Source of the DNA: Klebsiella pneumoniae
Lineage (GTDB): Bacteria > Pseudomonadota > Gammaproteobacteria > Pseudomonadales > Azotimanducaceae
Direction: 5' to 3'
Length of the DNA: 34,154 nucleotides
Assembly (NCBI GenBank): GCA_945861675.1
Contig: CAMAVY010000023.1
Location: 1-34,154 of the forward strand
Shown in pieces: positions 1 through 34,154 of the stretch (positions are counted from its first letter, which is position 1; each line of letters begins with the position of its first letter). Under the pieces are notes generated by a model. That model was not told where the DNA came from. It did no database searches and saw only the letters and a program-made list of their open reading frames with translations. A program made the translations under genes and the position numbers.

Positions 1-136
1 TCGTGCGGCGGCATCATCGCGATCAGCGGCTGACACAATCCCGACGTCGCCTTCGAGCCAAACCAGCGGGTCATCGCGATCTCGTTCCTGCGACATGCCA
101 AGCGAGATCAAAGCGTAGGGACGAGCCGCTACGCTG

Positions 137-1153
137 TCAAGCAAAAAAAAGGGGGCGAGTAGTTACTGCATCTGTTGGAAAGCGTTTGAGTCCAGTGCGA
201 ATCGCGTCGAGCGAATCATCGTCGTTGAAGCCCATCTCGAAGGCGATGTTCGCCAACATCATTTTGTCAGCAGACGCGGGAAGCAACGTGATGGTGATTG
301 GTGGTTCGGGCAATGAGATGTCGAGGACGCTGAACTGGATCTTCCGCTCGGCGTACTTGATGAGTTCCTGCCGGAGGTCACTCATGCTCAGCCCAAGGTG
401 TGTTTCAAATGCTTGAACTGGTGATTCACCGTCTCTTGCTGCAGCGAGCACATGCTGTGCAGCCGCCCAGCGTTCCTTGGAATTCAACAGATAGTGGGTC
501 AGCAGCCAACTCTGGGCATAGAACATCCCAGCGTGTTCCCTATTGCCGTCCCAGGCGGTGCCTGTGAGGATTCGGTCGAAGTCGATCCACATATTGGCGC
601 CAAGAATCAGATCGACTGCGCGGCCTCCATTTGGCTTACCGACCGTGATGCGTCTACCCACCACGTCGGCGGTTGCAAAATACTCGGCGAAGCCTTCCGT
701 GATCCAGCTTGGACCGCCTTGCGGATAGCGCTGTGCCATGAAGTGGTGTGTGTACTCATGCAGTGTCACGTCATCTTCGTCACGTCTGTGGGCGCGCTTG
801 GCTTGCGCGATTGCGCGAATGCCGTCGGGCGAAGGTCGGTACAGTCCGGCAACTCGTTCGTCGACACCCGGCAGCGCACGCATCAGGTCATGCCGGTTGC
901 GCACGAGATACACGGTGAGCTTGGAGACCACCTCCGGCTTTCGTCCCGGCAGCCGGTACTCCAGCAGCGTGTGAAAGCGCTCAAGTTTGTGCACAAAGGC
1001 ACGCAAGACCTTTTCGTCTGTATCGCCATACACCACAACATGATCCGACTCCGCACGCAGCCACTGCGCCTGCGCAGTCGCGCCGAACCATGCGACGAGC
1101 AGCACGCCACAAATGCGCAGCAGTCTGCGTGCACCACGGATGTTCCTTTCCAC
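137..1153 (-). CDS. Exported HExxH (gluzincin, peptidase MA-like) metallopeptidase, frameshifted near its C-terminus
   Basis: This is probably a zinc peptidase of the DUF1570/peptidase-MA-like group. I chose the GTG at 1153 because GGGAG lies 8 nt upstream, although an earlier in-frame GTG exists at 1195. From that start, residues 1-28 form a signal peptide (basic ARRLLR, then a hydrophobic core, ending ATAQA). The zinc site is HEYTH at about 132-136, with the likely third ligand Glu in ITEGFAEY about 17 residues later. After the peptidase domain come helices resembling the start of TPR-type repeats. The frame then stops at 137 just after a homopolymer (A8 G5 on the plus strand, 143-155). Removing one base from the A run opens the frame to the left edge of the window, so the true protein is probably longer. 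It is the last gene of the minus-strand run that starts at 7609. The substrate is unknown. Confidence 0.75.
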   Translation of the reverse strand: MERNIRGARRLLRICGVLLVAWFGATAQAQWLRAESDHVVVYGDTDEKVLRAFVHKLERFHTLLEYRLPGRKPEVVSKLTVYLVRNRHDLMRALPGVDERVAGLYRPSPDGIRAIAQAKRAHRRDEDDVTLHEYTHHFMAQRYPQGGPSWITEGFAEYFATADVVGRRITVGKPNGGRAVDLILGANMWIDFDRILTGTAWDGNREHAGMFYAQSWLLTHYLLNSKERWAAAQHVLAAARDGESPVQAFETHLGLSMSDLRQELIKYAERKIQFSVLDISLPEPPITITLLPASADKMMLANIAFEMGFNDDDSLDAIRTGLKRFPTDAVTTRPLFFA

Positions 1154-1228
1154 GTCGAATACTCCCTGTTGCAGTAGTGCCCTGCAGATCAACACGCCGC
1201 CGCGACCGGCGGCGCGTTCAGTACACCA

Positions 1229-2347
1229 CTAGTTCGCCGCTGCAGACTGCGACGGTGCCGCTTCCACGAAACCCGCCCAACCGCTCATGTAGCGAACAAA
1301 CGCTTCGCCCAGACCTTCCTGGCGAAGCCAGTCTGCGCTGACCGGCGGACGCTTCGGCACGAAGCCCGGGTTCGCGCGCAGCAGTTGGGGATAGTCGTGA
1401 TGCAGGATGGCAACGCGACCGAGCACAACAAAATCCGCGCCCTCGGCAAGCACACGTTCGGCATCGGCGGGGTCGTGAATTTTGCCGGCACAGCCGATCT
1501 TCACGTCCTTGCGCTCAAGGTCGGTGAAGTACGACAGCAGCGAACGCCCTTTGTGTTCGGGCTCTATCGGCTCCTTGAAGCAATCCCACAACGACATGTC
1601 CAGGAAGTCGATGGTGCCGCTGTCGATGAGCTGTTGCGCAAGCGTGCGCACCTCCATCAACTGCATGCCGAAACGCTCGGGCGACAAGCGGATGCCGACC
1701 GTGAAGCTGGGCGCACAGCGCGCGCGAATGCCTTCGAGAATGGCGAACAGAATGCGCGCGCGGTTGGCCAACGAGCCGCCGTACTGATCGGTGCGCTGAT
1801 TGGTCTCCGGGCTCAGAAACTGACAAAGGATGTAGCCGTGGGCGCCATGCAGCTCGACGCCATCGAAGCCGGCCGTTTCTGCGCGTTTGGCCGCGGCAAT
1901 GAAGTCCTCGATCAGTTGTTCGACTTCTGCTGTGCTGAGCGCGCGCGCGCCGCTGTTCGGATCATCCGACGGGCAAACGGGGTCCGTGCCGATGATGTCT
2001 TTGGGTGAACGATTGCCTGCGTGATGCAGTTGCACGATCGATACGCTGTTGCAGCTGTTGATCCGGCTCGCCAGTCTGCGCAGCCCGGGCAGATGATCGT
2101 CCGAGAAGATGCCGAGCTGGCCGGGGAACCCTTTGCCGATCGCCTGCACATGCGCGGCGCAGGTCATGGTGCAGCCGAAGCCACCTTCTGCGCGCATGGT
2201 GAGCCACTTGAACTCGTCGTCGGACAGCGTGCCGTCTTCGTGGCTTTGACTGTTCGTGAGGGGCGCGAGCATGAAGCGGTTCGGCATGGCTTTCCTGTGC
2301 GGAAAACTGCCGCGGGTGAAGCTGAGCGGTTCGAAGAGTTGGGACAC
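1229..2347 (-). CDS. NADH:flavin oxidoreductase, Old Yellow Enzyme family
   Basis: A 372-residue FMN-dependent ene-reductase or dehydrogenase of the OYE family, predicted cytosolic. It is a single TIM barrel without the C-terminal iron-sulfur and NAD domains of the 2,4-dienoyl-CoA reductase type. Visible signatures are the N-terminal phosphate-loop strand (PNRFMLAPLTN, about 22-32), QLHHAGN (about 107-112) with the substrate-binding His pair, HGAHGY (167-172) followed by FLSP and the NQRTDQYGGS loop (183-192), and the late FMN-phosphate-binding strand GADFVVLGR. The family reduces activated C=C bonds in enones, enals and nitro compounds with NAD(P)H. It lies 118 bp downstream of the rhomboid-like gene and 75 bp upstream of the metallopeptidase, on the same strand, so cotranscription is likely but not proven. 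The substrate cannot be read from the sequence. Confidence 0.92.
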   Translation of the reverse strand: MSQLFEPLSFTRGSFPHRKAMPNRFMLAPLTNSQSHEDGTLSDDEFKWLTMRAEGGFGCTMTCAAHVQAIGKGFPGQLGIFSDDHLPGLRRLASRINSCNSVSIVQLHHAGNRSPKDIIGTDPVCPSDDPNSGARALSTAEVEQLIEDFIAAAKRAETAGFDGVELHGAHGYILCQFLSPETNQRTDQYGGSLANRARILFAILEGIRARCAPSFTVGIRLSPERFGMQLMEVRTLAQQLIDSGTIDFLDMSLWDCFKEPIEPEHKGRSLLSYFTDLERKDVKIGCAGKIHDPADAERVLAEGADFVVLGRVAILHHDYPQLLRANPGFVPKRPPVSADWLRQEGLGEAFVRYMSGWAGFVEAAPSQSAAAN

Positions 2348-2465
2348 GTGCGTTACTCAAAGCGTTTCAAGAGGAGCGCGATTGTAGGCAAGGTGTGCGT
2401 GCGGTGGCAGCTGCACTGCCGCACGGCGATGAACTGTCAGTCGTCCGCAGCAGCGCACGGAACGT

Positions 2466-4310
2466 TCAGCGTGGATTGCGCGCTGGAAGCGCGGCCCGCG
2501 CGGTGTCCACCTCATACAAACGCAGATCCGAGGTCAGCACGGCGCGTTCCGCAGCGGTGAGTGCAACGTGCGCATTGGCCGACATGCCTTTGGCGGGGAT
2601 GCAGCGGGTGTCGCCAGGATCGACGGTGCCGAGCAGCAGGCCCGTGAGCTTGTCGCGCACGGACACCACCGCCCGCAGGTACTGCCGTGGATTGCCCTTG
2701 GGCACAAGGACGCACAGCGTTTCAGCTCGCACCAGCACGGCGGCCGGCACGAAGGCCGGCAGTCGCGCGCTGGATTCGTAGATGGCCAGCCGGGCCCACA
2801 GTCTTTGCTGACGTTCATCGGTATCGTTCTCGGCGCGTCGAAGCGCGTCCCATCCGTGCGCCCGTGCTTCGGCAAGCATCGATTGGCGCCAGGCCAGCAC
2901 GGCCAGGGTGTCTGCGCGACGAATGCCGGTGCCGCCGCTGTCGAGCGCGGCCATGCCGGCGCGGTTCGGATCCGACAGCGTGACGAAGGCGCGCGCCTGC
3001 AGTGCGGGCGATGCAGCTGCGTCGCGGGCGATTGATTCGCTCAGGTCCAGGACGGTGACTGCGGGCACATCGGTCTGCAGCAGCCGCGCGGTGAGTTCGC
3101 GGGGGTGCGCGGTGCTGCTTGCGTAGACCAGCGCGGCGCATGCCAGCACGAAGCTTGTCGGCATTGTCCAGGCAACGAATGGATCGAGCAGCCGGGCCAA
3201 GCGTGTTGCGCCGCCTGTGGATGCAGCGTCAGCAGATGCATCAGCAGATGTCGCGCGCAGGTGCAGCCATGTGATCAACGCGCCCGCTATTGCACCGCTC
3301 ACTGAAGCGATCAGGGCAGGCTGCGCGTTGGCGATGCCAATGCCGATCTGCAACAACAGCAACAGCGGTAGCCACCATGGCATGCTGACGCGGCGAGCAG
3401 GATCGACCACCTGCCCTGGCGCCAGGGCAAGCACCACCAGTGCGCCGATTGCGCCGTAACACGCGCCCATTCCGCCGGATTGCAACGCAGGGCCCGCGAA
3501 CAACATCAGTGCAAGCCCCGCCAGCAGATTGCTGCCGGTTAACAACCCAGCGGTAAAGAGATGCCCGAGCCGCGCTTCCAGCGCAGCGCTGGCCGCGGCC
3601 GTGAGGACCAGCGTGATGGCCAGCGTTGGCATGTGCGTGTGCGCCAGGGCAAAGCTGTGCAGGCGAAACCAATCACCTGTGGTCACCAGTTCGCGCTGCA
3701 GTGCGCCGAAACTCAATTGCTGCAGCGTGAATGAATCGAAGGGCAGCATTGGCGCCGCAATGGCGCAGCCCAGCAGCAACAACACCCAGCACAGCGTGAC
3801 GTATGGGTGTGCTGGGTCCGCGCGCTCGCGATCGAACCATGCACGCGCGGGGACCACGTCGCTCAGCTGTCGAACAACCTCCGCATAGCGCTCTGGCTGT
3901 TGCAGCGCTGCGGCCGTCAGCGTGATCGCGAACGGATTGCCTGCGCGGTGCAGCACCAGCTGTGGCTGCCCGTTCGCTCGGCGGAGCTCACAAGCGCGTA
4001 CCTGCGACCAGGGCGTAGTGCGGCTGCGCCCGGTGAAGAGGTTGGGCGTGTGTATACCGTCGGCGTCGATGCGCAAGTGCGCGGGTGTGCGCCGGCCGCG
4101 CCAGTTCAGGTACAGCGTTGTCAGCAGCGTCGCTGTTGCGGCCAGATAGGCAAGCCACGCAGCAGTGCCTTGCAGTTCGCGGCCAGTGACCAGCAGCGCA
4201 ATGGCAATCGCGAGCGCTGAGAGTGAAGACGACAGCGCCATCTGCGGCCGCAACGGAAACTCGGCCGGTCGCAGTTGCGACTCGGCAGGTGCAGGTTGTG
4301 AGTTCGGCAC
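2466..4310 (-). CDS. Rhomboid-like membrane protein with N-terminal PH-like domain, catalytically dead (pseudoprotease)
   Basis: A 614-residue inner-membrane protein. Two N-terminal membrane segments (about 24-69) are followed by a soluble bacterial PH-like domain (about 78-153, with the DGI and TPWSQV pattern). Next comes a rhomboid core (about 170-350) with the family arrangement GDWFRL...ALAHTHM...GGMGACYGAIGAL...SGAIAGAL. A last membrane segment near 385 precedes a C-terminal domain of about 220 residues that I do not recognise. In active rhomboids the third motif is GxSG; here it is G-G-M-G, so Met281 replaces the catalytic Ser. Aligning the last helix puts Ser336 at the catalytic His. 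The oxyanion His/Asn of E. coli GlpG align with Thr229 and Thr233. It is therefore inferred to be an inactive rhomboid that binds or chaperones membrane clients. It starts 14 bp after the SCP2-like gene, so it is probably cotranscribed with it. It contains a 12-bp tandem duplication at 3226-3249. Confidence 0.78.
   Translation of the reverse strand: MPNSQPAPAESQLRPAEFPLRPQMALSSSLSALAIAIALLVTGRELQGTAAWLAYLAATATLLTTLYLNWRGRRTPAHLRIDADGIHTPNLFTGRSRTTPWSQVRACELRRANGQPQLVLHRAGNPFAITLTAAALQQPERYAEVVRQLSDVVPARAWFDRERADPAHPYVTLCWVLLLLGCAIAAPMLPFDSFTLQQLSFGALQRELVTTGDWFRLHSFALAHTHMPTLAITLVLTAAASAALEARLGHLFTAGLLTGSNLLAGLALMLFAGPALQSGGMGACYGAIGALVVLALAPGQVVDPARRVSMPWWLPLLLLLQIGIGIANAQPALIASVSGAIAGALITWLHLRATSADASADAASTGGATRLARLLDPFVAWTMPTSFVLACAALVYASSTAHPRELTARLLQTDVPAVTVLDLSESIARDAAASPALQARAFVTLSDPNRAGMAALDSGGTGIRRADTLAVLAWRQSMLAEARAHGWDALRRAENDTDERQQRLWARLAIYESSARLPAFVPAAVLVRAETLCVLVPKGNPRQYLRAVVSVRDKLTGLLLGTVDPGDTRCIPAKGMSANAHVALTAAERAVLTSDLRLYEVDTARAALPARNPR
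3226..3249. repeat. 12-bp tandem duplication inside the rhomboid-like gene
   Basis: gcgtcagcagat (3226-3237) is followed by gcatcagcagat (3238-3249), one mismatch. On the minus strand it encodes SADASADA in the loop after the rhomboid core, so changes in copy number would not break the frame. Confidence 0.85.
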
Positions 4311-4324
4311 GCGCCTGGTGAACG

Positions 4325-4723
4325 TCAGGCGCGCGCGCCGTTGGCGAAGAACCTGTCGATGGAAAGCAGGTAGCGTGAAAAGTTGATCTTGCCGCGTGCG
4401 TGGCTGGCCTTCACAACGCCGCCTGCCGTCAGCAGATCGACGTCGGAGATGGAGCGCTGCGCGCCGACGCCACGCAGGCCATCGAGATAGGCACGCCAGC
4501 TGTCTGCGTTCATGTCCAGACAGAAGTCGAGTTCGGGCACTTCATCTTCACGGCAGGCAGCAACGCGCCCGATCTCAAATGCGTCCAGCTGAACTTCGAC
4601 AATGGCGTCGCCCTGACGCACAGCAAAGCGCGCGTCCGCAGTGCCGAACTTCTTGAACGTCGGGTCTGCATTGGTGCGTTCGCGGGCCTGTTCAAACCAC
4701 GCAAGCGTTGGAAAGTCGGACAT
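4325..4723 (-). CDS. Small SCP2-like (sterol carrier-like) protein, paralogue B
   Basis: A 132-residue protein with no signal peptide or membrane segment. It is a diverged tandem copy of the gene at 4780-5214: both open with an FP..WF..AR....NAD pattern, carry a GDA(I/L)..(V/F)QL strand, then an ELDF.LDM.....W...(L/I) block and a late R/F-rich helix. This order of one beta sheet with a helix over an acidic D/E-L-x-F strand resembles SCP2 lipid-binding domains, but the similarity is by eye and weak. The start ATG at 4723 follows GAGGCAAGGCTG, and the GAGG belongs to a 15-bp repeat at 4731-4775. It lies between paralogue A and the rhomboid-like gene in a tight minus-strand run. A role in holding a hydrophobic substrate for the upstream ferritin-like proteins is inference. 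Confidence 0.6.
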   Translation of the reverse strand: MSDFPTLAWFEQARERTNADPTFKKFGTADARFAVRQGDAIVEVQLDAFEIGRVAACREDEVPELDFCLDMNADSWRAYLDGLRGVGAQRSISDVDLLTAGGVVKASHARGKINFSRYLLSIDRFFANGARA

Positions 4724-4730
4724 CAGCCTT

Positions 4731-4775
4731 GCCTCGAAATAAAGAGCCTCGAAATAAAGAGCCTCGAAAAAAACC
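4731..4775. repeat. 15-bp tandem repeat, three copies, between the SCP2-like genes
   Basis: Units at 4731-4745 and 4746-4760 are identical (gcctcgaaataaaga). The third, 4761-4775, matches for the first nine bases and stays A-rich. On the minus strand each unit carries CGAGG, a Shine-Dalgarno-like core, and the last one serves the start codon at 4723. The block sits in the 56-bp gap between the two paralogous genes. Confidence 0.9.
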
Positions 4776-4779
4776 AGCT

Positions 4780-5214
4780 TCAGGAAAACGACGTATCGAT
4801 GTGCGTCGATGCGTCGAAGTAGTTTTGAAAGCTCTGATTGAAACGGAAGAACATGTCGGCGCGGTACTGATCACCAGTGGCGCTCTGGCACAGCCCGGTG
4901 TCGCGGTCGAGGTCCAACGTGTTCAGTGTGTAGTCGAGCGACGCGTGCCCGTATTCCTTGATGTTCTCGATCATGGCCTGCCAGGCGGCGGGCTCCATGT
5001 CCAGATAGAAGTCCAACTCGCGCAGCTGATCCGAACTGATTGCCGTTGCACCGGCGCAGTCGCGCCCCTCGAAGCTCAGTTGAAACAGTGCATCGCCGAC
5101 CATGATGCCCACTTCTGCGTTACAGGCGCCGGCACCGCCGCCGTGATACTGCTCATCTGCGTTGAATACATCACGCACAGCGTTGAACCATTCAACAGAC
5201 GGAAAGGCAGGCAT
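4780..5214 (-). CDS. Small SCP2-like (sterol carrier-like) protein, paralogue A
   Basis: A 144-residue soluble protein paralogous to 4325-4723. It begins MPAFPSVEWFNAVRD and includes GDALFQLSF (about 60-68), ELDFYLDMEPAAW near 86-98, and a C-terminal helix with FFRFNQSFQNYF. The layout suggests an SCP2-type lipid-binding fold. The assignment is tentative because these domains diverge strongly. It is 114 bp downstream of the ligand-poor ferritin-like gene and 56 bp upstream of its paralogue, all on the minus strand. SCP2-like domains bind sterols, fatty acyl-CoA or other apolar ligands. Two copies next to two di-iron-type proteins would suit a hydrophobic substrate. No catalytic residues are evident. 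An alternative is an unrelated alpha/beta protein of unknown function. Confidence 0.6.
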   Translation of the reverse strand: MPAFPSVEWFNAVRDVFNADEQYHGGGAGACNAEVGIMVGDALFQLSFEGRDCAGATAISSDQLRELDFYLDMEPAAWQAMIENIKEYGHASLDYTLNTLDLDRDTGLCQSATGDQYRADMFFRFNQSFQNYFDASTHIDTSFS

Positions 5215-5328
5215 GCGAGGAGGTCTCCGCTTCTTTTCTATGGTTTGGAAAGGTGGTTCAGCAAGGCATCGATGGTACGGATGGGCGTGTCCTGCGGCGG
5301 TGTTGCGCCGTGGTCGTGCCCGGCCGCG

Positions 5329-6429
5329 TCAGGCGATGTACTTCGCAAGTGCCGGATGCAGCGTCGCGCGGCGCGGCACGCCGATGTAGTCGCAGCATTC
5401 CAGGTAGTAGTTCAGCCAGTCACGAAACACACCACGCGCTTTCACCATGCCTTCGCCACGCGCGCCTTCAATGCCGCCGCCATAGAGGATGGCCAGCGAT
5501 TCGCGCAGTGCGGGATCTTTGAGTTCGCGTGCATAGATCGACTCGCCCACTGCCAGCACGGTCTGCAGGATCAGCGCCTGGTCGTCCTGATGCGTGACGG
5601 CGTAGCGCATGTGATCCAGCGCATAAACCATATGTCGTGCGGCGTCCTGGATGGAGTGTGAAAAAAGCGTGCGTTCTGCATCGTTGTGCGCAAACAGCAT
5701 GCCGTGCCGCATGAGCGTCAGCGTCAGCGTGCCGCGCATCAGGTACAGGTAGGCAAGCGTCTCGGTCCAGCCACCGCGGCTCTCTAGAATCATGCGATTC
5801 ACATCGCCCTTGCTCTCCAGGCCCATGCCGCCGCCATTCACCAGAGCACGCTTGCGGAACGCTTCGAACGTGCGTGCGCAATCGAAACTGTTGGTGGCCA
5901 GATACATCTTCACTTCGTGATAGCCGTACGCCATCTTGTCCTGCCAGATCGAAATGGCCTCGATCTCGGTGTTGGCGTAGTGGCAGATCTCTGTGCACAG
6001 CTGGCACATGGCGGTTTCGACATCGTCTGGCAGTTGCTCGATGCTGTTCCAATCCACATCCGTTGCGGGAATCCAGCGGCGTTGGATGGCTTCTTCGTAC
6101 AGATCGGCAGCGCTGTCTGCCCACAGTTCGTGTTTGGCGCGCACTGCATAGCCGATGGGCGGCACCCCGGCGCGCGGCACGGAACCGCGTGGCATGCGCG
6201 TCTGGTCTTCCCAGTAGTCCGGAATCTCGCCGTACACACCCACGTTCAATGCGCCCAGCGTCAGGCCCTTCTTGTTGGGCTTCACGCGCACGCCCCACTG
6301 CTTGGTCTTGCCCATCCAGGCGAAGTTGGGCTTGGGGACCTCGATCGCCGCCGCGGACGGCGCCGCCGCGGACGGCGCCGCCGCGGACGGCGGTGTCGCT
6401 GCGGCGGCTGATTTATTGCTGTCGGTCAT
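5329..6429 (-). CDS. Ferritin-like superfamily protein lacking most di-iron ligands (paralogue B)
   Basis: A 366-residue soluble protein, paralogous along its length to 6527-7609 (shared GLTL, LYEEA.QR.W, ATDV.W.SI, FRKRAL.NGGG and HMRY blocks). Against that intact partner the metal ligands are replaced: the first-helix Glu aligns with His150 or Ala152; the ExxH of helix 2 becomes Cys184...Thr187; the helix-3 Glu becomes Gly233; and the ExxH of helix 4 becomes Ala263...His266, so only one His survives. It is probably a non-catalytic subunit of a heteromer, as PaaC is to PaaA in phenylacetyl-CoA epoxidase. That comparison is analogy, not homology I can show. The N-terminus has an Ala/Pro/Ser tail (about 8-28) built from a 15-bp tandem repeat. 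It is 97 bp downstream of the intact paralogue on the same strand. Confidence 0.8.
   Translation of the reverse strand: MTDSNKSAAAATPPSAAAPSAAAPSAAAIEVPKPNFAWMGKTKQWGVRVKPNKKGLTLGALNVGVYGEIPDYWEDQTRMPRGSVPRAGVPPIGYAVRAKHELWADSAADLYEEAIQRRWIPATDVDWNSIEQLPDDVETAMCQLCTEICHYANTEIEAISIWQDKMAYGYHEVKMYLATNSFDCARTFEAFRKRALVNGGGMGLESKGDVNRMILESRGGWTETLAYLYLMRGTLTLTLMRHGMLFAHNDAERTLFSHSIQDAARHMVYALDHMRYAVTHQDDQALILQTVLAVGESIYARELKDPALRESLAILYGGGIEGARGEGMVKARGVFRDWLNYYLECCDYIGVPRRATLHPALAKYIA
6347..6391. repeat. 15-bp tandem repeat, three perfect copies, coding an Ala/Pro/Ser tail
   Basis: Three identical units of gccgccgcggacggc at 6347-6361, 6362-6376 and 6377-6391. On the minus strand they encode repeated APSAA near the N-terminus of the ligand-poor ferritin-like protein. 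The length is a multiple of three, so changes in copy number keep the frame. Confidence 0.95.
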
Positions 6430-6526
6430 GGGTCAACGCCTGTTCGGATGACGGATTGGCTGTTGTGCGGGTTGCGCTGCAGCGCCGGCTGGGACGATCG
6501 CGGCTGTGCGCTGGCTGCTGCAACGC

Positions 6527-7609
6527 TCAGGCAGCGTGCAGCAGTGCCACGAGATTCGGGTTTGCGCGGCCATTTTCGAAGCGCTCGCCAAAGCCCGCTG
6601 CGTTCAGCCGCTTCATGTATTCGATGACCTGCCGACGACGGATCGCAAACAGCTTCTTCATGCCTTCGTCGACTTTGTCCTTGCCACCGCCCAGCAGGAT
6701 TGCCAGGGCTTCGCCGCTGGGACCCTGTACTGCGGGGTTCTGCGAGGAGTTGGTCAGCAGGCCTGCTTCGCTCTCGTCCAGATAACAGTGAATCTCTTCG
6801 CGTCGGTCGGTGTGGGCTTCAGACAGGTAGCGCATGTGCATCACGCCGAAGGCCACGTGGCGCGCTTCATCCTGTGCGCACAGCCGGTACATGGCTTTTT
6901 CAGCGTCGTTGTAGGCCATGAGCTCGCCCATGCGGAACATGGTCAGCACCGCGCCTTCGCCGGACAGGTGCAGGCGGCATGACATCTCGTTGAAATCCTG
7001 CGACAGGTCGATGCCGCCCACGATGCCGCCGGCCATCGCGGTGCGCTGCATCAATCCGCCACCATTGGCGAGCGCGCGCTTGCGAAACACATCCATATGC
7101 CGGGCTTCATCGTTGACCTGCGCCAGCAGCAACAGGCGTGGTTCGTAGTAGTCCGCCGATGTGCGCGCAATCCAACGTGCCGGTACGTCGCCGGCGACGA
7201 ACTCCACCTCGGTGAAGAACGTGGCCAGCTGGCACTGCGCCTGTTCAATGTCGTCAGCCAGCGGCTTGATGCTGTCCCACGGCACATCGGTCGCGGAGCT
7301 CCACTGCCGTTGCAGTGCCTCTTCGTACAGCCAGCCTGCATTGTCCAGCCAGATGTCTTCCTTTGAACGCAACTGATAACCGGCCACGCGATAGCCGTCG
7401 CTGCGACTGGCAGCACCACGTGGGCGGCCGGTCTGATTGTCGGATTCCAGCGGAATGTTGCCGTAGCTGCCCACCTGGATATCGGCCAGCGTCAGGCCCT
7501 GCTTGCCAGGCCGTGCGCGTTGACCCCACTCGCCGCGTCGCTTCATCCAGGCGAGGTCCAGTTCGGGCATGAACGGGGACTCGGATTGCGCGGGGATGGC
7601 TTCGCTCAT
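6527..7609 (-). CDS. Ferritin-like di-iron protein with complete ligand set, putative oxygenase (paralogue A)
   Basis: A 360-residue soluble protein. A full di-iron carboxylate set is visible on four presumed helices: Glu134 or Glu136 (TEVEF), Glu168 and His171 (DEARH), Glu218 (SGEGA), and Glu248 and His251 (DEARH). Two ExxH motifs about 80 residues apart match the ferritin-like oxygenase and oxidase class (ribonucleotide reductase R2, AurF, PaaA). These activate O2 for hydroxylation, epoxidation or N-oxidation. I chose the ATG at 7609 because its length and N-terminal alignment match the paralogue downstream; the ribosome site is weak. It is the first gene of the minus-strand run. The next gene is its ligand-poor paralogue, then two SCP2-like genes. 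Substrate and true reaction are unknown. It could also be a non-oxygenase ferritin-like protein. Confidence 0.82.
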   Translation of the reverse strand: MSEAIPAQSESPFMPELDLAWMKRRGEWGQRARPGKQGLTLADIQVGSYGNIPLESDNQTGRPRGAASRSDGYRVAGYQLRSKEDIWLDNAGWLYEEALQRQWSSATDVPWDSIKPLADDIEQAQCQLATFFTEVEFVAGDVPARWIARTSADYYEPRLLLLAQVNDEARHMDVFRKRALANGGGLMQRTAMAGGIVGGIDLSQDFNEMSCRLHLSGEGAVLTMFRMGELMAYNDAEKAMYRLCAQDEARHVAFGVMHMRYLSEAHTDRREEIHCYLDESEAGLLTNSSQNPAVQGPSGEALAILLGGGKDKVDEGMKKLFAIRRRQVIEYMKRLNAAGFGERFENGRANPNLVALLHAA

Positions 7610-7777
7610 GTGTGCATACCGATTTGGAAGTTGTGGGACGTGACCGGACCGGGGCGGCGGGCAAAGTAACCAACAGTGCGAAGGCATAGCAAGCGCGATT
7701 CCACCAAGTGCCATTCGCTGGCGCAGATGGCACCATGGCCGTCGGATGCCGATGCACGGATGTGCTGGATCCTGTTC

Positions 7778-7823
7778 CAAAAGGAGCTGAGGGCTCCTCT
7801 CAAAAGGAGCTGAGGGCTCCTCC
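7778..7823. repeat. 23-bp tandem repeat, each unit a hairpin followed by Ts on the minus strand
   Basis: Two units (7778-7800 and 7801-7823) differ only at the last base, and a decayed partial third follows to about 7837. Each unit contains AGGAGC-TGAGG-GCTCCT, a perfect 6-bp stem with a 5-nt loop. On the minus strand each stem is followed by TTTTG, which resembles an intrinsic terminator. They lie 170-215 bp upstream of the ferritin-like operon and just before the GIY-YIG-like gene, so they could attenuate or insulate the minus-strand transcript. Confidence 0.85.
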
Positions 7824-7844
7824 CAAAAGTGATGAGGGCGGCCT

Positions 7845-8180
7845 ATGGGTATCGCGATGAGCAAACGCTGGTCTGTGTTGACCGCCGAAGGGCTTGCGCC
7901 TGTGGCGGGCCACATGGGTGTGTATCAGCTCGCCGATGCGACGGGCGAGGTGCTTTACATCGGCTACGCGGGTGGGCGCTCGTTGCATGGGCTGCGCGGT
8001 GAGTTGTTACGCTGGCACGCGACGCCCGGCAGGCATACGCACTATCGCATCGAAGTGAACACGGCCTACCTGACGCGCTGGCTCGAGTTGCTGATGGAAC
8101 ATCGCTCGCGCGTGGGTGCGTTGCCGTTGAACAATCCACTCGAAGACAACAATCGGTTGGGCCGCTTGAGCCCAGGTTGA
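7845..8180 (+). CDS. Small GIY-YIG-like domain protein
   Basis: A 111-residue protein. The N-terminal half has the GIY-YIG arrangement: GVYQLAD (about 25-31), VLYIGYAGG about ten residues later, then LRGELLRWH with the family Arg position. The C-terminal part is short, and I cannot identify the catalytic Glu of true GIY-YIG nucleases with certainty. This resembles the compact DUF-type GIY-YIG proteins of unknown role rather than UvrC or homing endonucleases. The start at 7845 follows a GAGGG stretch; a second in-frame ATG exists at 7857. It is divergent from the ferritin-like operon, with the tandem hairpin repeats in the gap, and 70 bp upstream of the acyl-CoA dehydrogenase on the same strand. 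Confidence 0.7.
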   Translation: MGIAMSKRWSVLTAEGLAPVAGHMGVYQLADATGEVLYIGYAGGRSLHGLRGELLRWHATPGRHTHYRIEVNTAYLTRWLELLMEHRSRVGALPLNNPLEDNNRLGRLSPG

Positions 8181-8250
8181 CAGCGACGCCCGGTCGTCGC
8201 TGTTGCGTCCGCTGTACCCCGCATGCCTTACCACACATGAGTCGAATGCC

Positions 8251-9417
8251 ATGGATCTGAAGCTCACCGACGAACAAACGCTGATCATCGGCATGGTGCG
8301 CAAGTTCGTACGCGAGGAGATCGTGCCACTGGAGGCGAACCTCGATCCCGATGCGGACACACTCGAGCCCGATGACTACAAACGCCTCGCCGCGAAGACG
8401 CGTGCGATGGGGTTGTTCGGGCTCGACATCCCGCCGGAGTACGGTGGTCCGGATGTCGATCTCGTTACGCGCACACTGCTGGCCGTTGAAATGTCGCAGC
8501 ACCGTGCTGGTCTGTATGCGCCGTGTTATGGCGTGTTCGGTGGCGCGGGGCTTGCGCAACTGTTCGAAGCGAACGACGACCAGAAGGAACGCTATCTATT
8601 CCCAACACTGCGCGGTGAGATGCATGGCTTCTTTGGTTTGACCGAGCCGTCGGGCGGCTCTGACCCGGCGCGGGCCATTCAAACCCGCGCTGTGCAGGAC
8701 GGTGACAGCTGGGTCATCAACGGCAGCAAGATCTTTATCTCCGGCGCCGATCGCGCAGAGTATGGGCTGGTGTTTGCGCGCACCGATTCCGACAAGGGGC
8801 GTGGCGGTGTCACCTGCTTCATCGTGGAAACCCAATGGCCGGGCTTTCACGTGCGCAGGATCGTGCACACCTTGCGCTCGGCGCGCTACGCAACGGAATT
8901 GCAGTTCGAGAACCTTCGCGTGCCGGCAGCGAACATCCTCGGGCAATTGAACAAGGGCTTTGCCATCGCGGACAGCCGGCTGTCGCGCCAACGCATTCCC
9001 TATGCGGCGGGCTGCATTGGCGCGGCGATCGCGGCGCATGCGCTGTCTGTTGAGTACGCGAAGATCCGCGAGACGTTCGGCGCGCCCTTGTCGTCGCGTC
9101 AGGCCATTCAATGGATGCTGGTCGACAACGAGATCGACATCAGGACGGCAACCTGGATGACTCTGGAAGCTGCGGACCGCGCGCAGCGCGGCGAATCGTT
9201 CCGCAAGGAAGCCGCCATGGCCAAGGTGGTGGCCACCGAGGCGGGCAGCCGCGTCATCGACCGCTGCATTCAGATCCATGGTGGCTACGGCGTAACCAAG
9301 GACCTGCCGTTCGAGCGTTGGTTTCGCGAGATGCGCATTCGCCGGATTGGCGAAGGGCCGACCGAGGTGCAGAAGCACATCATTGCGCGGGAGATCATTG
9401 GCGCGTCGCTGCGGTGA
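8251..9417 (+). CDS. Acyl-CoA dehydrogenase
   Basis: A 388-residue FAD flavoprotein that introduces a double bond into an acyl-CoA thioester. The order is standard: alpha-helical N-domain (LTDEQTLIIGMVRKFVREE), LFGLDIPPEYGG (about 58-69), the beta-domain flavin motif GFFGLTEPSGGSDP (about 126-139), WVINGSKIFISGA (about 152-164), and the C-terminal helical domain with IHGGYGVTKD and RIGEGPTEVQKHIIAR. The Glu of GEGPTE sits where the catalytic base lies in medium-chain type enzymes. I chose the ATG at 8251 because the protein begins there with the usual MDxxLTDEQ pattern. Chain-length or ring preference cannot be told. It is convergent with the next gene, with a 24-bp tandem repeat in the junction. 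Confidence 0.95.
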   Translation: MDLKLTDEQTLIIGMVRKFVREEIVPLEANLDPDADTLEPDDYKRLAAKTRAMGLFGLDIPPEYGGPDVDLVTRTLLAVEMSQHRAGLYAPCYGVFGGAGLAQLFEANDDQKERYLFPTLRGEMHGFFGLTEPSGGSDPARAIQTRAVQDGDSWVINGSKIFISGADRAEYGLVFARTDSDKGRGGVTCFIVETQWPGFHVRRIVHTLRSARYATELQFENLRVPAANILGQLNKGFAIADSRLSRQRIPYAAGCIGAAIAAHALSVEYAKIRETFGAPLSSRQAIQWMLVDNEIDIRTATWMTLEAADRAQRGESFRKEAAMAKVVATEAGSRVIDRCIQIHGGYGVTKDLPFERWFREMRIRRIGEGPTEVQKHIIAREIIGASLR

Positions 9418-9419
9418 TG

Positions 9420-9481
9420 AGGACCGCCAGCGCTGATTTACCCAGGACCGCTAGCGCTGATTTACCCAGGACCGCTAGCGC
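9420..9481. repeat. 24-bp tandem repeat at a convergent gene junction
   Basis: Units at 9420-9443 and 9444-9467 differ at one position, and 14 bases of a third copy follow (9468-9481). The unit starts AGGACCGC and ends GATTTACCC. It starts 2 bp after the acyl-CoA dehydrogenase stop and runs into the last codons of the minus-strand gene. Each full copy therefore carries a duplicate of that gene's stop codon and last residues. Confidence 0.92.
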
Positions 9482-10064
9482 GGGCGCCCGCCGCTTCCTC
9501 GACGAAGTCCACGCGGTCGTTGCCGAAGAACATCTCCTCGCCCACAAAGAACGTAGGTAGACCAAATGCGCCGCGCGCCAATGCCTCGTCGCAGTTGGCT
9601 TTCAGCGTGGCCTTGATTTCATCGTGCTGCGTGCCGGCGACGATTGCCTGACCATTCAGGCCAGCGCTGTCCAGTGTCGCAATGAGCACGGCGTTGTCAC
9701 CCAGGTTCAGACCCTGTACCCACATGCCATCCCACATGGCACGGTGAAACGTGGCGAAGCAGTCCATCTGCTGTGCGACCAGCGCAGCACGCATGAGGGT
9801 CACGCTGCGCACGGGGAAAAACGGATTGGTGACCATCGGCACGTTCAAGCGCCTGGCCCAACGCTTGGTGTCCTGTCCGTAGTAGGCGATCTTGGCCGGG
9901 ATCGACGGTGGCGGTGTGTTCTTCGATTCGACGATCAGCACACCCAGGATGGCCGGACGATAGACAAGTGTTGCGCCGGTGCGGGAAAGCACCTCCGGCA
10001 TGCGCATGTCTGCCAGATATGAGAACGGGCTGGCGTAGTCGTAGAAGAACTCGATCGTGGCCAT
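9462..10064 (-). CDS. DsbA-family thioredoxin-fold protein, 2-hydroxychromene-2-carboxylate isomerase type
   Basis: A 200-residue protein of the GST-kappa/HCCA isomerase branch of the thioredoxin superfamily. It opens MATIEFFYDYASPFSYLA, where the Ser of SPFSYLA occupies the active-site position and no CxxC pair is present. Later it has the family's R-P...L-G...K-x-x-Y...R-W-A-R pattern and the C-terminal GAFGLPTFFVGEEMFFGNDR. HCCA isomerases interconvert cis and trans ring-opened intermediates in naphthalene and PAH breakdown; other relatives have unknown substrates. The ATG at 10064 fits the usual start just before the first beta strand. The C-terminal ARASGPG tail lies within the 24-bp repeat and may be a recent extension. 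It is convergent with the acyl-CoA dehydrogenase. Confidence 0.88.
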   Translation of the reverse strand: MATIEFFYDYASPFSYLADMRMPEVLSRTGATLVYRPAILGVLIVESKNTPPPSIPAKIAYYGQDTKRWARRLNVPMVTNPFFPVRSVTLMRAALVAQQMDCFATFHRAMWDGMWVQGLNLGDNAVLIATLDSAGLNGQAIVAGTQHDEIKATLKANCDEALARGAFGLPTFFVGEEMFFGNDRVDFVEEAAGARASGPG

Positions 10065-10288
10065 GGTTGAACCGGCGCCTGGGGTGAGCGGGAGGCGGCG
10101 CAGTGTTCTGATAGCGAACGAATGTGTCAACACGAGCGCAGTGCACGCGCGTGCAGAGAGTTGTCTGCAGTGACTTGTCTGCAGTTGGGGCTTGCCACGC
10201 GTGAGTCGCCAGCCATGACGTGACAGGCAGTGGACACCCTGTGCAAGCGCGTTGAAATTGCGGCCTCCACAGTCACGGCGAAGCACAC

Positions 10289-10847
10289 ATGTCCACGTTC
10301 TCGGCGCTCGACGGCCCAATCATCCACTACCGCGACGGGGGCATGGCGATGCGCGCGTGGCACGCGTCATGCTGATCGCGCCAGCAACGTCCTACCTGCT
10401 GGTGCACGACGACAACCCGAATGGATTGCCGCATGCGCTTTTGATGGCACGAAGCAAGCGCTGATGAACGATCGCGTTGACTTCATGGCTGTCGCAGCAC
10501 CCGCCTTCTTCGGCGTGGGACTGCCGGGTAGCGACGTGAGTGATGCGCAGGTGCGCTGGGGTGTCGCGATGGCGATGCGAGCCTCAGCGGATGCGATGGT
10601 GGCCAGGGTCGACGCCTGTCCCCACGACGACTATCGAGCAGACCTCGAGAACGTTCGATTGACCTGCCTTGTGCTGCACGGTGACAAGGACATCGACCCG
10701 ACCACGCTCGAGCGCTGCGGTCGCCCTACGGCCGCTGGGATCAAGGGCCCTGAGCTACGCGTGTACGAAGGCGCGCCGCATGGGCTTTTTGTCAGCCATC
10801 GAACCCGCCTGAACGCAGACATCGTGCAGTTCGTTCGAGGCGCCTGA
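10289..10847 (+). pseudogene. Decayed alpha/beta hydrolase (non-haem chloroperoxidase-like), frameshifted with internal deletion
   Basis: Pieces of one alpha/beta hydrolase lie in three frames. The N-terminus, from the ATG at 10289, reads MSTFSALDGPIIHYRDGG and then loses the frame near 10340. The middle (RVARVMLIAPATSYL...NPNGLP) is in a second frame up to about 10440. The C-terminal part is in a third, from about 10440 to the stop at 10847, and includes LVLHGDKD with the acid region and APHGLFVSH with the catalytic His. Between the first two pieces the roughly 100 residues that normally carry the nucleophile GHSxGG are absent. The gene is therefore inactive unless the assembly is wrong. Family recognition rests on the order NPxGLP, FDG, VLHGDxD, PHG. 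Confidence 0.8.
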
Positions 10848-11001
10848 CTGCTTTGGTGATGAGGCCCCGCGGCGCACTGCACACGGCGATGCCTGCCGCA
10901 GCCCTGTTGCGTAACTGGCGCCAAAGCCCCGAAGACGCCGCACCGTATCCGATGCCAGAATCCAGGTTGCCGCGTCTGGCCGGCCACCTGGAGACACACG
11001 C

Positions 11002-13251
11002 ATGAGCGAACACTTCAAGGGCCGCATCGGCACCAGCGCAAGTGAAAGCGAACCCTGGTGGCCGGCGCGACCTGCCGCGCCAGGCGGCGCGCCCAACGTG
11101 CTCGTGATTGCGCTCGACGATACGGGCTTCGCGCAGCTGGGTTGCTTTGGCTCAGACATCGACACGCCGAACATCGACGCCATTGCGGCGCGTGGTATCC
11201 GCTACAACAACTTTCACACCACGGCGCTGTGTTCGCCCACGCGCGCCTGCCTGCTCACCGGGCGCAACCATCATTCGGTGGGCATGCGCTTTCTGTCCAA
11301 CGCGGATACCGGTTTCTCGAACTGCCGTGGGCAGATCACGCCGAAGGCCGCGACCATTGCCGAAGTGCTGCGCGACAACGGCTACAACACATTCGCGCTG
11401 GGCAAGTGGCACCTGGCGAACATGGAAGACTGCGGGCCGGCCGGGCCGTTCGATCAGTGGCCGCTGCAGCGCGGCTTCGATCGTTACTACGGCTTTCTTG
11501 GCGGCGCCACCGATCAGTACTCGCCCGAGCTCGTCATCGACAACCATCCAGTGCATCCGCCGGCTCGGCCCGGCTATCACCTGTCGGAGGATCTGGTCGA
11601 TCAGGCCATCAGCCTTCTGACGGCGCAACGCTCTACGGGCGCGGATCGGCCGTTCATGATGTATCTCGCATTTGGTGCAACGCATTCACCGCATCAGGCG
11701 CCACAGTCCTACATCGACAAGTACAAAGGCCGTTATGACCGCGGCTGGGATGAAACGCGGCCGCTGTGGTTCGCACGCCAGAAGGCGCTTGGCATTGTGC
11801 CGGCCGACGCCGAGCTGTCTCCGCGCAATCCCGATGTGACCGCGTGGTCGGAGCTTTCAGCCGAGCAGCAACGGCTGTATGTGCGCATGCAGGAAGCGTT
11901 CGCAGGCTTTCTGGAACACACCGACACGCAAGTCGGGCGCCTGATGGATTTTCTGACGTCCATCGACTGCCTGGACAACACGTTGATCATGTTTCTGTCG
12001 GACAACGGTGCAAGCCAGGAAGGCGGCAACGACGGGATGTTGAACGAGCTTGCATATTTCAACCGTCTGGCAGAGCCCGTGGCATCGATGCTTGCGCGCA
12101 TCGATGAGATTGGTGGGCCCAGCCTCTACAACAACTATCCACGTGGCTGGGCGCAGGTTGGCAACACGCCGCTGCGCTTCTACAAGCAGAACACGCATGA
12201 AGGCGGTATTCGCGATCCGTTGATCGTGTCATGGCCCGCGGGAATTGCCGCAGCCGGCGCGATCCGCACGCAGTATCACCATGTGATCGACATCTACCCG
12301 ACCATTCTCGAATGCGTGGGTGTGGCTGCGCCTGAGGTGTATCGCGGCGTGCCGCAGCTCGAAGTTGAGGGCACAAGCTTCGCCTACACCTTCAGCAGTG
12401 ATCCTGCGCAGAGTGCAAGCCGCACGCAGTACTACGAGATGCTGGGCCATCGCGCGATCTGGAAGGATGGCTGGAAAGCCGTGACCCGGCATCGTCAGGG
12501 TAAGCCGTTCGCGGAGGACAGATGGCTGCTGTACGACACCGCGCGCGATTTTGCCGAATGTCACGACGTGGCTGAAGCAAACCCTGGAAAGCTGCAGGAA
12601 CTGATTGCTGCATGGTGGACGGAAGCCGGTCGCTACAACGTGCTGCCACTGGATGATCGCGGCCTCGAGTTGTTTTCACTGCGCAGGCCAGACGCTGCAG
12701 GTCCACGGCTGTCGCATCGCTTTCTTGCCGGCACGCCGCATATCGATCGGTTCGCCGCGCCCGACATCCGCAATCGTTCGTTCGCCATTCAGGCCAAGGT
12801 GCGGCGCACGGCGGCAGCGGAGCAGGGCGTGCTGGTTGCATCGGGTGCGCGAACGGGTGGCCATGCGCTGTTCATTCAGAGCAACCGACTGGTGTTTGTG
12901 TACAACTACATTGGCCAGATCACACGCGTGAGTTCGAGTGCTGAAGTGCCGACCGGCGAATGCGTGCTGGCACTCAAGTTCAGCAAGACGGGCGCAAACG
13001 AAGGCGTGGCCGTGCTGTCCATTGACGGCAGACCGGTGGGCGAGTGCGCGCTTGCACTGTTGCCGTGGCGTCAGAGCCTGTGCGGCATGGACATCGGTGG
13101 CGACCATGGTTCCACGGTGTGTCCCGACTACACCGCGCCGTTCGCGTTCAACGGCCGCATCGACTATGTGGACTATGTGCTGGGCACTGATCGCGATGAT
13201 GTACGCCGCGCCGCTGAGATTGAGGCGCGCAACGCGCTCACGGATCAGTGA
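11002..13251 (+). CDS. Arylsulfatase (sulfatase family, formylglycine type)
   Basis: A 749-residue sulfatase that hydrolyses sulfate esters. Metal-binding Asp39-Asp40 lie in VLVIALDDTGF, and the core motif C77-S-P-T-R (in TTALCSPTRACLLTGR) provides the Cys that becomes formylglycine. GYNTFALGKWHL carries the conserved Lys and His, and FLSDNGAS is the late Asp-Asn metal pair. Beyond about residue 550 a beta-rich domain resembles a concanavalin/LamG-type carbohydrate-binding fold, as in other long arylsulfatases. No signal peptide is seen, so it appears cytosolic, unlike many secreted sulfatases. The ATG at 11002 has GGAG 9 nt upstream. No formylglycine-generating enzyme gene is in this window. 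A kinase-like gene follows by 89 bp, and a SulP transporter lies 2 kb downstream. Confidence 0.93.
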   Translation: MSEHFKGRIGTSASESEPWWPARPAAPGGAPNVLVIALDDTGFAQLGCFGSDIDTPNIDAIAARGIRYNNFHTTALCSPTRACLLTGRNHHSVGMRFLSNADTGFSNCRGQITPKAATIAEVLRDNGYNTFALGKWHLANMEDCGPAGPFDQWPLQRGFDRYYGFLGGATDQYSPELVIDNHPVHPPARPGYHLSEDLVDQAISLLTAQRSTGADRPFMMYLAFGATHSPHQAPQSYIDKYKGRYDRGWDETRPLWFARQKALGIVPADAELSPRNPDVTAWSELSAEQQRLYVRMQEAFAGFLEHTDTQVGRLMDFLTSIDCLDNTLIMFLSDNGASQEGGNDGMLNELAYFNRLAEPVASMLARIDEIGGPSLYNNYPRGWAQVGNTPLRFYKQNTHEGGIRDPLIVSWPAGIAAAGAIRTQYHHVIDIYPTILECVGVAAPEVYRGVPQLEVEGTSFAYTFSSDPAQSASRTQYYEMLGHRAIWKDGWKAVTRHRQGKPFAEDRWLLYDTARDFAECHDVAEANPGKLQELIAAWWTEAGRYNVLPLDDRGLELFSLRRPDAAGPRLSHRFLAGTPHIDRFAAPDIRNRSFAIQAKVRRTAAAEQGVLVASGARTGGHALFIQSNRLVFVYNYIGQITRVSSSAEVPTGECVLALKFSKTGANEGVAVLSIDGRPVGECALALLPWRQSLCGMDIGGDHGSTVCPDYTAPFAFNGRIDYVDYVLGTDRDDVRRAAEIEARNALTDQ

Positions 13252-13340
13252 GCGGATCCGCCAGCCGATCAGTAGCAGCCCCAACGGGCATCCCGACCGA
13301 CAAACGAGACACGCGCATCAACAGTGAATCTGAGTACACG

Positions 13341-14186
13341 ATGGATTTCGCGTCGATCGTTGAACAACTTGCAGGCGGCGCGCAGGTGTTGCATGCGGCT
13401 GCACTCACAGGTGGCGTGTCTGCGGAGGTACACGAGGTCGTGTTTCGCACACCGGACGGTGCGGAGGACCGCGTGGTCATTCGCCGACACCGCAACATGG
13501 AAGGCAAACCCGAGCGCGGCGATCGAGCGGCGCGCGAGCACGCACTGTTGGGTGTACTGCATGCGCGCGGGTTGCCGGTACCACGTTCGCGATTGTTCGT
13601 GCCGCCCGACACGTTGGTGCTTGACATGATGGAAGGCAGCAGCGCGCTGCCGGACGATCCCGCACCGTTGCTGGCCGCAACGCTCGCGGCTATTCATGCC
13701 ATTGCCGGGCCTGAGGGCCTGCCGGCGCTGCCACGCCTCGACGATCCGCTACCTGCGCTGCTGGATTGGCGCCCCGACTTGTTCAACCACGACGATGTAC
13801 GGAAGCGCTTCGCTTGCTACAGCGGCGAACCGCGCCTACTGCACGGCGACTATTGGCCGGGCAATGTGCTGTGGCAGGACGGGCGGTTGGTGGCGGTGCT
13901 CGACTGGGAAGATGCAGGGCTCGGCGACCCGTTGGCAGACGTCGCATGCGCGCGCGTAGAGCTGTGCTGCATGCGCGATGCGCAGACGGCCGCGCAATTT
14001 ACGGCTGCCTATGGCGCATGTGCGCCGCTGGATATGGCGCGTCTGGTTGGCTGGGATCTGTTCGTATCCACGGCTGCGCTGCAATACATGGACAGCTGGG
14101 GACTTGCCGCCGACGTGCTGGCGGTGCGCCGTGCCACGACGACGGCGTGGCAAGCACAGGCGCTGCAGGCGCTTGGCATTTCGTGA
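13341..14186 (+). CDS. Aminoglycoside phosphotransferase (APH/ChoK) family kinase
   Basis: A 281-residue small-molecule kinase of the APH fold. The catalytic loop is LLHGDYWPGNVLW (His168, Asp170, Asn175), and the metal-binding VLDWEDAGLGDPLADVA begins near 185. N-terminal ATP-binding strands precede it (VVIRRH with RAAREHALL), where the Arg at about 48-49 stands in the region of the usual ATP-contacting Lys. Many such genes are annotated as resistance enzymes, but most act on metabolites such as sugars, choline or macrolide-like compounds. Nothing here supports antibiotic resistance specifically. An alternative GTG start at 13248 would overlap the sulfatase stop (GTGA); I prefer the ATG at 13341 because the family similarity begins there. 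It is probably transcribed with the sulfatase. Confidence 0.88.
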   Translation: MDFASIVEQLAGGAQVLHAAALTGGVSAEVHEVVFRTPDGAEDRVVIRRHRNMEGKPERGDRAAREHALLGVLHARGLPVPRSRLFVPPDTLVLDMMEGSSALPDDPAPLLAATLAAIHAIAGPEGLPALPRLDDPLPALLDWRPDLFNHDDVRKRFACYSGEPRLLHGDYWPGNVLWQDGRLVAVLDWEDAGLGDPLADVACARVELCCMRDAQTAAQFTAAYGACAPLDMARLVGWDLFVSTAALQYMDSWGLAADVLAVRRATTTAWQAQALQALGIS

Positions 14187-14208
14187 CGGCGCATTTACTG
14201 CCAGGTGA

Positions 14209-14967
14209 TCAACGCCTGCAGTCAACGCCATTCCGCTCCAGCTTGCGCACGATCGCCTGAAACTCCAGCAGGCCGAATTCGTGGCTGTTCACGCGTCGGC
14301 TCAGATACTTCGCAAAGGTCTGCACGATGGCGGGCTCGATCATGACGGGGTCTACGCCCATGGTCCGCGCCATGACCTCCAGTTCGGCGGCGCGCTCAAG
14401 ATTCCACATTCTGAAGAACGCGCCGTGCATGGTGGGGCCCAACGTCAGCAGCCCGTGATTCAACAAGACCAGGCAGCTGCCGTTCTGGCAGTTGCGCGCC
14501 AGTTCGTCGCACTCCTGCTGTGTGGCTGGCGGGCCATAGGGGTGATAGGCCACTTCAGACAGGATCTGCAGCGCGTCCTGGCTGATCGGCCGCAATCCGT
14601 TGTCGATCACCGACAGCGCCGCACCTGCGCGGGTGTGCGTGTGCATGACGCAGTTTGCATCGGGGCGGCCTTTGTACACGCCGCTGTGAATGGTGAATCC
14701 AGCTGCGTTGAACTTGCCGCCGCCGTCGAGCACGTTGCCATCGAGATCCATCTTCACCAGGCTTACCGCAGTGACTTCGTCGAACAGCTCGCCGTAGTTG
14801 TTGATCAGGAAGTGCGTGGGTTCGCCCGGAATGCGCGCAGACATGTGGGTGTTGATCAGGTCGGTCCAGCCGAGGTGATCGACCACGCGGTACAGCATGG
14901 CAAGCGTGCAGCGGGTCTGCCATTCGGCGTCAGACATGCTTCGATCGCGTTGTGCTGCTTCGGACAT
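14209..14967 (-). CDS. Class II aldolase/adducin family protein
   Basis: A 252-residue zinc-dependent enzyme of the fuculose-1-phosphate aldolase/adducin fold. Visible elements are THMSARIPGEPTHFLIN near the N-terminus (phosphate or substrate side), a zinc-binding CVMHTHTRAG (two His) in the middle, and LLNHGLLTLG with the third His. The ATG at 14967 follows AGGAG by 5 nt, a strong ribosome site. Family members cleave or epimerise sugar phosphates, or decarboxylate related acids. The longer adducin-type bacterial members usually have unknown substrates and often sit among CoA and oxidoreductase genes, as here. It is convergent with the APH-family kinase (22 bp between stops) and divergent from the SulP transporter. 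Confidence 0.9.
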   Translation of the reverse strand: MSEAAQRDRSMSDAEWQTRCTLAMLYRVVDHLGWTDLINTHMSARIPGEPTHFLINNYGELFDEVTAVSLVKMDLDGNVLDGGGKFNAAGFTIHSGVYKGRPDANCVMHTHTRAGAALSVIDNGLRPISQDALQILSEVAYHPYGPPATQQECDELARNCQNGSCLVLLNHGLLTLGPTMHGAFFRMWNLERAAELEVMARTMGVDPVMIEPAIVQTFAKYLSRRVNSHEFGLLEFQAIVRKLERNGVDCRR

Positions 14968-15205
14968 CTGGACTCCTGATGTGGTTGCGTGGGTATGGCG
15001 CGGCCGGCGAGTCGGCCCGTTGGCGCGCGCGGCATGGTGCGGGATGTGAATGCGCGAACGCAATTGGATCCGGCGATCGCAGTGGGCGCGTGGCGGCGTC
15101 CGCGTCTGCTTGCACGTGCTTGCGTTTGTGGTCCGTTGCGCGTTCATTCCGTGTGCTGCATCGCGGACGGGCGCCGTGCACTTTCCAGGTAGCACCTTGT
15201 CGACC

Positions 15206-16774
15206 ATGTTGACCTCGATCACGTTGACCTCGAACACGCGATCGTTAGCCGCCGACGTATTGGCGGCGTTCAGTGTGGCGCTGGTGCTCATCCCGCAGGC
15301 GCTTGCATACGCCTCGCTCGCGGGCATGCCACCCACGTACGGTTTGTATGCCGCAACGCTGCCGTTGCTGTGTGCAGCGGTGTTCGCATCGTCGGCGTAC
15401 CTGCAGACCGGACCTGTCGCAATGACCAGCCTGCTGACCCTCGCGGCGCTCAGCCCGTTGGCCGCCCCGGGCTCCAGCGACTACGTGCTGTTGGCGCCCA
15501 TGCTGGCGCTGGTGGTGGGTGTGGTGCGCGTTGCCGTGGGTCTGGCGCATGCCGGGTTCTTTGCATACTTGCTGTCGCAGCCCGCATTGATGGGGTTCAG
15601 CAGTGGCGCGGCGCTGTTGATCTGCGCCAGTCAGGTGCCGGCGACGTTCGGTGTTCAAGCGGCGGCAGCAGGTGCCGGCAGCAGTGCAATCGCAGCGGTG
15701 CAGTGGACACTGCTGCATCCAACGCTGTGGTGCTGGGGCGCAATCGCACTCTGCACGTTCACCATCGTGCTGTTGTTGGTCGGGCGGCGGCTGCATCCCC
15801 TCTTTCCTGCTGTGCTGATTGCTGTCGCTGCCGGCGTGCTGGCGACGCAAGCAGGGCTTGATGTGGGGCCACGCATCGCCGATGTCTCGGTCAGCTGGCC
15901 ACCACCCACCTTCGCATTGCCGTGGGCGCAGCTACCGCATCTGCTGCTGCCGGGTCTTGTCATTGCGTTCGTGGGTTTCGCAGAACCCGCGGCGGTGGCG
16001 CGCACGCTGGCCACGCAGTCGCGCACGAACTGGAACGCAGACCGTGAACTTCTGGCGCAGGGCGCGGCAAACATTGCGTCTGCCGCGGTCGGCGGGTTCC
16101 CCGTGGGGGGTTCGTTTTCGCGTACGACGCTGGCGCGGCTTGCGGGTGCGCGCTCGCGCTGGTGCGGCGCGTTCGTCGGTTTGTGGGTGTGTGTGGCGCT
16201 GCCCTGGGTGCATTGGTTGCATGCGCTGCCGCAGGCAGTCCTGGCGGGGATTGTGATTGCCTCGGTCGTTGCGCTTGTGCAGCTGTCGCCCATGCTCAGA
16301 TTGTTCGCGCTTTCGCGTGCGCAGGCGGTCGTTGCATGGGGCACGTTCGTCTTGACCATCGCCCTTGCGCCGCGCATCGACATCGCGGTGTTGTTGGGTG
16401 TGGGGTTGGGCATCGCCGTGCATCTGTGGCGCGAACGGCGGATTGCGGTGCATGCCGAATACAACCCGCATACGGATGAACTGCGGCTCGAGCCGGTCGG
16501 CGTGTTGTACTTCGGTTCGGCACCGGTACTGGACGATGCGTTGATCGTTGCGCTGTCCGAACACCCGGCGGCGCGTAGTCTGGTCATCGATCTGCGCAGG
16601 CTGGGTCGGATCGACTACACCGGCGCCGTGGTGTTGCAGCGTGTGGCGGCGGACGCAGAAGTGGCCGGCCTGCACGTGCGTGTCATTCCGGGTCTGCCTT
16701 TGCAGGGGCGCGAAATTCTGTTGCGCGTGTTTGGCGCACAGCAGCGCTGGATCGATGAGTCGGACGCCGCCTGA
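15206..16774 (+). CDS. SulP family inorganic anion transporter with STAS domain
   Basis: A 522-residue inner-membrane transporter. About 10-14 hydrophobic segments span 10-400. The SulP signature near the start reads LVLIPQALAYASLAGMPPTYGLYAA, followed by LQTGPVAMTSLL; late in the membrane part is ANIASAAVGGFPVGGSFSRTTL. A C-terminal STAS domain (about 430-515) has VGVLYFGSAPVLDDAL and the DLRRLGRIDYTGAVVL segment. The family carries sulfate, bicarbonate or dicarboxylates. With a sulfatase 2 kb away sulfate is plausible, but export versus import is open. I chose the ATG at 15206, which puts the first membrane segment at its usual place. The first codons contain a 15-bp duplication encoding LTSIT/LTSNT. 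It is convergent with the DUF2461 gene, 6 bp between stops. Confidence 0.94.
   Translation: MLTSITLTSNTRSLAADVLAAFSVALVLIPQALAYASLAGMPPTYGLYAATLPLLCAAVFASSAYLQTGPVAMTSLLTLAALSPLAAPGSSDYVLLAPMLALVVGVVRVAVGLAHAGFFAYLLSQPALMGFSSGAALLICASQVPATFGVQAAAAGAGSSAIAAVQWTLLHPTLWCWGAIALCTFTIVLLLVGRRLHPLFPAVLIAVAAGVLATQAGLDVGPRIADVSVSWPPPTFALPWAQLPHLLLPGLVIAFVGFAEPAAVARTLATQSRTNWNADRELLAQGAANIASAAVGGFPVGGSFSRTTLARLAGARSRWCGAFVGLWVCVALPWVHWLHALPQAVLAGIVIASVVALVQLSPMLRLFALSRAQAVVAWGTFVLTIALAPRIDIAVLLGVGLGIAVHLWRERRIAVHAEYNPHTDELRLEPVGVLYFGSAPVLDDALIVALSEHPAARSLVIDLRRLGRIDYTGAVVLQRVAADAEVAGLHVRVIPGLPLQGREILLRVFGAQQRWIDESDAA
15209..15238. repeat. 15-bp tandem duplication in the first codons of the SulP gene
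   Basis: ttgacctcgatcacg (15209-15223) is followed directly by ttgacctcgaacacg (15224-15238), one mismatch. It lies immediately after the start codon and encodes LTSIT then LTSNT. Confidence 0.88.
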
Positions 16775-16780
16775 CCGGGC

Positions 16781-17542
16781 TCAGTACTGCAACTCAAGCG
16801 CGCGACAGAGAAACCGCATCAGGGGTGCGGCCTGCTTGAAACGGGCCGCGGCGCGCTGCACGAAATCCGGGCTCGCCACCTCTGCGTCGGAAATGTCGAA
16901 ACCAGCGATGAAGTCCTTGCGCTTCAGGTCCTGCACAAACGGATGATCGGCTGCAATGCCGCGCGGTGGTCGCGCCAGGCTGCTGCCGCCGAGCGTCCAG
17001 GTGGATGTGAAGCCCTTGTCGGCACACACCTTCTTCCATTCGTTGGGCGCGTCGAGAATACGTTGCCGAATCTTCGCCAGCGCATCGGGCTCGGGGCGCC
17101 ACATGCCGGCACCCATGAAACACTCGCCCGGCTCGATGTGCACGTAGAAGCCAGGCGCATGTACGTCTTTGGCGAGCTCGTGGCGGAACTGAATGCCGAC
17201 ATTGGTCTTGTAGGGTGTCTTGTCTTTCGCGAAGCGCGTGTCTTTGTACGGCCGCATCAACGAGCCGCCCTGCTTCTGCGGCAGCGCAAGGAAGTGATCC
17301 GAGATCTTCTCGAGGTGCGGCCCCATTGCCGCAATGAAGTCGAGCGCCGGATTCAGCACGTTGGCGTCGTACAGGCCTTTGTGCTCTGCGAACCAGGCGC
17401 GCTCGTTGTGTGCGGCCAGCTGTCGCAGGAACGTCATGGTGGGTTTGCCGAAGCCAACGAAACCGGTCTTGGTTGGGCCCGTCTTGGCTGGACCTGCCTT
17501 GGCGGGCGGCTTCGTCTGCGTTGCTTTGCGTGCGGTAGGCAT
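16781..17542 (-). CDS. DUF2461 (TIGR02453) family protein
   Basis: A 253-residue protein of the widespread DUF2461 family. Signatures are FLRQLAAHNERAWFAEHK (about 39-56), RPYKDTRFAKDKTPYKTNVG near the middle, and GFYVHIEPGECFMGAGMWRPEPDALAKIR. Its function is not established; members are cytosolic and often stand alone in the genome. The first 25 residues form a Lys/Pro/Ala/Gly-rich tail (PAKAGPAKTGPTKTG) with imperfect five-residue repeats, which the family core does not need. The ATG at 17542 is the only upstream start. The gene is convergent with SulP and lies downstream of the Ldh-family gene on the same strand. Confidence 0.93.
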   Translation of the reverse strand: MPTARKATQTKPPAKAGPAKTGPTKTGFVGFGKPTMTFLRQLAAHNERAWFAEHKGLYDANVLNPALDFIAAMGPHLEKISDHFLALPQKQGGSLMRPYKDTRFAKDKTPYKTNVGIQFRHELAKDVHAPGFYVHIEPGECFMGAGMWRPEPDALAKIRQRILDAPNEWKKVCADKGFTSTWTLGGSSLARPPRGIAADHPFVQDLKRKDFIAGFDISDAEVASPDFVQRAAARFKQAAPLMRFLCRALELQY

Positions 17543-17584
17543 GTCAGCTCCGAGGGTCGGTCAGGTTACGTGTGCAGTACTGGC

Positions 17585-18652
17585 TTAACCTGCGCCCGCA
17601 AATTCCGCCTCATTGATGCCCACACCGATAGCGGCTTTCACAATGCCATTCCAGCTGTTGTCATCGATGTACAGGCCGTCACGCAGGCGCGCGGCCATGG
17701 TGCTGCGCTCGACGTCGCCTGGCATCAGAACTTCGTTATGGCCTTCGGCCGGCTTGGTGCTGCGGATGTAGTCAGACATCGCGGTGACTTCTGCTTCGTA
17801 CATCTCGCGGCCACCGAACGCATCCGGATCGATGACGATCGACAACATGTTGTTGATGGTCGCGCCGTAGTCGCGATTGCCGTTCGGCTGCATGGTCCAG
17901 TGGCCGGCCAGCGCGCCGCCCAGCAGCTCGCAGAGAATCTGCAGGCCGCCGCCCTTGTGCAGACCGAACGGCAGCAGGAAGCCGCGCGGCCCGCTGGTGA
18001 AGAACTTGCCGGGATCTGTGGTTGGGTTGCCGTCGGCATCCAGCAATGCGTTTTCCTGCAGTTGCTCGCCTTTCATGTGTGCCACACGCACCTTGCCGAT
18101 GGCGATGGCACTGGTGGCGAAGTCCAGCGCGATGTGCCTGCCGTCGGCCTGTGGCACCACGCAGCAGTAGGGGTTCGTGACCATGCGTGGCTCGCGTCCG
18201 CCATAGGGCGCCACCGCCGGTTCGTGGCCCACCACATTCACGTAGTGCATGGATACCAGGCCTGCATCTGCACATTGTTCTCCGTAGGTGCCAATGCGGC
18301 CGATGTGGCATGCGTTGCGCAGCGCAACGCAGGCAACACCGGTCTGCTTTGCACGTGCAATCGCCAGCTCCATGGTCTGTTTGCCGATTGCAGCACCCAG
18401 TCCGTAGTCGCCGTCCACCACCATGACGGCGACGTGGTCGGAGATCACCTTCGCACGCCTGTTGGGAAACATGCGGCCCGCTTTGATCCATTGCAGATAC
18501 GCCGGCACCATACCCACGCCGTGCGAGTCGTGGCCCTTCAGGTTGGCGCGGACCAGATGGTCGGCACAGGTATGCGCATTGGCGTGTTCGGTGCCGGCGC
18601 GTTCCAGCATGGTGGTGACGAGGTGGGTCAGACGATCGGCTTGAATGAGCAT
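17585..18652 (-). CDS. Ldh family (malate/L-lactate dehydrogenase-like) NAD(P)-dependent oxidoreductase
   Basis: A 355-residue cytosolic oxidoreductase of the Ldh2/YlbC/YbiC type, not the classical Rossmann lactate dehydrogenases. Visible signatures are NLKGHDSHGVGMVPAYL (about 38-54, carrying the catalytic-loop His), GDYGLGAAIGKQTMELA (about 81-97), ACHIGRIGTYGE, and MVTNPYCCVVPQADGRHIALDFATSAIA. Relatives oxidise or reduce 2-hydroxy acids: hydroxycarboxylate, ureidoglycolate, sulfolactate, 2,3-diketogulonate and delta-1-piperideine-2-carboxylate enzymes. The length is typical. The closest resemblance by eye is to the YbiC-type branch. It is 42 bp upstream of the DUF2461 gene and about 99 bp downstream of the carboxymuconolactone decarboxylase-like gene, all on the minus strand. 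Confidence 0.92.
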   Translation of the reverse strand: MLIQADRLTHLVTTMLERAGTEHANAHTCADHLVRANLKGHDSHGVGMVPAYLQWIKAGRMFPNRRAKVISDHVAVMVVDGDYGLGAAIGKQTMELAIARAKQTGVACVALRNACHIGRIGTYGEQCADAGLVSMHYVNVVGHEPAVAPYGGREPRMVTNPYCCVVPQADGRHIALDFATSAIAIGKVRVAHMKGEQLQENALLDADGNPTTDPGKFFTSGPRGFLLPFGLHKGGGLQILCELLGGALAGHWTMQPNGNRDYGATINNMLSIVIDPDAFGGREMYEAEVTAMSDYIRSTKPAEGHNEVLMPGDVERSTMAARLRDGLYIDDNSWNGIVKAAIGVGINEAEFAGAG

Positions 18653-18751
18653 GATGTTCTCGCTATGGAGTACAGGTCGGGCTGAAGAGTACGGCTAGGC
18701 AATACTTCGGAGCCAGATCATCAGTATGTTCAGCGTGCGTCTCGCCGCGCA

Positions 18752-19108
18752 TCAAGCCAGCTCGGCAAACACCTCGCGCGCCACGCGAATGCCGTTCACC
18801 GCGGTCGGCCAGCCCGAGTAGTGCGCCAGATGAATCATCATTTCCTCGACGGCCTGATGGCTGAGGCCCTGATTCAACAACCCGCGAAGATGCACCTTCA
18901 ATTGCGCTTCCTTGCCCAATGCCACCAGCACAGCGCAGGTGATGAGCGAGCGGTCGCGAAGTTCAAGGCCGGGCCGCGTCCAGATGTCGCCGAACAGATG
19001 ATCGACGGTCACATCGATCAGCGGGTCACCCAGTGCTGGCGCGTCGTTGGCGCCGAACAGTCGGCGACGAAGTTCCAGTCCACGTTGTCTGCGTTCGCTA
19101 TCGGCCAT
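18752..19108 (-). CDS. Carboxymuconolactone decarboxylase family protein
   Basis: A 118-residue, all-helical protein of the CMD fold. It includes DHLFGDIWTRPGLELRDRSLITCAVLVALG, KVHLRGLLNQGLSHQAVEEMMIHLAHYSGWP and a closing AREVF helix. The AhpD-type CxxC pair is absent, placing it with the PcaC-like decarboxylases or related proteins instead of peroxidase-linked disulfide reductases. PcaC acts in the protocatechuate branch of the beta-ketoadipate pathway, but many homologues are of unknown function and no other pca gene is visible here. It is divergent from the NTF2-like gene at 19225. Confidence 0.92.
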   Translation of the reverse strand: MADSERRQRGLELRRRLFGANDAPALGDPLIDVTVDHLFGDIWTRPGLELRDRSLITCAVLVALGKEAQLKVHLRGLLNQGLSHQAVEEMMIHLAHYSGWPTAVNGIRVAREVFAELA

Positions 19109-19224
19109 GTCTGTGCTCCATGTGTGGCTATCTGTTGGTCGCTGTGGGGGTGTCAGCGGGTATGCGGACGGTGCCTGCAGCAGTAACCTCCGTGCAATCG
19201 AACTTCACAGGAGATGAATCAGCC

Positions 19225-19608
19225 ATGTCCGACTATCTGCGGGATCTCGAAGCAGTGCGCGCCGTCATTCAGTTGTACATCGATGGTGCCAACGGTGATG
19301 TTACGAAGCTCAAGCAGGCGTTCCATCCCGACGCGCGCATGATGGGGCACATCGGTCCGATGGACACCTACATCCCCATCTCGGGCTTCTTCGACATGGT
19401 GGCCGCCCGCCCCGGTCTTGCCGGCCCGAACTACAAGGCGATTGTGCGGTCCATCGACCTCGCCGGCGATGCAGGCGTCGCCGTGCTGGCCGAGACGGAT
19501 TACATGGGCTGCGACTTCGTTGACTATTTCTCGGTCGCGCGGATCGCGGGTCGTTGGCTGATCACCAACAAAACCTACGCGCACACCGGCGGTACACCGC
19601 CTGCGTAA
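19225..19608 (+). CDS. NTF2-like (SnoaL/lumazine-binding-like) family protein
   Basis: A 127-residue cone-shaped NTF2-like fold protein. The helix at the start (LEAVRAVIQLYIDGANGDVTKLKQAFHPDARMMG) followed by beta strands ending in FSVARIAGRWLITNKTYAH matches the putative lumazine-binding/DUF4440-like group. The start at 19225 follows AGGAGA about 10 nt upstream. Members act as small isomerases, cyclases or binding proteins; several in cyclic-compound degraders act on steroid-like or polyketide substrates, but nothing here identifies one. It is convergent with the CoA-transferase gene (45 bp between stops) and divergent from the CMD gene. Confidence 0.9.
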   Translation: MSDYLRDLEAVRAVIQLYIDGANGDVTKLKQAFHPDARMMGHIGPMDTYIPISGFFDMVAARPGLAGPNYKAIVRSIDLAGDAGVAVLAETDYMGCDFVDYFSVARIAGRWLITNKTYAHTGGTPPA

Positions 19609-19653
19609 TGGGTCGCACGACATCGCCGTTCGCGTGCCCGTGCGTGGGGCGCA

Positions 19654-20856
19654 TCAGCGCAATACGCCACGCGCAAACAATCCATCCAGCTGATCTGCGC
19701 TCAGACCGGCTTCGGCAAACACTTCGCGTGTGTGCTGTCCGGCGTCTGGCGCGGGCCCACGCACAGCAATGTCTGCGCCGCGAATGTGGAATGGCGCTGA
19801 CACAATCTCGATGGCGCCACCGCGCGGGTGATCGATTATCGAGAACGCGCCTGCTTCACGCAGCGTCGGGTCTTCGACAACTTCGGGCAGTTCTGCGACG
19901 GGTTCCCAGATCAGGCCGGACGCATCGAGTTTCTCGCGCCAGTAGGCCAGATCGTGCGTGGCGAACAGCGCGTCGATTTCCGGAATGATTGTTGCGCCTT
20001 GTTCGGCCATGCCCAGCAACGTCTGGAAGCGCGGGTCGCTGTGCCAGTCCGGCCGGCCGGCAAAGGTGCAGAACTTCGACCAGTACGGCAGCGCCATCGG
20101 CATGATCAACACCAGATAGCGATCGTCGGCAGTGCGGTAGAAATTCCAGATGGGATTGCCTGGCGCTGCGTGGCTGGTCTTCTCTGGTTGAACGCGAGCG
20201 TATAACGCCGTAGTCACGTCGCTGGCCAGTGCCCATATGCCGGTGCGTTGCAGCGTCACTTCCACAAACTGGCCTTCGCCTGTGCGGTCGCGCACGCGCA
20301 TTGCCGCGAGAATGGCTGCAAGCAGATTGAGCGCCGTGGTTCTGTCGCCATAGCCACCGCGACTGATCAGTGGTCCGTCTGCGCGATCACCGAAGATGGA
20401 CATGGCGCCGGAGCGCGCCCAGAACGCGGTCTGGTCAAAGGCCTGGCGTTCAGCGTCAGAGCCGGTGGTGCCGAAGCCCGAGAGCACGCCATAGATCGCA
20501 CTGGGCGATAGCGCATGCACATCTGCGTCGGTCAGTTTGTAGCGCGCGAGCCGCGGCTGCGTGAGATTGGTGATGAACACATCGGCCTGGCGCGCCAGTG
20601 TGTGCACAAGCGCTTGCCCCTCTGCTGCTTCCAGGTTGACGCAGATGCCGCGCTTGCCGCGATTGTCGAACTGGTAGCTGGGATGCACGAAGTCTTCACC
20701 CAGCAGCGCCTCGAACATGCGCCGATACGTCTCACCGCCGGGCGGTTCGACCTTGATGACGGTGGCGCCCATGTCGGCCATCAGGGCGGCGCAGCTGGGT
20801 GCGGCAAGCCAACTGGCGACTTCCAGCACGCGAATTCCTGCCAGTGGTGCGGTCAT
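19654..20856 (-). CDS. CaiB/BaiF family CoA transferase (class III)
   Basis: A 400-residue class III CoA transferase that moves CoA between acids. It begins with LAGIRVLEVASWLAAPSCAALMADMGATVIKVEPPGG (about 5-41), followed by DNRGKRGICVNL and ADVFITNL. The catalytic Asp lies in the ERQAFDQTAFWARSG segment (about 160-174). Further on are YGDRTTALNLLAAILAAMRVR and TGEGQFVEVTLQRTGIW. An excellent ribosome site (GGAGGAGAG, about 6-8 nt before the ATG at 20856) fixes the start. The family activates carnitine, bile acids, formate, oxalate and aromatic acids such as benzylsuccinate. The acid here is unknown. The neighbouring catabolic genes point to CoA activation of an organic acid. Confidence 0.94.
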   Translation of the reverse strand: MTAPLAGIRVLEVASWLAAPSCAALMADMGATVIKVEPPGGETYRRMFEALLGEDFVHPSYQFDNRGKRGICVNLEAAEGQALVHTLARQADVFITNLTQPRLARYKLTDADVHALSPSAIYGVLSGFGTTGSDAERQAFDQTAFWARSGAMSIFGDRADGPLISRGGYGDRTTALNLLAAILAAMRVRDRTGEGQFVEVTLQRTGIWALASDVTTALYARVQPEKTSHAAPGNPIWNFYRTADDRYLVLIMPMALPYWSKFCTFAGRPDWHSDPRFQTLLGMAEQGATIIPEIDALFATHDLAYWREKLDASGLIWEPVAELPEVVEDPTLREAGAFSIIDHPRGGAIEIVSAPFHIRGADIAVRGPAPDAGQHTREVFAEAGLSADQLDGLFARGVLR

Positions 20857-20923
20857 GTGTTCTCTCCTCCCCAAAAAAACAAAAGAAAACGGACTGCCTG
20901 TTGGCGCCGCGCCGTGACGTCGC

Positions 20924-20947
20924 GCAGCCTGTCATGCAGCCTGTCAT
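20924..20947. repeat. 12-bp tandem duplication upstream of the CoA transferase gene
   Basis: gcagcctgtcat occurs at 20924-20935 and again directly at 20936-20947, a perfect copy. It lies in the 176-bp gap between the CoA-transferase gene and the PHP gene, both on the minus strand, about 70 bp upstream of the CoA-transferase start. Confidence 0.85.
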
Positions 20948-21032
20948 TGGAAGGGCAGGGGGTGTCAAGCTGAGTCTGTGCGGCGCGTGTTGCCGCGCCG
21001 CCTGCACACGCGCTTACGGCGCGGCCGGAGTG

Positions 21033-21839
21033 TCAGTGCCGCGTGCCGATCTGCTCGGGGTCGACCAGTTGCAGGCCCAGAGCCGCAACGATCGCGTGCG
21101 CCTGGCCGGTGCGCGCCTGCAGATCCTGCGGGCGGTGTGCGTCCGAGTTCACGACCACCTTTACGCCGCACTCGCTGGCCAGTTCCCAGAACGGCAACCA
21201 CGGATACATGGGAAACGGATTGGTAGGCTTCTTGTTGGCGATCTTGCGCAAGCCCAGTGCGTTCACTTCCAGCGCCACATCATGTGCATTGGCCGCGGCA
21301 AAGATGTCGCGGCTGCAGGCGATGGTGTTCGCGTCCCAGTGTTCGTAGCAGTTGCCGAACAGGTCGGGGTGCGCAATGAAATCGAATAGTCCGCTTTCGA
21401 TCATGCTGGCGACGTAGCGGCCATAGGCGGTCAGGGATGCCGCGTCGCGTGTGCCGCCGTAGCTGCCTTTCCAGGCGCCTTCCTGTTCGAAGTAATGCGG
21501 CCCGCCGACCAGGTAGTCGAAGCCGCGCGCACCGAACAGCTCGTCTTCGTAGTAGGCGCGCAGTTCCGGCACGTACTCGCTCTCCATACCCAGCAGGATG
21601 CGCAGGCTTGGATGGTCCGCCCTGGCCTTGCGTACCGCGCTGACGTAGCCGTCCAGCTCGTCGTAGCTCATGCGCTCGCGATGCCAGCGATTATCTGGCA
21701 GCGCCGCGTGATCGGAAAAGCCGAGCGTGTGCATGCCGCGTGCGACGGCCATCGCACAGTAGTCCTCGGCATCGCCGGTAGCGTGTTTGCAACGAAACGT
21801 GTGCGTGTGGAAGTTGTGTTTGAAGTCTTCGTCGTTCAT
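21033..21839 (-). CDS. PHP-domain phosphatase, histidinol-phosphatase (HisK) type
   Basis: A 268-residue metal-dependent phosphoesterase of the PHP superfamily. The metal-binding motifs appear in order: NFHTHTFRCKHATGD (about 9-23), LGFSDHA (about 39-45), LGMESEY (about 83-89), GGPHYFE, FDFIAHPDLFG, ALEVNALG and VVNSDAHRPQD. This order is that of the HisK-type histidinol-phosphatases, which make histidinol from histidinol phosphate. No other histidine gene is nearby, so another phosphate ester is possible. The gene stands alone, divergent from the MFS transporter. Confidence 0.9.
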   Translation of the reverse strand: MNDEDFKHNFHTHTFRCKHATGDAEDYCAMAVARGMHTLGFSDHAALPDNRWHRERMSYDELDGYVSAVRKARADHPSLRILLGMESEYVPELRAYYEDELFGARGFDYLVGGPHYFEQEGAWKGSYGGTRDAASLTAYGRYVASMIESGLFDFIAHPDLFGNCYEHWDANTIACSRDIFAAANAHDVALEVNALGLRKIANKKPTNPFPMYPWLPFWELASECGVKVVVNSDAHRPQDLQARTGQAHAIVAALGLQLVDPEQIGTRH

Positions 21840-22202
21840 CGAGCAGGCGAACTCAGCAGTGCGAATCCGGGTGAGGCCCCAGGAAGGGTGGGCATCAACC
21901 GGAGGCGGAAGTTGGATGTCAGGCAGGCGGCTGCGGTTACCGTCAGGCCGAACGGTTGTACGACAGACAACGCTGCTGTCAGACAGTGAGCATAGCCGCA
22001 GGCGGCATCCGGCAGGGCGTTCGTGGCGATCGGGCCGTTGTGATCTTTCTCTGCTTCCGTCCTTGCGCGGGCTCAGGCGATACTGCCTGGCACGCGCCGC
22101 CTCGGCGCGGCGCGCGCCTCAGCGGCGCGGCGCGCACCGCTGAAGCGCTCAAGCCAGATCGGGCCAGCGTTCGCATGGACCGCAACAGAACCCGAGCACC
22201 CT
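21840..22202. other. 363-bp divergent intergenic region
   Basis: No gene is supported here. It should hold promoters for the PHP gene (minus) and the MFS gene (plus), but I see no convincing -35/-10 pair. The right part (22095-22142) is very GC-rich, with a 12-bp GGCGCGGCGCGC motif at two places, and can form a hairpin at 22120-22142 with a 6-bp CAGCGG/CCGCTG stem. The role of this hairpin is unknown. Confidence 0.55.
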
Positions 22203-23354
22203 GTGGCCTTCCTGCGCAACACTGCCGTCAATCTGCTCAACCTGCACTTTGCGGTGCATGCTTTGGCATCCGGCACCGGCGGCGTGTTCTTCGGGGTCTT
22301 TCTGTTGCGGGCGGGTGTATCGCCGTCCGGCGTGCTTGTCGCCTTTACAGCCATTCTTGTGGGCCGCTTCCTGTTGCGGCCACTCGTTCTGCCGCTGGGC
22401 ATACGCTTCGGTCTGCGGCCGCTCGTGATTGCCGGCGCCTTGTTGATGGCCGCGCAGTACCCGCTGCTGGCGCGTGTGCAGGGCGTGGACGGCACGCTGC
22501 TGGCACTTTGCATCGTGTCGGCCATCGGTGATGTCTTCTACTGGACCTGCTATCACGCCTATTTCGCGTCGCTTGGCGACGACGAACATCGCGGCCATCA
22601 GATCAGCGTGCGTGAAGCAGCCGCCGCGATCATCGGCATCGTTGCGCCATTGCTGGGCGGTTGGGCGTTGACGACGTTCGGTCCCGCGACAGCATTCGGC
22701 GCAGTGGCAGTCGTGCAGTTGTTGTCGGCGCTGCCACTGTTCGGCACACCCGAAGTTGCAGTCGCGGCGCGCGCCGATGGTGCGCTGCGCGCGGCGTTTG
22801 GCGGCATCGCATTGTTTGCCGCAGACGGGTGGATGTCGGCAGGGCTTGTAATGATCTGGCAGATCGCGCTGTTCACCGCCTTGAACGAGAGCTTTACAGC
22901 CTATGGCGGCGCAATGGCAATTGCCGCCTTGGTCGGCGCAGTCAGCAGCCTGCTGCTGGGCCGCGCCATCGACGGTGGCGCCGGTTCACGCGCAGCACTG
23001 CTCGCCGGGACTGCAATCGCACTCACGTTGGTGCTGCGGGCGTTCAGCGTAGGCCATCCGGGACTTGCGCTGCTGGCAAACGCCTTGGGCGCCGTTGCCA
23101 TGCTGTTGTATGCGCCGACGTTCATGACGCCGATCTACACGTTGGCCAAACAGTCGTCGTGTACGTTGCGATTCCATATTGCGACGGAGGGTGCCTACGA
23201 TCTGGGCGCGGGTGCATGCATGCTGGTCGCAGCGCTCACTCTGCATCTGCACGGCAGCATGACGCTGGCATTGTTGTTCCCGTTGGCGGGGTGTGCCGTT
23301 GTGTTCTGGCTGCTGCGGCGCTACTACGCGGCAGCAGTACAGCGCGCGATCTAG
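22203..23354 (+). CDS. MFS transporter
   Basis: A 383-residue inner-membrane protein with about 11-12 hydrophobic helices, low in charge within them, in the pattern of a major facilitator superfamily permease. Short loops include an RFLLRPLVLPLGIRFGLRPL stretch (about 51-70) in the place of the usual loop 2-3 signature. A central loop with AARADGALRAAF (about 184-195) divides two six-helix halves. The start is a GTG at 22203, and no strong ribosome site is visible upstream. The substrate is unknown; drug, sugar or organic-acid export are all possible. It is 42 bp upstream of the topoisomerase gene on the same strand, so the two may be cotranscribed. Confidence 0.88.
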   Translation: MAFLRNTAVNLLNLHFAVHALASGTGGVFFGVFLLRAGVSPSGVLVAFTAILVGRFLLRPLVLPLGIRFGLRPLVIAGALLMAAQYPLLARVQGVDGTLLALCIVSAIGDVFYWTCYHAYFASLGDDEHRGHQISVREAAAAIIGIVAPLLGGWALTTFGPATAFGAVAVVQLLSALPLFGTPEVAVAARADGALRAAFGGIALFAADGWMSAGLVMIWQIALFTALNESFTAYGGAMAIAALVGAVSSLLLGRAIDGGAGSRAALLAGTAIALTLVLRAFSVGHPGLALLANALGAVAMLLYAPTFMTPIYTLAKQSSCTLRFHIATEGAYDLGAGACMLVAALTLHLHGSMTLALLFPLAGCAVVFWLLRRYYAAAVQRAI

Positions 23355-23396
23355 TTTGCTTGCGGGGGTCTCCTGCACAGATAGGCCGGAACCGAT

Positions 23397-25679
23397 ATGC
23401 CTGATCAGATAGTCATCACCGAAAAGTCCAGCCAGGCCAAGGATGTGCGCGCGGCGATCGGCGCGCGTTACGGCGACATACTGCCCGCCGAAGGCCATCT
23501 GTTCGATCTGCTCGAGCCGGAAGACGTTGATCCTGCCTGGAAGCGTTGGTCCGCAGTACTGCTGCGGCCGAACGGCTTGTACGGCACGCGGCCCGCCGAA
23601 GGCGGCAACAAAGCCGCAAAGCTTGCGGCCATACGCCGGGCGCTGCGCAGTGCCAAACGTGTGTGGCTGGCCACGGACTGCGATCGCGAAGGACAGCTGA
23701 TCGGTCAGGAAATACTGGAGCACTACAAGTACCGCGGTCAGGTCATGCGCGTGCTGTTCACGGCCCAGGACCCGCAGACGATTCGCGCCGCCTTCGAACG
23801 TGCGCGGCCCAATAGTGAATATGCATCGCTGTACGCTGCGGCTGTTGCGCGTCGTCAGGCAGATCAGATCTACAACCTGTCGTTGACCCGCACGGCAACC
23901 GTGGTACTTGGCCAGGGCGCACGTGGTGTGATTGGTGTGGGCCGTGTGAAGACACCGACGCTGGCGATTGTGTGCAGGCGCGAGCTGGAGATTCGCGAGT
24001 TCGTGCCCACTGCGTATTACGAAGTGGTCGCGACGGCGCAGGTCGAGAATGGCGAGTTTCAGATGCGCCATGCAGCCACAGAAGCGATCTTGAATCGAGA
24101 TGCAGCGCAGGCCGTCGTCGATGCCGCGCGCGGCTTTGCGGGCCCATTGAGCGTGCGCGTTGAGGCAAAGCGGCAGAAGCCGCCACGACTGCACGATCTG
24201 CCATCGCTGCAGAAGTTGTGCGCCGCGCGTTTCGGCTGGTCTGCCAACAAGACGCTGGATGTAGCGCAGGCGCTGTACGACGGTCAGGGCAAGAAGATCA
24301 TCACCTACCCGCGGGCGGAGGTGCGCTATCTCCCGGAAAGTCTGATCGCCGATGTGCCGCGCATCGTGGCCGGGCTGCGTGTTGGGCAGGCATTCAGCGC
24401 CATTCCTGTGCCCACGCCGCCGGTGGTGCGTCGCGGCGCCGGCGGCACGTTCTACGACAAGGGTCTGGAAGGTGCGAGCCATCACGCGGTCATTCCGAAC
24501 GTCAACACCATTGACGACCTGCGCAAGGCCTGGCCGCTGCTGTCTCTGGATGAGAAGAAGCTGTTCGACATCATTGCGCGTTCGTATCTTGCGGCGGTGA
24601 TGCCGGACTTCCGCTATCAACAGACCACGGTCACCCTGGATGTGCGCGGCTATCTGTTTCGTGCGCTGGGTCGGACGCCCGCGGATGAAGGCTGGCGCGC
24701 CGCATTTCCGCGCTGGCAACCGTCTGATGATCCGGCGGGTGAAACGCCCGTGCTGCCCGCGTTGCGCAATGGCGAATCGGCGCTGCTGGTGCGGCCGGAG
24801 ATTGAGGACAAAGTCACACGAGCGCCACCGCGCTACAACGAGGGCACGCTGATCGAAGCCATGCAGAACGCCTGGCGTTTTGTTGACGATCCGGCGCTGC
24901 GGGACAGGCTCAAGGAAGCCAAAGGTATCGGTACGCCGGCGACCCGAGGGGAAATCATCGGTGGCCTGAAGAAACAGCTGTTTCTGACCCTCGAGGGCAA
25001 ACACATTGTGCCGACGGAAGCAGGGTTGCAGCTGTTCAAGGTCCTGAAGCTGGCCGACCCTGCACTGGTTGATCCCGGGCTTACGGCGCAGATGGAGTAT
25101 CAGCTCGATGATGTGGTGACAGGCAAGCAGGCGATGACTGCGGCGATCGATGCTGTCTGCGATGTGGCGCAGCGCATCATCGGCAAGCTTCAATCTGAAT
25201 CAGCGCGTATCTCAGTCGCGCATGGTTCGGTCGCGCAAGGCGCGGTCGGGGCAAAGCAGAGCGGTTCTGAGCGTGCGCCGACTGCAGCCATGCGCCGTTA
25301 TGCGGAAAGCCTTGCCAGGCAGAAGGGCATCAAGCCTGCGCGTGGCTATACGAAATCTGCTGCGATCTGCCGCGCGTTCATCGAGCAACATGCAGTGCCG
25401 AAAGTTGAGGCCGAAGATGAGGCCGCTTCGTCATCGGCGGCCGTCAAACCCGCGACCGCTGCACAACTCAAGTTCGCCGAGCATGTTGCGCGCACGAAGG
25501 CGATTGCATTGCCGGACGCAGCAACCAACAGCTCCAAGGCACTGTCCGCCTGGATCGACGCACAGCAGGCCTCGCAGGGCGGAACAGCGGCTGCGAAGCG
25601 TGCCACCCGAGGCACGGCACCGCGTGTGCGACGCAAACCAGCGCCGCGCGGAAATGCACGCGGTAAACGGCCGACCTGA
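23397..25679 (+). CDS. topB: DNA topoisomerase III (type IA) with C-terminal repeats
   Basis: A 760-residue type IA topoisomerase that relaxes and decatenates DNA through a 5'-phosphotyrosine. The TOPRIM domain has Glu9 (VITEKSSQA) and DCDREG (Asp94, Asp96, Glu98). The active-site Tyr304 lies in KKIITYPRAEVRYLP, and GIGTPATRGEIIGGL follows later. After about residue 600 the core ends and two related repeats appear: PTAAMRRYAESLARQKGI... near 624 and PATAAQLKFAEHVARTKAI... near 685. Then comes a strongly basic Arg/Lys/Pro tail. This replaces the zinc fingers of many type IA enzymes and probably binds DNA. TopB proteins with similar tails often ride on integrative elements, but no element genes are visible here. 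The RBS is weak. It is convergent with the dienelactone hydrolase-like gene. Confidence 0.94.
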   Translation: MPDQIVITEKSSQAKDVRAAIGARYGDILPAEGHLFDLLEPEDVDPAWKRWSAVLLRPNGLYGTRPAEGGNKAAKLAAIRRALRSAKRVWLATDCDREGQLIGQEILEHYKYRGQVMRVLFTAQDPQTIRAAFERARPNSEYASLYAAAVARRQADQIYNLSLTRTATVVLGQGARGVIGVGRVKTPTLAIVCRRELEIREFVPTAYYEVVATAQVENGEFQMRHAATEAILNRDAAQAVVDAARGFAGPLSVRVEAKRQKPPRLHDLPSLQKLCAARFGWSANKTLDVAQALYDGQGKKIITYPRAEVRYLPESLIADVPRIVAGLRVGQAFSAIPVPTPPVVRRGAGGTFYDKGLEGASHHAVIPNVNTIDDLRKAWPLLSLDEKKLFDIIARSYLAAVMPDFRYQQTTVTLDVRGYLFRALGRTPADEGWRAAFPRWQPSDDPAGETPVLPALRNGESALLVRPEIEDKVTRAPPRYNEGTLIEAMQNAWRFVDDPALRDRLKEAKGIGTPATRGEIIGGLKKQLFLTLEGKHIVPTEAGLQLFKVLKLADPALVDPGLTAQMEYQLDDVVTGKQAMTAAIDAVCDVAQRIIGKLQSESARISVAHGSVAQGAVGAKQSGSERAPTAAMRRYAESLARQKGIKPARGYTKSAAICRAFIEQHAVPKVEAEDEAASSSAAVKPATAAQLKFAEHVARTKAIALPDAATNSSKALSAWIDAQQASQGGTAAAKRATRGTAPRVRRKPAPRGNARGKRPT

Positions 25680-25680
25680 C

Positions 25681-25694
25681 GCCGCGTCTGCGGC
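25681..25694. terminator. Small GC hairpin in a convergent junction, possible terminator
   Basis: GCCGC-GTCT-GCGGC forms a 5-bp stem directly after the topoisomerase stop and is followed by TTAT on the plus strand. It sits in a 30-bp gap between convergent genes. The T tract is poor, so termination is uncertain. Confidence 0.4.
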
Positions 25695-25709
25695 TTATAC
25701 AGCGAACAG

Positions 25710-26507
25710 CTACCGCAACCGCATGGCAAAGAAGGCGAGGATCTCGTCGCGCGCGGCCACGGTAGGCTGCCCGGCTTCGTCGATCAGATGGATGGTGACG
25801 ACGCTGTGCGGGTTCTTCATCGGCGAGTTCGGATTGGCTGCAGAATCCGCAAGCACGCGCGCGATGAATCGATCACCCAGCGCATTCTGGTAAGCGTCGA
25901 AGCGCGCGGCCTTGCAGAAGCTGTCGCCTTCGAAGCGGTAGGCAAGCACGGTGAGGTCGTCTGCATCCATGCGCTGCTTTACTGCTGCGAGCTCGTCCGG
26001 TGCGATGTGCATGCCGGCCGGGTTGCTGAGCGGTAGTGACGGCTGCGCCAACACGGGCGCCAGCACGGATTTCTCCAGCATCATCGACAGCGCGAAGTTG
26101 CCGGTGAAACACATGCCGATTGCGCCCACGCCGGGTCCGCCACATTCCTTGTGTGCTTGCGCAGCCAGTGCACGCAGCCACTGTGTCACGGGGCTGGACG
26201 CATTCGCGGAAAACGCCTTGAACTCGGCGCTGATGCAGCCGCGCAGCATCGTCAGCACTGCGCGTGGCGCGGTGGGCACTGCGCCGTCCTGGCCGAACAG
26301 ATGGGGCATGTACACGGTGAAACCGGCGTCGCGCACCCAGCGCGCAAACCTTGCAACGTGTGGCGAGATGCCAGGCATTTCTGTCATGACGATCACCGCA
26401 GGACCGCTGCCCGCCATGTAGACGAGCTTGGTCTTGCCCAACAGATCAACGCTGCGGCGCGCGAAGTCTTCAAGTGGATCGTCGACGCGCAGATCCCGTT
26501 CAGCCAT
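25710..26507 (-). CDS. Dienelactone hydrolase family protein
   Basis: A 265-residue alpha/beta hydrolase with a Cys nucleophile: GVGAIGMCFTGNFAL puts Cys133 in the G-x-C-x-G turn. Glu43 (MTEMPG) sits where dienelactone hydrolase has its latch Glu. The middle FTVYMPHLFGQDG matches the family's P-D-L-F/Y-G region. The ATG at 26507 has GGAG 7 nt upstream. Dienelactone hydrolase opens chlorinated lactones in the chlorocatechol pathway; most homologues have other ester or lactone substrates. The catalytic Asp and His cannot be placed with confidence. It is a single gene between convergent topoisomerase and divergent SGNH hydrolase. Confidence 0.88.
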   Translation of the reverse strand: MAERDLRVDDPLEDFARRSVDLLGKTKLVYMAGSGPAVIVMTEMPGISPHVARFARWVRDAGFTVYMPHLFGQDGAVPTAPRAVLTMLRGCISAEFKAFSANASSPVTQWLRALAAQAHKECGGPGVGAIGMCFTGNFALSMMLEKSVLAPVLAQPSLPLSNPAGMHIAPDELAAVKQRMDADDLTVLAYRFEGDSFCKAARFDAYQNALGDRFIARVLADSAANPNSPMKNPHSVVTIHLIDEAGQPTVAARDEILAFFAMRLR

Positions 26508-26646
26508 GCCGTGCTCCAGGTAAGTCGTGCTTGAAAAGCTGCGGAGAATGCATGAACCGCCGCAATGACAACACCCTCGAGGCAGCGCATACCGCCTGTG
26601 GGACATTCCGGCGGGGGTGTTGGAACCAAGTCTTGGGGGAAACGTG

Positions 26647-27797
26647 ATGCAGAAGTTGATGTCGGCTGGCTTGCTGCTGGTCTTGGTGGCGCTGTTGGGC
26701 GGCCAGCCTGCGCTGGCGCGTGACCGCAGCGATACGAATTGGGTTGCGACCTGGGCAACGGCGTCGAAGACCAGGACGCCGTTTGATCGCGCGCTGCCGG
26801 TGCAAACATTGCTGCAGGTTCGGGTCGTCATCTGACCTTCGGCGGTTCTGCGGGCATCGTGATTGCGCCGGGTGCGCGCGTAGTCAGCGATCCGGTGCGG
26901 CTGTGCGTGGGCGATCTTTCGGACCTGTCGATCAGCATGTATCTGCCGGACAACGTCACGGCCTCGGGTTCGCCTCTGACCTACCACGTGCGATCGCTGC
27001 AGACCTCCTATCTCGCAGGCGGCAATCAGACTGCGAGCGAGTCACTGCCCGGCGCGCAGACCGAAGCATCGTGGTTCTTTCTGGCCGGCGTTGACGTGCT
27101 GGGTGGCGAGCGTGTCCCGGTCATCGCGGCCTATGGTGATTCCATCACCGATGGCGATCAGCTGGGCTTCCCCAATGAACCTGTGGATCTCAATGCGCGC
27201 TACACGAATTTCCTTGCGCAGCGTTTGCTGACAACACGTGGACATGGCGCATTCGGCCGCGCGTCCGTCATCAACCTGGGCATTTCCGGCAATCAGGTCA
27301 CGGCGACATTCCTGGGTGAAAATGCGCAGGCGCGGGTGGATCGTGATGCCTTTACGCAAACGGGCGTCACCCACCTCATCGTGATCGAAGGCATCAACGA
27401 CATCGGTTTGCCTGGGCTACTGACAGTGATCGGCATTCCGACGCCGGCAATCAGCGCAAGAACCATCATCGTCGGGCATCAGCAGATCGTGGCGCGCGCG
27501 CATGCGCGTGGTCTGAAGGTGATCGGCGGCACGTTGTCCCCGGCGGGCAGCAGCTCGTTGCCCGGCTATTCCGGTGCAGAGGCAGAGGCCAAGCGGCAGG
27601 CGGTGAACGCCTGGATTCGCACCGGCGGCGCGTACGACCTTGTAGTCGACTTCGACAAGCTGCTGCGTGATCCGGCCAATCCGACCGTCATGCGTGCATC
27701 GTTGACCGCAGATGGCCTGCATCCGAACAGCGAGGGCTACCGACGCATGGCAGATGCCGTGGCGGCCGCGTTGGCCGCCAGTGAGCGCGACGACTGA
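26647..27797 (+). pseudogene. SGNH/GDSL hydrolase, split by deletion and frameshift
   Basis: The N-terminal piece starts at the ATG at 26647 with a signal peptide (MQKLMSAGLLLVLVALLGG...ALA) and the family opening NWVATWATASKT, then stops at 26835. The rest lies in another frame: GRHLTFGG at 26823 onwards, then the catalytic block I (AAYGDSITDG), the late Asn motif (EGINDIG) and the Asp/His block (DGLHPNSEGY), ending at 27797. In secreted SGNH esterases about 35-40 residues normally lie between the T-L-R-Q-V segment and the R-x-L-T-F segment, and here the two almost touch. So a deletion that is not a multiple of three is likely. The catalytic domain has an in-frame GTG at 26859 but no signal peptide. 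Confidence 0.82.
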
Positions 27798-27806
27798 TTC
27801 GCGGCA

Positions 27807-27870
27807 GGCGGCGCGCTGTGCTGGCACGCCGCCGCATCAGCTGAAGCGCAGGTTGCCTTTGCGCTTCAGC
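27807..27870. terminator. Two hairpins at a convergent junction, possible bidirectional terminator
   Basis: The first hairpin is GGCGGCG (27807-27813)/CGCCGCC (27827-27833), 7 bp. The second is GCTGAAGCGCA (27840-27850)/TGCGCTTCAGC (27860-27870), a perfect 11-bp stem with a 9-nt loop. The second covers the last codons of the minus-strand sigma-factor remnant. Neither has a strong T tract. Confidence 0.5.
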
Positions 27871-28421
27871 AGGAACGCACGCACGGCGGCATCGCGTTCC
27901 AGTCCGATGGCGCGGTCGAACGCGGTGGCTGCCTGCGCCAGCTCGCCGACCTGCGCAAGCAAGTCGGCACGCGCGGCCCAATAGGGCTGATAGTTCGTCA
28001 GCCGTTCGTCGCTTTGCAGTGCATTCAGCGCGTTGAGTGCGATGGCCGCACCGCGCGTGTGTGCCAGCGCCACGGCGTGATTGATGGCCACGACCGGCGA
28101 ATGGGTCAGCGTCAACAGCGCGGCATACAACTGCTCGATGGCCGACCAGTCGGTTCGACCGCTGCGCCGCCGCGCAACATGCGCAGACTGAACGGCCGCT
28201 TCAAGCTGATAGCGACCCGGTGAATTCAGCGCGCCTGCGGCCATCAGCAATGCCTCGGCCTCATCAATGAGCGCGTTGTCCCAGCGCTGCGTGTCCTGCT
28301 CGGCAAGCGGCACGTAGTCGCCGTTGGTGTTGCGCCGCGCTGCGCGCCGTGCGTGTGCGTAAAGCATCAGCGCATATAGCTCGAGTGCCTCAACTGCAAT
28401 TTCGTGGTTAGTATCGGCCAC
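27837..28421 (-). pseudogene. C-terminal remnant of an ECF42-type sigma factor
   Basis: About 190 residues match the C-terminal extension (DUF6596 and following helices) of ECF42-type extracytoplasmic function sigma factors: ALELYALMLYAHARRAAR, YVPLAEQDTQRWDNALIDEA, YQLEAAVQSAHVA, TDWSAIEQLYAALLTLTHSPVVAINHAVALA, and RADLLAQVGELAQAATAFDRAIGL. The N-terminal half with the sigma-2 (-10 binding) and sigma-4 (-35 binding) domains is absent, and no other frame upstream encodes it. The break lies near 28406-28421, close to the start of the plus-strand gene at 28442. The frame is open from a GTG at 28421 with no good ribosome site. It cannot act as a sigma factor as it stands; residual expression as a TPR-like protein is possible but unlikely. 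Confidence 0.8.
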
Positions 28422-28441
28422 ACCCTGCGCAGGCGCTGCAC

Positions 28442-29029
28442 ATGGCACGGCTTCCAAAGATCGACACGCCATGCCCGCTGAGCATCGACGAGCAACGTCG
28501 CCTGCAAGGGTTTTGCCAGCATTGCCATAAGCACGTGCACGCGTTGGACGCGCTGGACGACGAACAGCGGCAGGCGTTGCTGAACGGTGCCCAAGGCTCC
28601 ATCTGCGTGTCGTATCGCGTAGCAGTGCCAGCGCAGCGTCCCTCCGGCTTGGGTATGGTTGGCTTGGGTATGGCTGGCTTGGGCATGGCTATCGCAGCGA
28701 CATTTGCTGCGGGCGCTGCATTCGCGGATTCGTCGGCGGTGCTTGCGGGCGCTGGGCAGGCGCAATCCGTGTTGTCGCCTGTTGAGGCAAATGCCGCGAT
28801 GTCGCCGGCGGATCAACACGTCGTCCACGAAGTGATCATCAAAGCGGGCGGTATCCGAGCGCCAAATGAGGCTGAGTGGATGATGGTTGGAGGTGTATCG
28901 GGAGCACAGGACGCCGCTTGGATCGACGATCCCGCCTTGTACGAACTACCGGTGATTACGCTCTCACCCGGCAGCGATGCCTGGGACCTGAGCAAGGGCT
29001 CTGACGAAGATTACGCTGGCAGCGAGTAG
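28442..29029 (+). CDS. Orphan Cys/His-rich single-pass membrane protein
   Basis: A 195-residue protein of no family I can name. The N-terminal domain (about 8-60) has four cysteines, C11, C25, C28 and C55, in the pattern CPLS...GFCQHCHKHVHAL...ICVSYR. This is the layout of small FCxxC..VH zinc-binding-like domains found at the N-terminus of some membrane proteins. A Gly/Met/Ala hydrophobic segment (about 69-94) comes next, made of a 15-bp tandem repeat (GLGMV-GLGMA-GLGMA). An acidic C-terminal domain of about 100 residues follows. I infer the N-terminus is cytoplasmic and the C-terminus periplasmic. It may be a redox- or metal-sensing membrane protein. It starts 20 bp from the sigma-factor remnant, in the opposite direction. 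Confidence 0.65.
   Translation: MARLPKIDTPCPLSIDEQRRLQGFCQHCHKHVHALDALDDEQRQALLNGAQGSICVSYRVAVPAQRPSGLGMVGLGMAGLGMAIAATFAAGAAFADSSAVLAGAGQAQSVLSPVEANAAMSPADQHVVHEVIIKAGGIRAPNEAEWMMVGGVSGAQDAAWIDDPALYELPVITLSPGSDAWDLSKGSDEDYAGSE
28646..28690. repeat. 15-bp tandem repeat, three copies, coding Gly-Leu-Gly-Met repeats
   Basis: Units at 28646-28660, 28661-28675 and 28676-28690 (type ggcttgggtatggct) differ at one or two bases. They encode three copies of GLGM(V/A) inside the transmembrane segment of the Cys/His-rich protein. Confidence 0.92.
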
Positions 29030-29061
29030 TCGGGTCGCTGGCTGCGCAGGTGTTCGGTTCG

Positions 29062-29823
29062 TTACGGATTCGCGCCTGCTGCTTGTGTGCCCGCATCCCG
29101 AACGACCGCAGCAGCGTCGATGATGCGCAACGCGCGGATAGCAGCGTTCACCTCCGCGCCGCGTTGCGGCGAGCCATCGTAGATGAGCAGCGCGATGTGC
29201 CCGGCGTCGAACTGCCCGAAGCCAGCGTCGTAACTCACCCAGCGTTCGCCATTCCACACCTGCACCCAGTTGTGCGGCGAGCACACATGGCTCTGGCCTG
29301 TGAAGTGGCTTGAGTAGGCAATGCCATAGACCAGGCGTGTGGGAATACCCAGTGCGCGGGCTGCAGCCGCAAGGAGCACGGCGAATTCGGTGCAGTCGCC
29401 ACTGCGCTTCGTGTACGCGTCCACGGCACCAAGGTAGTGACGAAAGTCGATGGGCCCGGTCATGCGCGCGCGCACAGCCTGCACCAGTCGTTGCATCTGG
29501 CCATCTATGGTCGGGCTGTCGCCATGCCGCTCTGCATGCTGCTCGCCGGTTTCAGGTCAATGCCATGCAATCCCGGACGCAATGCTGACGCGATGGTCGA
29601 TCTCAGCCTCACGCGCGCGGGCGGAGATGCGATAGGGCGAAGGGACCGAAAACTGTCTGACCAGGTCACGTGCCTGCGCGTTGTCGATTGATTGCTCGTT
29701 GTGGTGCTCGGCGGCCAGCACCGTTGTGGCACGGCCCATGCTCGCGAGCAGCAGTACAAACAACAGCTGCTTCAGCGCTTGAGCAGGTCCCGGCTGCGCG
29801 ACCAGCAAGTATGCGATTGGCAT
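29062..29823 (-). pseudogene. Transglutaminase-like (cysteine peptidase fold) protein interrupted by an in-frame stop and probable deletion
   Basis: The N-terminal part (start near 29823) has a hydrophobic segment (LKQLLFVLLLASM) like a signal peptide, then RQFSVPSPYRISARAREAEIDHRVSIASGIAWH and a TGA at 29557-29559. The same frame continues past the stop with PETGEQHAERHGD and then MQRLVQAVRARMTGPIDFRHYLG. The catalytic Cys is in RSGDCTEFAVLLAA, the His in SPHNWVQVW and the Asp in WVSYDAGFG, so the triad is intact. The stop interrupts what looks like the family's L-P-x-T-G-E-Q segment. The spacing from there to the catalytic domain seems short by several tens of residues, so an internal deletion is likely. 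The catalytic half alone could start at the ATG at 29496. Confidence 0.78.
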
Positions 29824-30015
29824 GCGTGTGACGAACCGTCTGCGGTCTGCTGGAGAGTAGGTGCGGCTGCAGTGAATCGCCACGCTTGAAGCACATGGTC
29901 GTGTTGGGCGCGGCAGGTCAGCGGCGGCCCTGATATCCGCACCGCCAAACGTCGTTGGCATGGCCGGGCCCAGGCGTTAGCCTCGCGCAGGCTCCTACCG
30001 TCACTGGGGATTTCG

Positions 30016-30474
30016 ATGGCGACATACAAACACGTACTGGTTGCAATTGATCTGACCGATGAGGCGCAGCAGGTGCTGGGTCGCGCGCGCGAGGAAGCGC
30101 AGCTGCAGGGTGCGCAGCTGTCTGTCGTGCACGTGCTGAAGCCGTTCACACATGTGTATGGCGGTTATGGCGCGATTGGCCCTGGCGACTTCGGCGTACG
30201 GCTGGCCTCGCTGGAGCTCGAGCTGCGCAGAGAAGCTGAGCAACAGCTCGCGGACATTGCGAAGCACATGGATGTTCCGCCCGAGCGCACACACATGCTG
30301 ACGGGCAATGCGGCATCGGAGATTCGTCAGCTGGCTGCGGCCCGCGGCGCGGATCTCATCGTCATTGGCACGCACGGACAGCATGGCCTTGGTCTGCTGT
30401 TGGGCTCGACCGCCAACGCCGTGCTGCATGGCGCCGCGATCGACATGCTGGTGGTGCGGGTGAAGGGCGACTGA
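30016..30474 (+). CDS. Universal stress protein A family
   Basis: A 152-residue cytosolic Usp-domain protein. It starts ATYKHVLVAIDLTDEAQQVLGRA and ends ADLIVIGTHGQHGLGLLLGSTANAVLHGAAIDMLVVRVK, the typical gammaproteobacterial UspA pattern, with the GxxG...GS loop that in some members binds ATP. The loop is one residue shorter than in ATP-binding Usp proteins, which fits the non-ATP UspA subgroup. A GGGG box 6 nt before the ATG at 30016 serves as ribosome site. The closest neighbours do not suggest a specific stress. The gene is convergent with the 197-residue unknown protein. Confidence 0.94.
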   Translation: MATYKHVLVAIDLTDEAQQVLGRAREEAQLQGAQLSVVHVLKPFTHVYGGYGAIGPGDFGVRLASLELELRREAEQQLADIAKHMDVPPERTHMLTGNAASEIRQLAAARGADLIVIGTHGQHGLGLLLGSTANAVLHGAAIDMLVVRVKGD

Positions 30475-30483
30475 AAGTCCGTA

Positions 30484-31077
30484 CTACGTGGGATGCGCAC
30501 CAACACGTCGCGCGCCCGTGCGCACAATCTCGCGAATGAGGGCAACGCCGTCCGCTCCCGCACCTGTCCCGTCGGCCATCTCAGGATGACGCTTCAGCCG
30601 CGCGTCGAGCTCTTGCGCGAAGCGCGCGAACTGTTCGCGATCGACGCGATCCATCAGATTGGCGAGCGTCACCGGCAACTGTGGTGAGGTGCGGTGCCAG
30701 GGTGTTTCCGGCGCATGCGCGAGCACATCCTCGATCATGGCAAGCGTGACCGTGATGTCGTTGTCGACGGACAGCGAGTACCAGGGGTCCTGATCCAGAA
30801 ATTCGCTCAGATGCTGCTGTGTCTGTGCGTTCAGCTGCGTGACGCCACCCATGTGCATGCCGCTGGCCAGGTCCACCATGATGCAGAAGTCGACCATGTC
30901 TTCCTCCGCGAGGGCAGTCAGCGCGGCGACAGCCCCTTCGGTGAGGCCGGCGCTCAGCAGGAATGTGACGTCGCTGTGTACTTCCGCGGCGCGCTCGGCG
31001 AAGGCTTCTGCGAGTGCCGCGTCCTCGGTTGTCAGTAGCTTGGCTTCGCGCCACTTCAGGATTGTCAGGTTGTCCAC
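30484..31077 (-). CDS. Unknown protein, 197 residues
   Basis: I do not recognise this family. It is soluble, acidic in the N-terminal two thirds and richer in Arg at the end, with no signal peptide or membrane segment. It has a predicted helical opening (KLLTTEDAALAEAFAERAAEV), a mixed middle (LAEEDMVDFCIMVDLASGMHMGGV) and a helix (REQFARFAQELDARLKRHPEM) near 150-170. The start is a GTG at 31077 with GGAGGAG 5-8 nt upstream, a strong ribosome site. It lies 18 bp downstream of the DUF4404 gene and is the third gene of a probable operon with the zinc alcohol dehydrogenase. Confidence 0.75.
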   Translation of the reverse strand: MDNLTILKWREAKLLTTEDAALAEAFAERAAEVHSDVTFLLSAGLTEGAVAALTALAEEDMVDFCIMVDLASGMHMGGVTQLNAQTQQHLSEFLDQDPWYSLSVDNDITVTLAMIEDVLAHAPETPWHRTSPQLPVTLANLMDRVDREQFARFAQELDARLKRHPEMADGTGAGADGVALIREIVRTGARRVGAHPT

Positions 31078-31095
31078 CGCTTCTCCTCCGCTGTG

Positions 31096-31374
31096 TTACA
31101 CGCCAATGCGTGCAAGGGTGTCTACGATCTCGCGCAGAATGCCCTCGGCAACCTGATGCCGGGCTGCGAACTGCACGTCGGCAGCCTTGGCGCGCGCAAG
31201 CAGTCCTGCGGGCGGACCGTTTGCGTTCAGCAAGGCATGCATGTCGTTTTCGAGGTCACGCATCTCGGCCGCCGTCTGCGGGTCGACGCGGGTCGCTTCG
31301 AGTTCCTGCCGAAGGCGCGCAAGCAGTGTGCGCACACGTTCGTTTTTGTCTGTCATGTCGTCGGACGTAGTCAT
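31096..31374 (-). CDS. DUF4404 family protein
   Basis: A 92-residue, charged, helical protein. The pattern VRTLLARLRQELEATRVDPQTAAEMRDLENDMHALL followed by LLARAKAADVQFAARHQVAEGILREIVDTLARIGV matches DUF4404, a small gammaproteobacterial family of unknown function, probably a coiled-coil dimer. Its ATG overlaps the stop of the upstream alcohol dehydrogenase by four bases (ATGA), strong evidence of translational coupling. A second in-frame ATG seven codons on is possible but less likely given the overlap. Confidence 0.85.
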   Translation of the reverse strand: MTTSDDMTDKNERVRTLLARLRQELEATRVDPQTAAEMRDLENDMHALLNANGPPAGLLARAKAADVQFAARHQVAEGILREIVDTLARIGV

Positions 31375-32357
31375 TGCATCACCAGTACGGCTGCCCCATT
31401 GATCACTCCGTCACGTACGCGGCGCATTGCGATCGCTGCGTCCTCCAACGGAAACGTTGTCACCTCTGTTCTGATTGGCACTTGTGGCGCCAGCGTGAGG
31501 AATTCCCTGGCATCGCGGCGCGTGAGATTGGCCACTGACTTCAGCTGCCGCTCGCCCCACAGAATGGCGTATGGAAAGCTGGGTATGTCGCTCATGTGGA
31601 TGCCCGCGCAGACGACGGTGCCGCCTTTGCGTACGGCGCGCAGCGCAGCGGGCACCAGCTCTCCAACCGGGGCGAAGATGATGGCAGCATCCAGTTGCAC
31701 GTCGGGCGTGCTGGTCGAAGCACCGGCCCAACGGGCGCCCAACGAGCGCGCAAAGGCGTTCGCGGCGGTGTCACCCGGCCGGCTGAAGGCGTACAGCGCG
31801 CGGCCCTGCCACACGGCCACCTGCGCCACGATGTGCGCCGCAGCACCAAAATCGAATAGGCCCAGGTGTGGCGCGTCGCCCGCCATGCTCAGCGCGCGAT
31901 AGCCGATCAGCCCGGCACACAGCAGCGGTGCGGCCTTTGCATCGGAGTAGGCGTCAGGCAGCGGAAAACAGTAGCGCGCGTCTGCGACTACGTAGTCGGC
32001 ATAGCCACCATCGATGTGATAGCCGGTGAAACGTGCGTCATCGCACAGGTTCTCCTCACCCCACCGGCAGTACGCGCAGTCGTCGCAGCTCCAGCCCAGC
32101 CAGGGCACACCTACGCGCATTCCTTGTGCAAAACCCACCACGCCGGGGCCGACCTGGTGTACGCGCCCCACGATCTCGTGACCCGGTACAACAGGCGAGT
32201 GCAGCAGCGGCAAGTCACCGTCGGCAATGTGCAGATCGGTTCGACACACGCCGCATGCATGCACCTTGATCAGCAGTTGACCGGCACCGGGCGAAGGCAC
32301 GGGCCGCTCGATGAGTTCGGGTGGCGTGCCTGCGGAGCGGATGACGACTGCGCGCAT
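31371..32357 (-). CDS. Zinc-dependent alcohol dehydrogenase family protein (TIGR02822-like)
   Basis: A 328-residue medium-chain dehydrogenase. The catalytic zinc ligands are Cys38 (ACGVCRTDLH) and His60-Glu61 (PGHE), and the structural zinc ligands Cys91, Cys94, Cys97 and Cys105 (CDDCAYCRWGEENLC). The Rossmann entry reads LGLFDFGAAAHIVAQVA instead of GxGxxG, typical of the AdhP-like subfamily labelled TIGR02822. I chose the ATG at 32357: it begins MRAVVIRSAG as the family does and has GGAG 7 nt upstream, while longer in-frame starts add unrelated sequence. It is the first gene of a three-gene minus-strand operon with DUF4404 and the unknown protein. The alcohol or aldehyde substrate is unknown. 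Confidence 0.93.
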   Translation of the reverse strand: MRAVVIRSAGTPPELIERPVPSPGAGQLLIKVHACGVCRTDLHIADGDLPLLHSPVVPGHEIVGRVHQVGPGVVGFAQGMRVGVPWLGWSCDDCAYCRWGEENLCDDARFTGYHIDGGYADYVVADARYCFPLPDAYSDAKAAPLLCAGLIGYRALSMAGDAPHLGLFDFGAAAHIVAQVAVWQGRALYAFSRPGDTAANAFARSLGARWAGASTSTPDVQLDAAIIFAPVGELVPAALRAVRKGGTVVCAGIHMSDIPSFPYAILWGERQLKSVANLTRRDAREFLTLAPQVPIRTEVTTFPLEDAAIAMRRVRDGVINGAAVLVMQ

Positions 32358-32529
32358 GAAAGCTCCGGATTGCGGCGTGACGCGAGTGCAGGGCCGCCTC
32401 AATGTTGGCGAGGACTCAATGTACGAATACACATTGCCACGCATGCGCGCGCAGGCAATGGCGCGCGTCTGATCGAGATCAAGCAACTGCACGATCGCCG
32501 CCTGCGGCGTGGTGGCCAAGACGATGACT

Positions 32530-32571
32530 CGCCTCTACCAGGCGATGGTCCGCCTTTACCAGGCGATGGCT
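32530..32571. repeat. 21-bp tandem repeat, two units, each a small hairpin
   Basis: Units at 32530-32550 and 32551-32571 share CGCCT(C/T)TACCAGGCGATGG. Each contains CGCCT-(C/T)TACC-AGGCG, a 5-bp stem. They lie in the 242-bp gap between the VOC gene and the alcohol dehydrogenase gene, both on the minus strand, 29 bp after the VOC stop. A T tract is missing, so a terminator is doubtful. Confidence 0.85.
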
Positions 32572-32599
32572 CGCGGGGCGAACGGCTGCCGCGTGCGGA

Positions 32600-33229
32600 T
32601 CACACGAGCTCGATCTGTCCGCGCGGTGTGGTGAGTAGCGCGCGCACACCTGGTTGGGTGCCCGCGTCGACGCGAACGCCCGGGATGGCACTGAACCATC
32701 CTGCAAGCCCGTGCGCGGGTGGCAGCGTGATGCAAAGCGCATCGAGTCGGCACTGGTGGCTCAGCGCCTGAGTTGGATGCGTTGAAGCGCCCCAGTCGAT
32801 GAAGAACGGCAGCACTCCAGCGAGCGCTGCATCCTGTGCGAACAACAGCTGCCACTGCAGCAGTTCGCCTGTGGCGGTGCGACGACTCATTGCGCGTGGT
32901 GCACTGGTCTTGAGGCCGAGCGCATTGAGCTCGGCCGCCACACGATCCAGAGCCTGGCTGCGCACTGCCCATGCTCGCAACGCGGGTTGATGCAGCGCGG
33001 CCAACTCGGCTGCCAGACCAATGCCTGACGTTTGTGCCGGATCTGGCGCGATGACTTCCAGATAGCAGGCGCCGCCCAGGCCCAGCAACGCGTTGCGCGT
33101 GCCATTGCCGGGGTGCGCACCACCGGACGTTGCGCGGCAACCTGTGCGTGCTGCCAGCGCATCGACTGTGGCGTCGAGGTCCGGCCCGCCCCACATCAGG
33201 TGATCGATCGTCAGCGGCTGGGTTGGCAT
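32600..33229 (-). CDS. VOC family (glyoxalase-like) protein
   Basis: A 209-residue protein of the vicinal oxygen chelate superfamily, glyoxalase-like type. It starts TIDHLMWGGPDLDATVDALAARTGCRATSGGAHPGNGTRNALLGLGGACYLEVIAPD (about 6-62), the usual opening with the metal-ligand His and the GTRNAL and YLEVIAPD blocks. A second half carries QWQLLF and PFFIDWG. The start at 33229 has GGAG 6 nt upstream. The family covers isomerases, dioxygenases and lactonases, and the substrate is unknown. It is divergent from the nitroreductase gene. Confidence 0.9.
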   Translation of the reverse strand: MPTQPLTIDHLMWGGPDLDATVDALAARTGCRATSGGAHPGNGTRNALLGLGGACYLEVIAPDPAQTSGIGLAAELAALHQPALRAWAVRSQALDRVAAELNALGLKTSAPRAMSRRTATGELLQWQLLFAQDAALAGVLPFFIDWGASTHPTQALSHQCRLDALCITLPPAHGLAGWFSAIPGVRVDAGTQPGVRALLTTPRGQIELV

Positions 33230-33458
33230 AGGTCGCTCCGCGCGCATACAGCGCCCGGCGGGCGCTTGAAGATTGGATTGTGTTGACGCCGACGGTGACA
33301 GGGAACTGCATAGTGACGTCACTGGATGTCGTCCGGTCAGGGTTCAACGTACGCCACACGTCATCAGCGGGGGTCGCCATGCAGCCTGCGGTGGTCTCCG
33401 TGCGCACGGCGGGCAACAATGGCGGTCTACCTCTTTCAGCACATCAGGACGCCTTGCC

Positions 33459-34148
33459 ATGGCCGACCAACCGGGCCTGTTCGAAATCATGTACAGCATG
33501 CGGGCACTGCGCCGCTTCAAGGAAGACCCGGTGTCCGACGAGGTGCTGTTTCAACTGCTGGATTCAGCCATTCGCGCGCCCTCAGGTCAGAACGCTCAGG
33601 ACTGGCGATTCCTGGCCATTCGCGATCGCGGCGTCATGGCCCGGATGCATGAGTGGGCGCAGATTCCCTGGCTGCGCTATTCCGAGCGCTATGTGGCCGA
33701 CCCCTCGTTGCTGGACGATTTGCCGCGGTCACAGCGCCTGTCATTGCGCAGCGTCGAGCATCTGGTACACAACTTTGCAAAGGTGCCTCTGGTGATCCTG
33801 GTCATGGGCCTGAAGGGCCGGCACGGAACACCGGGTGGCAGCACGTTTCCAGCGGTACAGAATCTGCTGTTGACGGCGCGAGCGCTTGGCTTGTCGGGCT
33901 CGGTCTTCAATTTTCCGCTGTCGCGCGAGGACGACCTGCGCGCCATGCTGAAGATTCCTGACAACAACCAGATCTATTGCGTGCTGCCCATCGGCTACCC
34001 CACTGACAATGTGGGCCCGGTGAAACGCAAGCCGGTGCGCGCGGTTGCCTACGTGGAAACCTATGGCAACACCTGGGCCTACGCGGAGCAGCAGCCCGAC
34101 GATGGCAATCAGGGCAAATGGCTCAAGGGGTCGAACAGCTCCAGCTGA
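33459..34148 (+). CDS. Nitroreductase family protein
   Basis: A 229-residue FMN-dependent oxidoreductase of the NfsB/FRase fold. It begins LFEIMYSMRALRRFKEDPVSDEVLFQLLDSAIRAPSGQNAQDWRFLAIRD (about 7-56), the classic N-terminal FMN-binding pattern, and later has GGSTFPAVQNLLLTARALGLSGSVFNF and YCVLPIGYP with RKPV. The family reduces nitro groups, quinones or flavins, or oxidises and dehalogenates substrates. An AGGAC box about 11 nt upstream supports the start at 33459. It ends 6 bp before the window edge. It is divergent from the VOC gene. Confidence 0.93.
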   Translation: MADQPGLFEIMYSMRALRRFKEDPVSDEVLFQLLDSAIRAPSGQNAQDWRFLAIRDRGVMARMHEWAQIPWLRYSERYVADPSLLDDLPRSQRLSLRSVEHLVHNFAKVPLVILVMGLKGRHGTPGGSTFPAVQNLLLTARALGLSGSVFNFPLSREDDLRAMLKIPDNNQIYCVLPIGYPTDNVGPVKRKPVRAVAYVETYGNTWAYAEQQPDDGNQGKWLKGSNSSS

Positions 34149-34154
34149 GGCGAA

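Follow-up and report, generated by a model that had tools for sequence, protein, structure and literature searches.

The window analysed here, a stretch of DNA of 34,154 nucleotides, carries on its minus strand a cassette of four genes, A, B, S1, and S2 (positions 4325-7609). By analogy with characterized enzymes, we consider it somewhat probable that this cassette encodes a multicomponent (heteromeric) ferritin-like oxygenase with a di-iron or Mn/Fe site, SCP2-fold substrate subunits, and a zinc-ribbon accessory protein, F; within this reading, we infer complex formation, O2 chemistry, the substrate class, and the role of F. The four open reading frames form two duplicated gene pairs in series on one strand, as an earlier note on this DNA had described. 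Its four-gene cassette is present as stated, but the usual fifth gene, F, was overlooked because it is absent from the window and displaced in the window's genome.

Cassette architecture and distribution

The proposed catalytic di-iron subunit A (6527..7609, minus strand; 360 aa) is ferritin-like with a six-ligand site and is followed by its ligand-poor paralogue B (5329..6429, minus strand; 366 aa), the proposed non-catalytic partner subunit. Next come the SCP2-fold protein S1 (4780..5214, minus strand; 144 aa), proposed to be a substrate-binding or effector subunit, and its paralogue S2 (4325..4723, minus strand; 132 aa), the second SCP2-like protein. The intergenic gaps A-B, B-S1, and S1-S2 measure 97, 114, and 56 bases. 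A start of A at 7609 is consistent with the length of its relatives; a longer open reading frame reaching 7915 misfits that length. None of the four proteins reaches a Pfam cut-off, and searches of the window for RNA families and tRNAs found none. The same genome also encodes a second cassette with two SCP2-like genes and, elsewhere, one solo copy of A.

With A alone as query, we retrieved 45 loci from two phyla, represented by Pseudomonadales and Chloroflexota (Dehalococcoidia/SAR202). A and B are accompanied by two SCP2-like genes in the window's order in 35 loci and by one SCP2-like gene in another five, two of which end at contig ends; the other five loci reach a contig end before any SCP2 gene. 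The genes that the earlier note had grouped therefore do co-occur in distant genomes, with A-B-S in 40 of 45 loci across both phyla and the rest limited by their contigs. In 44 of 45 loci, the cassette gene that follows A is B, the remaining locus ending inside A; L035 has a 1.8 kb gap between the two genes. Single SCP2 genes occur in L007, L031, and L029, the last also having no F.

An ordinary neighbourhood, with the four genes together by chance or through long-range synteny, is to our minds barely conceivable. Chance is excluded by the 35 loci that have the whole four-gene series in order and the five with one SCP2-like gene, while the window's flanks do not recur in 87 loci, save for three distant acyl-CoA dehydrogenase matches (27-33% identity). 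The cassette genes and F, by contrast, are found again in both phyla, with changes of internal order. In the wider family, single-A, A-B-only, and A-S architectures are also present, and neither B nor S is thus a requirement everywhere; the linkage of intact and ligand-poor copies holds in this cassette but gives way to solo and other arrangements in that wider family. One match in a distant phylum (G970) was set aside: the protein is a fusion, and the 14 kb read around it yielded neither an SCP2 gene nor F.

Two pairs of paralogous proteins

The six ligands of A (E134, E168, H171, E218, E248, H251) are invariant in all 42 aligned A rows, and B of the window, with H, C, T, G, A, and H at these columns, keeps one of six (H251); both the intact first copy and the single remaining His of the second had been read correctly in the earlier note. 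The AlphaFold model of A, computed from the A+B alignment, is of no more than fair confidence (pLDDT 76.7), with the mean of every ten-residue block in residues 1-110 below 70. Its long helices 119-149, 155-183, 206-226, and 235-265 bear, in turn, the ligand motifs E, ExxH, E, and ExxH. Alignment and model together support A as a ferritin-like six-ligand protein. Six-ligand ferritin-like sites are also known in non-oxygenases, which counts against the oxygenase reading.

In fold, the model of A resembles O2-activating di-iron proteins; its best matches are VlmB (azoxy synthase) and 6d9f, both with Z 22.6, followed by aldehyde-deformylating oxygenase (Z ~21), and R2lox and RNR R2 (Z ~20), with identities of 11-17% in the rows listed. 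The title of 6d9f gives a deformylating activity; the protein is also a putative VlmB homologue. The NCBIfam equivalog model for R2lox matches A weakly, scoring 30.6 bits where the cut-off is 194. Pfam AurF matches three of 43 aligned A/B members (best E 0.0049), and R2 proteins come close to VlmB in fold score. A single-sequence search of the PDB gave no credible relatives of A, a profile search returned only 6d9f (E 0.25), and a search for named plasmid-borne relatives found none.

A and B share 37% identity, and the split between A-type and B-type sequences has a support of 1.0 in a 147-sequence tree; by these sequence comparisons, they are products of one duplication. Their tree distances correlate at 0.87 over 43 loci, a value that would also follow from shared ancestry alone. 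In the close set, B could be read in 39 rows, and none of the four ligand carboxylates is kept in any of them. More distant Chloroflexota B-type rows are less degenerate, with the first Glu kept in 9 of 25 and an Asp at the third carboxylate in 8 of 25, so B need not be metal-free family-wide.

The AlphaFold model of S1 (pLDDT 95.2) matches the sterol carrier protein 2 structure 2cx7 best (VIA-align Z 12.9, rmsd 2.5, 121 aligned), then 1wfr (Z 11.5), with all others at or below 9.2. Foldseek alone gave no S1 match with E < 0.001, and its top nine rows are not SCP2 proteins; the SCP2 assignment is based on the VIA-align comparison together with a profile match to 2cx7 (E 0.043). Pfam SCP2 matches none of 40 aligned S1/S2 members at E up to 0.1. 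Judged by its model, S1 has an SCP2 fold, and S2 is predicted to share it by homology: the two are 25% identical and alignable over most of S2, and both have matches to either SCP2-like gene of the same genome's second cassette, the cross-matches having E 9.8e-14 and, weakly, 3.5e-6. The two small SCP2-like paralogues named in the earlier note are accordingly retained, with no departure from that fold in the S1 model. The best 24 structural rows for S1 consist of SCP2 proteins and of PisA1/SdsA1/YjcS-type alkylsulfatases; in the latter, the match falls in the C-terminal part, which we take to be an SCP2-like domain.

The zinc ribbon F and the gene neighbourhood

F, an FmdB-type zinc ribbon, was found in 36 of the 38 loci that extend far enough, and it lies between B and S in five further Chloroflexota loci. 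Across 206 family genomes, it is present in 58 of 61 with A, compared with 2 of 145 lacking A. All 17 aligned members match TIGR02605 (FmdB), with cysteines C8, C11, C30, and C33 (CxxC...CxxC) invariant or nearly so, and the copy in the window's genome matches PF09723 (E 1.3e-9). F differs from the FmdB family at large (TIGR02605, PF09723) by its conserved tail, LDPKYDKMVD...ADPDR, and its fixed oxygenase-like gene context. No credible sequence relatives of F were found in the PDB. The copy of F in the window's genome sits on a separate contig, unlinked to the cassette; this, like the solo copy of A there, counts against the oxygenase reading.

The OYE-type flavoprotein downstream of the cassette had been suggested as redox partner or next enzyme. 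At E 1e-10, the window's OYE, rhomboid, DsbA-like, and DUF1570-like genes have no relative in the 87 loci, and we drop the OYE link while keeping the genetic part of that interpretation, an intact/ligand-poor pair encoded together with SCP2-like genes. Twenty-four gene clusters recur in at least four of the 87 loci. Three are A/B and SCP2; representatives of 20 others were scanned, one cluster of 68 aa being left out, and no flavin/iron-sulphur (PaaE-type FAD/2Fe-2S) reductase was recognized among those scanned, a point against the oxygenase reading. Four Chloroflexota loci have a 2-oxoacid:ferredoxin oxidoreductase pair on the opposite strand; in three of these, two of them from one genome, it lies 6-7 kb downstream. 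In raw counts over the 87 loci, and with the name of a cluster taken from a single member scanned, other neighbours are CoA-transferase family III (22), DUF3604 (18), an SSS symporter (17), alpha/beta hydrolase (9), and enoyl-CoA hydratase (6); many loci are related, and some are the same locus twice. These neighbours hint at uptake and CoA-thioester catabolism. We claim no substrate, given that the loci are often related, some are duplicated, and the counts are raw.

Proposed mechanism, known systems, and rival readings

Our best reading is that the cassette would work like PaaA/PaaC and UbiJ/Coq9, yet outside those families. A would bind the metals and activate O2, and B, a duplicate minus the metal site, would pair with A for structure and docking, as PaaC does with PaaA. 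S1 and S2 would bind an apolar or CoA-linked substrate and pass it on to A, or would instead be docking effector subunits. F would assist in the reaction, whether by donating electrons like a rubredoxin or by serving as a maturation/adaptor factor.

In phenylacetyl-CoA epoxidase, PaaABCE, the catalytic six-ligand subunit PaaA pairs with a subunit of the same fold described as structural, PaaC, and small further proteins are encoded in the operon (PMC4498308). The likeness, known here from genes, is that an intact six-ligand subunit is encoded with a ligand-poor partner of the same fold; the cassette differs in that SCP2-fold proteins and an FmdB zinc ribbon take the place of PaaB and PaaD, and its scanned recurrent neighbours include no PaaE-type reductase. 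Pfam scans at E up to 0.1 gave no PaaA_PaaC match for A, for B, or for any of 43 aligned A/B members. Methane, toluene, and phenol monooxygenases likewise have alpha and beta paralogues, with metal in one only, plus a small cofactor-free subunit. In contrast to these, A and B are ~360 aa and the cassette has no reductase; phenol-hydroxylase-type, MmoB-type, and coupling-protein Pfam families are not matched by A, B, S1, S2, or their aligned members at E up to 0.1. In ubiquinone synthesis, the di-iron hydroxylase is Coq7, which as far as we know has no metal-free twin. The SCP2 protein UbiJ and the lipid-binding Coq9 are suggested to present apolar intermediates to enzymes of this pathway (PMC8854274). 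UbiJ, Coq7, and Coq9 are other genes, however, and UbiJ and Coq9 serve a biosynthetic complex. No described system of this composition appears among the literature matches listed or in Pfam, in line with the earlier note.

Three other readings concern individual subunits. A could be an oxidase like R2lox, VlmB, or the deformylases, carrying out N-oxidation, aldehyde deformylation, or cross-linking rather than hydroxylation or epoxidation, with B merely stabilizing it. The top fold matches and the weak R2lox match point this way, but RNR R2 also reaches Z ~20, so that fold alone does not discriminate, and the ferritin-like di-metal fold is shared at only 11-17% identity; we also know of no metal-poor paralogue, SCP2, or FmdB partner for VlmB, deformylating oxygenase, or R2lox. 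This leaves us doubtful of an oxidase of that kind. We regard it as unlikely that S1 and S2 are instead effector (coupling) subunits gating substrate and O2 on A/B, the SCP2 fold having been recruited for protein contacts. Cofactor-free coupling proteins do dock and gate substrate and O2 in bacterial multicomponent monooxygenases, polar N98 and D101 in the TLNTLDL stretch are highly conserved in S1 (the stretch differs in S2), and a lone SCP2-like protein stands beside A with no detected B in loci L164-L167; against this, the best structural rows of S1 are all ligand binders.

For F, it is possible, although we lean against it, that it is a maturation or metal-loading factor that loads or activates the di-iron site of A together with an AAA+/VWA pair. 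Such a CbbQ/CbbO-like pair, a CbbQ/NorQ-type AAA+ ATPase (PF07728, PF08406) and a VWA protein, lies directly downstream of F in two genomes, the window's own and G350, both of which have F outside the cassette; this keeps the pair as a lead. As a general partner, however, the pair was rejected: its VWA protein is matched in 156 of 206 family genomes, compared with 61 that have A, and F is not beside the pair in any of 12 other genomes examined. The link may stem from a single relocation.

Returning to the multicomponent oxygenase, the cassette, which marine bacteria of two distant phyla have in common, may represent an oxygenase machine of a new type. Quite tentatively, A-B-S1-S2-F would form a new class among soluble multicomponent di-iron oxygenases, one that arose by duplication and metal-site loss, with SCP2-fold carriage of substrate to the active site and the FmdB ribbon donating electrons as a rubredoxin does, so that a rubrerythrin-like pairing is divided between two proteins. 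Having expanded in SAR202-type Chloroflexota and being present also in one family of Pseudomonadales, it would oxidize resistant marine organic matter. SCP2-fold proteins would then count as constant partners of a soluble di-iron enzyme, while the FmdB-type zinc ribbon would gain a biochemical context. A and B are in any case a clear example of an intact/metal-poor enzyme pair that stays together across phyla. For SAR202, PMC10444878 proposes that paralogue expansions of catabolic enzymes widened the range of oxidizable substrates; the main text of the SAR202 papers word-searched makes no mention of ferritin-like or di-iron proteins. If A-B-S-F is an oxygenase, it would be a multicomponent di-iron family that has no Pfam entry and yet is common across the class to which a Dehalococcoidia member belongs, where 98 of 294 genomes were matched, with up to seven A/B-type matches per genome.

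Gene layout, metal ligands, and predicted folds

The four cassette genes lie in series on the minus strand, as ORFs for the intact ferritin-like protein A (6527-7609, 360 aa), its ligand-poor paralogue B (5329-6429, 366 aa), and the small SCP2-like paralogues S1 (4780-5214, 144 aa) and S2 (4325-4723, 132 aa), with intergenic gaps of 97, 114, and 56 bases. None of the four meets Pfam or NCBIfam cut-offs. The weak Pfam leads among 43 aligned A/B members were DUF455 (17/43) and AurF (3/43), and A scored 30.6 bits against the R2lox NCBIfam cut-off of 194. Short tandem repeats with units of 15-24 bases occur near the cassette: upstream of A (7777-7839), within the N-terminal coding region of B (6346-6392), between S1 and S2 (4731-4773), and directly downstream of the acyl-CoA dehydrogenase gene (9420-9481). 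The window also contains a 580-aa ORF (16943-18685) without a Pfam match at E values up to 0.001.

Ligand columns were read from an alignment of the window proteins with those of the compared loci. All six ligands (E134, E168, H171, E218, E248, and H251) are kept in 42 of 42 A rows. Forty B rows were aligned and one, a short gapped fragment, was left out; none of the four ligand carboxylates is kept in the 39 readable rows, where the E134 column holds Q in 37, the E168 column A or G in 34, the E218 column G or A in 38, and the E248 column K in 27. H171 is kept in 23/39 B rows and H251 in 25/39, and in the window B, H251 is the sole ligand kept, which agrees with the earlier note's description of an intact first copy followed by a one-His second copy. 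A structure model of A, built on the A+B alignment and of fair quality (pLDDT 76.7, pTM 0.74), places the ligands on four long helices and is matched by VlmB (Z 22.6, rmsd 3.0, 260 aligned), by aldehyde-deformylating oxygenases (Z about 21), and by RNR R2 and R2lox (Z about 20). Alignment and model together show A to have an intact di-iron-type site and the predicted fold of O2-activating proteins.

For S1, structure prediction gave a strong model (pLDDT 95.2) that is matched best by SCP2 proteins (2cx7: Z 12.9, rmsd 2.5, 121 aligned); Foldseek E-values for S1 were weak, and the first nine Foldseek rows were other proteins. S2 probably shares the fold, judging from its alignment with S1. The proposed SCP2-like pair after the ferritin-like pair thus stands, by the model for S1 and through the alignment for S2.

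Conservation of the cassette and its zinc-ribbon component

The A search covered one genome per species with peptide patterns, and therefore reaches close relatives only. It yielded 45 loci, in records titled Gammaproteobacteria, Pseudomonadales, or Proteobacteria and Dehalococcoidia, SAR202, or Chloroflexi, and cassette genes in the loci were called by profile scans. The next cassette gene after A is B in 44/45 loci (in L049 the contig is cut inside A; in L035 the A-B gap is 1.8 kb), at least one SCP2-like gene is present in 40/45 (the remaining five end at contig ends), and two or more are present in 35/45. Single SCP2-like genes were found in L007, L023, L029, L031, and L036, of which L023 and L036 are cut. 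The gene order is thus kept in distant genomes, which was the check proposed in the earlier note.

Neighbours were compared across 87 loci. The counts are not independent events, since several of the 87 are close kin or one locus read twice (e.g., L018 and L045, which come from a single genome). No relatives of the window's OYE, rhomboid, DsbA-like, or DUF1570-like genes were found in the 87 loci, and the acyl-CoA dehydrogenase had three distant matches (27-33% identity). Because the flanking genes do not recur, the conserved unit is the cassette and not the region, and the suggestion that the downstream OYE-type flavoprotein acts as a partner is not supported.

Neighbour clustering with small ORFs allowed revealed a fifth component, F, a protein of roughly 90 residues positioned after the SCP2 genes. 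F belongs to the FmdB-type zinc ribbons (TIGR02605 in 17/17 aligned members; PF09723 match); its cysteines C8, C11, C30, and C33 vary hardly or not at all, and its tail is conserved around LDPKYDKMVD. It was found in 36 of the 38 A-search loci that extend past the cassette (exceptions L006 and L029). In five further Chloroflexota loci, F follows B and precedes the SCP2 gene; the linkage therefore outlasts a change of order.

Within the window's family, A matches occur in 67/206 genomes. Six of these were excluded before F was counted, as other subfamily or weak matches: G337 on score alone, and G325, G336, G342, G353, and G354 also by reading their loci. At an E value of 1e-15, F is present in 58 of the 61 remaining A-positive genomes and in 2 of the 145 other family genomes, both 74% complete (Fisher p about 7e-45, kinship of genomes ignored); with the excluded six kept, F is present in 58/67. 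Among the mismatch genomes that were read, F is cut at a contig end in G487, the contig ends inside B in G365, and in G373 F comes after a cut-off B and an SCP2 gene.

On contig C8 (L052, 5453-11062), the window's genome carries another complete A-B-S1-S2 cassette, which lacks F and is convergent with a TauD-like dioxygenase gene and a sugar-isomerase-like TIM-barrel gene (names by eye). A third A copy on contig C4 (L051, 6458-7525) is an orphan, 75% identical and with all ligands intact; it adjoins a leucyl-tRNA-synthetase-like gene (named by eye), and no B, SCP2, or F gene lies within the 16 kb read. F is in place neither at the window copy nor at the C8 copy. The genome's F is on contig C153, where it comes immediately before a CbbQ/NorQ-type AAA+ ATPase and a VWA protein (L186, 1582-5078), an arrangement also seen in G350 (L223), whose A-B-S-S set is without F in place. 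As the ATPase/VWA pair is common in the window's family and without F in 12/12 other genomes read, we regard this link as a lead only.

Spread, architectures, and origin

Matches were found in 5/293 genomes of the window's order, all from one family and including the window's own, and in 2/349 genomes of its phylum, the window's own and one with a distant fusion protein. The protein of G970 (L234, 6483-8171) joins an unrelated N-terminal part to a ferritin-like domain that is a distant relative of A (E 9e-44). Across the class to which a Chloroflexota member belongs, 98/294 genomes match, and a single genome can have as many as 7 A/B-type matches.

Forty further regions were picked for diversity, 25 from that Chloroflexota class and 15 from the window's family, and their architectures comprise A alone, A-B, A-S, A-B-S, and tandem A-A. 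All six ligands are present in 36/41 A-type rows; four rows have Q for the first ligand Glu (E134 column; L162, L163, L181, and L182), and one is ligand-poor (L168). The four loci with Q are A-B-only Chloroflexota loci. All six ligands are present in 0/25 B-type rows. The less degenerate of these keep the first Glu (9/25) or have Asp at the third carboxylate (8/25), all in Chloroflexota, so the loss in B is graded.

A 147-sequence tree splits A-type from B-type sequences with support 1.0. The gammaproteobacterial A group (0.996) joins Chloroflexota A of the same architecture at 0.966; the gammaproteobacterial B group has 0.977, the joint gammaproteobacterial and Chloroflexota B group 0.979, and Chloroflexota B alone only 0.61. 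The simplest account is one old duplication, progressive metal-site loss in B, and co-inheritance in two phyla. The gammaproteobacterial locus L168 (5511-8288) has two A-type genes, of which one is intact and the other ligand-poor, along with an SCP2-like gene; in the tree, the ligand-poor copy groups with A-type sequences on a long branch, and it is perhaps a second, independent metal-site loss.

Relation to known systems and proposed working

The cassette combines an intact-site A, a co-inherited metal-poor twin B, SCP2-fold partners, and a zinc-ribbon partner. It would be akin in function to PaaAC and to multicomponent monooxygenases; no Pfam family of either type appears in scans of A, B, S1, S2, and aligned members, which places the cassette outside both by sequence. 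The earlier note knew of no described system of such composition, and likewise we found no prior description of the gene combination among the papers listed by full-text searches of open-licence PMC literature (in one search, 15 of 428); one may exist elsewhere. Of two SAR202 papers, one mentions sterol twice in its main text, and neither has the words ferritin, diiron, di-iron, SCP2, or phenylacet- there.

In the proposed working, A would activate O2, and F may be an electron donor or a maturation aid. The rubredoxin domain of rubrerythrin has a short CxxC-CxxC spacing, and the short spacing of the two CxxC motifs in F, which recalls it, prompts the idea of a donor role. B would partner A, as PaaC pairs with PaaA (PMC4498308), and S1 and S2 could bind a substrate, apolar or CoA-linked, and present it to A, in the manner suggested for UbiJ and Coq9 (PMC8854274). 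None of the 20 recurrent neighbour clusters that were scanned was recognised as a dedicated reductase. Recurrent neighbours include an SSS symporter (17/87 loci) and CoA-transferase III (22/87; both raw counts without background control), which suggests uptake and CoA-thioester catabolism.
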